Positions 1-64,000 of a stretch of DNA of 64,000 nt are shown in pieces. Location of the stretch: contig CASIAP010000005.1 in NCBI GenBank assembly GCA_949372645.1, positions 62,001-126,000 of the forward strand, read 5' to 3'. The notes under the pieces were generated by a model, which was given only the letters and a program-made list of their open reading frames with translations, did no database searches and was not told the DNA's origin. The position numbers and the translations under genes are program-made. Origin of the DNA: Candidatus Poseidoniaceae archaeon (GTDB lineage Archaea; Thermoplasmatota; Poseidoniia; Poseidoniales; Poseidoniaceae). Each line of letters starts with the position of its first letter. Within the stretch, counting starts at the first letter, position 1.

Positions 1-3000
1 CTAACACGACCAGTTCACCCGGTGCGATTGATACCAGGTTTTTAGGTTGAAGTAAAACAGCCACAGGGTCTGATTGACCAATGGTGAGCGTGATGAATGA
101 AATTTGTTCTTTTCCAGTTTCATCAGTCAGCGTAATTTTGATGATATGTTCACCCGCAGGAAGTGCAGAGGAATACAGTTGTGAAGTCGTCACGTCACTC
201 AGCAAGGGTTCATCCAACAAATCACTTCGAATGGTCATGGTGAAATTGTCACCATCATAATCTACAGATTGATGAGCATCCCATTGGATGAGTGAACTGG
301 ATGAAAATGCTGCTCCATCAAGAGGAGTGAGGAGGTCTAATTGAGGTGCTGAAGGAAGAACTTCAATTGTCTGAGATACAGTAACTGGTTCGTGAATGCC
401 ATCATCAAGACTCAAGGTAATGGTGTGCGTACCAGCACTCAGTCGTCCATCATAAATCAGCCAATCTTCTCCTTCAGGCGTCAATCGGCCGTCCAAATCA
501 CTGCTCCAAACAATGACAAGATATTCTGAGCCGCTGAAGGGTTCTGCCTCAGCACAATGCCAATCGCCTACAGGAGGGAAGGTTGAGCATGCAGCATCGT
601 AATCTCCTGAACCGTTTGCAGAGAACCAGATGAGTTCCGCAGAAGTATATGTTTGAGTTGAGATGGGTGTTTCAATCACTGCTTGAGGGAGTGAGTTTTC
701 AACATCGACAAGCATCGAAGTCACACGCGTTGCATTGATGTGTTCGGGGCGATTGTCAACAACTCTCATCTCAATAGAATGTACCCCACGAGAGAGATGA
801 CCTGTCCAAACCTTTCCTGCCTCGGTATCATTCCATGACAGTTGCCCGTCAAGGCTCGACCAGTATTCGATTTCGAGGGTGTCACCTTCTGGGTCGATGG
901 TAGCAGTACCATCGAGTGTGACTTCATCTTCACTGGCATTTCCAAGACGAGTTAATGTGAACTCAGGTTCTGGAACTTCATTGTACAATTCTACTGGAAT
1001 AATATACTCAGATGGAGGGGTGTTAATACCATCATAGGCGTAGATTTCCAAGTTAAAAGTTGAAGGAACTGTTTCAGCCATTGAAAGGTTTATCCAAACC
1101 TCTGTAGGACAACCGCTTTGTTGGCCTACGCCATCATTTTGATACGAACGCTCAATCCAACAAATCAGCGTATCACCTTCTGGGTCAAAGGTTCCAGTCA
1201 GATTGAAGACAACATGTTGGGTTCGGGGAATGATAAGTTCGGACCATGACGTCATTGCAGGTGTGACATCGAAGACAATTGTAGGCGCTTGATTGACAAG
1301 TTCGATTGTTCGGCTTTCAGAAACACAGTGACCAGCGTCATCGCAGACTTCCAAAGTGATGACATGTATACCGTCGGATAATTGACATCCCATATTCAGA
1401 TAATTTGTATTGACTGTGAATGGAACCCCATTGGTCATATCTTGTTGAGTAATCCCCTGCCCGTTGCCCACCCCCTGTCCGGTACATGACGCCACAATAT
1501 CCCCATCGAGGTCACTGGTCCATGTGAACGTGAGTTCATCATCATCAAGGTCCCAAGAATCGGAGGCATTGAATTCTACAGGCCCTTGCGAAATGAACAC
1601 GCCGAGATCAACAGGTGTCGCCCACATCAAAAACGGTGCTTGGTTTTCAAGTGGGAGAACACAGTTGACAAGACGGTCTTGGTCAATGGTTACGGTTGTT
1701 GAGTTCGAAACGCTGTCATACCCACATGAAATGGCGACTGTCGTAAAACTTGATGGTCCGGTATTCGTCCATCGCTGCCCAATGAAGTTTGTCAGTGAAA
1801 GATAACCTAAATCATTGGTAGAATCTTGTAGAGTTGGCTCAAATTGAGAAAAGGAAACATCGACATTTGCTCCGGGAATACCATTGAGGTTGTTATTGAC
1901 GACCCAGATATTGATGTCATAAGCAACGTCAATTGTTGCGCCAGAAGCAATGGTTGGGTACGATTGATTCAAATCGACATTGACCGGTTGGTGTAGGTGT
2001 AAATCCGAATTTGAATCGAGTTGTAAGACCGTTGAAGCCAGTGCTAAATCGGTAAGTGCAGACCAATTCACTTGACTGTTAATGAGTTGGATCGTACCAC
2101 TGCATGAGGGCGAAACTGTGTTGCCTGAGCCCGAAAGGGCGAGATGATTGGTTAGTGTAACACAACCTGTGCCACTAAAGTTGCTGTCACTGATTTCAGA
2201 AGGATAGTCGTTATGGTTCTGTCCATCCCATTCAATTCCAGAATGGTTACCGGACATAGTAAGCGAATGAATTCGAGCTGCTGCTTGAGAGATGTTCACA
2301 GCAGGGGTGCCTGATGCACCGCTTCGTTCAGTATCAATATCAAGACCATTGACATTGATGACACCACCTTGCTGACCGAGTGTGAGTCCTGAATTATCGA
2401 CATCGAATGGAGCATGGTTTGGGTCGTTCTCGGCCAAGACAATATCGCTGAGCCACAAATCGGCTGAATCACGAATAAGAATTCCAGAACCTGCTGAATG
2501 AGTCACGGTACAGGTGAAACATTCGACATCGAGTTGTGGATGTGTTACCGTCTTAGAACGATCAATGAACATACCTGCTTTTTCTTCATCAGTTGTCCCG
2601 CCAAAGCCGTTGTACTGTACGGTGAAATTGTTCAATTGTGTGTCGATATTATTGAGCATATGGAGCCCTGAAAGACTGTTATTCTCAAGGACTGAACCCT
2701 CTATCTGAACTGATGAATAGTCCAAAAACATTCCAGTTTCGGAATTATTATGCAGATACAGGTCGCTTCCTTGCCATTCAGCCTTGTACGAATGAATCCC
2801 TGGGCCAATAGAACCTGAAATCTCAAGTCCATCAAAGACTGGAGTTGATGTGAAAATCCATGTGATGGCAAGACCTGCTTTGTGTGGACCTTGGCCTGGG
2901 TCCCCGGAATCCCGAATCGTTAGATTTCGAAATGTTGTGGAGGAATCTGCATAATACAATCGAACACCAGTTGAAGTCGAATTATCTACGAGAGTGTTCT

Positions 3001-4057
3001 CAAACCAAGCGCCGGTTGAATTGACGTCGATGGCTGCAAAAGCAATGTTCGGGGTTTTCGCACCCTCTCCACCGGTACCTCGAACGGTTAAATTCGTGAA
3101 GTCAGCGGTTTCATAATTGGTATAATTTGAGTGGTTTTCCTTATCGACATATACGCCTCTATACATCGAATTGGTCACGGTGCAATCTCTAAAAACTGCA
3201 CGCGTATATCCGCTGTCATCGATGTGTCGTACAACAATGCCATGGTCTGAACGATCAACGGTCAAATTCCACAATAAGGGTTGACTATCTTCAACCCAGA
3301 CTCCGGCAGAAATAGCCCAACTGGAGCCACTGATGTTACTCATGACGAGGTTTCTCAAAACGCCACCTGAGCCCCCCCAGATGTTGATTGCTCGAGTAAG
3401 ATGGTCGGTAAAAGTCGCACCATCGACAAGTGGAGTTGAGCCTGAACCAATGGATAATCCCAAGCCGTATCGCCAGTCGCCTTGGAAAGGAAGTACGCGA
3501 CCTGCTTGATTGATGACTAAGTCGTATATTTGTGGTGATGAGGAACTGAACATGTCGATTCCAACTCGGTCAGGGTTGAGTATCGTAAGGTTGTGAATGA
3601 TTGGATTCGCACCATACATTGTGACGCCATAAATTGAATCTTCAATTGTTAAATTATTGAGGATGGAACCGCGATTGTTTGAACTGCTGTTAAATTGAAT
3701 ACCGTCATGGTCTGAACCCGTCGCTGAAGTCAATGTAACAGGACAAGCAATCGTCCCTTCAATCGTGAGACGTCCTTCAACATATATTCGAGCCCCAGAA
3801 CCCATTTCGACTTGTGTGCATGGCGAAATAATGAGTTCATCAAAGACCGAGACTGTATAGGTCGAGGAAACTGAAACAGTTCCTGTCCATGTTGTTTGTG
3901 CGCGGGCATTCGCCGATGTGTCTACATGTGGTGCTGGGAAATCATCTCTCGGCTCATCTCCACCAAACGCAAGGGGGGAGAGTCCTGAAAAAGGTGTAAC
4001 AACCATTAAAAAAAGAACAAACCAAATTCCGAAAGGAGTACGAGAGTTGATGTCCAT
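1..4057 (-). CDS. Giant secreted beta-helix / PKD-like surface protein (C-terminus outside window)
   Basis: One uninterrupted reading frame of about 1,350 codons runs from an ATG at 4057 off the left edge, so the 3' end is missing. Residues 1-32 form a signal peptide: a short polar start, a hydrophobic stretch (IWFVLFLMVVTPFSGL), then mature sequence. Roughly residues 60-720 are rich in short repeats of the right-handed parallel beta-helix (NosD/PbH1) type, with recurring N-rich turns such as NNLTIEDS and HNLTI. From about residue 830 onwards come repeated Ig/PKD-like modules with DPEGDTL and WSSDLDG motifs. Such proteins are exported and may bind or process polysaccharide, but no catalytic motif was identified. 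In-frame ATGs at 4114 and 4117 would add a leader before the signal peptide; 4057 fits export best. It diverges from the RAM gene at 4167. Confidence 0.85.
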   Translation of the reverse strand, partial: MDINSRTPFGIWFVLFLMVVTPFSGLSPLAFGGDEPRDDFPAPHVDTSANARAQTTWTGTVSVSSTYTVSVFDELIISPCTQVEMGSGARIYVEGRLTIEGTIACPVTLTSATGSDHDGIQFNSSSNNRGSILNNLTIEDSIYGVTMYGANPIIHNLTILNPDRVGIDMFSSSSPQIYDLVINQAGRVLPFQGDWRYGLGLSIGSGSTPLVDGATFTDHLTRAINIWGGSGGVLRNLVMSNISGSSWAISAGVWVEDSQPLLWNLTVDRSDHGIVVRHIDDSGYTRAVFRDCTVTNSMYRGVYVDKENHSNYTNYETADFTNLTVRGTGGEGAKTPNIAFAAIDVNSTGAWFENTLVDNSTSTGVRLYYADSSTTFRNLTIRDSGDPGQGPHKAGLAITWIFTSTPVFDGLEISGSIGPGIHSYKAEWQGSDLYLHNNSETGMFLDYSSVQIEGSVLENNSLSGLHMLNNIDTQLNNFTVQYNGFGGTTDEEKAGMFIDRSKTVTHPQLDVECFTCTVTHSAGSGILIRDSADLWLSDIVLAENDPNHAPFDVDNSGLTLGQQGGVINVNGLDIDTERSGASGTPAVNISQAAARIHSLTMSGNHSGIEWDGQNHNDYPSEISDSNFSGTGCVTLTNHLALSGSGNTVSPSCSGTIQLINSQVNWSALTDLALASTVLQLDSNSDLHLHQPVNVDLNQSYPTIASGATIDVAYDINIWVVNNNLNGIPGANVDVSFSQFEPTLQDSTNDLGYLSLTNFIGQRWTNTGPSSFTTVAISCGYDSVSNSTTVTIDQDRLVNCVLPLENQAPFLMWATPVDLGVFISQGPVEFNASDSWDLDDDELTFTWTSDLDGDIVASCTGQGVGNGQGITQQDMTNGVPFTVNTNYLNMGCQLSDGIHVITLEVCDDAGHCVSESRTIELVNQAPTIVFDVTPAMTSWSELIIPRTQHVVFNLTGTFDPEGDTLICWIERSYQNDGVGQQSGCPTEVWINLSMAETVPSTFNLEIYAYDGINTPPSEYIIPVELYNEVPEPEFTLTRLGNASEDEVTLDGTATIDPEGDTLEIEYWSSLDGQLSWNDTEAGKVWTGHLSRGVHSIEMRVVDNRPEHINATRVTSMLVDVENSLPQAVIETPISTQTYTSAELIWFSANGSGDYDAACSTFPPVGDWHCAEAEPFSGSEYLVIVWSSDLDGRLTPEGEDWLIYDGRLSAGTHTITLSLDDGIHEPVTVSQTIEVLPSAPQLDLLTPLDGAAFSSSSLIQWDAHQSVDYDGDNFTMTIRSDLLDEPLLSDVTTSQLYSSALPAGEHIIKITLTDETGKEQISFITLTIGQSDPVAVLLQPKNLVSIAPGELVVL

Positions 4058-4166
4058 ATCTTTGGCTGAATGAAAAAGCACTTGAAGGGTTCGATTGAAT
4101 GTGAGAGTATGCATCATGTGTGCCAAGATATTCATTCGCAAGCAATAAGAATGTTCTGCATTTCGG

Positions 4167-4406
4167 ATGTTTGTGCCCGAAGCGTTTGTGTTGTTCAAAA
4201 CTCAACCTGCGCATGAGCGTGAGGTCTATCTTTCTTTGATGGACCATTCGGCTGTTGCCGAAGTTCATGCATTGTATGGCGAATTTGATTTGTTAGTACG
4301 TGTTTCGGCGGATAATTCACAAAATCTCGCCCAAATGTTGATGACAGACTTTCGTCAAATAGAAGGAGTAAAAGACACACAAACACTGATTGCAGTGGAA
4401 TACTGA
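4167..4406 (+). CDS. Stand-alone Lrp/AsnC ligand-binding (RAM) domain protein, copy 1
   Basis: 79 residues consisting only of the AsnC C-terminal alpha-beta sandwich (RAM domain); there is no helix-turn-helix. Family hallmarks seen are AFVLFKTQPAHE at the first strand, VHALYGEFDLLVRVSA in the middle, and GVKDTQTLIAVE at the end. These domains bind amino acids or other small effectors and form dimers or octamers; free-standing versions probably modulate partner regulators. The gene is followed 10 bases later by a paralogue in the same direction, so the two are probably co-transcribed and may assemble together. The ligand is unknown. Confidence 0.85.
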   Translation: MFVPEAFVLFKTQPAHEREVYLSLMDHSAVAEVHALYGEFDLLVRVSADNSQNLAQMLMTDFRQIEGVKDTQTLIAVEY

Positions 4407-4416
4407 GGTGGATGAA

Positions 4417-4650
4417 ATGGCTATAGGATTTGTCTTGATTACCACTCAACCTGGCAGTGAAAGTTCTGTTCGAAGGGCACTCGATGGCATCCAATACGTC
4501 ACTGACCGATGGATGTTATTTGGTGAATACGATCTGATTGCTCGAGTACAAGCTGATGATGAATACGCACTTACACGTTGTATTGTCGAAGAAATTCGTA
4601 TTTTGGAAGGGATTTCTGACACCAAGACACTGATTGGCGCTGAACTTTGA
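4417..4650 (+). CDS. Stand-alone Lrp/AsnC ligand-binding (RAM) domain protein, copy 2
   Basis: 77 residues from the ATG at 4417, which has a GAGGTGG ribosome-binding site in front; an upstream in-frame ATG at 4390 lies inside copy 1 and would add a non-homologous leader. The protein is a single RAM domain: GFVLITTQPGSE, then WMLFGEYDLIARVQADD, then GISDTKTLIGAEL. It is clearly paralogous to the preceding gene and shares its layout residue by residue, which points to tandem duplication. No DNA-binding domain is present. Its stop codon abuts the stop of the convergent STAND-type regulator, which might be a functional partner (inference). Confidence 0.85.
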   Translation: MAIGFVLITTQPGSESSVRRALDGIQYVTDRWMLFGEYDLIARVQADDEYALTRCIVEEIRILEGISDTKTLIGAEL

Positions 4651-6879
4651 TTACAGTAAAGAATGGAGGCGTGCCTCAAGTAAATTCGCTGCTCTTGGAC
4701 AGCCTGCTGCACGGTACTGGGTTATCGCTTCTTTCAAAGCAATCTGCTGATGCGATGGTTCCAAATTCGATCTACAGGTCCACCATCGTGCATGAAGTCG
4801 ATGAAGTAAAACATTGTTTGGAGCATGAGTTGGTTTGGTGACTTGAAGGAATTCAGTTTTGGCAAGCCCGATATCACTTTCAAGCAATATTTCAACCAAT
4901 GTTAGGCGGAGTGAATCGCAATGAAGTCGACTGGATTGGTGGGCAAGGGCTCGCTGAGTACGTTCAATGGCCGCAGTAAAGAGGTGAGGATTCTTCTTTG
5001 CTTCAACCAAGGATGCTTTGGCTTCTAACCCCAACACGAGGGCATTATCGAACCCCCCGACCGAGACAAGGGTTGCGCGTAATGCTTCTGCTTTTACGAA
5101 ATTCTCTTCAACCAAAGCCAGAGCATGCTGAACCATCGTGAGGGCTACAACAGTGACTGCTCGTTGTTGAGGGGCATCTGGCAGAGTGATGTTGGAAAGA
5201 TACTGTTTAATTTGGTCCACTGCGTCTTTGGAAATGTTTTCGCTCATCCGGTCATCGAGAAGGCGAGATGCTGCTGAGAGTGCCAGTTGGTTTTTTTGAT
5301 GCTGTGAACCAATATTCAAGCCCCGTACTATCGCTTTCTCCGCATCTTCGATCCGCCCTTCTAGATACGCTAATCCCATTTCAATTTCATTGATATAACC
5401 CTCTTCTTCAATGGATTCAAGATGGTGATGTGTATGTTTTGGTTCGCAACGATCAAGTGCAACTTTAGCGGCCAAGTAATGAAGATAGGAAGGTTGTTTC
5501 GAAGTTTCAATCGCCTGTTCAAGGAGGACCGCTAAGGCATGACTATGAGTCGGAACAAGCAACTCAAATGCAGAACTGCAATGCGTATTCAAATCATCAG
5601 ATTCTGAACTGATTCGATGAAACAGGAGTACGATGTGATCATCGGGTGTCTCGGCACATTTTTCCCAATGCAGCACTGCTTGTTGATGTAACTTTAATTT
5701 CTCTTCAGGAGACAGCGTAGAACGTCGGACGTTTCGCACCAAGTGTTGTACTTCCATTTTCTCCATTCCAGCAGTCCAACGTAAAAATGCAAAATCATCG
5801 AGTGTCCCCACGACTTCCTCATCAAAGGCTTTCTTTGCTTCAATAGGCCGGGGCAAGAGGACTAAATGGTCCAAACCTGAGCGCGTAGAGACATCAAGTG
5901 TTGACATCACGACTTCTTCAACATAGGACTGAACATCCTCATTTGTCTCGGGCAGTGTTGTTCCTTCTTGGTAAAGAAGTATGGCCAGTGGGTGCCCACC
6001 TAACCGTTCAGCAATATGCTCTCGTTCTACTTTACTTTGAGAAGATCCAAGCAATTGTATCGCCTCAAGTGTTTCAAGTGGGGGTATTGAAATTCGTTCG
6101 AAGATCTCAAACGAACCGAGAGGCTCCCTCCCAACAAAAACCATTTTTGGCCCTTGCAGACTTTCCATCTTTTGGCACACATTAAGGAAGTGCCCTAAAT
6201 GGCGTTCTGAAATCGTATGAATGTCATCAAAAATGAATATTTCATCCTGGTACAGGAGTGCCATGTGTTCAGCCAGCGCATCAATATCGGAGGGTAACGG
6301 TAATGGAATCGACATCGAACTGCACAGGGTTTCAAAATCAGAAAATTCATCTGCTGTCGCCCAACGAATATTGGTCCCTCTCGAGAGAATTTCATTTCCA
6401 ACCGCAATGGCAATCGTGGTTTTTCCAATACCTGGCAATCCGCTTAAGATGATGCAATGCTGTTCATTCAACATGGTCTGCGCATCAGTAATCAAACTGC
6501 TACGTCCATAGATTGGCCCACCATGAGGGAAGTCGCCAAAAGGTACACCAACTGAATGATTCTTTCTCGGTTTGGAATGGTCTTCACCTAATGTCTCAAA
6601 AAGAAGACGCCCCTGTTCAGTGAGGTGGTAAACATTTCTTCGTCGTGAACCTCCACCAATGACATGCGCCATACGTTTGAAAATGAACCCCTGTTCTTCG
6701 AGTGAGGTGAGTGGTGCATGAAGGGCAGAGCGGACAACACCGAGAGATTCACTTAATCCTGGAAGGGATATATCCCGGGTGACATCCCATGCACTCTCGA
6801 GACTTGTAGAATACTTTCCAAGCCAACGTAAAACGCGTTCCTGCGGTAACAAAAGCCCGCTTGACATGTTTGTAGCCAA
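4651..6879 (-). CDS. Winged-helix / STAND-type P-loop ATPase transcriptional regulator with TPR-like C-terminus
   Basis: 742 residues. Residues 10-95 form a winged-helix DNA-binding domain, with RRRNVYHLTEQGR as the wing/terminal helix. A P-loop NTPase follows: Walker A GLPGIGKTT at 147-155 and Walker B EIFIFDDIH at 212-220. The remaining ~400 residues are helical and look TPR-like (regularly spaced A/L/Y pairs). This order resembles signal-transducing STAND ATPases of the MalT/AfsR kind, where ATP and an inducer trigger oligomerisation on DNA. The target is unknown. It converges on the RAM pair with no spacer. A second in-frame ATG at 6867 (MSSGLL) is an alternative start. Confidence 0.8.
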   Translation of the reverse strand: MATNMSSGLLLPQERVLRWLGKYSTSLESAWDVTRDISLPGLSESLGVVRSALHAPLTSLEEQGFIFKRMAHVIGGGSRRRNVYHLTEQGRLLFETLGEDHSKPRKNHSVGVPFGDFPHGGPIYGRSSLITDAQTMLNEQHCIILSGLPGIGKTTIAIAVGNEILSRGTNIRWATADEFSDFETLCSSMSIPLPLPSDIDALAEHMALLYQDEIFIFDDIHTISERHLGHFLNVCQKMESLQGPKMVFVGREPLGSFEIFERISIPPLETLEAIQLLGSSQSKVEREHIAERLGGHPLAILLYQEGTTLPETNEDVQSYVEEVVMSTLDVSTRSGLDHLVLLPRPIEAKKAFDEEVVGTLDDFAFLRWTAGMEKMEVQHLVRNVRRSTLSPEEKLKLHQQAVLHWEKCAETPDDHIVLLFHRISSESDDLNTHCSSAFELLVPTHSHALAVLLEQAIETSKQPSYLHYLAAKVALDRCEPKHTHHHLESIEEEGYINEIEMGLAYLEGRIEDAEKAIVRGLNIGSQHQKNQLALSAASRLLDDRMSENISKDAVDQIKQYLSNITLPDAPQQRAVTVVALTMVQHALALVEENFVKAEALRATLVSVGGFDNALVLGLEAKASLVEAKKNPHLFTAAIERTQRALAHQSSRLHCDSLRLTLVEILLESDIGLAKTEFLQVTKPTHAPNNVLLHRLHARWWTCRSNLEPSHQQIALKEAITQYRAAGCPRAANLLEARLHSLL

Positions 6880-6964
6880 GACACCATTTACTTCTAAGGC
6901 AATCCCTTAATGCATCATGGAAAAAATCAACTCGAAGCATAGGAAAGAACTCGATGGCCCGGAT

Positions 6965-7879
6965 TTATATGCTCTCAGGTTCCGGCAAGGTCGTACGGAA
7001 TTGTACAATCAAAGACAACCAGATGAGCATAAGAACCGAACCAATCCAATGATTGTATCCGATAATCTGTACACCGCACCAGACTCCAATGAAAAACAAA
7101 GCAATAGCTCCTGCCAAACCGCTCAACCACAAAGGGCCATAACGTAACCTTGGATCAAGGAACGAGTAAATGTAATACCCGCCGCCATAGTATGCAAACA
7201 AGTAGGCAAAGGAGGCGTAGATGGTTCCAAGAGTCATGCCGAAAAAGGCGAATTCAGGGAATAACTCGGGTTGGACCAAGATAACATCAAGAACAAGAAA
7301 TACAGCACAGAGATTATGCATCATTTGATTCGGAATATTAAACATTTGATCATGGTTACGGCCGATTCGCACCTCTCCTGGCAGAATAATGTACCGAACG
7401 ACTGTCGCAGTAAGTAAAGAAGCGGCGAGTGCGGCTGAAAAGAGAATCACTTGCGTGAAATTCAACCACAAAGGCACCTCATACTCAGTGAGGATTGAAA
7501 GTGACACAACTCCAGCACATAAGAAATACAATATGTTCATCACTAAAGTCCAACTGCTGAACGTGACAAACTTTTCAATCCCGACGGGATGAAGCACCGC
7601 TTCTTTTCGTTCCTCATGAAGGATTACGATCATGACACCAGGCCCTGATTTGAACATATGAATCACTGCGAAGGCACCGGCAAGAAAACAACTAAAGCGC
7701 CACGCAATTAAGAGTTCTAAAGGAACCCATGATGAGTGGAAAGTCGACGCAGTGCCCTCAACAAGAGAAAATACATCCCAGTAATTAAATGCAAAAATAC
7801 TGAGTCCAAACACAAAAATCATTGTGGAGACAGTCAAAGGTGTCGAATCCTTTGCACCATACGCAAGAGAGCCGCCCAT
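6965..7879 (-). CDS. AIG1/FAR-17a (ADTRP)-like multi-spanning membrane protein
   Basis: 304 residues with about seven hydrophobic segments. Three blocks resemble the eukaryotic AIG1/ADTRP family: IEKFVTFSSW (101-110) matches the block holding the catalytic threonine (here T106), IPNQMMHNL (182-190) matches the block holding the catalytic histidine (here H188), and GGGYYIYSFLDP matches the conserved motif before the last helices. AIG1 and ADTRP are membrane threonine hydrolases of fatty-acid esters of hydroxy fatty acids; a hydrolase role here is inference from these motifs. The N-terminal ~90 residues add helices not in the human proteins. It is divergent from uvrC. The family call is my own pattern match, so moderate certainty. 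Confidence 0.55.
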   Translation of the reverse strand: MGGSLAYGAKDSTPLTVSTMIFVFGLSIFAFNYWDVFSLVEGTASTFHSSWVPLELLIAWRFSCFLAGAFAVIHMFKSGPGVMIVILHEERKEAVLHPVGIEKFVTFSSWTLVMNILYFLCAGVVSLSILTEYEVPLWLNFTQVILFSAALAASLLTATVVRYIILPGEVRIGRNHDQMFNIPNQMMHNLCAVFLVLDVILVQPELFPEFAFFGMTLGTIYASFAYLFAYYGGGYYIYSFLDPRLRYGPLWLSGLAGAIALFFIGVWCGVQIIGYNHWIGSVLMLIWLSLIVQFRTTLPEPESI

Positions 7880-8003
7880 ATGCCGACCTCCATAGATTAT
7901 CTCAAAACCCTTTGTGCGTAATTTTCGTATTCCAAGTCTCTATGAGATAAGAATGAGGGGGAATCATGGGTTGCCTTATTTGGTTGGGCATGAAGGCAAC
8001 ATC

Positions 8004-9731
8004 ATGCCTGTGACGCTCTCTTCGGTTGATTTTCCGAAGAAGCCAGGGGTCTATTTGTTCAAGTCAGAAAAGGGTACAGTCCTGTATGTAGGTAAGGCGA
8101 CACGATTAAACGAACGTATACGGTCGTATTTTGCAACAAATCCTGACCGCCAAATGATTCCGGAATTGGTTCGTAAATCTAACAGCATCGAATGTATGGT
8201 GACGCCATCTCCCAGTGAGGCTTTGATCCTTGAACGTGAACTCATTCGTCAACATAAACCGCGATATAATTCAATGCTAAAAGACGATAAATCCTATCCG
8301 TTTTTGGTACTCACCAATGAGGAGTTTCCTCGCATCATGTATACCCGTCACCCACCTGCAGGAAGTTCACGTTGGGGGCCATACCCCAATGCTGGTGCTG
8401 CTAAACAAGTGATGCAGTTACTTCGGCGGCAATTTGGAATACGAGATTGTAAAGAATTACTCCCCCAAGGCTGTCTTTCTATGCACATCGGATTATGCTC
8501 AGGACCTTGTATATCTGGCGATGGATACGCGCAAAGTGTAGATGCTGCAAAGCGGATATTGAACGGTGATGCTGTTGAGTTACTGGAAGAATTCGCTGGA
8601 CAAATGGATGTATTCTCTCATGAAATGCAATTTGAGAAAGCTGCACAAAGCAGAGATATGATCCGAGCCATTCGCGTGACAACAAGTCAGCATGTTGTGT
8701 CAAGCAAAGTGTATCGAGATTGTGATGCGCTTGGAATCGCTGTACAAGGTGACCTTGCTGCTGTTGTCGTGATTCATGCCAATAACGGTATCGTTCAGGG
8801 CCAAGAAGTATGGCCGATGCTGCATAGAGGAAACCAAGCTGATACTGTCTCGATGTTTGTCTCAGAACATTATGCGAACCGTGCTCCTCCTCGACTCTTA
8901 CTTACTCCTGAATTACTTGGTGAGGGTACAGAGGAATGGCTTACGTCACGAAGGGGCGCAAAGGTCGAAATTCGAACACCAGTTCGAGGTGATCTCGTAA
9001 CTTTACAAACGCTAGCACAACAAAATGCTGAAATTCAGATTGTTCGTTTGATAAACCGAACTAGTGGTTCGCTTGAACAAAGAGCTGCCGATGAAGGTGC
9101 AGCGGTTCTCGGTATGGAACAACTCGACCATATTGTCTGCTTTGATATGGCGCAATTACTCGGAGATGAACGGGTTGGTGCCAGTGTTACGCTGCGAAAC
9201 GGGAGACCAACAAAAAAAGAATACCGGAAATATACGGTCAAAGGTGATGCAATGGATGACTTACGAATGATGCGAGAGGTTGTTGAACGTTGGTTAAAAC
9301 GTCAAGAAGAATGGCCAGACCTTGTACTCATTGATGGTGGAGAAACTCATCTTTCTACGATTTCTAAATTACTGGATGAACATGGCGTTGAAGATCGGTT
9401 TGAACTTGCTGCTTTGGCAAAAAGGGAAGAGACGATTTATCGGAATGAGAAGCCACCCATCATTCTCGATCGGAAAGGAAGAGTCATGGTACATGCCCGA
9501 GATGAAGCGCACCGGTTCGTCAATACCTTTCATCGGAAAAGACGGAGTCGAAGTCGTCTTCATGACCCCTTGCTGGAAGTCGAGGGTTTGGGTGCAAAGA
9601 AAATGCAAAATCTACTGAGGCATTTTGGTGGGCGCCAAGGTATTGCTCATGCTTCACTTCAGGATTTGAAGACAGTTCCTGGAATCGGCACATCATTAGC
9701 TCAGCGTATTCACGATTCAATGCAACAATAA
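8004..9731 (+). CDS. uvrC: Excinuclease ABC subunit C (UvrC)
   Basis: UvrABC nucleotide excision repair nuclease, making the 3' and 5' incisions. The N-terminal GIY-YIG-type domain has PGVYLFKSEKGTVLYVGKA. A UVR motif follows (FEKAAQSRDMIRAI), then the RNase H-like 5' nuclease domain with IVCFDMAQLLGDERVGASV and PDLVLIDGG, and C-terminal helix-hairpin-helix repeats (VEGLGAKKMQNLL and VPGIGTSLA). The frame is open from 7914, but homologues begin just before the PKKPGVY block, so the ATG at 8004 with AAGG in front is chosen (575 residues); 7953 is an alternative. UvrC in mesophilic archaea is a bacterial import. UvrA and UvrB are not in the window. Confidence 0.95.
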   Translation: MPVTLSSVDFPKKPGVYLFKSEKGTVLYVGKATRLNERIRSYFATNPDRQMIPELVRKSNSIECMVTPSPSEALILERELIRQHKPRYNSMLKDDKSYPFLVLTNEEFPRIMYTRHPPAGSSRWGPYPNAGAAKQVMQLLRRQFGIRDCKELLPQGCLSMHIGLCSGPCISGDGYAQSVDAAKRILNGDAVELLEEFAGQMDVFSHEMQFEKAAQSRDMIRAIRVTTSQHVVSSKVYRDCDALGIAVQGDLAAVVVIHANNGIVQGQEVWPMLHRGNQADTVSMFVSEHYANRAPPRLLLTPELLGEGTEEWLTSRRGAKVEIRTPVRGDLVTLQTLAQQNAEIQIVRLINRTSGSLEQRAADEGAAVLGMEQLDHIVCFDMAQLLGDERVGASVTLRNGRPTKKEYRKYTVKGDAMDDLRMMREVVERWLKRQEEWPDLVLIDGGETHLSTISKLLDEHGVEDRFELAALAKREETIYRNEKPPIILDRKGRVMVHARDEAHRFVNTFHRKRRSRSRLHDPLLEVEGLGAKKMQNLLRHFGGRQGIAHASLQDLKTVPGIGTSLAQRIHDSMQQ

Positions 9732-12700
9732 TCAATCAAACAAATCATCGCCCATATCCACTTGTTGAATGGCGCTAATACCGAATGCTGAAACTGGTGG
9801 GAGTGGTGGGGGTGCTTCTTCCGAGTAATCCTTGAGTGATTCCATTTCTCCATGGAAGCCTTTACTATGGAAACCTGATAAATCTGCAAATTCATCCGGA
9901 TTGATGCTCACTTTGTCTGCATTGCGGACCCTTGAACGAATGCGTCTTTGTCGTTTTCGAGCTCGCTTCTTCTTAAATCGTCGAACTCCAAGGTACGATA
10001 AAATTACGATGATGACGATATACTGCCAAATAAGATTGAAAAAGAAGTACCAAGAAGCTTGTAAACGGAATGAAATCGTATCTTCAAACTCACCATAAGG
10101 TACGTTGTAAGTGATTTGTTGTCGACCGTCTACCTCTTTTTCCTCAATAAATCCGGATGAGGATGTTAAATCAACAAGCTTGATTCCTTTCGGTAACTGT
10201 AGGGTGACCGGGCCGTTAAAAGCAATTTTAAATTCTTCATCCAGGAAACTATTCATCGTGATTGGAAAGCTATACGGTTCAAGTGAGTCGTCTGCAGAAG
10301 GTGAAGTAATTCCACTCGGTGAGAGAACGGAAAAGACCCCATTGGTAAGTACTCCACTCAATGATTGGAGCAGAGATGTCATCGGCCAGAGTAACGTTTG
10401 GCGAAGGGCATTGGTCGTCAGAGAAAATTCTGTTGTTTCAAAATCACCAGAGAGCATTTCCCCGAGATCTCCATCAACCGATAATTGGAATGTCACCCGA
10501 GGAATCTTCACGGAAAGAGTAATTTCTTTCTTATCGGAAATAAGAAAATTCGTGGATGTGTCGTGCCCATCTAAATTGAATTGGATTTCAAAAGCATCCA
10601 TATCAATGGTTTTAAAATTCGAATCTTCTGATTCTAAGTAATAAGCCACCATCTGATGGATAAAGTCGGTTAATACAACTCCAGTCCGATCAACAAAATT
10701 GCTAAGTCCTTGGGTTGTAAGGACAAAATTGATGCTTTCACTGCATATTTTAAGAGACGTATTTTCATTGAGGCCCGAGCAAAGGAAATCAAGGCTAATC
10801 TCGTGGTTGAATGGTTCATTAAGGTCGCTGGAAAGCTCAAGTCCTAATCGAAGTAAATCCGATGGAATAGCTGCCAATGAAACACTGTGATCACCAGATG
10901 AAGGAATCCTGTCTTCTGGGATTCCAATTCGGTGCATCGAAATTGAGGCATCAACGCCAAATTCAAATGAAGCAGAACGGTCCCATTCATTGAATTCCAA
11001 AGACATAGCATCCAAGTTCAAATCACTGGTTATACACGTCGGCTGTGTTGATTCACAAACGACCTTACCATCATCATCTTTTATTGTCTGTCGCCAATCG
11101 TAACGTGTTATTCCGGAAAAGGAGAGGTTCAAATTGCCATCACTGTGAAGAGAATCTTTCAAAATAATACGATCACTCTTTTCTTTCGTCTGGATCCATG
11201 ATGGGAGTATGATTTCCAATGTTAATTCAGCTGGAGGTAAATCACTTGGAATAATATCGGTGAGAAAACTTTCATTAAGTGAAGTTTCTATTTCAAGTCC
11301 TGAATTCATTATTTTACGGAAGTCTTCTACGTCAAGGACATTAATTAATTCTGTGACAAGAGAATCGTTGTCCGCCTGATTAACCCCTTTCATGATATCC
11401 AATAATTTCATTTTGAACGGTTGACTGGTAGATTGAAGATATATTGGGTTTGCATACGACATCGCATTTGGACCTCGAACACAATAGTTGAGCGGGTTCG
11501 TGGGAAGTGTATACAAATAGTCATTACAACCATTCGTATCTCGATGAGTGAAATTAAGCCCGCCAGCAGGACCTGCAATACCTGCGCTTACCGAATCGGA
11601 TACCCATGACAGATTGTTCATCTCAATCGGTTCTGTGCCCGCTACTGCGGAGGAAACCCCCTCAGCAATTGTGGCGACTGGGAATTGACTGGAGATGTTG
11701 GAAAGGTTGATGAGTCCATTATGATACGAAAGACGAATTCCATCAGCTGTTACTTGATTCAGCGTTGCCCGTTCGGCAACACTCATCACCGAAATACCCC
11801 AATCTTCCATTGTTGCTTCATCAAGATAATGCAATGCAACTACAAAATCGAGCGTTACTGCATTTTCATCTCTTAAATCGAGTTGTATTTGAAGATCAAG
11901 CGCTTTTTCAGCTGTAGGAATGGACACAGTAGTGGTATCATCTCGGGTTCTATGCATCATTTCGACTTCAATAGGGAGTTTGAGGTTATCTTCAGTTACA
12001 CCTGCATTTCGGTGATCGAGTTCCCATTCACCAGCAAAATATGGAGAAGATCCTGATTGCGCAGCACGGGTTCCATTTGAATCAACGCTCTTGACAGTTG
12101 CATATGGTGGGGGGTGAAAGGAATACGAAGATTTGTGACCTGGTAAACTCACTAAATCGAACATTGTGGTAACTTCAGCTCCCATTACCAAGAGCCCTTG
12201 ATAAGCCCGCTCAAGATCCAAATTCGAATTTGGTGGTAAATTGAAGGAGGACTGATTTACGTTAATTTCCATCGTACTCTTCAAACAAATTGGAGGTTCG
12301 AATACATTATTCGTCAAGGCTCCTTCATCAAATGCATCGGTCAAAGGATCGGTTGAACACAATACAGTCGCTCCCACAGAATTCGTGAATGAGTCGACAT
12401 AGCTCGTTGAGGGTTCAGCTTGACCAAAGCCTTCTTCAACCGAAGCTTTGATTGATACACCAATAGCAAAAATGAGCTGCTTGCGTACTGTAGTCTCTCC
12501 ATAAGGGGTGTCTAATATGTCTCGAATCAAGTCTGCAGGCAAACCGTCATTCGCATCAAGGCCATCGACACTAAGGTCTACCCCCCCAAGACCAAGAGAT
12601 TCACGGTTGAACTCTCGTAATTCCCAAAAAAGTTCAAGTTCAATTTTTTCAGTATTGATTAATTTAAATTCATATACTCCTTCAATCCAATCTTCTTGGT

Positions 12701-12869
12701 GAGGTGTTAGGTCTTCATTAGAGTCATATTCATCACAATCAGTGGAGTTACATGAAACCATACCTGCAGCAGATGCAAAAGGGGCATAGAGATGCAAAGT
12801 CATCACGAAAACCATGAAAATCGAAATCGTATTACCGACTCGCGTTCCTCGGCCGCTACTCCCCGACAT
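9732..12869 (-). CDS. Large secreted protein with C-terminal membrane anchor, function unknown
   Basis: About 1,045 residues. A signal peptide (GNTISIFMVFVMTLHLYAPFASA) is followed by a ~950-residue extracellular part with many beta-strand-like, D/N/S-rich stretches and no motif I recognise. Near the C-terminus a single transmembrane segment (FFFNLIWQYIVIIVILSYLG) is followed by a very basic stop-transfer patch (RRFKKKRARKRQRR) and a ~60-residue cytoplasmic tail with PPPLPP. The start at 12869 leaves a gap to the divergent Taw2 gene; ATGs at 12890 and 12896 would overlap its start. It converges on uvrC with abutting stops. Probably a cell-surface protein typical of this lineage. Confidence 0.8.
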   Translation of the reverse strand: MSGSSGRGTRVGNTISIFMVFVMTLHLYAPFASAAGMVSCNSTDCDEYDSNEDLTPHQEDWIEGVYEFKLINTEKIELELFWELREFNRESLGLGGVDLSVDGLDANDGLPADLIRDILDTPYGETTVRKQLIFAIGVSIKASVEEGFGQAEPSTSYVDSFTNSVGATVLCSTDPLTDAFDEGALTNNVFEPPICLKSTMEINVNQSSFNLPPNSNLDLERAYQGLLVMGAEVTTMFDLVSLPGHKSSYSFHPPPYATVKSVDSNGTRAAQSGSSPYFAGEWELDHRNAGVTEDNLKLPIEVEMMHRTRDDTTTVSIPTAEKALDLQIQLDLRDENAVTLDFVVALHYLDEATMEDWGISVMSVAERATLNQVTADGIRLSYHNGLINLSNISSQFPVATIAEGVSSAVAGTEPIEMNNLSWVSDSVSAGIAGPAGGLNFTHRDTNGCNDYLYTLPTNPLNYCVRGPNAMSYANPIYLQSTSQPFKMKLLDIMKGVNQADNDSLVTELINVLDVEDFRKIMNSGLEIETSLNESFLTDIIPSDLPPAELTLEIILPSWIQTKEKSDRIILKDSLHSDGNLNLSFSGITRYDWRQTIKDDDGKVVCESTQPTCITSDLNLDAMSLEFNEWDRSASFEFGVDASISMHRIGIPEDRIPSSGDHSVSLAAIPSDLLRLGLELSSDLNEPFNHEISLDFLCSGLNENTSLKICSESINFVLTTQGLSNFVDRTGVVLTDFIHQMVAYYLESEDSNFKTIDMDAFEIQFNLDGHDTSTNFLISDKKEITLSVKIPRVTFQLSVDGDLGEMLSGDFETTEFSLTTNALRQTLLWPMTSLLQSLSGVLTNGVFSVLSPSGITSPSADDSLEPYSFPITMNSFLDEEFKIAFNGPVTLQLPKGIKLVDLTSSSGFIEEKEVDGRQQITYNVPYGEFEDTISFRLQASWYFFFNLIWQYIVIIVILSYLGVRRFKKKRARKRQRRIRSRVRNADKVSINPDEFADLSGFHSKGFHGEMESLKDYSEEAPPPLPPVSAFGISAIQQVDMGDDLFD

Positions 12870-12888
12870 AAGCAGAGGTTGCCACGCC

Positions 12889-14115
12889 ATGTTCAAAGTA
12901 GTTACTCTCTTAGCGGATTCGATGGCCGATACCTTTAGTCACTCTCCAAAACTAAAAGTGGTTCTTTGTTTACAAGAAAATGGAGAAGCTTTACATCGTA
13001 TTCTCGATGAATATGGTTACCTTAACCATGTTTGGAAACCAAAGCCAACAGGTAAGATGCTGGCTCTTCCATTTCTAAATCAAGTGAATCAAAAAGAGGT
13101 TGAAAACATGCTCTGCTCGTCCCTTGATTTTGAAATTCAATTCGATTGTATCGAACTCGAGCGAGCGGAAACATCAAACAATCCGCATGAGCAATTACTT
13201 CGAGTTGTCGTCACATGGCTCTCTTCCTTCGAGATAAGTGGGAGAAAGGCTGAACAATTTACTGGAGTAATCCCCCGGAAATGGCAACATCTTGGGGATT
13301 TAGTTATTCTTCCCGAGACTGCATTCGCATCAGGAGAATGGGTCGAACTCTTCGATGGGAGGGCCAAGGATGAATTGCAAGAATTATGGAACCAAATCGC
13401 TCAATCCCTTGGAGGAAAACGTCTTGCACGACAACATCCTATCGCAAAGGACAAGCATCGAACATCCCAAACTGAATTACTTCTGGGCCGAAACGGTTGG
13501 GTTGAGTTTCTAGATCATGGAGTTCATTTCGGGTTTGATGCAACAAAGGTCATGTTCTCATCAGGTAATGTGACCGAAAGGCGACGCATTGGTTCGATTA
13601 CAATGAAAGGAGAAGTTGTTGTTGATGCCTATGCTGGAATTGGTTATTACACCCTCCACATGGCAGTACGGAGTCAAGCCAAACACATTCATGCATGCGA
13701 AATAAATCCTAATTCAATTATCGGATTAGAATGGGCACAAAAAGCCAACGGTTTAAACAAACAGATCACCATTCATCAAGGTGATAATCAAGAAACATTG
13801 CCAAAACTCTACGGTCAAGCAGACCGATGCCATTTAGGCCTTTTACCTTCTTCGGAAGCGGTTTGGAAAGATGCTCTTGGTTGCTTGAAGCCCGAAGGTG
13901 GATGGTTGCATATTCATATGAATGTCCATAAAAAAGAACTCGATGAATGGCAAGCAGCGACGCTTGAAACGCTCAAAAAATACGCTGAGAACCACGGACG
14001 TCGTTGGAAGATTACAAGTGAGCACCTTGAACTTGTCAAATGGTATTCTCCGCATGTATGGCATGTCGTACTCGATGTCCAGTGCCGTGAAATCAAACAA
14101 GAAGCATATGCCTAA
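12889..14115 (+). CDS. taw2: TYW2/Taw2-like tRNA wyosine aminocarboxypropyltransferase
   Basis: Class I SAM-binding enzyme of the Trm5/TYW2 family, 408 residues from the ATG at 12889 (the open frame begins at 12814 inside the neighbouring gene). The SAM motif is DAYAGIGYYTLHMA at residue 246, the acidic strand-2 motif is HACEINPNS, and strand 4 reads ADRCHLGLLPSSEAVW. The LGLxPSSE motif in place of the NPPY-like motif of Trm5 methyltransferases, together with KWYSPHVWHVVLDVQC near the end, points to TYW2/Taw2, which transfers the aminocarboxypropyl group of SAM to 4-demethylwyosine at tRNA-Phe G37. The N-terminal third is divergent. Taw1, the previous step, is at 31622 in this window. Confidence 0.8.
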   Translation: MFKVVTLLADSMADTFSHSPKLKVVLCLQENGEALHRILDEYGYLNHVWKPKPTGKMLALPFLNQVNQKEVENMLCSSLDFEIQFDCIELERAETSNNPHEQLLRVVVTWLSSFEISGRKAEQFTGVIPRKWQHLGDLVILPETAFASGEWVELFDGRAKDELQELWNQIAQSLGGKRLARQHPIAKDKHRTSQTELLLGRNGWVEFLDHGVHFGFDATKVMFSSGNVTERRRIGSITMKGEVVVDAYAGIGYYTLHMAVRSQAKHIHACEINPNSIIGLEWAQKANGLNKQITIHQGDNQETLPKLYGQADRCHLGLLPSSEAVWKDALGCLKPEGGWLHIHMNVHKKELDEWQAATLETLKKYAENHGRRWKITSEHLELVKWYSPHVWHVVLDVQCREIKQEAYA

Positions 14116-15116
14116 TCTACGGCTTTTTCTTCTAATAAGACTGCATCAAGTGAAACTTGATTATCTTGGTCATCGATGGACAACGGTGTTTCAATTCGTG
14201 CAAACATCCATCCTCCAACAACAATGATGAGACCAACCAGGAATGAACTGGTCAATATGAATGTCGAGGGCTCTTCATTCAAAGTGGAAACGACGCCTTT
14301 ATCCTCGGAATCTGAAGGGCCAAAACGCAAGGTTCCATCAGGGTCTGATACACCGGTTAAGGTGACTGAGGTGATGAGGACCTCATTGACTGGTCGGCCT
14401 GCAGATGAGGCTGGGTTTTGGATGTCTTCACTTCCAGTAGGATCATCCGTAGTTGGAACAGTCGCTATTTGGGTAACATGAGACATACCATTTCGAACAA
14501 TACCAAAGGTTGCATAACCTCCATCATCACGGTTTTCTGGGTCGAGGTTATGTGCTTCGGTTTCTGCAATATACCATTGCGAGTCTGCAGAATCTTCTTC
14601 TTGACTTCGGGCCATACCAATGGCTCCATCGACATGAGAGAGGTTTTCATGATGCTCTAAAACGATGGTAGTTCCCGTCCCACCACTTCCGCATTCAAGG
14701 CTTGTTAAAGGATAGAGCCCAAATGCTGATTTGCAGGTTGGGTCACCAGCTTGAGTTACAAAGTCATCAATAACTCGATGGAAAAAGATTCCATCATAAA
14801 TCCCGGATTCAATGTTTTTAATCATATTCGCAGTGGTAATTGGAGCCCATTGTTCAAACAGTTCAAGCTCGATGGTACCGGATTCTCTTGAAGAACCAAG
14901 CGATGGAACATAGGATACTTCAATTTCGAAAATAGCATTCCCCTGGTAGGTATTCTTCATCGGTGTATCTTCTTCAACCGGGCCATCAGTCCATAGCGTC
15001 GGGTCAATACCAACTGAACGCCAAGAGGGTTGTTCATCGGCTACTGCAGAGCCAACAGTCCCGCAACTCAACAACAACAAATTGAGGACAAGCAGCAAAG
15101 CCAAGCGTCCTTTCAT
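14112..15116 (-). CDS. Secreted, membrane-anchored cyclophilin-type peptidyl-prolyl isomerase
   Basis: About 334 residues from the ATG at 15116, which begins a signal peptide with a lipobox-like LLLLSCG; the frame is open to 15167. The cyclophilin fold is shown by ELELFEQWAPITTANMIKNI, YDGIFFHRVIDDFVTQAGDP (active-site FHR and Q) and GAIGMARS, with YATFGIV near the end. A C-terminal transmembrane helix (FILTSSFLVGLIIVVGGWMF) tethers it, so it probably folds exported proteins at the outer face of the membrane, fitting the many large exoproteins nearby. Its stop overlaps the Taw2 stop by four bases in convergent orientation. Confidence 0.9.
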   Translation of the reverse strand: MKGRLALLLVLNLLLLSCGTVGSAVADEQPSWRSVGIDPTLWTDGPVEEDTPMKNTYQGNAIFEIEVSYVPSLGSSRESGTIELELFEQWAPITTANMIKNIESGIYDGIFFHRVIDDFVTQAGDPTCKSAFGLYPLTSLECGSGGTGTTIVLEHHENLSHVDGAIGMARSQEEDSADSQWYIAETEAHNLDPENRDDGGYATFGIVRNGMSHVTQIATVPTTDDPTGSEDIQNPASSAGRPVNEVLITSVTLTGVSDPDGTLRFGPSDSEDKGVVSTLNEEPSTFILTSSFLVGLIIVVGGWMFARIETPLSIDDQDNQVSLDAVLLEEKAVD

Positions 15117-15280
15117 GCTACGCCGAGGAAGCACCCCCCCATCAATCGCTCGCTTGTCAATTACCAATACAGGAGTACTCGAAAGTCATTCAAGTTCATC
15201 AAAAGGCATGAGAAACTGCTGCTGTAGAATCTTGAACACACAAGCGTTATGCTCTTGACGGACGGTGTATTGGGTGGAGC

Positions 15281-17212
15281 ATGGCTGAGGACCCCGACGG
15301 AGATGTTGAGGCGGTTCTCGATGCCGTTCTTTCACCTCAGCCAAATCCTATTCTGCTCGACTACGAGCAAGAAGGGCAAGGTGAAGGGCGTCGGCAACTG
15401 ACCTTTTCAGCAGTATCCACGGTTGCCGTAGCCATCGTGTTTCTGCTGATGGCAATGGCCTTTGGTGAATCACTGATGAACATGGCCGATGATGGTGAGT
15501 TCAATGGCGATTGGTGGGATACTCCGCTTCAACTTCGTCACACAATGGACCTCCCTATGGAGACATCCCGTGCCCAATTGCCGGTCAATGGAACATTTGA
15601 GGCACTCCCCTATACCGAACATTTCATCGAAGTCGAATTACCTGCGTCTGAACAGGATGCTGGATTCCCTGGACCTGCCCTCATGCACGTAGCTCTTTGG
15701 CTACCAAATGTCCCCGAAGATACCAAAATTCCAGTCATTATGACCATTCACCCATACTACGACTTTGGTGGCGAAGGGATGCCTGGTGTTGGTGATGATT
15801 CCTCTCCAAACACAGTCCCTGATGGCGGTGTTGGCAAGTGGGTCTACGATACATTCCTTCCACACGGCTATGCATTTGCACAAGCCTCAACCTTTGGAAC
15901 GGGTGAATCAACGCATTGCCAAGATGTCAAAGGCCTCGGTGAGCAAGTTGGCATTCAAGCAGTTACTGATTGGCTTGGACAACAAAACTGGTCAAATGGA
16001 AACGTCGGTTTGATGGGGAAGTCCTATGCAGGCACGACAAACTGGGAAGCTGCTCAAAATCCTTCTGAGCACCTCAAAACCATCGTACCAATCTCAGGTT
16101 CAATCGGCGTTCAAGAAATGTTCTATCGTAACGGTTCATCGGAAGCAAGAGCTATGGGGTACGATGCTGCCTATCAGGCTGCAACCACGGATTTGACTTC
16201 TGATGATATGCGTATATGCAGCGATGATTTAGCCGGTCCTCTCACTCCCTGGAGTACATATGGTTGGGCAGAAATCGGTGGAGCCGATTGGTCTGATTAT
16301 TGGGATGAACGACGCCATTTGCCAGATGTGCTTGAGAATTACAAAGGAAGTGTGTATTTAGTTTGGGGATTGCAAGATTGGAATGTCGATCCTTATCATG
16401 CATATCCAACCTACCAATTGTTACGTGAGGCTGGTATTAACGCTCGAGCGATTTCGGGTCAATGGGCGCACAATTATCCTGACCAACCCGACCGTCACAG
16501 TGAACTCTCAACCGGCTATGGAAAAGAGGCCTATCCCAACATGAGTCGTATGGATTGGGCGGTGGAACTCTATGGATGGTTCAATTATTATCTCAAAGAT
16601 ATTGGAGAAGAACCCGAACCGATGGTGCAAATACAAACCAATGATGGACGATGGCATGTTGAAGATACTTGGCCTCCCGAAGATGTTGAGTTGTTGCTTC
16701 AAGACCTCGCAACGGAATGGAACGGAGCAAGCGGAACGGTCAATGGTGTAGGCTCATCGTTCTCGATGACCAGTTCTATGTTTGAGAATGAAACGCACAT
16801 CTCTGGCTTACCAACTTTACACCTCGACGTGACAACGCAGCTCTGTAACGGTGGGCAAATATTTGCGACAATGTATGATGATACTTCGAATTTGAGGCTC
16901 GGTCATGCAACGATGGATATCCGTTATCGCGATGGTGGGTTTGAGGCAAAAGCAACTGCACCAGCAACCAGTTACACGATGCTGATGGAATTCAACCCAC
17001 TTGATGTGGTGCTCCCAGCAGGCCACGCTCTACGTATTGAATTGACTGAACAAGGTGAAGACTACCTCCCTGGTCCTTGTGCCTCAAACCCTGCAGGTGG
17101 ATTAACCGTGACTGGTGGCACCATTGGCTTACCACTTATCGATCGTCCCGATGATGATGGGAGATGGTTTTTGTCTCCGGCATGGTGGGATCAACAACCG
17201 ATTCCTGCATAA
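15281..17212 (+). CDS. Membrane-anchored CocE/NonD (X-Pro dipeptidyl-peptidase, S15-like) hydrolase
   Basis: 643 residues. An acidic cytoplasmic N-terminus is followed by one transmembrane helix (43-62) and an outward-facing alpha/beta hydrolase. The nucleophile elbow is GLMGKSYAGT with S248; the acid is in the block GLQDWNVDPYH (D366 in the CocE position) and the base is H397 in GQWAHNYPD. After about residue 450 comes the beta-jelly-roll C-terminal domain of the S15/CocE family (LHLDVTTQLCNGGQIFATMYD). Family members release X-Pro dipeptides or hydrolyse esters; the exact substrate cannot be told. Being anchored outside, it likely serves in degradation of external peptides or esters. Confidence 0.88.
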   Translation: MAEDPDGDVEAVLDAVLSPQPNPILLDYEQEGQGEGRRQLTFSAVSTVAVAIVFLLMAMAFGESLMNMADDGEFNGDWWDTPLQLRHTMDLPMETSRAQLPVNGTFEALPYTEHFIEVELPASEQDAGFPGPALMHVALWLPNVPEDTKIPVIMTIHPYYDFGGEGMPGVGDDSSPNTVPDGGVGKWVYDTFLPHGYAFAQASTFGTGESTHCQDVKGLGEQVGIQAVTDWLGQQNWSNGNVGLMGKSYAGTTNWEAAQNPSEHLKTIVPISGSIGVQEMFYRNGSSEARAMGYDAAYQAATTDLTSDDMRICSDDLAGPLTPWSTYGWAEIGGADWSDYWDERRHLPDVLENYKGSVYLVWGLQDWNVDPYHAYPTYQLLREAGINARAISGQWAHNYPDQPDRHSELSTGYGKEAYPNMSRMDWAVELYGWFNYYLKDIGEEPEPMVQIQTNDGRWHVEDTWPPEDVELLLQDLATEWNGASGTVNGVGSSFSMTSSMFENETHISGLPTLHLDVTTQLCNGGQIFATMYDDTSNLRLGHATMDIRYRDGGFEAKATAPATSYTMLMEFNPLDVVLPAGHALRIELTEQGEDYLPGPCASNPAGGLTVTGGTIGLPLIDRPDDDGRWFLSPAWWDQQPIPA

Positions 17213-17282
17213 CCTGTAGTATTGTTTCTTCTTTTCTCTTGGAAGAGGGAATGCTAAAGACTCTTCACCAAAACCACGAATC

Positions 17283-18029
17283 ATGTCGGCAACAATGGAG
17301 GGAACTGATCGGGCAGAAATGCTGAGCGTGATTGAAAACATTGGAATCTATCTCGGACCACTGCTTCTTTTACTCTCATTGTACATAATGTTCCGAGGTC
17401 ATGAGAAATTACTCTTTGCAGCAGGAATTACTGGTGCCGGAATTGGATACGTGTTCACACCCCTCATCCATAGCCAAGTGGAAATACTCTTAGGGACAGA
17501 AGTCAGAATGTTGTATGTCCTTATAGTAATGGTTTTGCTTAACGCTTTCTGGATGGCTTTAACGATTCATATAACGATTCGAATGATGGCAGTTGTCTTT
17601 ATTTACCTCATTTTCAGTACTGTTTTTGAACTTCTAAGCGCCAATGGTTATGACTTTGTCCGGAGTAAAGAAATCTCTCAAATCATGGGTATTACGGCTT
17701 TTTTCACGGCAAGAATGATTGCCGGTATGTTACCGCTTTTAGTTTCAGCATTGCTTGGTTCTTTAGGGTTCATGACTTCAATGCTATTAATCAGTGGAAA
17801 TTCACTCACAATGCTAAGTGTTTCAAATAATTCATCTCTTTTGATGGTCGCGGTCTTATTCATACTCAGTTTCAGTTGGCAATTTAATGCAGTCAAGAAA
17901 AAGAAAGCAAAAGAAAAGAAAGAGGAAAACGCGGAAATGCCTCAAATGAGACGTGTTGGAAATGGGAATCAAGTTCAATCCCGTCAACGACGAGCGGGAG
18001 ATTTACCCGACCTCAGAGATTTTTCCTAA
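17283..18029 (+). CDS. Multi-spanning membrane protein with basic tail, unknown
   Basis: 248 residues with about six or seven hydrophobic helices between residues 18 and 205, then a charged cytoplasmic tail beginning AVKKKKAKEKKEENAE and ending in an arginine- and aspartate-rich stretch. A small-residue helix motif, GAGIGYVFTPL, recalls the DUF4203/TMEM198 fold, but the match is too weak to name. The gene follows the CocE-like hydrolase by 70 bases in the same direction and may be co-transcribed. The start at 17283 (ATG) is the only convincing one before the first helix. Confidence 0.65.
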   Translation: MSATMEGTDRAEMLSVIENIGIYLGPLLLLLSLYIMFRGHEKLLFAAGITGAGIGYVFTPLIHSQVEILLGTEVRMLYVLIVMVLLNAFWMALTIHITIRMMAVVFIYLIFSTVFELLSANGYDFVRSKEISQIMGITAFFTARMIAGMLPLLVSALLGSLGFMTSMLLISGNSLTMLSVSNNSSLLMVAVLFILSFSWQFNAVKKKKAKEKKEENAEMPQMRRVGNGNQVQSRQRRAGDLPDLRDFS

Positions 18030-18054
18030 TCAAAGAGTGGAGTTGAAGCGAAGA

Positions 18055-18762
18055 TTACTCTTCATAAGGTTGCCAATCCTCTTGACCTTCTTCTCGATAC
18101 CACCAGTAGCCATCTTCATCTTCAAACCATTCGACACCCTCTTCATCAATAGAATAGCCTTCTAATTCCTCTTCTTCATCATCTTCTGCATTTGGATCAA
18201 CCAAACCTGATTCTTTGGAGATTTGTTGTTTGAGTTGATCTAAGTCTTGTTCTTCATCTGCAAAGACTCGATTTTCGGTTCGAATCTCTGCTTGATGATC
18301 CCCTTTTCGAACGGCATCATCTGAATCTGCAAAGAAGTCATCGGTCATCCGGGACTTGAATTCTTCAAATTCGTCTCGCCCATAGCTTCCAACAAACTCG
18401 TTACCTGCTGATTGCATAAGTTCGTCGAGGTTTTTGCGTTTACCTGTTTTCAATTCAGGTGCATCTGGAACTGCTCCAGAGTAAAAAGAATCTTCATCTT
18501 CAGATAATTTACCGAACGAACGGTTTTCAGGGTCTGCTTCTTCTACGGCTTCGATGATTAAGTCGTGTTCTTCTTCATCGATGTTCTCTTGCTCGTAATT
18601 TTCGCCAACGATATTGACCAACTTTTTGAGTGTACGAGCAAGTTTGAGAGGATCGTCTTGGTGCTCGGAAACGAGCTTGTCAACTTGCTTCAAAAGACGT
18701 TCGTATGGAGTCCCAGTAAGGGCTCCGATGAATCGTCCGAACCCTCCTTTCTTCTTCGCCAT
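18055..18762 (-). CDS. Acidic cytoplasmic protein with C-terminal W/Y-rich DGYWWYR motif, unknown
   Basis: 235 residues starting with a basic leader (MAKKKGGFGRFIGAL) followed by a helical region (residues 15-75, LKQVDKLVSEH and so on) and a long acidic, low-complexity middle. The last ~30 residues hold EEGVEWFEDEDGYWWYREEG followed by another tryptophan, an aromatic WW-like tail. There is no signal peptide or membrane helix. I do not recognise a family. The aromatic motif flanked by acids suggests a small binding module (inference). It converges on the membrane-protein gene ending at 18029. Confidence 0.65.
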   Translation of the reverse strand: MAKKKGGFGRFIGALTGTPYERLLKQVDKLVSEHQDDPLKLARTLKKLVNIVGENYEQENIDEEEHDLIIEAVEEADPENRSFGKLSEDEDSFYSGAVPDAPELKTGKRKNLDELMQSAGNEFVGSYGRDEFEEFKSRMTDDFFADSDDAVRKGDHQAEIRTENRVFADEEQDLDQLKQQISKESGLVDPNAEDDEEEELEGYSIDEEGVEWFEDEDGYWWYREEGQEDWQPYEE

Positions 18763-18854
18763 GAGCAGATGATGTATCGACCCTGTTCAAAGGTTTTCTC
18801 CCAAAATGTTCCGTTGCCTTCATTCACAAAGAGTGATTCGGATAAACGATTGCG

Positions 18855-19610
18855 ATGGCTGAACCATGGTTAGAGGAACTGATGGTATCCTACAACCATG
18901 AGTCTTTTCAGAGTCGAGAATCCTATACTGCTCAGATTCATTTACCTGGCCATGTGTTTCAAGAGTTAGTATGGTGGGCTTTGCAAGCCTTACCCGATGA
19001 GATTCTTGTCGGAATGGATGTGGATGGTAATGCACCACATCTGCCAGAGGTGGAACATTTCTTCAAAAGCACTGAACACACAGAGGGTTTGTTTCAAGGA
19101 CAGGGGTTCAGAATTAGCGAAGCCCATATTGTCAACCGAGGAAACTCCTACTCCGTTCATCATTTACCTGAAGATTGGACAGATGATATGTTCTCAACGA
19201 CACGTGGTTCTCGAGCAGGTCGTTTCACTCACTGGTTACACACGCATCCAAACGCTCCTGCGATACCAAGCCATGCGGATGCGGATGCTGCTCAAGAGAC
19301 ACCTGGTGTCGATATGATTCTCGGACTACGATTCTCACCGGAAGGCCCTCTTCCTTGGTTTGATGATGTTGAAGGTGTTCGCCGCAGAGTTGGTGCTGAA
19401 GCAAAGCCAAAGCCAACAAAAAGTAAGCGAAGGTCATTCTTTTCTCGCCAGAACCTGACCGTCTTAGGAGTCGCTCCAAGTGGTCACAAAATCCATGAAA
19501 TTCAGTTGATTGCCTTTCGGAAAAATGGACTCGGAATTAACGTTATCTTGGTCGATGAAGAAGGATACCCTTTGGGTTGGGATGAACTTCAATCCAGTAT
19601 TAAGCCATGA
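18855..19610 (+). CDS. JAB1/MPN (JAMM) metalloprotease-like protein
   Basis: 251 residues. A complete JAMM zinc motif is visible: H129-x-H131, seven residues, S139, two residues, D142 (HTHPNAPAIPSHAD). The upstream catalytic glutamate is probably E49 in DEILVGMD, at the usual first-strand position. JAMM proteins cleave isopeptide bonds of ubiquitin-like modifiers or process sulfur-carrier proteins; no SAMP or E1 gene lies nearby, so the substrate is open. About 30 residues (169-200) form a basic insert with PKPTKSKRRS. The gene overlaps the convergent DUF1499 gene by 11 bases. Confidence 0.8.
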   Translation: MAEPWLEELMVSYNHESFQSRESYTAQIHLPGHVFQELVWWALQALPDEILVGMDVDGNAPHLPEVEHFFKSTEHTEGLFQGQGFRISEAHIVNRGNSYSVHHLPEDWTDDMFSTTRGSRAGRFTHWLHTHPNAPAIPSHADADAAQETPGVDMILGLRFSPEGPLPWFDDVEGVRRRVGAEAKPKPTKSKRRSFFSRQNLTVLGVAPSGHKIHEIQLIAFRKNGLGINVILVDEEGYPLGWDELQSSIKP

Positions 19611-20088
19611 GTGTATCATAGAGGTTTTCGAGACGCTCAGGGTTGACTCCAAGATCACTGCGACCGAGACGTGATTGTGAATGCAATTCGATTTCGGTCC
19701 GTAATCCGTCAATCGAAGTGAGAGAGACGGAGATGTCATCTGGGAAACGCCAAAAGGATGTTCGCTCGACAAAATGCGTATAGTAATCACCTGATTCATC
19801 AGCATCTTCAACTAATATATCGGAACCTGAGTCGTCAATGTATTGTACGACTTTATCCCATACGATATCAGAAGGTTGATTGACAATTAAGGTATAATCA
19901 CCATCCATTCGATACATTGCATCACCTCCAAGGTGTGCACAATTACCACTGTCGTTGGAACAGGCTGGCATGGAAGTAAAAGCTTCATCAGGTGCACCGA
20001 CTGCAATCCAAGCTTGACACAAAAGCCAAGGGGAACATAAAAGTAAAACCATTACAGTAACTTTCTTTTGTCGTGATGTAAACTTCAT
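19600..20088 (-). CDS. DUF1499 family exported protein
   Basis: 162 residues. An N-terminal signal sequence or anchor (VTVMVLLLCSPWLLCQAWIAVG) precedes the DUF1499 domain. Recognisable family features are the early cysteines (MPACSNDSGNC), the central YTHFVERTSFWRFPDDISVSL and the signature SQSRLGRSDLGVNPERLENL near the end. The function of DUF1499 is not known; members are usually small envelope proteins. It starts 9 bases after the phosphoglycerate mutase stop, so the two are likely in one transcript. Confidence 0.85.
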   Translation of the reverse strand: MKFTSRQKKVTVMVLLLCSPWLLCQAWIAVGAPDEAFTSMPACSNDSGNCAHLGGDAMYRMDGDYTLIVNQPSDIVWDKVVQYIDDSGSDILVEDADESGDYYTHFVERTSFWRFPDDISVSLTSIDGLRTEIELHSQSRLGRSDLGVNPERLENLYDTLMA

Positions 20089-20097
20089 AGTAAACCC

Positions 20098-20802
20098 TCA
20101 AAACTCGTGAAGACGATTCCAAGCCTTACCGATTCGCTCGTAAACAATCGGCGTACCTGTTGGAACTTCAAGCGACAAAACTTCTTCGCGTGAAAGACCT
20201 TCAATATCCATAATCACACTTCGTAAAGAATTGCCATGTGCAGCAACGAAGATGTTCTTTCCCGAATCCAAAGCCGGGAGGATTGCTGAAGTAAAATACG
20301 GTAATGTACGCTGTGCAGTTAATTCGAGACTCTCACCATTTGGAGGCGGCACATCATAGGAACGGCGCCAAATTTTAACTTGTTCGGCTCCGAACTTGTC
20401 GCGAGTTTCTTGTTTATTTAGACCTTGGAGGTCACCATACATACGCTCGTTCAGTTCTGCAGCCATGTAAACGGGCAGAATATGTTCAGCTGGGCCGTTT
20501 GTTTTCGACCAATCAACCAACTCGATATCGCCTGATTCAGAAGTGTGCTCAACCATTTGAGGTGTTTGAACAACTGGAGTGGTTCCGCCGTTATGTTGAC
20601 TGAGGGCAAGCATAGCTGTCATTTGAGCACGAATCAACGTCGAGGTGTGAACTTCATCAATAGAGAGATGTGAGATTTGACGTCCGCCTTCGAGCGCTTC
20701 GTCAATGCCTTTGGTCGACAATGGAACATTGACCCATCCGGTAAACAAGTTTGCAGCGTTCCACACGGACTGGCCGTGGCGCATGAGAATCAGCAGCGAC
20801 AT
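20098..20802 (-). CDS. gpmA: 2,3-bisphosphoglycerate-dependent phosphoglycerate mutase
   Basis: 234 residues, the usual length for dPGM. It interconverts 3- and 2-phosphoglycerate in glycolysis/gluconeogenesis through a phosphohistidine. Seen: the RHG motif with catalytic H9, NLFTGWVNVPLSTKG after it, the acid E119 in LNERMYGDLQGLNK, and H189 in FVAAHGNSLRS. Most archaea rely on the cofactor-independent enzyme, so a dPGM of bacterial type suggests transfer (inference). The ATG at 20802 directly begins the conserved MSLLILMRHG. Confidence 0.93.
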   Translation of the reverse strand: MSLLILMRHGQSVWNAANLFTGWVNVPLSTKGIDEALEGGRQISHLSIDEVHTSTLIRAQMTAMLALSQHNGGTTPVVQTPQMVEHTSESGDIELVDWSKTNGPAEHILPVYMAAELNERMYGDLQGLNKQETRDKFGAEQVKIWRRSYDVPPPNGESLELTAQRTLPYFTSAILPALDSGKNIFVAAHGNSLRSVIMDIEGLSREEVLSLEVPTGTPIVYERIGKAWNRLHEF

Positions 20803-20857
20803 GGTGTTCCCTCTGTGTTAGGGTCAGCGCCGCTTCTCCATGAACATGGCGGAGAAC

Positions 20858-21697
20858 TCATCCGAGAAGAACGGGTAAATAGGCCAAAAGAATGAGTGGA
20901 ACAATACCCATTGAAAGGTCTCTTAAGAGGAGTTTGAGGAGAGTCATGGAATTTACTTCAGCGATTTTATCGAATTCCTCCTGCATTTTTTTATCAACAG
21001 AATCAGTAAGCTTCCCCGCACCTGCCTTGGCAACTTCAACCGCAGCTCCAAAGGCGATTCCTGTTAGTAATCCTGGAGGAGTTAACTTACGTGCTGCTAC
21101 TATTCGAGCGCCCCATAATGCCAGAGAGTTTTTTGCAATACCTTTGCCTGTCTTTTTCAAACTCAAATTGTTTTCAGCATCGGTTTTCTGGTCTTTACCA
21201 GAAAATTTCGTTAACCATTTCCTTACCCCAATACCAGCATCGGCTACTTTTCGTAACTTTGCAATATCTCTTCGTTCAATAGCTTTCATCATTCGACGTA
21301 CTCGACTGATACGAAGGAGGTCAAAGAGAATCCATACAAACAAGAACAGCATCAAAAAGCCATAGCCAGTGTTTGAAACCTCACTCCAGGCCTGCCATCC
21401 AAGGGGGTCACTGTTCATTCGCACCAAAAAAACAAGCAGAGGAGGGATACTAAATGCTAATATTTCATTCAAAGCTAAGATTCCAAAACCCTTGACTGGT
21501 AACTCGCGAACTTGCTTGAGAGCCCAACCTGAATGAGGCGCAAGTTGAGTAATTGCTTTGCGAAAGGGTACGACCAGTAGAAGAATTCGAAGAATCATTG
21601 GAAGCCAAATAACCACGAGCACATAACTTTCCCAAGGTCCGGCAGGAGGGATTTCCGGGAACTGAAGTGGAGTCGCCACACACCATGATAGACCCAC
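20858..21697 (-). CDS. Integral membrane protein, unknown
   Basis: 279 residues. Hydrophobic helices lie at about 24-44, 70-92 and 107-127; a basic, helical cytoplasmic section (130-190, RISRVRRMMKAIERRD) follows, then a small-residue hydrophobic patch (LTGIAFGAAVEVAKAGAGKL) and a final helix at the C-terminus (LSMGIVPLILLAYLPVLLG). No family recognised. It lies 55 bases upstream of gpmA on the same strand and diverges from the cupin gene. Confidence 0.65.
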   Translation of the reverse strand: MGLSWCVATPLQFPEIPPAGPWESYVLVVIWLPMILRILLLVVPFRKAITQLAPHSGWALKQVRELPVKGFGILALNEILAFSIPPLLVFLVRMNSDPLGWQAWSEVSNTGYGFLMLFLFVWILFDLLRISRVRRMMKAIERRDIAKLRKVADAGIGVRKWLTKFSGKDQKTDAENNLSLKKTGKGIAKNSLALWGARIVAARKLTPPGLLTGIAFGAAVEVAKAGAGKLTDSVDKKMQEEFDKIAEVNSMTLLKLLLRDLSMGIVPLILLAYLPVLLG

Positions 21698-21776
21698 CCC
21701 CCTTCAAACCAACCCCTCTTTCTGTTCTTCATTACCGGAACCGAATACTCATGTGGTATATCCACCTCGGCGATAC

Positions 21777-22139
21777 ATGCCCTTTACTCACAACATGGCG
21801 GATTGGCTCGGATTCAGCATTGACAAGGCCTGGCTTGAAGAGAATATACGCTGGAAGGATTTTGGCACAGGCGTTCGACTCGGCCGTTTGTATCGAGAAG
21901 ATGCATGCTCACTTGTCCTGTATGAAGCAGACTCGGAAGTAACCGTTGACGCCTTCATGCCTCACAGCCATCCTGGTGGAGAAGCGTATCTGGTTCTAGA
22001 AGGAGAAGTTTGGGATGAAGACGGAACGTATCCCGCCGGTTCTTTGGTATGGATGAATCGAGAAACCACCCACACTCCAAAGACTCGAGGCAAGACATTG
22101 ATTCTCGTACTCTGGCCTGAAGGCGTGAAGAGTGCTTAA
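21777..22139 (+). CDS. ChrR-like cupin-domain protein
   Basis: About 120 residues from the ATG at 21777; a GTG at 21753 would add eight residues. A single double-stranded beta-helix with metal-ligand motif HSHPGGEAYLVLEGEVWDEDG (H, H and E of cupin motif 1) and motif 2 GSLVWMNRETTHTPKT. This resembles the C-terminal cupin of ChrR anti-sigma factors and related stand-alone proteins, which bind zinc or other metals. No sigma-factor partner exists in an archaeon, so a metal-dependent enzymatic or sensing role is more likely (inference). Confidence 0.8.
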   Translation: MPFTHNMADWLGFSIDKAWLEENIRWKDFGTGVRLGRLYREDACSLVLYEADSEVTVDAFMPHSHPGGEAYLVLEGEVWDEDGTYPAGSLVWMNRETTHTPKTRGKTLILVLWPEGVKSA

Positions 22140-22427
22140 TTATTCTAAATCATATTCACCTGATATGAGCATTCCTTCGAACAGGAACGGCCCTGTAGGG
22201 ACCACTGAGGCAATACAACCGTGAATGAGGGCTGTCATGTTCCAGTGTCTCCTTACTCCAAAGACCAAGAGGCCAATGTAAGCAAGGAACAAGAATCCAT
22301 GCAAAGCGCCCATCAAACTGACCCAACTGGGATCTCCTGCAATGTACTTCATTGGCATGGCAAAGCCCATCAGTATGAGAAAGGAAAATCCTTCGAGATA
22401 GCCGACGAGAGAAAGAATCTGCTTCAT
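22140..22427 (-). CDS. DUF3817 small membrane protein
   Basis: 95 residues with three hydrophobic helices. Family features are YLEGFSFLILMGFAMPMKYIAG near the N-terminus, GALHGFLFLAYIGLL in the middle and ASVVPTGPFLFE at the end. Function unknown. Its start overlaps the stop of the ABC ATPase by four bases (ATGA), so it is the last gene of that operon and translationally coupled to it. It converges on the cupin gene with abutting stops. Confidence 0.85.
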   Translation of the reverse strand: MKQILSLVGYLEGFSFLILMGFAMPMKYIAGDPSWVSLMGALHGFLFLAYIGLLVFGVRRHWNMTALIHGCIASVVPTGPFLFEGMLISGEYDLE

Positions 22428-23404
22428 GCTTTAACCTCGACCATTGGCCTACTTGAGCCGCACGATGGGCAAAGTTGCTCTTCAAGACCGTCGTAGGCAT
22501 GCTTGCATGCTGGACATACGCTGGCAAGTTCCATCTTGCCCATGGCTTCCACCGCTTCACCTTGGAGTGAAAGATAGCCACTGTCGGCATTTCCAACCGT
22601 ATATCGGCCTGCTCCACCAATTCGCACAAGCAAATCCGGTGGGAGTGTAACGGTTCCAGTTTCATCGATGATGAGTTCACGGTCTTGGCCGAGGTTTTCG
22701 ACATCGACACCTTCACCGTGCTCAGCAACAAATCGTCCATCACGAAGTTCGAGAGAACGGTTAGCAAAGGCAGCGACTTCTTTGGAGTGGGTTACAATCA
22801 AGAAAGACACACCATCGTTTACGTGGAGGTCTTTGAACAAAGCAAGGACTTCACGGCTGGTGACCGGATCAAGAGCACCGGTTGGCTCATCAGCCAAGAT
22901 AAGACGTGGATTGGTAATCAAAGCACGAGCAATCGCTACACGTTGTTGTTCTCCACCGCTGAGCATCATTGGCAAAGCATGAGCGCGGTGAACCATCCCC
23001 AAACGGTCCAACATTGCATCTGCAAGTTTCAATGCTTTACGTGAAGAGACGCCTTGATGACGGAGGGGTTGAGCAACGTTGTCTCGAGCGTTCATTTGCG
23101 GCAAGAGGTTTCCTTCTTGGAAGATGAACGAAACGGTTTTCTGTCGCAGTTCAACAAGTTCTTGTCCGGTCAAACGTGTCATGTTCTTACCGGCCAAAGA
23201 AACGGAGCCTGCACTGGCTTTCATCAATCCACCAAGGCATTTCATCAAGGTTGATTTTCCTGAACCTGAAGGACCAACAACAGCAATTGCTTCGCCTTCT
23301 TTCATATCGATATGCAGTCCACGCAAAGCCACAACGTTTCCGTCTTCTGCCTTAGATTCGTACACATGATAGAGGCCGTCTGATTTCAAAATACTCTCTT
23401 TCAT
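22424..23404 (-). CDS. ABC transporter ATPase (LolD/MacB type) with AbrB-like and zinc-ribbon C-terminal extension
   Basis: 326 residues. Residues 1-225 are an ABC ATPase: Walker A GPSGSGKST, Q-loop FIFQEGNLLPQM, signature LSGGEQQRVAIARAL, Walker B LILADEPTGALD and a switch histidine in IVTHSKEV. The extension first has an AbrB/SpoVT-like strand pattern (IDETGTVTLPPDLLVRIG), then a treble-clef zinc ribbon with four cysteines in two CPxC pairs (CPACKHAYDGLEEQLCPSCG). LolD/MacB ATPases normally end near residue 230, so the tail is an added module that may sense metal or nucleic acid (inference). It lies 3 bases after the permease stop. Confidence 0.9.
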   Translation of the reverse strand: MKESILKSDGLYHVYESKAEDGNVVALRGLHIDMKEGEAIAVVGPSGSGKSTLMKCLGGLMKASAGSVSLAGKNMTRLTGQELVELRQKTVSFIFQEGNLLPQMNARDNVAQPLRHQGVSSRKALKLADAMLDRLGMVHRAHALPMMLSGGEQQRVAIARALITNPRLILADEPTGALDPVTSREVLALFKDLHVNDGVSFLIVTHSKEVAAFANRSLELRDGRFVAEHGEGVDVENLGQDRELIIDETGTVTLPPDLLVRIGGAGRYTVGNADSGYLSLQGEAVEAMGKMELASVCPACKHAYDGLEEQLCPSCGSSRPMVEVKA

Positions 23405-23407
23405 ACT

Positions 23408-26400
23408 TCACTCCCCCTTGAGCACACTGGCTAAATCTGATTTCAATGCTCGGCGAGTCGTGACCAAGAGTGCGACGACAACAGCTGCAAAGACCGACAG
23501 AGAGACCAGCAATAATTGGCCCCATGGATAGACCAAGGTCCGTTCTATCGTCGTCGAAGAGCCTCCGAAGATTTGGAAGATGAATCCAAAGATGTCAAAG
23601 AATCCGTTGAACGAAAGCGCTACTCCAACTCCAAGTACAATTCCAAGTGCCATTGAGACCATCACGATGGAAAGAATTTCGAACAACACCAAACGAATGA
23701 TTTGGTTAGGAGAGGCTCCAATGGCTTGGAGTACTGCCAATTCTTTCTGGCGTTGACTCAAAACTAAGGAAAGGAACACGAAACTCGAGGCGACTGCAGC
23801 AATACTCGCTACAACGAATTGAAGCGAAAGTAGACCTGGTGTTCCAAAGATAAGACCACCGTCTCGCTCAACACTCTTGTGAGAACTTGGCCAATCCAAA
23901 ACGCTGGAGACTCGGAAGTCTGCAGACAAGGTCGATGCAAGTGCTTCGAGAGAATCTTCGCTCAATCCTTCAATATCAACAATCCAAATTGTCGATGTAT
24001 GGTTTGATACTGCATCGGCACCAACAAAGGATTGCCAAGAAGATTCACCGATGATCAATGACGAACTCATGGTTGCTGAACTGATACCAGGGATGTATTC
24101 ATGGACACCCATGTAATACAGGGTGGATTGATATGGTGTGCTGATGATTTGAACAGTGGTATCTGCTAAGAACAGTGGGGCTGCCAGCGGTGGTGGCGTT
24201 TGAGAAAACCCTGTAACACAACTGGTTTCTTCTGCCGAAGTACCATCTGGACATGTCGCATTTCCGAGATTGGCAGTTGAAAGAACACCGTTACCGAATG
24301 CTCCAGTCAAATCCGCTCCGATGAGATTGGCACCTTCGAGAGAACCACCCATCACATTGACAAATACAGCATTTCTAAGATTCGCTCCTGAAAGGTCTGC
24401 ACCTTCTAAATTGGTATCATAAAACAAAGCCTGCGATAGATTCGCACCTGCAAGATTGGCGTTTGAAAAGTCTGTACCGGTCAAATCAACCGGTCCAAAG
24501 TTCCGTCCACTCAAATCTTGTTCAGAGAGGTCTAATCCAGACCAGTCGCCTTCCATAAGCGAAGAATACGCCATAAAGAGAGCCGTAGGATCTGTTTCAG
24601 TAGCGCCGCCTGATGAGAAATTAAAGCTCAACTTTTCCCAAACGAAGGCGATCTCTTCGGACTGTGAGTCTGTCGGTTTCAGGAGAACATCATCAAGACG
24701 GTTTTCATCACCACGCCCAGAGCCTGCAATATCCAATGAGTATGCTGCATCTTCTCCAGCAGTAAAACCGCCGTTGCGATAAGCAGCCATTGTTGCATCA
24801 ATGTTGGTCCCAGGAATCGATTGTTCACTCCATCGAAGAATATCTTCATTGTCGTCAAGCACAACCCATGTTAGCAATTCATCTCCACCGTTTGAATCCG
24901 ATAAGAAGAGACTTGGAACGGTTGTTGCAGTAGCCGTGACTTCAGCATCGGTAAAGATTGAAACCAATGATAACAATTGGGCTTCATCGTAACCCTGTTC
25001 GAGTGTAATTTGTAAATCTGAACCAACCGTAGCATCCGTTGTCTTTTCATCGACCAGTGTGCCCGTGTAGCCTTGAACTGCAGCGAGTGTAACAATGGAA
25101 AGAGTCAGCAACATGATGACCGCCAACCGATTGACTGATTCGGCTGAGCCTGAACCTTTGAGTCCACGCTTAACGTCGTTCAAGAGAGGGGTTCGTCCAA
25201 GAAGTAATTGCATGATTTGAGGCCCTTTAGCACCTATTCTTCCAAGCAACAGCGCGCCACCAATCCAAAGAGCAAATGGCCCGATAATGCCGATGAGCCC
25301 TTCGATGAAGAAATTGGAAATGATACCATCTTCACTGCCGTTCATTTCAAGCCAAGTGTCGATGACAGCAAGCATACCAAACAAGAATGACAGCCAATGA
25401 AGCCACCGCTTTGGTTCCGCTTTCGCCGAAGTTTTCCGTACACCTTCTTCAATTTCAAGAGAAATGAAATCACGAGCTCTGCTGCGGCCGAACAACATAG
25501 CAAGGCCAAGTGTTGTGACTGCAGTGAAAATGGTAGAGCCGACGCTTAAGGTCGGATTGATATCGAAATCACCGGTTCTGAATTCCATAAACCCGACCGC
25601 TGAAAGAACAATCGGAACAGCGAATAATGCCAGTAAATATCCTGCCAGCCATGCCACAGATGACATGACAAACAGTTCTAACAGAACCATACTTTGCAAA
25701 CTTTTAGCATCTGCGCCAATCACGCGATGTATGCTCACTTCTCTGCGCCGTTGTTCAAGTGAGAGCACTAAGCCATAGATCAAGACCGAAATCGAAAGAA
25801 TGACAATAGGAATCATAATGATGTAATCGAAAATTTGAATCAGACCCAAAAAGATGTTGAGGAAGATAATTGTTCCACTGACGATGTCGGTGTAATACAG
25901 TTCCACGCCTTCATCAGTATAATTCCCGGCCTGAACCCGAGTTCCAAGGTCTTCAAGCCAATCTGCTGCATCTGCAGTCGATGTTGTTGGCAATTGCCCC
26001 TGGTCAATGGTAACACCGAGGTACATGTGGTCATTATCCATCAAAGCAGCACGCTGGGATTCTTCAAGAACTTCCCAAGTCGTAAAGATTGGATTTGGAC
26101 CAAGGGTTGGATTGCCGAAGTCCCATGGGTCATAGATTCCAAGAACGGTCAAATTGGTCGCTGTCATTTCCATTCGACAGTACACCATTTCATTCTGCTC
26201 AGGAGTTACTTCTCCGTCGCAGTTTTCATTGGTAACAGTCGCTTCAAACAGAGTGGATTCATCGACGACATAATGGAATGAGAAGGAGTCAAGAACATCT
26301 CCAACATTGGCTTTGGCTTCCGAAGCAACGGTCGAAGGAAGAATGACACCACGCTGAGCACTCATGTTCTCAGGAGTCGGCCATTCACCCATTCCCGCAA

Positions 26401-27031
26401 TGATATTCTCACCTAACCGGTCAGCAAATTCTCCATCAAAGGCTCCAGGTCCTAAAAAGCGAACCGAACGTTGCGTGGAAATTGGTGGACCTGCATCAGC
26501 AAGTTCTGGATAATCAAACGTTACGTTACCCCAATAGGGATTCGCATCATCGGTGATCGCAACCATTTCAAGAGGCTGAGCCACAACGAATTCTCGATTG
26601 AAAAGACCTCCACTGTGAATACCTTGACGTCCTAAAACGAGTGTACAATCGCTGAATTCAGTGAATTCAGTCATCAATTCATCACAAACGTTGGTCATAG
26701 TGGTTGTGTTGTTCGACCAGCCGGTGGCATTTTCTACAGGAGTTCGAGCAAATTCGATTTTCGCATCGAACGGTTCATTCTTGAGAGATTCTTCAAAGAA
26801 AAGTTGTGAAAGACCAACACCGTATGAAAGTACAGTGGTGATGACAAGAGATGCCAGGAAGACTCCGGCAATAACTGCTAAACCTCGTTCTTTGCCGCGC
26901 CAAGCACTCAAACCAGCAAGCCGAAGTTTTCCAGGCGATTCAGTCACTTTATGCATGATTCGCATAGGTAGACTCTTTGAGGGTGAAAAATCAGAAGGCT
27001 CCAATACTAAAGAATGATCTCCTTTGGTCAT
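23408..27031 (-). CDS. FtsX/MacB-family ABC permease with pentapeptide-repeat insert
   Basis: 1,207 residues with two FtsX-type permease units. An N-terminal helix (LAVIAGVFLASLVITTVLSY) leads to a large outer domain (about 75-385), a core of helices containing LEQRRREVSIHRVIGADAK, a second outer domain, and a C-terminal core with SQRQKELAVLQAIGASPNQI; both coupling segments are typical of FtsX/MacB. In the second outer domain, about residues 827-914, lies a pentapeptide-repeat quadrilateral helix with A(N/D)L pentads such as ANLAGANLSQA and GADLSGANLRNA. Such transporters usually extract lipoproteins, export peptides or transmit force rather than import small solutes. It is flanked by two LolD-like ATPases in one operon. 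Confidence 0.9.
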   Translation of the reverse strand: MTKGDHSLVLEPSDFSPSKSLPMRIMHKVTESPGKLRLAGLSAWRGKERGLAVIAGVFLASLVITTVLSYGVGLSQLFFEESLKNEPFDAKIEFARTPVENATGWSNNTTTMTNVCDELMTEFTEFSDCTLVLGRQGIHSGGLFNREFVVAQPLEMVAITDDANPYWGNVTFDYPELADAGPPISTQRSVRFLGPGAFDGEFADRLGENIIAGMGEWPTPENMSAQRGVILPSTVASEAKANVGDVLDSFSFHYVVDESTLFEATVTNENCDGEVTPEQNEMVYCRMEMTATNLTVLGIYDPWDFGNPTLGPNPIFTTWEVLEESQRAALMDNDHMYLGVTIDQGQLPTTSTADAADWLEDLGTRVQAGNYTDEGVELYYTDIVSGTIIFLNIFLGLIQIFDYIIMIPIVILSISVLIYGLVLSLEQRRREVSIHRVIGADAKSLQSMVLLELFVMSSVAWLAGYLLALFAVPIVLSAVGFMEFRTGDFDINPTLSVGSTIFTAVTTLGLAMLFGRSRARDFISLEIEEGVRKTSAKAEPKRWLHWLSFLFGMLAVIDTWLEMNGSEDGIISNFFIEGLIGIIGPFALWIGGALLLGRIGAKGPQIMQLLLGRTPLLNDVKRGLKGSGSAESVNRLAVIMLLTLSIVTLAAVQGYTGTLVDEKTTDATVGSDLQITLEQGYDEAQLLSLVSIFTDAEVTATATTVPSLFLSDSNGGDELLTWVVLDDNEDILRWSEQSIPGTNIDATMAAYRNGGFTAGEDAAYSLDIAGSGRGDENRLDDVLLKPTDSQSEEIAFVWEKLSFNFSSGGATETDPTALFMAYSSLMEGDWSGLDLSEQDLSGRNFGPVDLTGTDFSNANLAGANLSQALFYDTNLEGADLSGANLRNAVFVNVMGGSLEGANLIGADLTGAFGNGVLSTANLGNATCPDGTSAEETSCVTGFSQTPPPLAAPLFLADTTVQIISTPYQSTLYYMGVHEYIPGISSATMSSSLIIGESSWQSFVGADAVSNHTSTIWIVDIEGLSEDSLEALASTLSADFRVSSVLDWPSSHKSVERDGGLIFGTPGLLSLQFVVASIAAVASSFVFLSLVLSQRQKELAVLQAIGASPNQIIRLVLFEILSIVMVSMALGIVLGVGVALSFNGFFDIFGFIFQIFGGSSTTIERTLVYPWGQLLLVSLSVFAAVVVALLVTTRRALKSDLASVLKGE

Positions 27032-27768
27032 TCTTCCTCACCGCCATCTTGTTCCTCAGCATCTAAGCCCCAAGCGGAGCGAATGTCGGATGCCTCTGTT
27101 TTTCCATCGTTCAATAACAGCATACGGTCTGCATTTGATGCCAGGTCAGGGTCGTGGGTCACCATGAGAATAGAAATAGGATTCACTTCATCGTGGCAAA
27201 GATCTTTGAATAATTGTAAAACTTCCCTTCCGCTTGCAATATCAAGATTGCCTGTCGGTTCATCAGCAAGAAGGAAAGGGCGGTTTCCGGCAATAGCACG
27301 AGCGATAGCAACTCTTTGCTGCTGACCGCCTGAAAGTTGGTCCGGGATGTGATTCATTCTGTCTTCAAGTCCAACTTTGGCAAGGGCGATGCGAGCTGCA
27401 TCTTCGGCTTCTTTAGCAGGCATACCGGCCAATTCTAACGCTATGGCTACATTGTCGAGAGCAGTGAGGTTTTCCAGCAAATGGAAATCTTGGAAGATCC
27501 AACCGACGTATTCACGTCGAATATTGACAACGCCAGAGGGGCTTTTCTGACCATACTTTTCTCCATCAAGGTCAATTTCACCTCCGTCGCCAGAAAGTAA
27601 TCCACCGATAATGTTGAGCAAGGTCGATTTGCCAGACCCTGAGGGGCCCATCAAGGCGACCATTTCGCCTTGCTGGATGGTCATATCTACCCCTTTGAGA
27701 ACTTGAAGTTTATTTGAGCCGCTACCGAAAGTCTTTGTCAGACCACTTACCTGAAGCATGAAGTTCAC
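27028..27768 (-). CDS. ABC transporter ATPase (LolD/MacB type)
   Basis: 246 residues, a canonical LolD-type ATPase: Walker A GPSGSGKSTLLN, Q-loop WIFQDFHLL, signature LSGGQQQRVAIARAI, Walker B LLADEPTGNLD, and the H-loop MVTHDPDL. Its stop overlaps the permease start by four bases, so the pair is translationally coupled. It is the first gene of the ABC operon proper; a palindromic TATA-like sequence centred 28 bases before its ATG may be its own promoter. The protein ends in a short acidic tail. Confidence 0.93.
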   Translation of the reverse strand: MNFMLQVSGLTKTFGSGSNKLQVLKGVDMTIQQGEMVALMGPSGSGKSTLLNIIGGLLSGDGGEIDLDGEKYGQKSPSGVVNIRREYVGWIFQDFHLLENLTALDNVAIALELAGMPAKEAEDAARIALAKVGLEDRMNHIPDQLSGGQQQRVAIARAIAGNRPFLLADEPTGNLDIASGREVLQLFKDLCHDEVNPISILMVTHDPDLASNADRMLLLNDGKTEASDIRSAWGLDAEEQDGGEEE

Positions 27769-27790
27769 CTACAAAAAGATTCGAGAACTT

Positions 27791-27815
27791 TTGATATATC
27801 AATGAATGTATCAAT
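27791..27815 (-). promoter_or_regulatory. TATA-like palindrome and direct repeat before the ABC operon
   Basis: TTGATATATCAA at 27791-27802 is a perfect 12-base palindrome centred about 28 bases upstream of the ATPase ATG at 27768, the distance of an archaeal TATA box for a leaderless or short-leader mRNA. The heptamer TATCAAT occurs at 27797-27803 and again at 27809-27815, 12 bases apart, and could be an operator overlapping the promoter. Inferred from position and sequence only. Confidence 0.4.
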
Positions 27816-27861
27816 TGCCCAATGGAATGATGCTTAGTGAAAGAAGTGAAACTGTCCGTAG

Positions 27862-27984
27862 TCACTTCTTACGACCAAGAAGAGAAGAAAAGAAACTCGA
27901 AAATTTCGTACGAGCGAAGATCCCATTTTGATATTCTTGCGAATCGAGAATTTTGTCAACGTATTCTGAGAGATAAGCGTCCAT
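27862..27984 (-). CDS. Tiny paralogous protein B (40 residues), unknown
   Basis: A 40-codon frame starting with the ATG at 27984 and ending TGA at 27862-27864. Its start overlaps the stop of tiny gene A in a TGATG junction, typical of translational coupling. The first 23 residues align without gaps to those of A, with 13 identities, sharing M-D, L, Y-V-D, I, QEY and GIF. The C-terminal half differs: ARTKFSSFFSSLLGRKK is short, serine/phenylalanine-rich and basic. No known family is recognised. The paralogy and coupling argue that it is translated. It lies 93 bases before the ABC operon on the same strand. Confidence 0.6.
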   Translation of the reverse strand: MDAYLSEYVDKILDSQEYQNGIFARTKFSSFFSSLLGRKK

Positions 27985-28148
27985 CAAAGAACACCTCCGC
28001 GAGCATTGTATACGCCACGAGAATCGGCACCGCACCGATAATCCGAGATCGCTCCAACGATCACATCGAAGAAGTTGGTAAAAATACCACTTCGATACTC
28101 TTGTTCATTCATAATTTGGTCTACGTAGGTTTCTAAATTTTTATCCAT
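27984..28148 (-). CDS. Tiny paralogous protein A (54 residues), unknown
   Basis: A 54-codon frame, ATG at 28148, TGA at 27984-27986. The N-terminal module (LETYVDQIMNEQEYRSGIF) matches that of tiny protein B downstream, where the aligned residues read LSEYVDKILDSQEYQNGIF. The rest (FFDVIVGAISDYRCGADSRG and a glycine-rich end) is unrelated to B and has one cysteine. A purine-rich AGGCGG lies about 8 bases before the start. No signal peptide or membrane helix is evident. Conserved head, divergent tail and overlap with B suggest a duplicated gene pair with a shared recognition head; the function is unknown. Confidence 0.6.
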   Translation of the reverse strand: MDKNLETYVDQIMNEQEYRSGIFTNFFDVIVGAISDYRCGADSRGVYNARGGVL

Positions 28149-28159
28149 GTTGTTTCCGC

Positions 28160-28192
28160 CTACAGGTCTTTCTCCTGCAGTGTTATTTTGGA
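28160..28192 (-). promoter_or_regulatory. Putative promoter and leader hairpin of the tiny-gene pair
   Basis: On the minus strand an A/T-rich CCAAAATAAC element (about 28183-28192) lies about 40 bases before the ATG of tiny gene A. Between them CTGCAGG (28174-28180) can pair with CCTGTAG (28160-28166) across a 7-base purine-rich loop, with one G-U pair. This may be a leader hairpin or an operator; no function is proven. Confidence 0.3.
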
Positions 28193-28268
28193 ACCGGACC
28201 TATATCAACCAGAGGTGAATTTGCCAACACTCCGGTGCTAAAAGCAAAGTTAGTGTAATTAAAAACAC

Positions 28269-29312
28269 TTATTTGTGGAGGCGTTGCATCTCACTCGAGA
28301 CCTTGAGATTGAGGAGTATTTCACCAAAGTCACGGGAATATGCACATAAACGCCGAACGGATTCTGATAAACTCAAATCGAAGGCCATCCATTCATTTTG
28401 ACGGTGGTTGGCAAGTAAATCTTGTTCATGATGCTGAAGGATCTGTTGGACGTCTTTGAGTTGTTTACGAGCATCTTCGATCCGGAGTGAATCTCGAGTA
28501 CGGATGTTAATCATCAGTTCTTTGAGTGATGACTGCCATTTCGAGATGAGTTCAAGCGGAGATGCTCCTGCCAGTTTCCGAGTGATTTGAGGGTTCGCTA
28601 AAATCAATTGAGACATAGTAAAAGCGTGGTCCATCATTCGTTCGAGTGAGCGTGCCAAGTTGGTGTATTCGAGAGCTTCAGTCCGTGAAAGATTCAATTT
28701 CGTAGCAACAAGGTGAGAGTCGAGTAATATTCTCGCTTGTCTTTCAATGAGGTATAGCAATGCATCGACTTCACTTTCACGTTCGTCGGCATCGGAAAGA
28801 AATTCCCGATCTTCACCATCGAAGACACTTACAATGTCACGAATCAAGGAGGTGACTTGCAAGTACATCCTGTTGAGGCTTGCGTGCAATGGCATATCTC
28901 CAGCATTCATTAGGCATTTCAGTTCAATTCGTGTGTCGATTTCTTCAAAGATTTCAAAACCACGAGTACTCCGTAAAAATCGACGGATTTGCAGCCATAC
29001 TGTTTTTCTTAAATCCTTTCCAAATGTAATCGAGATGGAATCGGCCCCAGATATATAGGCGCCCATAAGATGGTCATGGAGACTGTTTTCAGGGAGCGTC
29101 TCAGCATCAAAGGAGACAAACTTTTCTGGCGCCTCAGCCATGTTTAGCGGCGTAATTCGCAATGCTCCACTGGGCCTCCAATCAACCCGTAACGAATCTC
29201 GAGACTGCAAGTGTTGTTCAATGACCCATGGCTTTGGTAGGCTTACAGTGAAAGTACTACCACCTGTACTCTGTAACTTTCGTACTTCGTGTTCTCCCGG
29301 CCCGAGTCCCAT
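28269..29312 (-). CDS. PhoU-domain phosphate regulator with N-terminal AbrB-like domain
   Basis: 347 residues. The first ~50 resemble a SpoVT/AbrB fold used for DNA binding in archaeal PhoU-type regulators (VRKLQSTGGSTFTVSLPKPWV). The rest is helical with two PhoU-type three-helix units, including acidic metal-binding-like segments (DADERESEVDALLYLIERQ and EALEYTNLARSLERMMDHA). Such proteins repress or tune phosphate uptake. The gene is divergent from the PiT transporter with only 80 bases between the two ATGs, so reciprocal control is likely (inference). Confidence 0.85.
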   Translation of the reverse strand: MGLGPGEHEVRKLQSTGGSTFTVSLPKPWVIEQHLQSRDSLRVDWRPSGALRITPLNMAEAPEKFVSFDAETLPENSLHDHLMGAYISGADSISITFGKDLRKTVWLQIRRFLRSTRGFEIFEEIDTRIELKCLMNAGDMPLHASLNRMYLQVTSLIRDIVSVFDGEDREFLSDADERESEVDALLYLIERQARILLDSHLVATKLNLSRTEALEYTNLARSLERMMDHAFTMSQLILANPQITRKLAGASPLELISKWQSSLKELMINIRTRDSLRIEDARKQLKDVQQILQHHEQDLLANHRQNEWMAFDLSLSESVRRLCAYSRDFGEILLNLKVSSEMQRLHK

Positions 29313-29337
29313 TCTATCAGTTCGGCGACTCTATACA

Positions 29338-29370
29338 CCTATATAGAATATACATAACTGCAAATATATA
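29338..29370. promoter_or_regulatory. Back-to-back TATA boxes of the PhoU/PiT divergent promoter
   Basis: Between the divergent ATGs at 29312 and 29393, CCTATATAG at 29338-29346 lies about 30 bases before the PhoU-like start (minus strand), and AAATATATA at 29362-29370 lies about 27 bases before the PiT start (plus strand). Both fit TATA boxes for leaderless or near-leaderless transcripts. The two boxes are 15 bases apart, so a protein bound between them could control both genes. Confidence 0.55.
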
Positions 29371-29392
29371 CCCCTGATGATTAGAATCAGTC

Positions 29393-31003
29393 ATGGAACC
29401 CATAACCTTGGTATTGATTGGACTGGCTTTGATTGTCTGTGCTTACATGGCATGGAACATCGGTGCAAATGATGTTGCGAACGCAATGGGTACATCGGTT
29501 GGTTCACGTGCATTGACCTTGAAACAAGCGGTCGTCATCGCAGCTGTCTTCGAATTTTGTGGAGCATTCTTTGCTGGAGATGCAGTAACAGATACCGTCC
29601 GTAAAGGTATTCTTTCCGTGGACTTCTCAGACCCAATGGTCGATGCGGCATTCTCTCAGGACATCGCTTTTGGCTTTATTGCGGCAATGATGGCTGCAGC
29701 AACTTGGCTCACGATTGCAACACGCTACGGACTTCCAGTCTCCACAACACATTCCATTATCGGAGGTATTCTCGGTGTTGGATTGATTCTTGAGGTAAAA
29801 CATGACACTTCTCTCATCGACTGGGAAGTCGTTCGAAAAGTGGTTATGTCGTGGATTGCAAGTCCACTCATGGGTGGCCTGCTGGCCTTCTTTTCCTACA
29901 TGATTATCAAGAAAACAATTCTTGACTCGGAAAATCCAATCGACCGATCTCGTTGGCTCGCACCAATTCTCGCCTTCCCTACCTTCTTTGTCCTCGGCTT
30001 AGCGCTTCAATTCAAGGCACTCAAGGGCTTCATTTCCCGGGCAGACGCCAACGGCTGGATTGAAGACAAGCGGGCTTGGTTGCCAGCAAAGGAAGATGGT
30101 GTCTTTGACCCATGGGCGGACAACGCTTGGATTCCAATCAACTCAGTCATGCTCGCTGCCTTTATTGGGGCGATTTCAAGCCTCGTGCTCTACATGGTGC
30201 TTCGCCGCATCGACATTACAGAAGAAAAACGTGGATTCCGTGGCGTAGAACGTATCTTTGTTTGGTTGCAAATCATCACTGCTGCATACGTCGCCTTCGC
30301 ACACGGCGCAAATGACCGGTCGAATGCGATTGGTCCAATGGCCGCTGTCTGGCAAGTCCTCAGCAGCGATGGCGGACAACTTATGGAACAAGCCCCAATT
30401 CCTCTCTGGCTCATCCTCCTTGGTTCAGCAGGTATCGCCATTGGTGTCATGACATGGGGATGGCGAGTCATGGAGACCATTGGAAAGAAAATCACTGACA
30501 TCACTCCTACCCGTGGCTTTGCTGCTGAGTTCGGTGCTGCAACGACCATTCTGGTATTTTCTATGCCCTTCTTAGCGGTTCCAGTTTCGACGACACATAC
30601 CCTGGTTGGTGCCGTGGTAGGCGTAGGATTAGCGGGCGGAGCGAAAGCGGTCGACTTCCGAGTCTTTGGAAAGATCGCCGCATCGTGGGTTGCTAGCGTA
30701 CCTGCTGCTGCTTTCGGGGCAATCGTGCTGTTTGTTGCCTCAGGCGGAGATTCTCTCAACATGATTGTTTTACTTCCACTTTCATTCCTCGCTATAGGCT
30801 TTGCAATCTGGAAGAGCAGTGGTGAAATTCACGTCGAAGAGGCCCTCTCTGACGTCGGTGGAGACGGACATGCAATTACTCCATTCGAACTCTTCCATGA
30901 ACATGCTGAAGCGGTTGAAAAGACCGTTGAGCATATGCTTGAAGCAGTCAACTTAGCATGCGATGGCAAAGACCCTTCTGAGGCAATTTCAATGCAACCA
31001 TAG
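29393..31003 (+). CDS. PiT-family inorganic phosphate transporter with truncated DUF47 tail
   Basis: 536 residues. Low-affinity phosphate:cation symporter with the duplicated PiT signature: AWNIGANDVANAMGTSVGS at the start and FAHGANDRSNAIGPMAAVW in the second half, separated by hydrophilic linkers, with about 11-12 membrane helices. After the last helix the protein continues as FELFHEHAEAVEKTVEHML, the first helix of a DUF47/PhoU-like accessory domain, then hits TAG at 31001. The remainder of DUF47 is found in another frame immediately downstream. Translated alone, the transporter core is complete and probably functional. Confidence 0.9.
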   Translation: MEPITLVLIGLALIVCAYMAWNIGANDVANAMGTSVGSRALTLKQAVVIAAVFEFCGAFFAGDAVTDTVRKGILSVDFSDPMVDAAFSQDIAFGFIAAMMAAATWLTIATRYGLPVSTTHSIIGGILGVGLILEVKHDTSLIDWEVVRKVVMSWIASPLMGGLLAFFSYMIIKKTILDSENPIDRSRWLAPILAFPTFFVLGLALQFKALKGFISRADANGWIEDKRAWLPAKEDGVFDPWADNAWIPINSVMLAAFIGAISSLVLYMVLRRIDITEEKRGFRGVERIFVWLQIITAAYVAFAHGANDRSNAIGPMAAVWQVLSSDGGQLMEQAPIPLWLILLGSAGIAIGVMTWGWRVMETIGKKITDITPTRGFAAEFGAATTILVFSMPFLAVPVSTTHTLVGAVVGVGLAGGAKAVDFRVFGKIAASWVASVPAAAFGAIVLFVASGGDSLNMIVLLPLSFLAIGFAIWKSSGEIHVEEALSDVGGDGHAITPFELFHEHAEAVEKTVEHMLEAVNLACDGKDPSEAISMQP

Positions 31004-31520
31004 CACGCTGAACTCGAGTGCGGATCATGTCAAGACGGAAGTTCGACGCATAGCCAGTGGAGATTTGCGCTTTGGACTGCATGTAAGCTACGATGATTTC
31101 CTCTACATGGTCACACGACAAGATCGCATTGCTGACTATGCACAGAACGTAGCAGAACAACTCACGTTCCGCCCATTGTTTGATGATAAACAAGCGAAGA
31201 AGAATCTGAAGGAAATGGCGAATGCTGTTGCTGAAACAGTCGCTAAATACGAAGATGCTGTTGAAGCATTGCGAGACTTCTCCATCAGCGGTGAAACTAA
31301 GGCTGCTCAAAACAAACTTGCAGAACTCATCAAAGAAGTGAATGTCAAGGAGCATGAAGCGGATGTTGTCGAAGCAAGCGCTGCTGCCTATGTATTCACG
31401 AACGGTGATGATGAACCATTGGCTGCCATGCACATGTATCGTGTATTGCAACGTCTTGACGATGTCGCCAATGCTTGTGAGAAAGCAGCGAACGCCTTTT
31501 TGCCAATACTCAATCGTTGA
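30963..31520 (+). CDS. DUF47 (PiT accessory) domain in a shifted frame, lacking its first helix
   Basis: 185 codons open from the ATG at 30963, overlapping the PiT end by 41 bases. From about residue 20 the sequence is a good DUF47/TIGR00153-like domain: ADHVKTEVRRIASG, YDDFLYMVTRQDRIADYAQN and YRVLQRLDDVANACEKAAN, which contain the acidic PhoU-type metal motifs. The family's first helix is encoded at the end of the PiT frame, and the first ~15 residues read here look unlike DUF47. Reading GAACTCGAG in the PiT frame, skipping one T, then GCGGAT gives LEADHVK, the family's usual junction. So it is either a broken fusion, a sequencing error, or a gene rescued by reinitiation or frameshifting. 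Confidence 0.75.
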   Translation: MAKTLLRQFQCNHSTLNSSADHVKTEVRRIASGDLRFGLHVSYDDFLYMVTRQDRIADYAQNVAEQLTFRPLFDDKQAKKNLKEMANAVAETVAKYEDAVEALRDFSISGETKAAQNKLAELIKEVNVKEHEADVVEASAAAYVFTNGDDEPLAAMHMYRVLQRLDDVANACEKAANAFLPILNR

Positions 31521-31621
31521 GCGAGGCATTGATAGCAAAGAAGTGTGAGGGCCGTTCATCAAAGCCCCTTCCCGACCGTGACATTGTCACCACCGTGGAA
31601 TTCGGACTAGGAGTGAGCCTC

Positions 31622-32632
31622 ATGGCTGGAATGGACCTTGCACTAAAAGCCAAATTACAGAAACAACGCTACCACATCGTGGGTGAACATGGCGGAGTTA
31701 AAACGTGCCACTGGACCAAAGAGTCGCTTCTTCGTGACCGTCAGTGCTACAAGGGTAAATTTTACGGCGTCAAGAGCCATAACTGTATGCAAATGTCTCC
31801 TGTTGTCGACCAGTGTAACCTTGCTTGCACCTACTGTTGGCGAGAACCACACATGGATACGTTGGAATTAACGGACCAAGACCCACTCGAATTACTCTAT
31901 GAATCAGTTCGTGCTCAACGTCGTTTACTCTCTGGTTTTGGTGGGAACCCAAAAGTTCCTCGAGAGAAATGGTTGGATGCCCAAAACCCGAAGCACGTCG
32001 CCATCTCACTCAATGGCGAGCCAACCCTTTACACGCGGCTTTCCGAATACATGGATCTGTGCCACAAACATGGCATGACGACTATGCTTGTCACCAATGG
32101 AACCCTTCCAAAGGTTCTTGAAAAACTCGATACGTTACCAACCCAACTCTATGTCTCGGTCGATGCACCAAACAAGAAAGTCTTCGATGAAGTCTGTAAA
32201 CCGAAATGGAATACCAATGCCTGGGATAAGTTCTCGGAAACACTGGATCTTCTGCCATCTCTTGACACCCGAATTGTCTGCCGTCACACCTTGATGCAAG
32301 GCATCAACATGTCCGACCAACACATCAAGGAATTCGCAGCTCTTGATATGAGAGCAGACCCTGACTTTATCGAAAATAAAGGCTATGTCTTTGTTGGTCA
32401 CAGTCGTGAAAACTTAGGTGTTGAAAACATGCCGAGTCATGAAGATATTATGGATTTCTCAAACAAAATCGCTCCGCTTACTGGGCGAAAAGTTTTGTCC
32501 GATTCACGCCCAAGTCGAGTAGCGTTGGTTGGTCAACAGATCACGCCAATTCCGATTCCAGAACCAACCATGTTCTTCCCAGATGATTTGGGAATTGCTC
32601 CATCGGTCAAGCACCTTCAGATGGCGAACTGA
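31622..32632 (+). CDS. taw1: 4-demethylwyosine synthase (TYW1/Taw1)
   Basis: Radical-SAM enzyme that condenses pyruvate with N1-methylguanosine-37 of tRNA-Phe to form the tricyclic base of wyosine. From the ATG at 31622 (GGAGTGAG in front) it has 336 residues; the frame is open from a TTG at 31517. The radical SAM cluster motif is CNLACTYCW (C65, C69, C72); further TYW1 features are YHIVGEHGGVKTCHWTKESL, FYGVKSHNCMQMSP (extra cysteines for the second cluster) and SLNGEPTLYTRLSE. Taw2 for the next step is at 12889. The gene follows the DUF47 frame by 101 bases. Confidence 0.93.
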   Translation: MAGMDLALKAKLQKQRYHIVGEHGGVKTCHWTKESLLRDRQCYKGKFYGVKSHNCMQMSPVVDQCNLACTYCWREPHMDTLELTDQDPLELLYESVRAQRRLLSGFGGNPKVPREKWLDAQNPKHVAISLNGEPTLYTRLSEYMDLCHKHGMTTMLVTNGTLPKVLEKLDTLPTQLYVSVDAPNKKVFDEVCKPKWNTNAWDKFSETLDLLPSLDTRIVCRHTLMQGINMSDQHIKEFAALDMRADPDFIENKGYVFVGHSRENLGVENMPSHEDIMDFSNKIAPLTGRKVLSDSRPSRVALVGQQITPIPIPEPTMFFPDDLGIAPSVKHLQMAN

Positions 32633-32642
32633 GAGCCTATAC

Positions 32643-32695
32643 AAAGGGTACCGTTCGTATACCCGTCTGTACAGTGGGGTCCCCTCTGCATCGGT
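32643..32695. repeat. Intergenic repeat element, copy of the 36.3 kb element
   Basis: Just after taw1, AAAGGGTACCGTTCGTAT (32643-32660) matches 36334-36351 with one mismatch. It is followed by CTGTACAG (palindrome) and GGGGTCCCC (palindrome). The same kinds of palindrome (GGGGACCCC at about 36307-36315) accompany the second copy. The element ends in CATCGG, recalling the CGTCGG end of the 28-base repeat at 35894. It may double as the terminator region of taw1. Confidence 0.55.
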
Positions 32696-32708
32696 TTCAT
32701 TTGGAAAA

Positions 32709-33524
32709 TCATTGAGCCCAATTGTCCATGCCTTTCTTCACAACTAAGGTTCGAGCGATGAGATCTTGGTTTGTTTGCTTGTGATCAGTCCAAAGTTGTG
32801 CTAAATATCCGAATCCAAACGTAATTATTATCAAAAAAATCAAAGCATGTCGTTTGAGTGCTTTCTTCTTTGAGATTCTGTTTCCGTCATAGTCTGTAAC
32901 AACCAACCCGAAGAGGCGTTTTCCTGGTGTTGCTTGCCATGATGAGGCATTGAAGAGAACAGGGTAAACCAAACCAACAATTAGGAACAATACACCGGAA
33001 GAAATCCCAACGAGACTCAAGAGTATACCTGGGACACTAATCAGCAACAAATCGATCAAAAGAGCACAGGTTCGTGGTATAAATCCTGCAAAACGCCCTC
33101 TCTCTTCTCGAGAACCTCCAACTCCCTTGTACACCATTTTATTTGGATATCCGAATTCATTAACGCCAAATTGCGTCCTTTTCTTTTCTTCATTTGATTG
33201 AGTGTTGAGTTCCTCCCAATCGATTTCAATATTTCCTTCTGTATAATCGACGATACAATGATGAACGAAACCTGAAAAATTAGGCATCTCTTTGGTGACT
33301 TCATTGAGTTTTTCGTCAATAGAAATTGTTTTCTTTTTTTTGCTTTCACCATCATCATTGCCGTTCTTTGATTGAGTGTAGATTTGCTCCCAATCAATTT
33401 CGATATTTCCTTCTGTATAAGTCACGATACAATGTTGAACGAAACCAGAAAAGTTCGGCATTTCTTTGGCTATACCATTCAGTCTTGCATCAATAGAAAT
33501 CGTCTTGTTCACTTTATTGCTCAT
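32709..33524 (-). CDS. RDD-family membrane protein with two N-terminal ribbon-helix-helix-like repeats
   Basis: 271 residues. Residues ~7-53 and ~64-110 are two near-identical units beginning KTISID(A/E)(R/K)LN and containing EMPNFSGFV(Q/H)HCIV and YTEGNIEIDWE; the first 30 residues of each have the strand-helix-helix pattern of CopG/ribbon-helix-helix proteins. After a charged linker an RDD domain follows: GRFAGFIPRTCALLIDLLLIS (arginine and D of the family), then helices and QATPGKRLFGLVVTDYDG. RDD proteins may act as small-molecule or ion carriers. A DNA-binding-like repeat on the cytoplasmic side of a membrane protein is unusual and may tether or titrate DNA or a partner (inference). Confidence 0.8.
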   Translation of the reverse strand: MSNKVNKTISIDARLNGIAKEMPNFSGFVQHCIVTYTEGNIEIDWEQIYTQSKNGNDDGESKKKKTISIDEKLNEVTKEMPNFSGFVHHCIVDYTEGNIEIDWEELNTQSNEEKKRTQFGVNEFGYPNKMVYKGVGGSREERGRFAGFIPRTCALLIDLLLISVPGILLSLVGISSGVLFLIVGLVYPVLFNASSWQATPGKRLFGLVVTDYDGNRISKKKALKRHALIFLIIITFGFGYLAQLWTDHKQTNQDLIARTLVVKKGMDNWAQ

Positions 33525-33634
33525 GTTTGTCCCATTAGCGAGTGATAATTAAGCGTGGTTGCGTATGTATGGAGGTATGTATTGTAATTCTATCAAATTA
33601 TCGAGTTTGGGTAAGCAAAGGGTGTATCCTAAAC

Positions 33635-33717
33635 CCCACTGCATTTCTTATGCAATACGATGGGCTTTCAGTGGGTCAATGCTAACGCTACGGTCGTAAA
33701 GAGCCCACTGTAAGCCC
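33635..33717. repeat. Intergenic hairpin cluster with repeated CCCACTG/CAGTGGG
   Basis: Between the RDD gene and the ABM gene. GGGCTTTCAGTGGG (33662-33675) pairs with CCCACTGTAAGCCC (33704-33717), 13 of 14 positions, around a 28-base loop. A further CCCACTG lies upstream at about 33635-33641, allowing an alternative pairing, and TGCAT/ATGCA forms a small hairpin within. A degenerate copy (AAACGACCCACTGCGAACCCTT) is at about 35930-35951. It could be a folded RNA, a terminator between the genes, or a mobile intergenic element; nothing else is seen in this 233-base gap. Confidence 0.5.
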
Positions 33718-33757
33718 TTGCTATGACTGAAAGATACATTCAGCGTTAATTTGAGGT

Positions 33758-34039
33758 TCACATTGACCAAATAGTCGGTCCAGATCTTTGCTCTGGAGGA
33801 GCAGTAAAGAACTCTGCAAAGCCACCCATTATTTCTACAACCAAAGGTGCCGCTTTCATGAAACTCTCTTCGGAATCATAGACTGCCAAACCCACAGCTT
33901 CTCCTTCACCTGTTTGAATGAAGGTTACGGATTGGAGTCCAGGGAGTGCTTGCATTGCATCTCGTAGTTCATCTGCTCTTGCAACAAAAGCATCTTTTTG
34001 TTCAGGATTGATTTGTGCTATGCTCACTCTGTAGTACAT
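33758..34039 (-). CDS. Small ABM-type (dimeric alpha-beta barrel) protein
   Basis: 93 residues from the ATG at 34039, preceded by a strong GGAGGTG ribosome-binding site. The frame is open to 34249, but the extension is the 96-base repeat and is rejected. The sequence YYRVSIAQINPEQKDAFVARADELRDAMQ and SVTFIQTGEGEAVGLAVYDSEESF has the strand-helix-strand layout of antibiotic-biosynthesis-monooxygenase/Dabb-like ferredoxin-fold proteins, with IMGGFAEFFTAPPEQ at the end. Members act as small heme-degrading or quinol-forming monooxygenases, or stress proteins; the activity here is unknown. Neighbouring aldo/keto reductase suggests redox stress (inference). Confidence 0.7.
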   Translation of the reverse strand: MYYRVSIAQINPEQKDAFVARADELRDAMQALPGLQSVTFIQTGEGEAVGLAVYDSEESFMKAAPLVVEIMGGFAEFFTAPPEQRSGPTIWSM

Positions 34040-34117
34040 ATTTCCACCTCCAACATCTGGGATATAATCTTTAGTTAAAGTTTCAATCGGTATCAAGAGT
34101 GGGTTGTGAGACAAAGG

Positions 34118-34213
34118 GTAGGCAGTGTACTGGGGGACTGAACACCCATTGTACTCCTCCATAATGTCTTGAGGGGTTTGCAGATACCCTTTCAATTTCG
34201 TGGGAATGATATG
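34118..34213 (-). repeat. 96-base dispersed repeat, copy 1
   Basis: Read on the minus strand, 34118-34213 aligns without gaps to 38091-38186 on the plus strand; I count 8 mismatches in 96, six or seven of them clustered in one 15-base stretch, with an exactly identical 40-base core. Both copies are intergenic and lie 4 kb apart in inverted orientation. The copy sits between the ABM gene and the aldo/keto reductase and contributes a spurious N-terminal extension to the former. No other gene is seen in the 34040-34264 gap. Confidence 0.8.
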
Positions 34214-34264
34214 TCGGTTCTCTAAATCAACAAAGATGATTTTTGTCAATGGTTTAGAAACACT

Positions 34265-35350
34265 CTATTTTTTCCATTCCTCAAGAGAGATGTTGTGTTC
34301 GTTAGTGAACACGCGCTTACCTAACCCTCCACCATAACGAGGCAGGTTGTCCATGGCCTTTCTTGGCACACAGGTTTCGATCGCCTCCATGTCTTCGTCA
34401 CTCAGGGTGTAAGAGAGAGCAACAGCCGTTGCATTCTCTTCCATGTGCTTGGGATTGCCAGTGCCTGGAATTGGCACGACGCCAGCGCCGTTGAGAGCAT
34501 CTCGGCCTTTTTTGTGAACCCAAGCCAAACTGAGTGTACCGAGAGCGACGTTTTTCTCCTTGGCTAAGGATTCAAGCGACGTAGCTAAGTTGCGCTCGCC
34601 TTCTTCGACAGCGTAACCTACACCACCCATCTTTCGGAAGTCCATACGTGACATCTTCTCTGTGTCAAGTGAGGTATCGGCCAAGAGGCCGCGGCCCATC
34701 GGAGCATAGGCAACGATGCCAATACCGAGTTCAGCGCAAAGTGGAAGGATCTCGTCCTCCAACTCACGAGAGTAGAGGGACCATTCCATCTGCACGCATG
34801 TCAAAGGGCACACGGCATGTGCTCGGCGAATTGTTGCTGCGGAGGCTTCCGAAAGGCCGACGTACTTGATTTTCCCTTCAGCAATGAGTTCATTCATGGC
34901 CTCCATGGTGATTTCAATGGGAACCTTTGGGTCGACTCTGTGGACGTAATACAAGTCTACACAGTCAATGCCCATGGCCTTGAGAGAACGGTAACACATG
35001 TCCTTGACGACTTTTTTCTTTCCTGATTTCATCACCTTGGTGGCAACCTGCCATTCTCCCTTGTGTTGCGAAAGCCCAAGTTTCATTCTTTTTTCGGCGG
35101 AATCGGCGGTTGGAAACCACGAACCGAGCATCATTCCAGACAGGTTCGTGTAGATCTGAGCAGTGTCAAAATGGGTTACGCCAGCCTTGATGGAACGTGA
35201 AATGAGTTCGGCCACGCCTTTTTTTGAGACATCGTTCTTCTTCCCATAGAGGTCTTGTTTACCCATGGTAATCCCGACTGACATCATGCCAAGGCCTTGT
35301 TCAGATGTGGTGAAGCCTTGTGTTCCAAGTGGTATCTGTTTAATCATCAT
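34265..35350 (-). CDS. Aldo/keto reductase
   Basis: 361 residues, NADPH-dependent TIM-barrel oxidoreductase. Catalytic tetrad candidates: D in THFDTAQIYTN, Y in the same motif (IY), K in VATKVMKS and H in DLYYVHRVDP. C-terminal NADP-binding features are GVVPIPGTGNPKHMEENATA. Sequence layout is that of the AKR13/YajO-like general stress reductases acting on aldehydes or ketones. An A/T-rich TATTTATCTTATAG element about 35-45 bases before the start may be the promoter. A divergently unlinked HxlR-like regulator lies just upstream on the same strand and could control it. Confidence 0.92.
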   Translation of the reverse strand: MMIKQIPLGTQGFTTSEQGLGMMSVGITMGKQDLYGKKNDVSKKGVAELISRSIKAGVTHFDTAQIYTNLSGMMLGSWFPTADSAEKRMKLGLSQHKGEWQVATKVMKSGKKKVVKDMCYRSLKAMGIDCVDLYYVHRVDPKVPIEITMEAMNELIAEGKIKYVGLSEASAATIRRAHAVCPLTCVQMEWSLYSRELEDEILPLCAELGIGIVAYAPMGRGLLADTSLDTEKMSRMDFRKMGGVGYAVEEGERNLATSLESLAKEKNVALGTLSLAWVHKKGRDALNGAGVVPIPGTGNPKHMEENATAVALSYTLSDEDMEAIETCVPRKAMDNLPRYGGGLGKRVFTNEHNISLEEWKK

Positions 35351-35432
35351 GAATCCCTTTACTCTCGTCCAGCCTAACTTTTACTATAAGATAAATAGTT
35401 ACAAGATTGTGGGGCAATAAATATTCAATCCT

Positions 35433-35783
35433 TCATTGAACATTTATGCCATCAAGACCATAATGAAGCAAGCCATCTAAAATTGGTTTTAACATTTCAA
35501 ATAAATCAGTAAAGTGATATTCGACATTAAGCTGAGTTGTAGAGAGATCATTTCTCATAACAATACCAATTTCTTCGAGTTCAGCAAGTCTTCTTGCCAA
35601 CGTAGTTGAATCTGTGAGAGATGATTTCTTTATTTCCGAAAACCGCAGGCCACCTTTACCAGCACCAAGCGCATACAATACATGTAACATTCTTGATTTC
35701 GACAACACGCGAAGAAGTTCTTGTATTCTCTGAGATGCGAGTTCATTTTTGGTTTCCCATTCGGCGAGTGTTGATTCCCCCAT
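35433..35783 (-). CDS. HxlR/ArsR-like winged-helix regulator
   Basis: 116 residues, one winged-helix domain. Residues 15-45 hold the first helices (RIQELLRVLSKSRMLHVLYAL), followed by RFSEIKKSS, the recognition helix SLTDSTTLARRLAELEEIGIV and the wing RNDLSTTQLNVEYHFTD. The order matches HxlR-type regulators that respond to aldehydes or redox stress, although the N-terminal cysteine of many members is absent. It is followed 82 bases later by the aldo/keto reductase on the same strand, a likely target (inference). Confidence 0.75.
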   Translation of the reverse strand: MGESTLAEWETKNELASQRIQELLRVLSKSRMLHVLYALGAGKGGLRFSEIKKSSLTDSTTLARRLAELEEIGIVMRNDLSTTQLNVEYHFTDLFEMLKPILDGLLHYGLDGINVQ

Positions 35784-35893
35784 AGAATGAAGACGGTGGT
35801 GTTCTATTCAAGTCTTCAGTTACAATAATGCAACTAAACAACAGAACATCAATCTGGATTATTCATATTCTTGAGCAGAAAGTCCTCTGTATA

Positions 35894-35921
35894 CCCTCTG
35901 TACATACAGTCCACGCGTCGG
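35894..35921. repeat. 28-base inverted dispersed repeat, copy 1
   Basis: The 28 bases at 35894-35921, starting CCCTCTGTACATACAG and ending CGCGTCGG, occur as an exact reverse complement at 37119-37146. They contain a CTGTA/TACAG inverted repeat and the palindrome ACGCGT. They lie in the 260-base gap upstream of the HxlR-like gene, which otherwise holds a degenerate CCCACTG element and no gene I can support. Confidence 0.8.
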
Positions 35922-36043
35922 TAGCGATACAAACGACCCACTGCGAACCCTTACAACCTATTTTTAGAGTTGCATGGGTAATGGGATAACCCCTTGTAAC
36001 ATATCCGAATTGATTGGTTGATGGTTCAAACAGGACGGTTTTT

Positions 36044-36238
36044 TCATGCCTCTCCACCCATAATCCCAATCAATTCCGCCGCTCCAAATGAACTGTCAGA
36101 GCTAAAAACTTTGAACAGGATGAAGAGGATGACAGTACCAATCACAAGAGGGTAAAGAAGACGGCTGACGAGGGCATAACCATGATTTGCAAGACGGGTA
36201 AGTAAGGTATCGTCTGGAGAAGGTGCTTCATCATCCAT
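36044..36238 (-). CDS. Small single-helix membrane protein, unknown
   Basis: 64 residues from the ATG at 36238; an acidic N-terminus (MDDEAPSPDDTLL), one strong transmembrane helix (LLYPLVIGTVILFILFKVF) and a short polar tail ending GIMGGEA. The frame continues upstream to 36370, but that part is repeat DNA and lacks protein character. Short membrane proteins of this type often act as subunits or regulators of larger complexes. It sits back to back with the cytochrome b561 gene. Real but unconfirmed. Confidence 0.5.
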   Translation of the reverse strand: MDDEAPSPDDTLLTRLANHGYALVSRLLYPLVIGTVILFILFKVFSSDSSFGAAELIGIMGGEA

Positions 36239-36282
36239 ACTGAGAAGCCCGACATTCCGATATCTAAATGTAACCCACTGTA

Positions 36283-36303
36283 CTAAATCATTCAATGATT
36301 TAG
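36283..36303. promoter_or_regulatory. Perfect 21-base palindrome in the 36.2-36.4 kb divergent region
   Basis: CTAAATCATT and AATGATTTAG are perfect 10-base arms around a single C at 36293. The element lies between the small membrane-protein gene (start 36238) and the cytochrome b561 gene (start 36413) and is followed by the GGGGACCCC palindrome and the AAAGGGTACCGTTTGTAT repeat. It could be an operator or part of the repeat element. Confidence 0.45.
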
Positions 36304-36306
36304 CGA

Positions 36307-36351
36307 GGGGACCCCTTCCGAATACCCCGTTTGAAAGGGTACCGTTTGTAT
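36307..36351. repeat. Intergenic repeat element, second copy
   Basis: GGGGACCCC at about 36307-36315 and AAAGGGTACCGTTTGTAT at 36334-36351 repeat elements seen after taw1 (32643-32685), with one mismatch in the 18-base part and T/A exchange at the centre of the palindrome. A shorter reverse-oriented relative (ATATACGAACGGTTAC) is at 37173-37188. Confidence 0.5.
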
Positions 36352-36412
36352 GACTTATTTCTAATATCATTTAGATGAGAACTTCTAATAGTAGTTTACT
36401 TCACAGGATTTT

Positions 36413-37018
36413 ATGCAAAAATCCCATACGTCACTTGCAAAAGTGATTCATTGGCTTTTTGTAATTCTCTATGTTTATGGTATCTTCAAACAGGTAAATG
36501 AGTTGGAAGATTTAGAAGATTCAGGATTACTCATCTTTGAGGTGTTTTTTGCTAGTTTCTTTCTTCTCATTGTTTTGATACGATACTTCTACATGAGGCG
36601 TTTTGAGACATTCCTCGGTGCAAGTGAACCAGTTCATATCGTTCATTATTACTTTGCAAGAACAGTTCACAAAGCAATGTATGCCTGCTTCATTCTTTTA
36701 CCGCTGACAGGCTTGATGATCGCCGGATTGTACAGTCAAGGATACACGGTAAACGCAACGCCTGATGAAGAGCAAACCGTTATGGATTTAGTATTGGATT
36801 TGCATGGGGGTGTAGCAGATCTCAGTTATATGCTTATTTTCCTTCACATCGGAGCAGCAATTTACTCTCGACTCAAAGGCGAAGGGGTTTGGTCATCAAT
36901 GGTTCCAATTTTGAATAAAGAGAAACCAACAACTAACAAAATGATAACTAAGATATCTTCTGTAGAGAATAAAATTTACGATAAAGTCGAAGGTTACTTC
37001 ACTTCTAAGAAGAAGTAA
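36413..37018 (+). CDS. Cytochrome b561-family membrane protein
   Basis: 201 residues with four transmembrane helices. Heme-ligand histidines in the usual places: H13 in AKVIHWLFVILY, H in ARTVHKAMYACF on helix 2-3 and H in FLHIGAAIYSRL on the last helix, with a further DLHGG before it. Such di-heme proteins pass electrons between quinol and another carrier, for example superoxide or an external partner. The C-terminal 40 residues are basic and cytoplasmic. No tightly linked partner enzyme is seen; the SGNH-like lipoprotein follows after a repeat-bearing gap. Confidence 0.85.
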   Translation: MQKSHTSLAKVIHWLFVILYVYGIFKQVNELEDLEDSGLLIFEVFFASFFLLIVLIRYFYMRRFETFLGASEPVHIVHYYFARTVHKAMYACFILLPLTGLMIAGLYSQGYTVNATPDEEQTVMDLVLDLHGGVADLSYMLIFLHIGAAIYSRLKGEGVWSSMVPILNKEKPTTNKMITKISSVENKIYDKVEGYFTSKKK

Positions 37019-37118
37019 GTGAACTGGCCTTTAGTCACAAATCAAATCATGCTATGTGTATTGCATGATCCAATCTAGCTAACACTGCTTCGTGAGTCAT
37101 CTCAGTCATTGTAGGGTG

Positions 37119-37146
37119 CCGACGCGTGGACTGTATGTACAGAGGG
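37119..37146. repeat. 28-base inverted dispersed repeat, copy 2
   Basis: Exact reverse complement of 35894-35921. It lies in the 181-base gap between cytochrome b561 and the lipoprotein gene. The same gap has an ATCATGC/GCATGAT inverted repeat (about 37046-37069) and the ATATACGAACGGTTAC fragment (37173-37188), so it is largely repeat DNA. Confidence 0.8.
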
Positions 37147-37199
37147 GGTTACACCACTGTCACAAAAGTTCAATATACGAACGGTTACTTAGAAAATAC

Positions 37200-38087
37200 A
37201 TGAACAAAAATATCACATTTCTAACTGTTTTTTTGATTGTAATGATGTCATTATCAGGTTGTTTAGGCTCCGGCCGAGGTAATGGTGGAAATGACGAGAA
37301 TAATGATGGTCATGAGGGGGACATGGGGTCGGCGGAAGAAGTCAACGCTGAAGACTACAATGTCCTTTACATCGGCCATAGTTTTGGACGCATTTTTGCA
37401 TTAACACTGCAGGATTACGCACACACTGCTGGATTTACGAACCACTCGCAATTCATTGAAATGAGTGGAGGTGCTTCTGGAGCTCCTGATGCATTGTGGG
37501 CGGATGATGGTCACCGTGAAAACATCAAGGATTACCTGGACACAGGAGAAATTGATGTGTTGATTATGATCTGTTGCAGTATTGAATTCATGGAAAACGG
37601 TCTTCAATCAGATGTAGCAATTTGGAACTTCTCCTCGTATGCCGTGGAAAAAAACCCTGAGATTCGAATTGGTCTGGCTCTACCATGGAAAGATTTCCCT
37701 GCAGAATATGAGAATGGTACAGAGTACAGGAATCAATCAGATATTGCCTACAATAGCTGGGCGAATCTCTCCACAAATTTGAGTGCAGATTTCCCAACAG
37801 CCGACGTCTTTACTTTCCATCATGGGGCTGTGATGTATGAACTTCGAGATATGTTTGAAGCGGGTGAGTTGGAGAATGATATTGATCAACTTACAGGATC
37901 TCATGCGACTTCCATCTTCACTGACCCAAAAGGCCATGCTGGTCAAATTGCTATTGATACTGGGACTCTAATTTGGCTTCATGCAGTTCATGGTTTCGAA
38001 CCTTTGAATATGCCAGAATTTACTCAGTGGGACACAGACATTCGAGTCATTGCAGACTCTGTTCTCGATGAAGAAAATCAGGAGTAG
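37200..38087 (+). CDS. SGNH/GDSL-like lipoprotein hydrolase
   Basis: 295 residues from the ATG at 37200, which starts a lipoprotein signal peptide (FLTVFLIVMMSLSGC, lipobox LSGC); the frame is open upstream into repeat DNA. After a glycine/asparagine-rich linker the domain begins VLYIGHSFGRIFALTL, an SGNH block I in the GxS form of the DUF4886 subgroup, and later has DPKGHAGQIAIDTGTLIW, which may supply the D-x-x-H-like pair of block V. Probably an anchored esterase or acetylhydrolase outside the cell; substrate unknown. The 96-base repeat begins four bases after its stop. Confidence 0.75.
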   Translation: MNKNITFLTVFLIVMMSLSGCLGSGRGNGGNDENNDGHEGDMGSAEEVNAEDYNVLYIGHSFGRIFALTLQDYAHTAGFTNHSQFIEMSGGASGAPDALWADDGHRENIKDYLDTGEIDVLIMICCSIEFMENGLQSDVAIWNFSSYAVEKNPEIRIGLALPWKDFPAEYENGTEYRNQSDIAYNSWANLSTNLSADFPTADVFTFHHGAVMYELRDMFEAGELENDIDQLTGSHATSIFTDPKGHAGQIAIDTGTLIWLHAVHGFEPLNMPEFTQWDTDIRVIADSVLDEENQE

Positions 38088-38090
38088 CGG

Positions 38091-38186
38091 CATATCATTC
38101 CCACGAAATCGCAAGGGTTCTCACAAACCCCTCAAGACATTATGGAGGAGTACAATGGGTGTTTAGTCCCCCAGTACACTGCCTAC
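38091..38186 (+). repeat. 96-base dispersed repeat, copy 2
   Basis: Inverted copy of 34118-34213, about 92% identical by my count. It follows the lipoprotein stop immediately and remains open in the same frame for about 50 codons past that stop, so it could represent replacement of the former 3' end. The rest of the 38088-38337 gap holds no gene I can support. Confidence 0.8.
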
Positions 38187-38337
38187 TCTCTGTATTTATT
38201 CAAAGGGTTGCTAAATAATCGCATGCACATGGCCATTTTGGCTGTATTTCTCTTTGAGTAGTACTTACTTACTGCGGCCATAAAATTTAGAGTTGTTCTA
38301 CCAATAAAAATAATAATCGAACTTCAAAGGAGAAGAT

Positions 38338-38889
38338 ATGGATGTTATATCACACTGGCTATGGGCCATGGCTGTTACACGTGGGAAAGTGAAAGCAAGA
38401 GTGGCTGGTCCAATGGGAGTATTGCCTGACTTAGTAGCATTTATTCCAGCTTCGATTGTTGGAGGACTTTCTGGATTTCAGAAACCAGAGATTGATGATA
38501 GTACTGTTACTGCAGACTTTCATCCACTCTCTTGGGAGATTTACCAATGGAGCCATAGCGTAATTATTGTTACAGTTTGTTGTCTATTAACTTGGCTTTA
38601 CCTCGAGAAAAAGGGAACTCCTAAACTCATGCAGGATTTATTTCTCTCTACCTATACGCCTGGAAAACAAGCATTGTTACTTTGGACTCCTTGGTTTTTT
38701 CATATTTTGACAGATATACCATCGCACACCCTCAGATTTTTCCCGACTCCAGTATTTCATCCGTTTTCAGACCTCATGTTTGATGGGGTCCGATGGTCAA
38801 CCCCATGGTTTTGGTTTACGAACGCTACATTACTAGCTGCGACTTGGATTTTCATTCTTTACAAGGAAAAGAAAATATTCTCTCAATAA
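38338..38889 (+). CDS. YdjM/DUF457-like membrane-bound metal-dependent hydrolase
   Basis: 183 residues with about four hydrophobic helices. Features of the YdjM/LexA-binding-related group: an early histidine (MDVISHWLWAM), GPMGVLPDLV with an aspartate, QWSHSVIIVTV with the HS pair, and FHILTDIPSH with H-x(3)-D-x(3)-H. These residues likely bind a metal at the membrane face. Function of the family is not established. A purine-rich AAAGGAGAAG ribosome-binding site precedes the ATG. Base composition looks lower in GC than flanking genes, in keeping with the accessory patch. Confidence 0.7.
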   Translation: MDVISHWLWAMAVTRGKVKARVAGPMGVLPDLVAFIPASIVGGLSGFQKPEIDDSTVTADFHPLSWEIYQWSHSVIIVTVCCLLTWLYLEKKGTPKLMQDLFLSTYTPGKQALLLWTPWFFHILTDIPSHTLRFFPTPVFHPFSDLMFDGVRWSTPWFWFTNATLLAATWIFILYKEKKIFSQ

Positions 38890-38945
38890 AAATCAATCAA
38901 GGTCTTTGCGTGGGTCGATTTTCTCGCTACCCATTGCTCAACCAT

Positions 38946-39533
38946 CTATTCAGAAGGGACCCACTGCTTGTGCTTCTTCATGGACGTTTTGAACGCCTCG
39001 CTCTCGAGGTTTTCTGCAAGCCATGAATGGACATTGCCCCAATCTTGTACATCGAACCAATCTCGGTCATGATTCGCAAATTGTCGAACAAAGGGGAAGA
39101 GGGTATCACTGAGGTTCATTGGAATCGCTTCATCTTGGCCGAGAAGAGAGTCAAGATCAAGGAGGTACTTCGAAGCTGCAGCACGTTGCTCAATCTCGTC
39201 AACATCTTCGTAACGGTTCGGATACTTGTATCGGTCTAAATGAAATTTGAATTCGTTATCGTTCCGCCCGACCCAATGAGCCTCTGCTTCACTCAATTTC
39301 CAGCTGAGTACATGCTGCATAATCTCAAGGCTCTCTTCAATGACCGTTCCGTCCTGAAGAAGAAGAATAGGAACGGTTCCTTTCGGTGAGATCTCCATCA
39401 TGTGTTCTGGACGGTCTCGTAAAATGACTTCTCGATGTTCAACTTGATAGCCCGTTCGAACAATCGACATTCGAGCACGCATTGCATAGGGGCATCGTCG
39501 AAACGAGTAGAGAATAGGAAGTTGATGAGCCAT
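38946..39533 (-). CDS. Glutathione S-transferase / glutaredoxin-2-like protein
   Basis: 195 residues. An N-terminal thioredoxin-fold domain with SFRRCPYAMRAR (redox cysteine C14, CPYA as in Grx2-like proteins), KGTVPILLLQDGTVIEESLEI (cis-proline and the ES glutathione-binding motif), then an all-helical C-terminal GST domain. Archaea generally lack glutathione, so the thiol partner is uncertain; the gene looks bacterial in origin (inference). It is 15 bases after the Gmd stop on the same strand side, i.e. downstream of gmd in the same direction. Confidence 0.85.
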   Translation of the reverse strand: MAHQLPILYSFRRCPYAMRARMSIVRTGYQVEHREVILRDRPEHMMEISPKGTVPILLLQDGTVIEESLEIMQHVLSWKLSEAEAHWVGRNDNEFKFHLDRYKYPNRYEDVDEIEQRAAASKYLLDLDSLLGQDEAIPMNLSDTLFPFVRQFANHDRDWFDVQDWGNVHSWLAENLESEAFKTSMKKHKQWVPSE

Positions 39534-39548
39534 TGAATGGCCTCCGAA

Positions 39549-40613
39549 TCATTCTGGTGGAATTGGAGGAGCATAGCCACCGTTCACGGCTTCTTGGACA
39601 AGAGCCATGTCGGAATCAACCATCATCTGAACCAATTCTTCAAACGAGGTTCCTGGAACCCATCCGAGTTCCTTCTCAGCAAGAGCAGGGTCTCCAATCA
39701 ACAAGTCAACTTCAGCAGGACGGAAGAATTTCGGATTCGTGCGAACTCGAATATTTCCGTTTTGGTCGGTTGCGATGGTATCAACACCTTCACCCGACCA
39801 TGTAAGGTCCATACCTACATGTGAGAAACCGAGCGTGATCATGTCTCGAACACTGTGTGTTCGACCTGTAGCAACAACGAAGTCTTCAGGAGTGTCTTGC
39901 TGCAGCATGCGCCATTGCATTTCGACATAATCTCCTGCAAAGCCCCAATCGCGCTTTGCATCAACATTGCCAATCCAAAGGCATTCATCAAATCCATGAG
40001 CAATACGTGCAGCAGTCATGGTGACTTTACGAGTGACGAATTCAAGTCCACGCCGTGGACTTTCGTGATTGAAAAGAATACCAGTGCAAGCAAACATGTC
40101 GTAAGATTCACGGTAGTTACGAGTGATCTCAAAGGCGAACACCTTCGCGCATCCATACGGTGAACGTGGATGGAATGGCGTGTCTTCAGTTTGAGGGACG
40201 TCTCGGACTTTACCGTATTGTTCAGAGGAACCAGCTTGATAGAAACGGCAATTCGGAGCATGCTTTCGAATCGCTTCCAGGCAACGAAGTGCACCTAAAC
40301 CGGTGATATCTGCAGTCATCATTGGGGAGCGCCAAGATTCTGGAACAAAGGACATTGCACCAAGGTTGTAGAATTCATCTGGCTGGGACATAGCCACTGC
40401 ATTATCGATTGAGTTTTGGTCTGCAAGATCGCCGTTGACCAAATTGAAATTTTCATGTGTTAACAAGTGATTGATGAGGCTTCGACCTGAGGTAGGTTGA
40501 GAGACTCGACGAACCAAACCATAGACGGCGTAGCCCTTTTCCAACAACAATTCTGCGAGGTACGAACCGTCTTGACCAGTGATTCCGGTAACCATGGCTG
40601 TCTTTCCGCTCAT
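39549..40613 (-). CDS. gmd: GDP-mannose 4,6-dehydratase
   Basis: Converts GDP-mannose to GDP-4-keto-6-deoxymannose, precursor of fucose, rhamnose and related sugars. 354 residues from the ATG at 40613 (an upstream ATG at 40742 adds a non-homologous leader). Rossmann motif [30 protein letters not shown] with the catalytic T/S-E pair, [13 protein letters not shown] with the YxxxK motif, and [18 protein letters not shown] are all standard for Gmd. Divergent from a glycosyltransferase, in keeping with surface-glycan or S-layer glycosylation. Confidence 0.95.
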
Positions 40614-40729
40614 GACTTGCCGTAGGCGCCTCCCTTTTTGAATCGGTCGCGTCTCCGAATATCCAAACTGTATAACAATTCGACCGGTCAAGGGAGGATT
40701 TGAAGGTGAGTCGCCCAGTGTCGAGGTCA

Positions 40730-42016
40730 ATGGCTGCTTCAAAGGATGGAGAGAAGAGCGGTCTACGCGTCCTCATTGTTCGTGGCTCATTCGCTTCACT
40801 GGGCGGTGCTGAGCGCGAACTGCTTCAACTCATTCGAGCGACAGCGCAACGCTGGGAAGTAAGTTTGGCGTGTCTCGATTTCTCTGAAGATGCCAAAGCT
40901 TTGCTCGATGATGCCTCTGTTCGCCTACTTTTACCAACCAATCCAATACAATGGCCGAATGGTGCGGTTGCCGAGATCATGGCTAAAGCAAGTACATCGG
41001 CTGAGAAAATGTGGAGGAACATCGAAATCCCCTGGGACGATTTTGATGCTGTCCACATCTCAGTCTGTCGTGGTTCACTCGAACTTCTGCCCTTGATTCC
41101 TGCCCATCTCCCCGTGCATTACCACTGCCTAGAACCTCCGCGATGGTTGTATGAAGATGTTCTGCACCGTCAGATTGATGGTACTCCAAAGCAATCTTTG
41201 TGGCTGACAAAAATGTTGTTTACCCGCCAACGTAAGCGAGACAGAGCCTATGTCAAAAAACTCATTCAACGACCGAAAGCTTCCATTTCAGGGAATTCAA
41301 TGTGGATCCAAAAACGACTCAATGTTGTCTACGGTTTAGCGTGTGATGCATCCAAAGAAAACGGCCAGCCACCTCTACGTGACACCAATGGTTGTCCACT
41401 TGAAGCCACGCACGTCATGCATGTTATCGACTGGACTCTATGGCCAAAAAAAGCGTCAAAAGAAGAGCGAAGTGCTCTCAAAAATGTTGAGGCGGTTCCA
41501 GAACACTACGTTGTCACTGTCGGCCGTATCTCTCATGTGAAAGGAACTTGGGAAACATTGCAATCTTTAGCAAATACTCAACTCGCTTTGGTTCAAGTTG
41601 GAGGTGGAGATGAAGCTGACAAAACCGCTCTCATCGCTGAAGGAAAGAGAATTGGGGTTGAAGTTGTATGTATGCCGCGCCTTTCTCAAACTCAACTCTG
41701 TGCCTTGATTCGAGGAGCACGGGCAATGGTGAGTCATGCACATCATGAACCGTTCGGACTCACACCGATTGAAGCCATGGCCATCGGAGTTCCTGCACTC
41801 ATGGTCGATGAAGGTGGATTTGCATGTACCATGGCGTCTGTCGAATCTGGACTGCTTCTTGCTCGCAATGACCTCAGCTCTTGGAAAGCGGCCTACTTAG
41901 ATGCCAAAGACCCTATTTTGAGAGAGGCTTGGGCAAAGGCTGGAAGACCGTATGTGGAGAAGAACTTTACCCTTGAAGTTCAGATTGCTGCACTTGAACG
42001 AATGTTTTTGCTATGA
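40730..42016 (+). CDS. GT4-family glycosyltransferase
   Basis: About 428 residues from the ATG at 40730; the frame is open from TTG 40700. The N-terminal Rossmann domain has [22 protein letters not shown] (GGAE acceptor loop), and the C-terminal domain has [18 protein letters not shown] and [19 protein letters not shown], the E-x7-E motif that binds the nucleotide sugar. Retaining mechanism expected. Donor and acceptor unknown; divergent gmd suggests deoxyhexose or mannose chemistry. An insert around residues 150-235 is basic. Confidence 0.88.
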
Positions 42017-42050
42017 CGAGACGTCTGCTTATACTAATCTGTAAGCTTCA

Positions 42051-44135
42051 TCATGCATTCGTATAGGTTGGCTTTCGACCTTCAATCAATGCTGATAAGC
42101 CTTCAAGTGAATCAGCAGTTGAGAAAATGTCGGTAAGTCGGTCAAGTTCCAATTGTAATCCTTCTGAAAGGTTCGTGTTCGCACTTTCATCAATCAGTGC
42201 ACTGGCCATCGACAAAGCAATAGGTGCCGTGCGAGAGAGGGATTTGAGTTGACGGCTCACGTTTCGGTCTGCTGAATCAAATCCGCCAGGACAGTTTCCA
42301 ACCATCAAATCTACCATGTTTTCATCGGCGAAAAAGGAGGTTGCAAAAACAGCGACTGCGCTCTCTGGTTGAGCAGGTTGACCAGGATACTTGTTAGCTG
42401 GCTTTCCATTCATAGCAAGTTCAGCAACGCACGAACTGACACCGGACACATCGACCAAGTGTGTGAGTAATCCAAGTTCTGCTGCGGTCGAAGCATCCAT
42501 GAAGTTTCCTGCGAGAACTGCCCAACGTGCTGCTGGGATTCCACAGATTCGAGCAGGTCGTTGCGAGCCACCAAGTCCGGGATAGATTCCGATCGAAGTC
42601 TCAGGGAATCGGAATTGCGTTCGACGAGTTCCGATTCGATAATCGCAGGATAAGGCTAATTCCAAGCCACCACCAAGAGCAAGACCGGTGGTCAAAGCGA
42701 CGGTTGTTTTAGAAGAGGATTCAAGTTTGTCAAGAACAACATGCCCGTTAGCTGTAAATTCGACAATATCGGGAATGGCATCAGCACGTATTTTGTCAAC
42801 AAAGAATTTGACATCTGCACCGGCAACGAATGCCTTACCAGCACCATCGAGTACAATCGTATGAACTGAATCATCGGCATTGACGAGGTCCAATGCCTCA
42901 CCAAGTTGTGAGACGACCGTTTCATTGAGCGCATTCATTGCTTCGGGTCGATTAATTGTTACCGTTGCAATACCTTGATCAATTGAAGTGTCAATATATG
43001 AGAAATTCCAGTTTTTGTCACCTTGATCTACAAAGAATTGTGGGACATTCCATGCACGGGCAGCATCGGATTCAGCAGCCAAGTCAGCATAGGCTTGAGC
43101 CATTCGACTGGAGGCAGCAACGCCGACTTTGTTCATCATTTCGAACGGTCCACGAGCCCAACGAAGTCCAACTTTTGCTCCACGGTCCACGTCTTCCATC
43201 GAACAAACGCCTTCATCGACAATTTGAGCCGCAACTCCAAAGACAACACCGTACAAGCGTTCTGAAATAACGGTGTATTGTTCATCGGAATAGGATTCAT
43301 CTCCTTCGATGGACCAGTGTTCATTGGCTTCGATTAAATCCCGAAGATTTTGAGCCCCGTTATAGCGAGGAGTATGCAACTGTTCTGATAAATAATCGGT
43401 CGAATGCAGAGCAATTGGCGGTCCTGTAAGGTTCATCAAACCAAATGGCCCTAAGCCGATTCGGAATGCTTTGCGCGCTGCTGCATCGATTTGAGTTGCT
43501 GTAGCAACGCCTTCTTCCATCAGTAAGCAGGCTTCATTCAACCAAGGGACAAAGAAACGGTTGACTACAAAACCAGGACGGTCTGCACAGACGATGACAA
43601 CCTTGCCGAGCATCTTGCAGTACTGGACAACTTTTTCAACGGTTTCAGGGCTTGATGCATGAGCAGGTATGACTTCAACCAAGCGGTTTTTTGCAGGATG
43701 GAAAAAGAAATGCAAACCGACAAACCGGTCTGCACGACCGGTTGCTTCTGCAAGTGCATTGACCGATAATGACGAGGTGTTTGAAGCGAGGATTGTATCT
43801 GGACCGCATGCTTTGTCTAACGTGTTGAAGACAGCTGTTTTGATATCAAAATCTTCAAACACTGCTTCGATCACTAAATCGGTATCAATGGCAGTATTCT
43901 CTACACCGACAACGCCTGTGATTCGACCCTCAATCGCTTCAACTTGAGCTGGAGAAAATATTCTGCGTTCAACAGCTTCTGAAAGGAAGTTCGAGATAAT
44001 GCCTTGACCTCGGTCAACCCATTGTTGCTCTCGGTCTACCATTTGCACATCAAATTCTTCTTGTGCTGTTTTTTGAGCGATACCTGAACCCATGTTTCCT
44101 GCTCCGACAATCGCTACACGCTGAATAGGTTGCAT
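42051..44135 (-). CDS. 3-hydroxyacyl-CoA dehydrogenase / enoyl-CoA hydratase fusion
   Basis: 694 residues. The N-terminal half is 3-hydroxyacyl-CoA dehydrogenase: NAD motif VAIVGAGNMGSGIAQ, NTSSLSVNALAE, GLHFFFHPAKNRLVEVI (catalytic H) and RPGFVVNRFFVPWLNEA, followed by the second dehydrogenase domain. The C-terminal third is a crotonase: GADVKFF, LGGGLELALSCDYR and FPETSIGIYPGLGGSQR supply the oxyanion hole and both catalytic glutamates. The order is opposite to FadB/FadJ (hydratase first) but common in archaea. It hydrates enoyl-CoA and oxidises the product in beta-oxidation or related C4 chemistry. Confidence 0.93.
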   Translation of the reverse strand: MQPIQRVAIVGAGNMGSGIAQKTAQEEFDVQMVDREQQWVDRGQGIISNFLSEAVERRIFSPAQVEAIEGRITGVVGVENTAIDTDLVIEAVFEDFDIKTAVFNTLDKACGPDTILASNTSSLSVNALAEATGRADRFVGLHFFFHPAKNRLVEVIPAHASSPETVEKVVQYCKMLGKVVIVCADRPGFVVNRFFVPWLNEACLLMEEGVATATQIDAAARKAFRIGLGPFGLMNLTGPPIALHSTDYLSEQLHTPRYNGAQNLRDLIEANEHWSIEGDESYSDEQYTVISERLYGVVFGVAAQIVDEGVCSMEDVDRGAKVGLRWARGPFEMMNKVGVAASSRMAQAYADLAAESDAARAWNVPQFFVDQGDKNWNFSYIDTSIDQGIATVTINRPEAMNALNETVVSQLGEALDLVNADDSVHTIVLDGAGKAFVAGADVKFFVDKIRADAIPDIVEFTANGHVVLDKLESSSKTTVALTTGLALGGGLELALSCDYRIGTRRTQFRFPETSIGIYPGLGGSQRPARICGIPAARWAVLAGNFMDASTAAELGLLTHLVDVSGVSSCVAELAMNGKPANKYPGQPAQPESAVAVFATSFFADENMVDLMVGNCPGGFDSADRNVSRQLKSLSRTAPIALSMASALIDESANTNLSEGLQLELDRLTDIFSTADSLEGLSALIEGRKPTYTNA

Positions 44136-44274
44136 GAACTTGCCAACAAAACTCTATTCAAGAACACTGCGGAGAGAAGTTCTCACACTTTGATAGATAT
44201 GGGATGAGGTTCTTGCTTGATGAGGGCTGGTCGAAACAGACCCTGTTGAGTAACAGTCTTTTGATTCAAGAGGG

Positions 44275-45444
44275 TTACAATGAATCGTAAACTTCAGCCA
44301 TTCGGAGGCAAAATCGACTTTGGTCGTACCGAGATGCAAATTCAATTAATCCTGAGCGAGGTTTCGGCCAAACATGACCTTTATCCTTTTTTGTGCGACT
44401 CTGCCAATTCGAATAAACTGAGAGTATCGCTTCTTTCCAAACCTCTTTATCATCGGCTCGCAGACAAGTCTCTTCAGGCATTAATTCATTGTGTGAAGGG
44501 AGATTCGAGCATAAAACCGGCATACCACATGCCATTGCTTCAAGTGGTGGATAGCCAAAACCTTCACTGGCACTTGGGAAAAGTAAGGCTTCACTGGCAT
44601 GGCGAAGGTGCATTAACGCCTCACTGGAAAGTTCACCACCGTGTGAAATCCAACCCTCCACTCCGTACTTTTGGGCCAGCATTGAGGCGGAATCTCCTCC
44701 GTAAGGGCACGTTTCATTGCCAACATGGTGAACAAGAATATTCTGCCTCATACCGATCTCCAGTTCACCCAATACCTGGCATAGGAATTGCAATCGTTTT
44801 CGAGGGTCATGACTCCCCACGACCAACAAGTGGCATTTTTTAGCAAGCTGCGAAGCAGGTGCGAGTACTGCTGTGTGTTCTTGTCCTGCTGATGCAAAGG
44901 AATTAATATCTAAGCCAAGAGGTACACAAACTGAATTGACATTCGGGAAATGCTTCTGACATGCAGATAGAGTCGCTTGGGAGTCGCATACTAAAACATC
45001 TGCTCGAGCGAGACCTGCGCGTAATTTTGTAAGATCTCTACGACGAATCCATCCAGGGTTCTGTTCTCCAACTTCGATTGAAGTCCCGCCTACTGTCATT
45101 CGTTCGGGATAGAAATGGAACAGATCATGCACAGTAACAACTACGGGAAGTGAGCATTGTTCAGGAATGAGATGGGCTTGCTCTTGGTCGGTAACGTGAA
45201 GAATGCTGTAATCGTGCTCTTTTTTGAGGAGTTTGCTGATCCGTTTTGGATGCGAATACCATCGCTTCAACAAACGTGAAAATGGATTCATCCACTTTTT
45301 AATACGGTATTCACAGGTAGCATCGCTCTGCCAGCCTTTGATTTCACCTTGAGCGAGCGATGCTGCGAGATTATGGTGGGCGCCACCGATACCAGTGTTA
45401 ACTCCAAGGGCGCCGCCCCGAACGAGTAACACCTGTTTGGCCAT
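44275..45444 (-). CDS. GT4-family glycosyltransferase
   Basis: 389 residues from the ATG at 45444, which begins the conserved KQVLLVRGGALGVNTGIGGAHHNLA; the frame is open to 45513. The C-terminal domain has LLVVGSHDPRKRLQFL and ALLFPSASEGFGYPPLEAMACGMPVL with the E-x7-E nucleotide-sugar motif. Probably adds a hexose or mannose to a surface lipid or glycoprotein. Separated from the other glycosyltransferase and gmd by the beta-oxidation fusion gene. Confidence 0.88.
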   Translation of the reverse strand: MAKQVLLVRGGALGVNTGIGGAHHNLAASLAQGEIKGWQSDATCEYRIKKWMNPFSRLLKRWYSHPKRISKLLKKEHDYSILHVTDQEQAHLIPEQCSLPVVVTVHDLFHFYPERMTVGGTSIEVGEQNPGWIRRRDLTKLRAGLARADVLVCDSQATLSACQKHFPNVNSVCVPLGLDINSFASAGQEHTAVLAPASQLAKKCHLLVVGSHDPRKRLQFLCQVLGELEIGMRQNILVHHVGNETCPYGGDSASMLAQKYGVEGWISHGGELSSEALMHLRHASEALLFPSASEGFGYPPLEAMACGMPVLCSNLPSHNELMPEETCLRADDKEVWKEAILSVYSNWQSRTKKDKGHVWPKPRSGLIEFASRYDQSRFCLRMAEVYDSL

Positions 45445-45582
45445 ATTCACCCGTAACAGTGAGACTTCTTCAAAGGTGAGATGAAACGATGATGAAATTA
45501 CCCTTTTGAGCAAAACAACAGTTCCGGTGTTAAAATGAAATTAAGTAGTAGTGCTGTTAGCATCCAAACAGAGCGATTAATT

Positions 45583-46044
45583 ATGCCGACATTACCACTC
45601 AAAGTTTCACGTGATGACTACAATATGGTTCGCTCTTCGATAGAATCTGCGATTCATCTTGGAGGAGATATTCGAACTCTTCTGGGATCTCAAAAAGAGT
45701 TGAACCCGATGAATGATTTGCACAATGAAGTATGTCGAGCAGGCGAGGCATTGAATGTTTTTGGCTCGAGATGGACCATTGAAATTCTCTCAGCACTCTA
45801 CATTTCAGGACCGAGAAGATTCAATCAAATGAAAAAACTGCTCGAAGGGATTTCCTCTCGCACCCTTTCAGATAAACTACGCTATCTCGCTGATGAAGGG
45901 CTTGTTTCCCGCCAAGTCACCGAAGGGCCTCCCATTCGAGTGACCTATCTTCTCACTGAACATGGCCGGACCTGTGGGCGCCTTCTCTCGCCTCTTGTGG
46001 CCCATTTGAAAATCCATAGAGGCACCGTATTAGCTCATGATTAA
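45583..46044 (+). CDS. HxlR-family winged-helix regulator
   Basis: 153 residues from ATG 45583; ATG 45535 would add 16 residues and cannot be excluded. After a ~50-residue leader the HxlR domain starts at EVCRAGEALNVFGSRWTIEILSALY, then RRFNQMKKLLEGISSRTLSDKLRYLADEGLVSRQV (recognition helix and wing) and VTYLLTEHGRTCGRLLSPL. The early cysteine matches the redox or aldehyde-sensing cysteine of many HxlR proteins. Target unknown; it begins a run of three regulators. Confidence 0.85.
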   Translation: MPTLPLKVSRDDYNMVRSSIESAIHLGGDIRTLLGSQKELNPMNDLHNEVCRAGEALNVFGSRWTIEILSALYISGPRRFNQMKKLLEGISSRTLSDKLRYLADEGLVSRQVTEGPPIRVTYLLTEHGRTCGRLLSPLVAHLKIHRGTVLAHD

Positions 46045-46106
46045 TCTTTACCATTGGCGATGCGCTAAAGGGATGGATTAAGAAAGGAGAAAGCAAACCC
46101 TGTTGT

Positions 46107-46769
46107 ATGCCTCTGCTTGCACAATGGGTCCGTCAGCGACCATGGTTGTCTGCAGGACTTGTTGGTGCTGCTGGAGGTGTCATAGGTATTGCAAGCGGAG
46201 TTGCTGCTGCTGCAACGGCTGTTGGTGCACTGGCTATTGGTGGTGTATCTACGAAAGCGAGAACGTATGAGCACCCCTTACGACAACGTATTCTTTCAAC
46301 TCTTGAACTGCACCCTGGGTTATGCTATCGTGAATTGCAATCAACGCTTAATGCTGCCAATGGAACGCTACGCCATCACCTTGATGTCTTACAAAGTCGG
46401 CGAAGCGTGACGGTTTTACCAGTAAATGGCCGAACGTGCTATTTTGCTGGAGCACCCAGTCAAGTCGAAATTCTTCGTGGAATTGCAGTCGATGAAGAAC
46501 GGGCTGCAACCGCTCTACCAATCGGTTTATCTCTCGTTCAGAAATTAATAATTGAAGACATCAAAAAAGAAGGTGTACCTCGTTCACAAGCTGCCCTGGC
46601 CCGTCGAATTGGACGTTCTCGAGCAACTGTACATTCGGCAGTCAAAGTGCTCCGACGCAGAGGTATTCTGCGTGAAGACCGAATTGAAATGATGCCACAT
46701 ATCGACATGGATATTGAGTGGCATGGTTCGAAAGGTGTCGATTACGATTGGAATGATGACCGAAGATAA
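46107..46769 (+). CDS. Membrane-anchored double winged-helix regulator
   Basis: 220 residues. Residues ~14-48 are hydrophobic and small-residue-rich (GLVGAAGGVIGIASGVAAAA), long enough for one or two membrane helices. A winged-helix domain follows (HPLRQRILSTLELHPGLCYRELQSTLNAANGTLRHHLDVL, then wing), and a second one near the end (SQAALARRIGRSRATVHSAVKVLRRRGIL). A DNA-binding protein fixed to the membrane suggests direct coupling of a membrane signal to transcription (inference). The acidic C-terminus ends DYDWNDDRR. Confidence 0.75.
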   Translation: MPLLAQWVRQRPWLSAGLVGAAGGVIGIASGVAAAATAVGALAIGGVSTKARTYEHPLRQRILSTLELHPGLCYRELQSTLNAANGTLRHHLDVLQSRRSVTVLPVNGRTCYFAGAPSQVEILRGIAVDEERAATALPIGLSLVQKLIIEDIKKEGVPRSQAALARRIGRSRATVHSAVKVLRRRGILREDRIEMMPHIDMDIEWHGSKGVDYDWNDDRR

Positions 46770-46848
46770 ATGTACTATTTTTCGCCGCTTGAGAGGCAAA
46801 TAATGCATAGTCTTCAAAGACCTCCGCCTGAAACCACCATTGAGTAGA

Positions 46849-47958
46849 ATGTTCAGTGTTCGTTTAACCGAGGTAGCGTTACCCACAAGTGAACGTGAAA
46901 TTGATAATTTGGTCGGTTGGTTCATCGATACCTTATGCTTGGTTCGCAAACGCGGTGAGGCAACTGCAGACCAAGGAAGAGCCGGTCCAGTCCATCGACT
47001 TTTGAGAGACTATTTGTTTGCTCAACCCGATGTCAGTTGGGATGCACAGATGTTGGCTGATGAATTAGCGCTTACACCTGCTTCATTGAATCACCATCTT
47101 ACTCGATTAGTTGAGGCTGGGATTATTGGCTATTCCAATGAAGGAAAAGGATGGCGACGATACTTTTTACGCGGTGGCTCATTGAGTAATGCCATCGAGT
47201 TTTTTAGTTTACAATGTGAAACAATTGTAAAGCAACGAATGGCTTTACTTGATTCGCTTTGGAACCGTAGCAACCCAAACCTCGGCACAGAACCTGTTTC
47301 GACCGAAACGCCAGCACTCAGTATTGGAATTGTAGATCATCGGCCTCTACTTTCTGACAGTGAAGAGAATCTCTTATCTCAATGGATGGGCGACTTTGGA
47401 TTACTTGGTGAGAGGCCCGGCAAGGAAGCGCATGCTGAATCAATCTCAGTACAGCTCTTTGAATTACTTTTGAACCGTGACCTACCGCTTTCACTCGATG
47501 AAGCGAGTGAAGTCCTCGATGAACAGAAACCACGAATTGGGCGGATCCTTGAACGATTCCGCAGTACTGGGATGGTTCAGAGAGTGCCCCGGATTGACCG
47601 ACTCAGTGTCGCCCTCTGGTCTGCTATGGCGGCCCAACATCAACGTCGCGGTGAGGATTGGATGTTGAATAAGGGTGGATTTCAACGCCTCCTCAATCCA
47701 AAGCAACAGTCAGCACTCCTCTCCAAACTTAAGAAAGGAAAATTCAAGGTCGAGGAGGTTGAACATGTGGTCAAAGATATTTCGCCCGATGAACAAATGC
47801 TTTTACTCAACCTTCTCGGTGGTAGACTCCCCTTGGGGCATAGAATGATTGGCTATACCTCAGATGAAGTACACAGAGAAATTTCTTCCCGAATCGACAG
47901 AATCCTACGAAGAATGAGAAGAGTTGCACAATTGCTTGAACAAGCAATGGCTTCCTAA
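46849..47958 (+). CDS. Winged-helix regulatory protein, large, unknown ligand
   Basis: 369 residues from ATG 46849 (TTG at 46840 is possible). An N-terminal winged-helix segment is clear: DAQMLADELALTPASLNHHLTRLVEAGIIGYSNEGKGWRRYFL. A second helix-turn-helix-like segment lies at SLDEASEVLDEQKPRIGRILERFRSTGMVQRV. The C-terminal third is helical and basic. No sensor domain recognised. It follows the membrane-anchored regulator in the same direction, with a helical, regulatory look throughout. Confidence 0.7.
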   Translation: MFSVRLTEVALPTSEREIDNLVGWFIDTLCLVRKRGEATADQGRAGPVHRLLRDYLFAQPDVSWDAQMLADELALTPASLNHHLTRLVEAGIIGYSNEGKGWRRYFLRGGSLSNAIEFFSLQCETIVKQRMALLDSLWNRSNPNLGTEPVSTETPALSIGIVDHRPLLSDSEENLLSQWMGDFGLLGERPGKEAHAESISVQLFELLLNRDLPLSLDEASEVLDEQKPRIGRILERFRSTGMVQRVPRIDRLSVALWSAMAAQHQRRGEDWMLNKGGFQRLLNPKQQSALLSKLKKGKFKVEEVEHVVKDISPDEQMLLLNLLGGRLPLGHRMIGYTSDEVHREISSRIDRILRRMRRVAQLLEQAMAS

Positions 47959-48019
47959 GCGACATGAGAGTTCCAAATTCAGCCAACCCTTGAAAAACAA
48001 GGATTCTGAGGCATTGGTA

Positions 48020-49054
48020 ATGAGCGAGCATATTGGTGCCAAGCCGGGGGTGTGGGAAGGCGAAGCCCGTCCCCTTTTTCTTGCCCCTATGGCTGGAGTT
48101 TCTGACCTTCCGTTTCGATTACTGGCAAAGGATTGTGGGGCGGACGTAACCATCACTGAATTCACCAACAGCACCGCACTTACTCGAGAGGCTGCAATGT
48201 CATGGCGAAAGATGGAATCGCATGCCACAGAAATTCCATTTATTCCTCAAATTTTTGGCGGTGATGCTGGAGATATGGCTACTGCTGCAGAAATGTTAGC
48301 CCCTACGGCCGATATTATCGATTTGAATTTTGGTTGTCCAGCTCCAAAGGTGACTAAAATTTGTGCAGGTGCTGCTTTGATGGGTGAACCTGATAACCTT
48401 GTCTCAATGGTTGATGGAATTATTCAACGCGTAGATGTACCTGTTACTGCAAAGATGCGATTAGGAACTGGACAAGGCGCCAATAATGCTTTGGAGATTT
48501 GCAAAGAACTGGAGAACATTGGAACATCTCGACTCTGCATCCATGGTCGAACCCTTCGACAGCGATACGCTGGAGAAGCAGACTGGAATTCGATCACTCG
48601 TATTGTCAACGAGGTGGAAGTACCTGTTGTAGCCAATGGTGATGTCAACGATGCTGAAAGTGCCAAGTTATGCTTGGAAACAACAGGAGCTGCAGGTCTG
48701 ATGATTGGTCGGGGTGCTATTGGGCGTCCAGCAATATTTGGAGAAATCAAAGTAGGGCTGGGTTGGATGGCTGAAGAAGAATTACCTTGGATTAAGGAAT
48801 TAGGCGAAGATTGGTACGTACGTTCCGAAATCGGACGTGCTTTTGCAACGCGGAAATGGTGTTGGGACAAGTATATCGAGCACTCACACAAAACAATTGG
48901 TTTGCAGCCTCGATGGATGCAGCGTCATGCGATTGCATTTACAAAAGGATTACCCGGAGCAAAAAAAATTCGCCATATGATGCATGGTGCACCTACACCG
49001 GAAGATTTTGCTATCGGAATTTCGAACTATTTGGCGCCAAATACCAATGAGTAA
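48020..49054 (+). CDS. dus: tRNA-dihydrouridine synthase
   Basis: 344 residues from ATG 48020; the frame is open from 47924 inside the preceding gene. FMN-dependent reductase of uridines in tRNA. Motifs: FLAPMAGVSDLPFRLLAKD, IDLNFGCPAPKVTKICAGAAL (catalytic cysteine region), PVTAKMRLG, SRLCIHGRTLRQRYAGEADW and GLMIGRGAIGRPAIF (phosphate binding). The C-terminal helical tRNA-binding domain is present. Related to bacterial DusB; uncommon in archaea as a whole. Confidence 0.92.
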   Translation: MSEHIGAKPGVWEGEARPLFLAPMAGVSDLPFRLLAKDCGADVTITEFTNSTALTREAAMSWRKMESHATEIPFIPQIFGGDAGDMATAAEMLAPTADIIDLNFGCPAPKVTKICAGAALMGEPDNLVSMVDGIIQRVDVPVTAKMRLGTGQGANNALEICKELENIGTSRLCIHGRTLRQRYAGEADWNSITRIVNEVEVPVVANGDVNDAESAKLCLETTGAAGLMIGRGAIGRPAIFGEIKVGLGWMAEEELPWIKELGEDWYVRSEIGRAFATRKWCWDKYIEHSHKTIGLQPRWMQRHAIAFTKGLPGAKKIRHMMHGAPTPEDFAIGISNYLAPNTNE

Positions 49055-49061
49055 ATGGGGA

Positions 49062-49919
49062 TCATACCAGTTCAAAAGATGATGATGCCAATTTCTTAGC
49101 TGTTTCAATACCATCAATACAGGCTAAATAATCACCGTTAGGAATCTGGTTTGAACTATTTTCTGGCATTAATGTTCCATTTAAATCAATAATCTGATAC
49201 CCGGATTCAAAGAGAACTTGAAACACTTCTTGAGATGTACGTTGAATCGATTGTAACAGCGTATCGTGTAATTCGAATAAAACGTAGTCGACTTTTTTAG
49301 CCACTAAGAGTTTATTTGCCCCTCGTAAAACATCCGATTCGAAACCTTCGACGTCGATTTTTAGGAAGTGTATTCTTTCTAATTTGAATTCATCAAATAC
49401 ATCATCCATTGTTCGTACTTTAACATTGATACGGCCAACTGTTGGGCTGTTGTCGACATCACCAAGTGAATGATGGCCATGGAACCCTTTGACATGCAAC
49501 TGCATTTCGGCATCTTCTTTCCCTAATGCAAAGGTATGAAGAGTAATGTTGTTCTTATTTCTCATCTTTATTTGAGATGTAATTGCATTGAGATTGTCAG
49601 GGTGGGGTTCGAAAGCATGGACATGATCGCAGCGTTGGGCAAACCAATTACTTACAACACCCATATTCGCTCCAACATCAAAAACAATGTCTTTCTTGCC
49701 AATCAAAGGTTCAATTCGGTCAAGCCAGGATACAGCATCACAAGCCTTGCCGGAATCTAAACTCCAATCCAATCTTTCACCGTAATGAACAACACGTACA
49801 AGCCCTCGTCGTTCATCGTGAACAAAAAGTTGCAAGTCACTCGCAGCTATTCTTCGGTCAAGCATGGGATAGAACACAAACCGGCTAAACAGTCGACCAG
49901 GAGTTCGAAGTCCATACAT
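49062..49919 (-). CDS. FkbM-family methyltransferase
   Basis: 285 residues. SAM-binding motif IVFDVGANMGVVSNWFAQ (about residue 80), acidic second-strand motif HVHAFEPHPDNLNAI, and the FkbM-typical FLKIDVEGFESDVLRGANKLL and VLFELHD. Members O-methylate sugars or secondary metabolites. With no cluster partner next to it the substrate is unknown; glycosyltransferase genes a few kilobases away suggest a sugar. Converges on dus with an 8-base gap. Confidence 0.88.
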   Translation of the reverse strand: MYGLRTPGRLFSRFVFYPMLDRRIAASDLQLFVHDERRGLVRVVHYGERLDWSLDSGKACDAVSWLDRIEPLIGKKDIVFDVGANMGVVSNWFAQRCDHVHAFEPHPDNLNAITSQIKMRNKNNITLHTFALGKEDAEMQLHVKGFHGHHSLGDVDNSPTVGRINVKVRTMDDVFDEFKLERIHFLKIDVEGFESDVLRGANKLLVAKKVDYVLFELHDTLLQSIQRTSQEVFQVLFESGYQIIDLNGTLMPENSSNQIPNGDYLACIDGIETAKKLASSSFELV

Positions 49920-50091
49920 GAATGCACGGATCGGAAAACTTCGCTTCTTTTCAAGATTTGAAATGTTAAAGCCCCCTTAGAGAATGGCAAAGTATTCTTG
50001 TTTATCAGTTACATGCCCGTAAAGGGAAACCAAAAAAGAGTCAAAAGATGTTTGTTTTCGAAAGAAAACCGAGAGAAAGCAGTTGAACACT

Positions 50092-50700
50092 TCAGAAAGT
50101 GGATTGCCATTCTTCTAAGTCTTGAGAAGCAGCCCAATCTTCATCGGTCATTTTCCCACGAACCTTGAGAACTTCACGGGCAAGGAGCCAGTAAACCAAA
50201 GCAAGTGAACGACGACCCTTGTTGTTCGCTGGAAGTGCGATGTCGACGTTACGAAGGTTGTTGTTTGCATCGACAATACCGACGATTGGCAAACCGGAGT
50301 TGACCGCTTCACGGAGGGCTTGTTGGTCAGCAGCAGGATCGGTCACGAACAAGATATCTGGTTCCACGTAAGAGCGGAGGACTGGGTTTGTAAGAGAACC
50401 TGGAATAAAGCGGCCGACAGCAGCGTTAGCGCCGATTGCTTCGGAAAAGAGTCGAGCAGGGCGTTGGCCATATTGACGAGCAGAGACGACCATTATTCGA
50501 GCTGGATCATACTTGTTAAGGAACTCTGCAATCATACGGATTCGAGAGTCGGTCATGTTGACATCTAAAAGATACAATCCATCTTCTCGGACACGTTCAA
50601 TGAAGCGAGCCATATCAGCACTCTTTTGTTGAGTACCAATATTAACGGCGTTCTCTTCATAGGATTCAAAGGGTAAGAGTAAGCTCATTTCCTCGGACAT
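50092..50700 (-). CDS. rps2: Small ribosomal subunit protein uS2
   Basis: 202 residues, the archaeal length. Conserved features: NIGTQQKSADMARFI, LYLLDVNMTDSRIRMIAEFL, IMVVSARQYGQRPA, PDILFVTDPAADQQALREAV, GLPIVGIVDANNN and NNKGRRSLALVYWLLARE. It binds the head-body junction of the 30S subunit. In many archaea it follows rpoN, rpoK and enolase; none of them is here, so the usual operon is broken. Confidence 0.95.
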   Translation of the reverse strand: MSEEMSLLLPFESYEENAVNIGTQQKSADMARFIERVREDGLYLLDVNMTDSRIRMIAEFLNKYDPARIMVVSARQYGQRPARLFSEAIGANAAVGRFIPGSLTNPVLRSYVEPDILFVTDPAADQQALREAVNSGLPIVGIVDANNNLRNVDIALPANNKGRRSLALVYWLLAREVLKVRGKMTDEDWAASQDLEEWQSTF

Positions 50701-50731
50701 GGTAATTCACAGCAGTCTGCCGACTTGGACT

Positions 50732-50741
50732 CCATATTAAA
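50732..50741 (-). promoter_or_regulatory. Putative TATA box of rps2
   Basis: TTTAATATGG on the minus strand lies about 36 bases before the rps2 ATG at 50700, preceded by GCGG as a possible BRE. Transcription would start near 50712, giving a short leader. Inferred from sequence and distance only. Confidence 0.4.
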
Positions 50742-50857
50742 CCGCTTCGTAGAGAGGCGGAATGAATTCACCTCCGACCTTTAGCCAAATTCGATGGGAT
50801 TGCCTAGGAAGAACTCAAAACATAATGGCTCTGTGTTAAGCCGTAGGGGGGCAAATC

Positions 50858-52036
50858 TTGGAAGTTAAATTCGATGGAAACGGCCTACTGAGTGCTACAC
50901 TTTCAGAAGATAGTTTTTGGCGAGACTCCGAAGGGGTCGCCCTACCAGTCAGCGCAAGTGATTTAGAGCGTCACGAATATTGTCCTTTATCTTGGTCATT
51001 ATCTCGAGAAGGAAATTCTGGCCAAGGGGAAGCTCTTGTCGCCGGAATCAAAAGACATGCAGAAATTCATAACAAGATGGAGGGTTTCAAAGATGTCCAA
51101 TCTGAAATGCGCCGTTCTGTTACCATCTGGACATGGTGGTTTTCTGTCATCATCGCGCTGAGTATTGATGCTCTTGCTTTCAACTATATCGATGATGTAA
51201 CCACCTCGTTACAAATGGCTCGGTATCTCGCAATTTGGAGTGCTACTACCCTCTTTGTCGGACTTGTGGCAATTTCAGTCCCATGGCGCTCATGGATTGG
51301 TTGGAACGAAACGATTCCTCGACAAAAAACAAAATTTTTAGCAGAGACTGATGATTTTACCTATTTTTGGCAACCAAGAGGTTTCATTGGAGGATGGTTT
51401 GAAGCAGGGCGTGTAGAGGCCAGTTTACTCATTGGTTCAATTGTATTAGGGCTGCATGCTATTGCATTGATGGCGGCAAATAATCGAGAACAAGCGACCT
51501 TTATCCTCTTTATCACGGCTATGACTTGGACACTGGCAGCCTCTTGGCAATTACAAAGAATGCTCCTTTCAGACAACATCCTTCAATCGATGAAAGAGGA
51601 AATTGACTTAGATGAAAGTCATGAAGTCGCCTATTCTGACGATGATACCACTACAAATATTCTTGTCGATGAACAATCAGGATTACGAGGTCGGCCAGAT
51701 CAAATTGTCATTGTCGATGGTGAGTTTATTCCTGTCGAGCAAAAAACCGGTAGAGTTCCGTTTAATCCGCATTCATCGCATCGAATTCAGTTGCTCGCCT
51801 ATTTACAGTTAGTTGAAGTAAATACCAAGAAAAGTCCACCATATGGAGTCCTACGATATGGCAAGGAAAATCTTCATCAAATCCCTTGGAATGATGTTGC
51901 AAAGCAGGAATTAAAAGATGCTATCAGTGAAATTCAGCGACTAATGGTTGAAGGTGGAGCAATACGAAACCACGAGCGCCCTGGAAAATGCCGCAACTGT
52001 TCTCGACTCTATGCTTGCACCGATTCATTAGCGTGA
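50858..52036 (+). CDS. Cas4-like PD-(D/E)XK nuclease interrupted by four transmembrane helices
   Basis: 392 residues, TTG start. Cas4/RecB-type nuclease features: an N-terminal iron-sulfur cysteine C42 in LERHEYCPLSW, H67 in GIKRHAEIH, catalytic D281 in GLRGRPDQIVIVDG, E294-x-K296 in IPVEQKTGR, the QLLAYLQLVE helix, and the closing cysteines C378, C381 and C387 (GKCRNCSRLYAC) of the 4Fe-4S cluster. Between H67 and D281 four hydrophobic helices (about 89-108, 123-141, 187-207, 213-231) are inserted, in place of the usual ~60-residue linker. All catalytic and cluster residues are kept, so an active membrane-bound exonuclease is likely (inference). No cas gene or CRISPR array is nearby. Confidence 0.8.
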   Translation: MEVKFDGNGLLSATLSEDSFWRDSEGVALPVSASDLERHEYCPLSWSLSREGNSGQGEALVAGIKRHAEIHNKMEGFKDVQSEMRRSVTIWTWWFSVIIALSIDALAFNYIDDVTTSLQMARYLAIWSATTLFVGLVAISVPWRSWIGWNETIPRQKTKFLAETDDFTYFWQPRGFIGGWFEAGRVEASLLIGSIVLGLHAIALMAANNREQATFILFITAMTWTLAASWQLQRMLLSDNILQSMKEEIDLDESHEVAYSDDDTTTNILVDEQSGLRGRPDQIVIVDGEFIPVEQKTGRVPFNPHSSHRIQLLAYLQLVEVNTKKSPPYGVLRYGKENLHQIPWNDVAKQELKDAISEIQRLMVEGGAIRNHERPGKCRNCSRLYACTDSLA

Positions 52037-52037
52037 T

Positions 52038-52592
52038 TCATATGCATTTATCGCCTTCAATGGGATATGTGGTACATGGTCGGTGAATGGTGAGGTCAAT
52101 ATGGAAGTAGTCTTGCAATGCTGAGCTTTGAGAGCCAAAACCCCGTGCATTGACTACCAATTTCCAAGTTCCGATTTCAAAACTAGGTTCTGGCAGAATT
52201 TGATCGGTTTTTGCATCGACATTTTGACAGACATCTATCGACCAAACGGATTCTCCAGAGGGGCTCAGTAGTTCAGCTCGGACATACCGAGTGAATTCTT
52301 CGAGGCAGCCCTCACGGAGGTCAGAGCCCGTGAGTTTCACTTTCTGATACATGATGATATCAATCACTGAATCATCGATATAAATCGTGGAGGTGTTTTG
52401 ATACTCCTCCCAATCGATTAAGTTATCAAATATTTTGAATTGGGAGACTTTTACCTCCACTATTTCAACTTTGGGCGCTTCACGTAAATCTTCCATGGTT
52501 TCGCGCATTTGCAAAAGGCCGAGGCATCCAGATGAGCTACTCATAAAGAGAATCGTCACCAGTATGAGAGGTAGGCCCCAACTCGACTTCAT
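52038..52592 (-). CDS. Lipoprotein, unknown
   Basis: 184 residues. Signal peptide with lipobox (LILVTILFMSSSSGC). The mature part begins with a helical, acidic stretch (RETMEDLREAPKVEIVEV), then a beta-rich domain that looks Ig-like: VDIIMYQKVKLTGSD in part, RAELLSPSGESVWSIDVC and GTWKLVVNARGFGSQ. Four cysteines in the mature protein could form disulfides. No family recognised. Stop abuts the convergent Cas4-like gene. Confidence 0.7.
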   Translation of the reverse strand: MKSSWGLPLILVTILFMSSSSGCLGLLQMRETMEDLREAPKVEIVEVKVSQFKIFDNLIDWEEYQNTSTIYIDDSVIDIIMYQKVKLTGSDLREGCLEEFTRYVRAELLSPSGESVWSIDVCQNVDAKTDQILPEPSFEIGTWKLVVNARGFGSQSSALQDYFHIDLTIHRPCTTYPIEGDKCI

Positions 52593-52739
52593 CTGTTGGT
52601 CCTAGGTTTGTCCTACATATCAAATCAATGCTGATGATGCAAGGGTTTGATACCCTAGAGTCCTTGCATTGTCTGTCCGAATGACGTGAAGTGGTTGCTG
52701 AGCAAAAGCGATGACGAACCCTATGAAAGCCGACGGACA

Positions 52740-55535
52740 TCACTCAAACTTGGCACCACAGGTTCCACATTCGGTGGCTTCGACTGACAGGTCTGCACCA
52801 CATGCACCACATTCAGCAACGTCAGACGCTTGCTCTTCTGCTGCTTTACGTCGAGTACCACGGCGGCGAGATGATTTAGGTGCTTGAGGAGAGAGTTCAT
52901 CCACGATTGCAATTGGTGCATCATCATCAACTACCGAAAAGTCGGAAGTCGTTTCAGATACTTCATTTCCAGCGAAAGAAGAATCAGTCAATTCCATTCC
53001 AACATGGACCTTATCACCAGGCATTGTTCCTTGTTCACCAGTAATTTCAAACAAGCGCCCTCGGATATCAGCATCGCTAGCAGAGAGTTCCTTTCCATCA
53101 TCTTTGTGTGCAATGATTTCGCCTTTCGAGGCGAGAATTGCATCAATGTCATTCGTTTCATGCCCGAGTTCAGTCATGCTCTTGAGCGTAGTAGTCACCG
53201 TGTTTTGATATGCTTCGAGTTCTTCTTCAGTCATATCCTCGCGTAAAACCTCTTCCGCATTTTTCCGATCATAGGCGGCTTCGACTTCTGCTTCAGCACT
53301 CACGATCTGCTCATCCCATTCGTCTTCGAGTTCATCCTCATCGAAACCAAACTCTTGGGCAGTCTTAGCGAAGTTCTCTGAACCAGTGACGATAGCGTCT
53401 TCATCAACTTCTTCAGGAAGATCCACAACGACTTTTGCAACATTAGTTTTACGCTCTCGCTGTTCAAAGTATGAAGATACATCTTGATCTGCACCACAAT
53501 AAACGCAATTATCCAGCAAGTCAGGTATCGATTCACCGCATTCATCACAATCGTGGAATTGACTACGGGCTTTCTTGAGATTAAAGGAACAATGCGGGCA
53601 ACGGTTTTCATCACCCTCTAATTCACCATCACACGCGGGACAGTATTCGAAAATGTCACGTTCAACTTCCTCTTCTGTTTCACGTGTGAGGTAAATTGAT
53701 ATCGCCAAGATTCCAATCAAAGCAAGAGCGACAAAGAGAATTAAAGTAAAAGTTCCGAATTCAGAATTGGAGCTCATGTCTTCAATATCTTGATCACTCA
53801 ACACCGTTGCAAAGGTTTTGGTAAAGGTGCTGGATATCGTTGAATCTGATGGGACAATTCGTACTACTGTTGAAGGGGCAGATGCATTGAATTCACAGCT
53901 AATTGTCACCTTCTGACCAAGGCTCGTGACTTCAGCAAACGTGGTTGAAAGAATCGTATCACTTCCATCGAGACAATCGTATGTTAAATTTCCAGTCTCT
54001 TTACTCGTCAAATTCACTTGGAGGACATAGGTTTCGCCTTGTGTCATCGGTAAAACGAGAGAGGTTCCATCAGAACCTACTACAACGAGTGTGGAAAAGG
54101 CCCAAGACAAGCGCAAATCGGCCTCGACCGAGACCATGCCGGATGCAACACTGTTGGTTGGATTTGAATCCCAACTGTTTGACAACGCGACCCATTGAGA
54201 ATCAAATACCGCATTGTGGGCGCCGATGGCAGTGGTCAATTCGACTGACCATGTGTAATCTTGACCTGGATCGAGAAAAATAATTGGTGAGGTGGCTTCG
54301 ACGCCCTCCCAAGTATAGTGCAACTTTCCAGAAACGCGAATTTCACCGGTATTAATCATACTCACACTCCAAACGACAGAATCTCCAGAATTAACCGAAG
54401 GAGACGAGGCTATTGCATTCAAGTCTACAAAGACATCAGGGACTCCGATTTTTGAAAGTTGAGCAGATATGACGTCATTCGATGTGGATTCTTGGATAAA
54501 ACCTGCATTCTCAAAGGGATCGATTTTTGCTGACAACATATGGAGGCCAACAGGCAATACATTCAATTCGGTCGAATCCAGGACCTGACTCCATTGTGTT
54601 TCTGCATAACCTGTGCCTGTGAGGTTGACGGTGAACAGCGTTGTAATCATTCCACCAGTAGGGTTGGGTACTTGTAACCAAAGTGGTACAGTTGTGATTC
54701 CAGTGCCATTGCTTCGTCCAATTTTACCACGAATTACCCAGGGGCCTTCGAGCTCGCCGTCTTCAATATCCACCGTTAATTCACCAATGTGGTACAAATC
54801 CATGCGCGTATCTACGACAAATGGGACTTCAACCATCTTGTTCGCTTCAGATGATTCGTGAACAGCATTTTGATAATCTGGTGTAATCACCAAAGTGTGT
54901 GAACCACTTTCCGGTGCAGTAAAGGTCGTGTTGACCCATTCAGTTGACCCTGCTGCAATTGAAGGAGTCGGAAGTTCGATGTCTGTAGTTCCGAGGTCGA
55001 TGTGAAGGGTGCTCGCATCGGCTGGTTCACTGCCCAGATTGCGGACCAAAGAGGAAAGTTGGACTGTATCACCGGCAAAAATTCCCGATGAAGGCGAAAG
55101 TTGTGTTTCGGTCACTTTCAAATTCGGTAGGCCAGTAACTGTAAATTCAACATAAAAGTCGACTTCGTTACCAGAGTTGCGCGGGTGTTCAAAGGTGATA
55201 TGAACTTCATGGTCGCCTTCAACAAGGCCCTCCCACACTGCAGAAACTTCTTCTGACTCACCTGTATCAATATCGATTGTTGAACTTTCTATGAGTTTAC
55301 TTTGACCGATTCCGTTACGGTAAAAGGCGTACTCGACATCAGTCGCATAGGTTCCACTGTTGGATAATGTGAGGTAAATCGTAACTGAACCACCGGCTTC
55401 AGGTGATGCCGGTAGAAGTGCAACCGTATTCTCTGAAGCCTGAATTGAACCACTCTGTTCAGCTGAAATTGTCATTGGCAACGCCGCGATACAGAGAAGA
55501 AGAATCGCAATTACCGGCTTCCACGCGCTTGCCAT
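52740..55535 (-). CDS. CARDB/Ig-repeat exoprotein with membrane anchor and cytoplasmic zinc ribbons
   Basis: 931 residues. Signal peptide (IAILLLCIAALPMTISA), then several CARDB/Ig-like modules outside the cell (for example NLKVTETQLSPSSGIFAGDTVQLSSLV in part, and VPDVFVDLNAIASSP). A transmembrane helix at about 595-615 (FTLILFVALALIGILAISIYL) precedes a cytoplasmic region with double zinc ribbons (CPACDGELEGDENRCPHC and CDECGESIPDLLDNCVYCG), an acidic coiled stretch, a basic patch (SRRRGTRRKAAEE) and a last ribbon (CGACGADLSVEATECGTCG). The gene may link an outer adhesive part with an inner nucleic-acid- or protein-binding part (inference). Confidence 0.82.
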   Translation of the reverse strand: MASAWKPVIAILLLCIAALPMTISAEQSGSIQASENTVALLPASPEAGGSVTIYLTLSNSGTYATDVEYAFYRNGIGQSKLIESSTIDIDTGESEEVSAVWEGLVEGDHEVHITFEHPRNSGNEVDFYVEFTVTGLPNLKVTETQLSPSSGIFAGDTVQLSSLVRNLGSEPADASTLHIDLGTTDIELPTPSIAAGSTEWVNTTFTAPESGSHTLVITPDYQNAVHESSEANKMVEVPFVVDTRMDLYHIGELTVDIEDGELEGPWVIRGKIGRSNGTGITTVPLWLQVPNPTGGMITTLFTVNLTGTGYAETQWSQVLDSTELNVLPVGLHMLSAKIDPFENAGFIQESTSNDVISAQLSKIGVPDVFVDLNAIASSPSVNSGDSVVWSVSMINTGEIRVSGKLHYTWEGVEATSPIIFLDPGQDYTWSVELTTAIGAHNAVFDSQWVALSNSWDSNPTNSVASGMVSVEADLRLSWAFSTLVVVGSDGTSLVLPMTQGETYVLQVNLTSKETGNLTYDCLDGSDTILSTTFAEVTSLGQKVTISCEFNASAPSTVVRIVPSDSTISSTFTKTFATVLSDQDIEDMSSNSEFGTFTLILFVALALIGILAISIYLTRETEEEVERDIFEYCPACDGELEGDENRCPHCSFNLKKARSQFHDCDECGESIPDLLDNCVYCGADQDVSSYFEQRERKTNVAKVVVDLPEEVDEDAIVTGSENFAKTAQEFGFDEDELEDEWDEQIVSAEAEVEAAYDRKNAEEVLREDMTEEELEAYQNTVTTTLKSMTELGHETNDIDAILASKGEIIAHKDDGKELSASDADIRGRLFEITGEQGTMPGDKVHVGMELTDSSFAGNEVSETTSDFSVVDDDAPIAIVDELSPQAPKSSRRRGTRRKAAEEQASDVAECGACGADLSVEATECGTCGAKFE

Positions 55536-55729
55536 GTAGGTAATCGACTACTTGCGAAGCACTTGAACCCATCTCACAAGACGAGAATAATTGACCCGAC
55601 AAAGGTGTTTTTCTCGACCTCGGCAAGTATCAATACTCTTTCATCGCAATTGAGTGTCATGAGAAATATTAGATGAAAGGATAGAGAAGAAGGGGAGCAT
55701 TGAAGGATAACAGCACCCGTCATGCCTTC

Positions 55730-57535
55730 ATGGGCAGAACTTGGTCGAGCGCGATTCTCGTCGTTCTTCTCCTTGGGCTCAGTTCAGCCCCAATGATGGA
55801 TAACCAATTAGAGGAACTGGAACGAATTGCTTACTCTACCTCGAACTTGACACTTAGCTTCACCAATGGACCTACTACGAATCAAGATATTACTGGACTG
55901 CACAGCCTAACTTTCGGGATGTCGGGGGATGCCAATGTGTCCTCTGTACTCATTGAAATTTCGTCTGATGGGGTTACTTGGACCAGTGTAAAGAACCTCA
56001 CTTCAGCCCCTTGGCTGACCTATTTCGATTCAACTGCTTACAGCAATTCCTCCTATACACTTCGGGCGACTGCGTGGGACGATGATGTCAATGAATCGGT
56101 TGTTGCCTCCTCAGGATCATTCAATATTGTCAATCAAGTTCCAGTCATTACGATTTTCACCGTATTGAATGCTGCAGTTGGAACAGGCAGTTCAGCCTCC
56201 GACCGTGCATGGTTTGGAATCGCTGCAGATGGGACTCTTGCCTATCGATGGGGCGCAAGTGATGACGACCTCAATTATGCTTCAATCAGTAATGTTCCAG
56301 GGCCAGGAGCCCCTTCAAATGATGGGCCAAGCAGTCTTTCCTATGGATGGGACTGGAGCAGTGGATCCATGTCTGAAGGAACATGGAACTCTCGAATTAC
56401 GGTGTACGATGATTCAAGTCTTTCTGCCTCACAAACCCTCTTTATTGGAATCGATCGCACAGGTCCAACTCTTTCCAACATCAATGTTGGAGATGGCAAC
56501 ACATGGCAGAAGTCCACTCAAGTGACACTGAGTGGTTTAATCAACAATGCAGATGATGGACAAGGCAGTGGAGTCGCTCATGCAGAATATTCGCTCGATG
56601 GCACCACTTGGAATTCTACATCATCCGATACGTTAGCACTGGTCCTTGATGAAGGAATCCATTCAGTCTCGATTCGTTCGGTTGACCGGGTCGGCAATAC
56701 TGGAGCGACAATCCAGGTGGTAATTCGTGTCGATGAATCACTTCCTGATGCGGCTGGATGGACGGTTGATGAACTGACAACAAGCCGTATTGGGCCAGTA
56801 AACGTGAGTTTCAGTGCCATCGATGATGGTTCGGGAGTTGACCTTACAAATTCCTATATTCAGTTTGGATTCGACTCCAATGGTGTCGGTCAAACTCCTG
56901 ATCTTTCTACTAATTGGATGCAACTTGGAACTTCTGGATTATCAGGAACTATTGGACTTGCCAGTTGGGCGACTAAATCTCGCCAATATCTAATGTTCCA
57001 AGCTGTTGTATTCGATAATGCTGGAAATCAATACACATCAAGTCCCAGTTCATTCCAAATCCTCCCCGGTCTGGATTTGTATTGGAATGCAACCCAGACC
57101 AACCTCGATCGTCTAATTGTTCGCCCAGGTGAAACAGATGGTAACATTACCATTACTAGCATGCTTGAATCAAACCAAAATTACGGTGGTAGTGTTGTTG
57201 TTCGCCTCGAATCTGCACCTGCTGACCGCACATCAAGTGTAAGTTGGACCGTCATGGAATCTCGGACACTGGATTCAGGCGTATTAGGAGATGGACAGGA
57301 AGAGCTGATTTGGAAATACACTGTACCGCAGACAGGGCAATTTGATTTACGGCTGGTTATTGATTATGTCAATGTCATCGATGAATACGATGAAGGGAAC
57401 AACTACAATCACATGGTCGTGACCGGAGCGTCACTTGGTTCACCAGGATTAGTGCCTTCATTTGCTCCTTCAATTCTGCTGTTAATCTTGACCGGATTTG
57501 CAATAACCATACTGCAACGCAGAACAAGAGATTGA
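55730..57535 (+). CDS. Secreted Ig/CARDB-type surface protein
   Basis: 601 residues from ATG 55730; TTG 55700 with AGGGGAG in front is the alternative. A signal peptide (SAILVVLLLGLSSAPMM) leads to several Ig-like beta domains: SLTFGMSGDANVSSVLIEIS, GIDRTGPTLSNINVGDG (bacterial Ig-like repeat), SVRSVDRVGNT-like spacers, and a CARDB-like last domain with YVNVIDEYDEGNNYNHMVV. A hydrophobic C-terminal helix (FAPSILLLILTGFAITIL) followed by RRTRD anchors the protein. Likely a surface adhesin or binding protein, divergent from the other CARDB protein. Confidence 0.8.
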   Translation: MGRTWSSAILVVLLLGLSSAPMMDNQLEELERIAYSTSNLTLSFTNGPTTNQDITGLHSLTFGMSGDANVSSVLIEISSDGVTWTSVKNLTSAPWLTYFDSTAYSNSSYTLRATAWDDDVNESVVASSGSFNIVNQVPVITIFTVLNAAVGTGSSASDRAWFGIAADGTLAYRWGASDDDLNYASISNVPGPGAPSNDGPSSLSYGWDWSSGSMSEGTWNSRITVYDDSSLSASQTLFIGIDRTGPTLSNINVGDGNTWQKSTQVTLSGLINNADDGQGSGVAHAEYSLDGTTWNSTSSDTLALVLDEGIHSVSIRSVDRVGNTGATIQVVIRVDESLPDAAGWTVDELTTSRIGPVNVSFSAIDDGSGVDLTNSYIQFGFDSNGVGQTPDLSTNWMQLGTSGLSGTIGLASWATKSRQYLMFQAVVFDNAGNQYTSSPSSFQILPGLDLYWNATQTNLDRLIVRPGETDGNITITSMLESNQNYGGSVVVRLESAPADRTSSVSWTVMESRTLDSGVLGDGQEELIWKYTVPQTGQFDLRLVIDYVNVIDEYDEGNNYNHMVVTGASLGSPGLVPSFAPSILLLILTGFAITILQRRTRD

Positions 57536-57560
57536 AAAGAGGCCGGCCGCAGGATTGGCC

Positions 57561-58307
57561 ATGCGCCAACCGCTCCCACGCGTACCCATGAATCGTATTG
57601 CGGTTCTTATTGGAGTCAAAGGGGCGACTGCAAAATCGTTGAGATATGCTGCAGGATGTAAAGAATTCAATATTGATTCGGAAACTGGTGATGTTGAAGT
57701 TCTCTGGGGCGAACCGGGCACCTATGATCCGGTTAAAGCAATGAAACTCCCAAATGTCATTAAGGCAATTGGCCGTGGAATGGCACCAAAAGCAGCGATT
57801 CAGTTACTTGATGACCACCATTTCTTTGAATTGGTTGATATCCGAAAGTTTGTCGGTAAAAAATCGAACCAGCAACGCCGTATTCGAGGACGTATCATCG
57901 GAAGCGATGGTAAAATCAGAAAATTGATTGAAGGACTCACTGATACTCAAATTACAATTTATAATTCAACCGTTGTCTTAGTTGGTGAAGAAGAAGGATT
58001 GGCAGCTGCTCGACAGGCGGTTGAAATGATTGCTGGCGGAGCAGAACACGGAACTGTTCTGAACTTCCTCGAACGCGATCGACGACGATCTCGCCTTACC
58101 AATCGTCAACTCGAATCGATCGAAGTACGAGAGGACCTCCCCGTGTCTACAACTGGGTTTGAAGAATTAGTTCCTGGACTTTCCGACCTTGCTCAGCGAC
58201 GTTCACGTCGAATGCGTGCATCGCAAGTTGATCCTGAAGACGAAGAAGCAGTTTCCAAGATGATGGAACTCGAAGAAGATGAAGGCGTCAGTTGGGGCGA
58301 AGAGTGA
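57561..58307 (+). CDS. Archaeal Pno1/Dim2-like KH-domain RNA-binding protein
   Basis: 248 residues from ATG 57561 (TTG at 57555 possible). Two KH domains: RIAVLIGVKGATAKSLRYAAG with GVKG loop at the N-terminus and RIRGRIIGSDGKIRKLIEGL with the canonical GSDG loop in the middle. The family assists small-subunit rRNA maturation and contacts aIF1A/RIO1 in the same pathway. The C-terminal ~70 residues are charged (RRSRRMRAS, then acidic end SWGEE). Convergent with rio1, so the classic archaeal aIF1A-RIO1-KH neighbourhood is kept but with the KH gene turned round. Confidence 0.9.
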   Translation: MRQPLPRVPMNRIAVLIGVKGATAKSLRYAAGCKEFNIDSETGDVEVLWGEPGTYDPVKAMKLPNVIKAIGRGMAPKAAIQLLDDHHFFELVDIRKFVGKKSNQQRRIRGRIIGSDGKIRKLIEGLTDTQITIYNSTVVLVGEEEGLAAARQAVEMIAGGAEHGTVLNFLERDRRRSRLTNRQLESIEVREDLPVSTTGFEELVPGLSDLAQRRSRRMRASQVDPEDEEAVSKMMELEEDEGVSWGEE

Positions 58308-59324
58308 TTACTCTTCTTCACCATCAAAGGTAACCTGCTTCACATGGTCAAGGTTCATGTTGAGGACTTCATACATTGCTTCAGCCAATGTAACTTCAAT
58401 ACCGTTTTTATTTGACCACTCAACTAAACGAGTCACGTCACGAACTAAGAATTCTTGAGCTCTCGGGTGCGTTTTAATCACCGCTTGACCAACATCAATC
58501 ACAACCGGTGCATCGTTATGCCAAAGGATATTGTAGGGTGAAAAATCACCATGGACAAGACTTGCTTTTTGCCAGCAAATTGCCAAAAATTCAATCAAGT
58601 CATCAAAAACGACTTCTGGATTTTCAACTGTCACTTCACGAAGTTTAGGTGATGCTGCAATTTTAGTCCCCAGGTATTCCATCACCAAGACATTCTTGTG
58701 AATTCCAATTGGTCGGGGGACATTGAGGCCCCAACGCGCCAATCTTGAGAGATTACGGTGTTCTTTGCGAACCCAAATATCGACAAGATCTCGATGGCGA
58801 CGGCGTAAGCCGCCGAACCTTCGATCGCCTTCGATATATTGAATCAAGTTTTTGAAGACTGCATTTGAGGTGTGAAAGATCTTGACCGCTAAGGTTTTTC
58901 CATCGATATCTGTGGCGTGGAAAACGTGTGCTTCTTTCCCTCGAGCAATTGGGAAATCAATCGTATCGACGGTTCCTGCTTGCATCAACTTGTACAAGGA
59001 CATCAATGTCATCCGATCAAACACCTGGTCGAAGACCCGTCGGTCAACCCAATCATAAGTTCCTTCTCCGATTGCACCCTGGATTTTCGATTCAATATCT
59101 CGGAACATCCGTTTATGACGATCTTCTTTCATCCAATTGTAGGCACCAGATTTAGCTTCGAGATTACTCAAAAAATGGTCTTCTTCTGAACGGGCAAAAA
59201 TATCGTCTTTGCCTTTTTCAGAACTGTTGGACTTACGGGCATCACGATGTTGGCGGCGGCGCTTACGTTGGCGTTTGTTCGAACCCAACTCATCGTTCCA
59301 TTTGTCTTCATCTGCCATGCGCAC
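58308..59324 (-). CDS. rio1: RIO1-type serine/threonine protein kinase
   Basis: 338 residues. Kinase motifs: the RIO-type P-loop ARGKEAHVFHATD, LAVKIFHTS (catalytic lysine), MEYLG hinge, the catalytic loop VHGDFSPYNILW and the metal-binding DVGQAV. RIO1 acts in late 40S/30S maturation. The first ~45 residues are basic (RQRKRRRQHRDARK). It starts 27 bases after the aIF1A stop on the same strand, so the pair is likely co-transcribed. ATG at 59318 (second M) is an alternative start. Confidence 0.93.
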   Translation of the reverse strand: MRMADEDKWNDELGSNKRQRKRRRQHRDARKSNSSEKGKDDIFARSEEDHFLSNLEAKSGAYNWMKEDRHKRMFRDIESKIQGAIGEGTYDWVDRRVFDQVFDRMTLMSLYKLMQAGTVDTIDFPIARGKEAHVFHATDIDGKTLAVKIFHTSNAVFKNLIQYIEGDRRFGGLRRRHRDLVDIWVRKEHRNLSRLARWGLNVPRPIGIHKNVLVMEYLGTKIAASPKLREVTVENPEVVFDDLIEFLAICWQKASLVHGDFSPYNILWHNDAPVVIDVGQAVIKTHPRAQEFLVRDVTRLVEWSNKNGIEVTLAEAMYEVLNMNLDHVKQVTFDGEEE

Positions 59325-59351
59325 ACCTCTTGGTCATGCAATCATACGGCT

Positions 59352-60035
59352 TCAACCAAATAAGGCTTCGAGATCGTCGTCCTCGTCGTCACTGTCATCG
59401 GCTTCATCCTCGGCAGGATACTCTTCTACTGGAACGTGAGGTGTTTCTTCAACAACTTCTTCTGGAACTTTTTCTTCAGATGGAACAGTTTCTTCGCCCT
59501 CATCGGAACCAAACATATCATCGTCATCATCGGAACCAAACATATCGTCATCGTCATCGTCATCGTCGTCGACAGCAACAGCTGCAGCAACTTCCTCTTC
59601 AGGAGTGTCTACGATTCCAAAAGTGTCGGAAAATTCATCGTCGTCATCATCGTTAGCAGTATTCATGCCAAAGAAATCGAGTTCTTTTGGTAAGACGCCT
59701 TTGCGAGAGAGATACATAGCTTGTGTTTTCGAATAACGATGTTTGACATCGGCTTTTGAATCTTGGAAATCCCAAGGCCAGACAATAATCAAATCACCAT
59801 CTCGAACCCATTGGCGGCGGCGCATTTTCCCAGGAATCCTAGCCATACGAGTTTCACCGTCTTCACACAGAACAGTCACTCGACGACCCCCAAGGATTTG
59901 TTCAGCAAATGCGAACATTTCGTTGATTTTACGGTTTGGCATTTTGACTCGGATTTTACCGCCTGAAGAATCCTCAGGATTTTCAAGACGAGCAAGCTCT
60001 TCTATGTCCACTTTTTCTTCATATCGTCGACCCAA
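59352..60035 (-). CDS. eif1a: Translation initiation factor aIF1A with long acidic tail
   Basis: 227 residues, about twice the family length. Residues 20-115 are the OB fold: RVKMPNRKINEMFAFAEQIL, VLCEDGETRMARIPGKMRRR and DGDLIIVWPWDFQDSKADV, followed by the C-terminal helix with RYSKTQAMYLSRKG. From about 125 the protein becomes a disordered acidic tail of about 100 residues with runs of D and a duplicated DDDDMFGS unit. Eukaryotic eIF1A also has an acidic tail that binds eIF5B, but archaeal members usually lack one this long. Starts the operon with rio1. Confidence 0.93.
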   Translation of the reverse strand: MGRRYEEKVDIEELARLENPEDSSGGKIRVKMPNRKINEMFAFAEQILGGRRVTVLCEDGETRMARIPGKMRRRQWVRDGDLIIVWPWDFQDSKADVKHRYSKTQAMYLSRKGVLPKELDFFGMNTANDDDDDEFSDTFGIVDTPEEEVAAAVAVDDDDDDDDDMFGSDDDDDMFGSDEGEETVPSEEKVPEEVVEETPHVPVEEYPAEDEADDSDDEDDDLEALFG

Positions 60036-60129
60036 TCAGTCTCACCTATTCACCCCAACAGCCGACCCTTCTTGAATACAGCACCCGAAAAAAGCGTCGA
60101 ACTGTGACGCAATGAGCCGTTTAAGCACT

Positions 60130-61854
60130 TCACCAGTTATAGTTGAGACTTTGGGCAGCCATTTCACACAGACGAATCAATGAATCACCTGCAACGCCGA
60201 CCAAGACTGTGGTGAGCACACAAGCCAGAATGGCAACGCGAACTTGCCAGCCACCTGGGAGAGGGCCTTCTCGACCTTGTTCAGGTTCATCAAAGAACAT
60301 AACAACAACGACACGAAGATAGTAAAAGACGGAGATGGCTGAATTGATGACCATTAACAAAGCGAGCCACCAGACCCAATGCATGTCTCCCAAGACATAG
60401 ATTCCACCATCGGCAATCTCAGCACCCATGTCGCCCACTGCAATGCGAACGATCCCCATAATGACGAGTAACTTCGAGAGGAATCCAGCCATTGGAGGGA
60501 CACCTGCAAGTGAAATCATGAAGATGAACATAGCCACGGCAAGAAGCGGTTCTCGCTTGGCCAATCCACCAAGAGAAGAGAGCCGAGATGCACCGCCCTC
60601 AGATTCGAGAATCGACAGCACAAGGAAGGCACCGAGTTTGAAGGCGACCAGAACTACCAGGTGGAAGATAAGTGCAGTCATGACTGCAACGGCTGCAGCA
60701 CTTGCGTCACCAGCGACTGCTGCATCCCAGTTCCATGCACCAACTGCTGTCAAAGCAGCCAGCATATAGCCAGCATGTGCAACTGAAGAGTAAGCAAGCA
60801 TTCGCTTTGGATTATCGCTGCCAAGGGCAGCAAGGTTACCCCACGTCATGGTTATCGCTGCCATAGCACCGAGACAGACAAGCCAAACTGCGCTGCCATC
60901 ACTGGATTCTGGTGCTGCAACAATCAACAGCATCCGAACCAAACCAAGCATTCCCATGGCCTTACTTGCTGTTGCAAGAACACCAGCAACTGGACTGATT
61001 GCACCAGCGTAAGCATCAGGTGCTGCGAAGTGGAAAGGAGCTGCACTCACTTTGAATCCGAATCCAACCAAAACAAAACCGATTCCAATTAAGGGCAAGG
61101 CGGTTGTTCCAGATACAGCAAATGTAGCTGCAAGTACACTGAATTGGAGTGAACCCGCCCAAAGATACAGCATTGAGAGGCCGTAAAGACCCACTCCAGA
61201 AGCAACTGAGCCGACGATAAAATACTTCATTCCTGATTCAACACCAACTTTCGATTCCTTAAGGAAAGCGACAAGGACATAGGTCGAGAACGAAGCCAGT
61301 TCAAGGCCTATGAATAAAACAAACAGATCTTGGGCCAGTGCCACAACGGACATTCCAAGAGCACAGGTCACCATGAGGATGTAGAAGTCCGCCTGTCTTC
61401 GGTTGTTATACAACTCATGCTCTGAAACTTTCGAACCAATACCCTTGACTTGAAGGCGGTTCATGCTCGAAAAGGCGGCTAAGGCGAGGGCACCAAAGAA
61501 AATCAGTTCAAAGATACGGCTAAAGCCATTGATGAGAAGTAATTCTTTTCCAGATTCAGAGACGATTACTACGCGCTCAAGTCCTTGATTAAAGATGTAA
61601 AGAACACTCAAGAATGCACCGCCAAGCGTGAGTGAAGCAATCCAAGCAGGCAAACGTGGATCACTGGAGAACTTGAATCGAGTTCCACCCAAGAGCCAAG
61701 GAAGTCGGATTTGAGTCCCTGGAATTCGGAAGGTACCTTTCCCCAAGTTTGGAACAAGAATCAAGAGTAACATTCCTGCAAACAACATCAGTTCAGGACA
61801 AAGGGCGGTTATGAATCCGTCACCAAAAGGCTCGACCCTACTCACGTTAGACAT
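60130..61854 (-). CDS. nuoN: NADH-quinone oxidoreductase subunit N (NuoN)
   Basis: About 574 residues, with around 14 membrane helices; antiporter-like subunit of complex I. Typical NuoN segments: SGMKYFIVGSVASGVGLYGLSMLY, FGFKVSAAPFHFAAPDAYAGA (proton-channel lysine and histidine region), NPKRMLAYSSVAHAGYML and PPMAGFLSKLLVI. The start is taken at 61854 (MSNVSRV), overlapping the nuoM stop by a few bases; 61881 would add a nine-residue leader. Last gene of the leftward nuoL-nuoM-nuoN run. Confidence 0.93.
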   Translation of the reverse strand: MSNVSRVEPFGDGFITALCPELMLFAGMLLLILVPNLGKGTFRIPGTQIRLPWLLGGTRFKFSSDPRLPAWIASLTLGGAFLSVLYIFNQGLERVVIVSESGKELLLINGFSRIFELIFFGALALAAFSSMNRLQVKGIGSKVSEHELYNNRRQADFYILMVTCALGMSVVALAQDLFVLFIGLELASFSTYVLVAFLKESKVGVESGMKYFIVGSVASGVGLYGLSMLYLWAGSLQFSVLAATFAVSGTTALPLIGIGFVLVGFGFKVSAAPFHFAAPDAYAGAISPVAGVLATASKAMGMLGLVRMLLIVAAPESSDGSAVWLVCLGAMAAITMTWGNLAALGSDNPKRMLAYSSVAHAGYMLAALTAVGAWNWDAAVAGDASAAAVAVMTALIFHLVVLVAFKLGAFLVLSILESEGGASRLSSLGGLAKREPLLAVAMFIFMISLAGVPPMAGFLSKLLVIMGIVRIAVGDMGAEIADGGIYVLGDMHWVWWLALLMVINSAISVFYYLRVVVVMFFDEPEQGREGPLPGGWQVRVAILACVLTTVLVGVAGDSLIRLCEMAAQSLNYNW

Positions 61855-61855
61855 A

Positions 61856-63496
61856 TCAGGCACCTCCATTAAAATCGCCAAGAACAGGCAAAATCAATCC
61901 TTCAAAGATTTGAATGGTCCAGTCGTGCATCATATCCAAAGCAATCCACGGCATGACACCAAAGACGATGGTAAAGAAGGCAAGAAGTAGCATAGCTAAC
62001 TTTTCAGGGTTTGCGATATCTGGGACTGGTCCACCATGCAAAGAACTCGGAGGTTGTGTCTCATCTCCGCCTTCAAAGATGGTGCGTTGCATCGACCAAA
62101 GGTAGTAAGCTGCTGTGACGGCTAAGACCAATGCTGGCCCTACCATCCAAAAGACGCTCCATCCTTCAGCTGCAAGGAAATGCCACAGCGCAATGAACAT
62201 CATTATTTCAGCGACGAAGCCAGCCAGGAGAGGCAAACCAAGCGAAGCCATCCATGCGAACATCATCGATGTTGCAAGCCAAGGAGAATGCTTCGCCATG
62301 CCGCGCATAGCGCCAATTTCCATACTGTGATAGTGGTGCTTGAATGCACCACATACTGCGAACAGCATTGGGCTGATGATACCGTGAGCGAACATCATAA
62401 ACAGTGCTGCTGCCCAGCCCATTGGTTGCATGGTAGCAATGCCAACCAGGATGACTCCCATGTGAGAGACGGATGAATAGGCCACCATCTTCTTGAGATT
62501 CGTTTGTCCAAGACAAACAATAGCGCCCCATACAAGAGAGACCATACCGATGATTAACAACGCCAACTGGAAATATTCCAAAGCATGAGGGAAGAGGCTG
62601 ATTGGAAGTCGGAACATTCCGTAAGCACCCATCTTCAACATGACACCAGCCAACAGCATCGAACCGCCAGTTGGAGCTTGAACGTGAGCATCAGGCAGCC
62701 AAGTATGGAAAGGAACTGCGGGGAGTTTTACGAGGAATCCTAGCATCAACATTCCAAACAGAACCTTCTGTATATTCGCCCCAAGATACCAGTTACCATC
62801 GCTGTTCTCCATCAAGGCGTGTTGAGTGATTGTAGGAATATCAAAGGTTCGACCGGTCATTGAACCTGCATAATCCAAGGGATTGGATGGGTTTTGGAAG
62901 AAATAGAGTGTAATCAAACCAAGCAACATTACAACAGAGGCTGTAAAAGTGTAGATGAAGAATTTCTGAGAAGCATACTTTCGGTCTGCTCCACCCCATA
63001 TAAGAATCAGGAAAAACATTGGAATCAATGTCAACTCCCAGAACACATAGAACATGAACAAATCAAGTGATACAAAGACGCCAATCAAAGCACCGCCCAT
63101 AGCCAAGAGGATTGGGAAATAGGTTGCTCCATTCTTTTCATTCCAAGTAGCAATGATGGTTACTGGAAGAAGGAACGTGGTGAGCCAAACCATTGGGAAA
63201 GAAAGAGCATCCATACCAACGGACCAGTGAATACCAAGGGACTCGACCCATGAATAGCGGTGAAGGAACTCATAATTATTGAATGAAATACCTTCCCAAC
63301 TGACGTTACCGAAATACTTGAAGAACATTCCAGTCGTGATTGCAAGCAGCACCAAAGAGAACACGAAAGTCGCCATCCGAATGGGGTCTGCTAGACGCTT
63401 ACGCATCGATTCGTTGGTATTCGATACAAAGGCTAACAAGACGATGCTTGCAATCAATGGGAATCCGACTAAAGGCATTGAAATCCAATCTTGCAT
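61856..63496 (-). CDS. nuoM: NADH-quinone oxidoreductase subunit M (NuoM)
   Basis: 546 residues, about 14 membrane helices. NuoM features: LGIHWSVGMDALSFPMVWLTTFLLP, FVSLDLFMFYVFWELTLIPMF (with the key glutamate), KLPAVPFHTWLPDAHVQAPT (lysine, histidine, proton path), NLKKMVAYSSVSHMGVILVG and FAHGIISPMLFAVCG. The subunit pumps protons in complex I-type respiration. Directly abuts nuoL (63497) and nuoN. Confidence 0.95.
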   Translation of the reverse strand: MQDWISMPLVGFPLIASIVLLAFVSNTNESMRKRLADPIRMATFVFSLVLLAITTGMFFKYFGNVSWEGISFNNYEFLHRYSWVESLGIHWSVGMDALSFPMVWLTTFLLPVTIIATWNEKNGATYFPILLAMGGALIGVFVSLDLFMFYVFWELTLIPMFFLILIWGGADRKYASQKFFIYTFTASVVMLLGLITLYFFQNPSNPLDYAGSMTGRTFDIPTITQHALMENSDGNWYLGANIQKVLFGMLMLGFLVKLPAVPFHTWLPDAHVQAPTGGSMLLAGVMLKMGAYGMFRLPISLFPHALEYFQLALLIIGMVSLVWGAIVCLGQTNLKKMVAYSSVSHMGVILVGIATMQPMGWAAALFMMFAHGIISPMLFAVCGAFKHHYHSMEIGAMRGMAKHSPWLATSMMFAWMASLGLPLLAGFVAEIMMFIALWHFLAAEGWSVFWMVGPALVLAVTAAYYLWSMQRTIFEGGDETQPPSSLHGGPVPDIANPEKLAMLLLAFFTIVFGVMPWIALDMMHDWTIQIFEGLILPVLGDFNGGA

Positions 63497-64000
63497 TCAA
63501 GCCACCCCCCAAATCAAAAGAGAAATTGTTAATGTTCCAACAGCAACCATGAGAATGTAATCTCGGGCAGAGCCAGTCGTGAGTGAACGAACGGCAGTTG
63601 AGAGTGATTGTGAACCGCTTTCAATGGCCTTAATGGTTCCGTCGATCACTTCAGTGTCCGCTTCAGCAACCTTGTTCGAGAATCCGGCAACGATGTTTAT
63701 CATGGCTTTATCATAGTATTCATCGATGTAGAGTCGGTTTTCTAAAGCAGTCGCTAAACTCGATTCTCTAAAGGCGGTATTGTCGAAATGGAAACGCTTG
63801 TTGACCCATGCACTGAGTCGGACAACTGGACGCATCCAAGGCTTGGTAACTTCACCATCGGCCAATTTACCTCCATAGAGTGCCATGGCAATACCTGGTC
63901 CAAGAATTGCACTCAAGAAGATGGCAACATAAGTAAGGATGAAGAAGAAAGCATCACTGTTTGCAAACGCATGTTCCATTTCATAGAGGATTCCATCGAG
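63497..64000 (-). CDS. nuoL: NADH-quinone oxidoreductase subunit L (NuoL), C-terminal part only
   Basis: The reading frame is open to the right edge of the window, so the gene is 5'-truncated; about 168 residues are seen. The visible part carries the NuoL C-terminus: a membrane helix (FFFILTYVAIFLSAILGPGIAMALY), the lateral-helix region with NRLYIDEYYDKAMINIVAGF (the family's YIDE-Y-D motif), and a final helix (RDYILMVAVGTLTISLLIWGVA). An internal ATG at 63979 is not the start. Position directly before nuoM supports the call. Confidence 0.85.
   Translation of the reverse strand, partial: LDGILYEMEHAFANSDAFFFILTYVAIFLSAILGPGIAMALYGGKLADGEVTKPWMRPVVRLSAWVNKRFHFDNTAFRESSLATALENRLYIDEYYDKAMINIVAGFSNKVAEADTEVIDGTIKAIESGSQSLSTAVRSLTTGSARDYILMVAVGTLTISLLIWGVA

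Follow-up and report, generated by a model that had tools for sequence, protein, structure and literature searches.

Background

Dna2 and other RecB-like 4Fe-4S nucleases share the PD-(D/E)XK fold and a four-cysteine Fe-S signature. Among archaea, one described kind of nuclease with the Cas4 motifs and four cysteines (COG1468 / TIGR00372 / PF01930), the solo-Cas4, lies outside CRISPR loci and is inherited mainly vertically; its description leaves open what it does and why it is kept without CRISPR, and Hudaiberdiev et al. 2017 suggested uncharacterised defence or repair functions for it (PMC5704561). A cyanobacterial Cas4-like nuclease has been reported to reduce the transfer or maintenance of the plasmid RSF1010 (PMC10653904).

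The gene considered here occupies positions 50858-52036 on the plus strand of the window (the whole stretch of 64,000 nucleotides that was analysed), in a genome that its close relatives among named genome contigs place in Candidatus Poseidoniales (Marine Group II). Its product, a Cas4-family protein of 392 aa, resembles the archaeal solo-Cas4 of PMC5704561 in its motifs, its four cysteines, its position outside CRISPR loci and its mainly vertical inheritance, but differs in that here either 2, 4 or 8 predicted helices interrupt the nuclease domain or the gene is split in two. A word search of the main text of PMC5704561 gives no mention of transmembrane segments, of an insertion or of split genes, and a literature search, mostly outside subscription journals, found no paper on a membrane Cas4. 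We therefore rate the membrane-hairpin or split form as a new variation on the archaeal solo-Cas4, which itself is already described.

The gene and its nuclease residues

The nuclease part of the gene comprises the following features, the residues being assigned by motifs and alignment.

50858..52036, plus strand: whole gene, predicted membrane-hairpin Cas4-like protein, 392 aa, TTG start
50846..50851, plus strand: GGGGGG run resembling a Shine-Dalgarno sequence, 6 nt 5' of the TTG start, read from the sequence
50918..51097, plus strand: N-terminal nuclease part (residues 21-80), containing C42 and H67, from motifs and alignment
50981-50983, plus strand: C42, predicted first Fe-S cysteine, within SASDLERHEYCPLSW
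51056-51058, plus strand: H67, the motif-I histidine
51632..52033, plus strand: C-terminal nuclease part (residues 259-392), from Pfam and alignments
51698-51700, plus strand: D281, catalytic residue by alignment
51737-51739, plus strand: E294, catalytic residue by alignment
51743-51745, plus strand: K296, catalytic residue by alignment
51788-51790, plus strand: Q311, of the QxxxY motif
51989..52018, plus strand: C378, C381 and C387, the three predicted C-terminal Fe-S cysteines, from alignments

The protein scores above the cut-offs of PF01930 (38.1 bits; cut-off 22.7) and PF12705 (39.9 bits; cut-off 22) and below that of TIGR00372 cas4 (56.1; cut-off 65), the last of which is passed by its relatives L170 (78.3), L166 (82.0) and the C-terminal half of L202 (76.5). 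Matches to the PF12705 nuclease domain occur at three further places in the genome, so that the gene does not encode the only RecB-type nuclease there.

All the residues that an earlier note on this DNA had named as kept, C42, H67, D281, E294, K296, C378, C381 and C387, are at the positions claimed. None of them varies among 35 aligned homologues from Poseidoniales, and the same holds for 80 additional loci, save that C42 is replaced by an X or a gap in two of the rows. H67 is found in 81/81 aligned rows, and D281, E294, K296, Q311 and Y315 are invariant in Poseidoniales. Phylum-wide, the alignment shows no change in the GxPD motif, the lysine, QxxxY or any of the three C-terminal cysteines, and almost none in the glutamate. 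Hence homologues devoid of catalytic residues, which the note had named as evidence against a nuclease, did not turn up, and this phylum-wide retention makes it unlikely that the split forms described below are decaying genes. To judge from its sequence, the gene encodes a PD-(D/E)XK nuclease of the solo-Cas4 type with its catalytic and Fe-S cysteine residues intact.

The nuclease domain of Dna2 is accompanied by a helicase, the place of which is taken here by the predicted membrane domain. Could the Cas4 fold have been kept merely as a binding or scaffold domain of a membrane protein, its nuclease activity being lost? The lack of a helicase gene adjoining the nuclease in the archaeal loci annotated would suit such a protein. 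However, the phylum-wide conservation of the aspartate, the lysine, QxxxY, the C-terminal cysteines and, nearly so, the glutamate is hard to explain without catalysis, which renders a loss of nuclease activity quite improbable.

The predicted membrane insert

The stretch between H67 and D281 contains four hydrophobic segments, with Kyte-Doolittle maxima (19 residues averaged) at residues 90-108 (1.70), 123-141 (1.87), 188-206 (2.12) and 214-232 (1.28). The helices given below are predicted from hydropathy and not by a dedicated topology predictor.

51122..51187, plus strand: predicted membrane helix 1, hairpin 1 (about residues 89-110), from hydropathy and family
51218..51283, plus strand: predicted membrane helix 2, hairpin 1 (about residues 121-142), from hydropathy and family
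51284..51412, plus strand: inter-hairpin loop (residues 143-185), predicted to be cytoplasmic from the positive-inside pattern of the family
51413..51475, plus strand: predicted membrane helix 3, hairpin 2 (about residues 186-206), from hydropathy and family
51494..51562, plus strand: predicted membrane helix 4, hairpin 2 (about residues 213-235), from hydropathy and family

The spacing between H67 and D281 amounts to 214 residues, as compared to 27 and 39 in two plasmid-borne CRISPR Cas4 controls, which brings the insertion nearer to 175 residues, the membrane part accounting for some 147 of them. The four helices of the earlier note have stood, and its estimate of about 140 residues for the whole insert was too low. 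The insert falls between the two parts of the nuclease that profile comparison aligns to the solved Cas4 8d3l: the N-terminal part matches residues 6-59 of the latter (weakly, with 5.9 bits) and the C-terminal part residues 103-202 (42 bits). The C-terminal part aligns also to other solved CRISPR Cas4 proteins (4r5q, 4ic1 and 7mi4); as distinct from the present protein, three solved single-domain Cas4 chains measure 206-218 aa, and no cas1 partner is found here.

The hydropathy of this single protein is only mildly unusual, at least four segments being obtained also in 86/2000 shuffles of it, so that the case for a membrane domain rests on the family. Its helix 4, the weakest, reaches 1.9-2.3 in six homologues from the neighbouring family f2. 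A chain that leaves a compartment and re-enters the same compartment must cross the membrane an even number of times, and an even number of helices is predicted in 54/56 single-gene homologues (42 with four, 8 with two and 4 with eight), the two loci with odd counts both being near the threshold. In the family, the helix flanks predicted to lie inside contain 23.5% lysine plus arginine, those outside 8.5%; by the positive-inside rule, this asymmetry places the nuclease in the cytoplasm. The two hairpins of the four-helix proteins, furthermore, are homologous to each other and hence the product of a tandem duplication: hhalign aligns them with a probability of 98.5 (E 2.6e-15), and the HMM of one scores the other with medians of about 31 bits, versus about 1 bit for reversed-sequence controls. 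That the insert has been misread, and that a soluble Cas4 merely buries hydrophobic helices, would be compatible with the mildly unusual hydropathy and weak helix 4 of the window sequence, but the even helix number, the charge asymmetry, the hairpin duplication and the split of the gene with one helix per half (see below) leave this very little probability.

Two variants of the insert may be mentioned. In L169, L237, L244 and L248 it contains eight predicted helices, twice the usual number, and a homologue in L180 (5217-6674) carries about 100 extra residues, with no Pfam family, in the loop that joins helices 1 and 2 and is predicted to lie outside.

Whether the Cas4 core can close around such an insert was addressed with two AlphaFold models, both built from narrow alignments and of low confidence. 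Model 1 (mean pLDDT 64) found no counterpart in the PDB. Model 2, which represents a close homologue and has a mean pLDDT of 67, weakly resembles 8d3q and 8d3l by fold; its best eight Foldseek matches in the PDB are Cas4, Cas4-Cas1, Dna2 (5eax, match 2) and one putative exonuclease, with a probability of up to 1.00, a best E of 0.019 (none below 0.001) and a TM of 0.45 to the target. A closed core, which had been put forward as a check on the nuclease, accordingly finds a weak echo in the second model, insert included, and none in the first; the models are consistent with closure but do not prove it.

Spread of the family and split forms

A profile of the Poseidoniales proteins matches 242/390 genomes of the phylum Thermoplasmatota, and a wider profile 251/390; distant relatives of about 330 aa have the insert as well, so the search for homologues with the same insert, which had been proposed, met with success across the phylum. 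Closer to the present genome, the gene is found in 40/60 relatives: nearly every member of its genus carries it, as do some of the genera that belong to the neighbouring family, f2. One genome (G003, contig C6, 85786-86945; locus L044) has, besides an intact copy, a second, degraded one, which is interrupted by in-frame stop codons and by shifts of the reading frame.

In three families (f6, f16 and f27) the nuclease consists of two adjacent genes in 34/34 sampled genomes, the N-terminal half of G320, which the profile missed, still being present at its locus. The N-half carries the first cysteine, the histidine and one predicted helix, and stops 0-5 residues past this helix (33 loci measured); the C-half starts with a helix, followed by the catalytic triad and the three cysteines. 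The split point lies within the membrane region. A tree of the C-domain places the split forms at two positions and at first suggested two independent splits; the AU test does not speak against a single one (p 0.287), so that there may have been one split or two.

Genomic context and CRISPR

In Poseidoniales the gene is flanked by the same two genes in conserved synteny, with a tRNA-dihydrouridine synthase gene nearby.

50092..50700, minus strand: ribosomal protein S2, next to the gene in Poseidoniales and to the empty site where a genus lacks the gene
52038..52592, minus strand: 184-aa lipoprotein-like protein with no Pfam family, bordering the gene, or the empty site, on the side opposite to S2

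In seven f2 genomes without the nuclease, the S2 and lipoprotein genes adjoin each other at a clean empty site, which indicates that the gene is dispensable there. Also adjoining the locus, at 52740-55535 of the window, is the gene of a 931-aa CARDB/zinc-ribbon protein. A joint loss of this neighbour with the nuclease was considered and not upheld: it has no similarity match in eight f2 genomes that also are devoid of the nuclease, and this may reflect divergence or one loss.

The conserved Poseidoniales synteny and the phylum-wide distribution, outside CRISPR loci, are those of a solo-Cas4 with mainly vertical inheritance. The absence of a CRISPR array and of cas genes, claimed earlier for this DNA, was borne out: there is no CRISPR-like repeat in positions 30-64 kb of the window, and cas1 (PF01867) is encoded by 0/60 genomes (this one and 59 relatives), so the cas1/cas2 genes and array of a CRISPR-associated Cas4 do not accompany this gene. 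At 33193-33509 of the window, a 143-nt sequence occurs twice in direct orientation, the copies being 83% identical and spaced by 174 nt.

Elsewhere the context differs between lineages. At about ten loci of other lineages a TPD-family nuclease is encoded directly upstream and glmS downstream. In f27 (L205 and L209-L218) the split nuclease is part of an operon that comprises smc, scpA, the Cas4 N-half, the Cas4 C-half and tyrosyl-tRNA synthetase, in this order; smc-scpA lies directly upstream in 11/11 f27 loci (SMC assigned by Pfam; scpA by eye, with no Pfam hit). The operon is mostly followed by a gene for a FEN1/XPG-type nuclease in the opposite direction. NurA is absent from 19/19 Poseidoniales tested, and a simple replacement of NurA by the membrane nuclease was rejected as a general rule since NurA coexists with the split form in f27 genomes.

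It had been proposed to look among the neighbours for genes of defence or DNA uptake. In the archaeal loci annotated the neighbours belong to housekeeping and DNA metabolism, and neither defence genes nor a defence island were found. For uptake, be it for nutrition or transformation, the nuclease would process imported DNA at the membrane. Its predicted membrane location would fit, as would a gene predicted to encode a Lamin-Tail-Domain and phospholipase-D-like (LTD-PLD) protein. This gene is directly upstream in two families, represented by L240 (1580-3628; Pfam run on this locus) and L245 (assigned by clustering); in L166 (7401-9236) it lies at a distance of three genes. Such a neighbour is rare, however, and a ComEC-family protein was found in 0/40 Thermoplasmatota genomes, this one included, with a control that was positive only in bacteria and with another archaeal channel being possible. 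We consider uptake improbable. Of the earlier proposal, a membrane-fixed Cas4-like nuclease serving uptake, defence or envelope repair, the predicted membrane insertion, the independence from CRISPR and the apparently intact catalytic site have held, and uptake has lost ground for want of a ComEC-family protein.

Split pairs on bacterial plasmids

Searches of plasmids returned, along with ordinary Cas4s, pairs that resemble the split archaeal ones, from Bacillus, Planctomycetes and Proteobacteria. On plasmids of Bacillus subtilis, Singulisphaera and Paludisphaera, the pairs (L253 1188-1926, L254 1130-1902 and L258 1091-1872) are adjacent or overlapping genes with one predicted helix per half. 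NRS6116_2 is a B. subtilis plasmid with such a pair. The C-half of the proteobacterial form, which has an N-terminal helix in 4/4 examined, is matched on 33 plasmids, all but four of which are mobilizable or conjugative. Where annotated, the proteobacterial N-half is a CFI-box-CTERM protein with Cas4-like Cys/His motifs and no predicted helix; it overlaps the PD-(D/E)XK half in L260 (992-1908) and in L261-L264. Conjugation genes lie near the pair in two of the regions examined (TraG/TraU in L261, TraG/TraH in L264); in a third, a MobF relaxase and an N6-methylase are encoded near the planctomycete pair L266.

These pairs are like the archaeal ones in that an N-half with the cysteine and the histidine is adjacent to, or overlaps, a C-half with an N-terminal helix, and unlike them in being plasmid-borne and, in Proteobacteria, in having a CFI-box-CTERM domain instead of the predicted helix of the N-half. 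One origin for the archaeal and bacterial split forms is no more than a possibility, their C-domains being very divergent, with long branches in the tree. An origin from mobile elements or viruses was considered as well. Viral contigs and phages yielded no relatives, which disfavours a viral origin, and a Cas4 of mobile elements or viruses was set aside, the plasmid matches being only distant bacterial and haloarchaeal Cas4s.

The existence of similar split pairs on conjugative plasmids would fit a function in DNA transfer or in countering it. For the archaeal protein, it might be suggested that a membrane-held nuclease degrades or processes foreign DNA as the latter emerges at the cytoplasmic side, without any CRISPR. 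The predicted membrane location together with an intact nuclease site, the plasmid look-alikes with their conjugation genes, relaxase and methylase, the reported action of the cyanobacterial Cas4-like nuclease on RSF1010 (PMC10653904) and the defence or repair functions suggested for solo-Cas4 (PMC5704561) would all agree with a defence at the point of entry. Nevertheless, the archaeal gene sits in a conserved, vertically inherited locus by ribosomal-protein and housekeeping genes, and none of the archaeal loci that were annotated has genes for defence; PADLOC returned for the nuclease itself only the Cas4, Cas4-Cas1 and Druantia DruK models; and the pairs on plasmids might just as well function in the transfer or replication of the plasmid. 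On balance, entry defence seems rather unlikely, though it deserves more credence than uptake.

A probable nuclease nested in the membrane

Taken together, the data are best explained by the following scenario. By sequence comparison, the chain leaves the nuclease fold after the motif-I histidine, passes through the membrane as at least one hairpin (as two in the present protein) and returns to complete the active site. Tandem duplication has increased the number of hairpins, and certain lineages have the gene divided within the membrane region, yielding two single-pass halves that would have to meet in the membrane. The family-wide patterns of helices, charges and homology make this architecture, with membrane hairpins nested in a Cas4 domain, duplicated and sometimes split, highly probable. 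The nuclease core would face the cytoplasm, bind a 4Fe-4S cluster and cut DNA ends or flaps at the membrane.

As to its task, we tentatively envisage a CRISPR-independent housekeeping function, namely that the nuclease trims or repairs the DNA of the chromosome at the membrane, perhaps in connection with SMC-based chromosome handling, rather than uptake. Vertical inheritance, the housekeeping neighbours and the SMC-ScpA operon slightly favour a repair or chromosome job over entry defence; since the genomic context differs between lineages, the SMC-ScpA link is limited to one family. A repair or chromosome role as such we would put a little short of an even chance, and the whole explanation, architecture and CRISPR-independent role at the membrane combined, at about an even one, the low confidence of the structural models, the best E of 0.019 and the missing gene in several f2 genera counting against it.

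What is unusual about this family is that a membrane domain is predicted to be nested inside a catalytic domain, and that nature offers a graded series of it, with 2, 4 or 8 helices or with the gene split. If the active site of the split forms arises only once the two single-pass halves assemble in the membrane, this assembly would control where DNA is cut, coupling the nuclease to SMC-dependent chromosome handling or to DNA entry, a possibility to which we attach some, albeit not predominant, weight. Candidate partners are suggested by SMC-ScpA in one lineage and by the conjugation genes near the plasmid look-alikes. A phylum-wide family of nucleases that are, by prediction, fixed in the membrane would narrow the question of what a Cas4 does in the absence of CRISPR to the DNA at the membrane.
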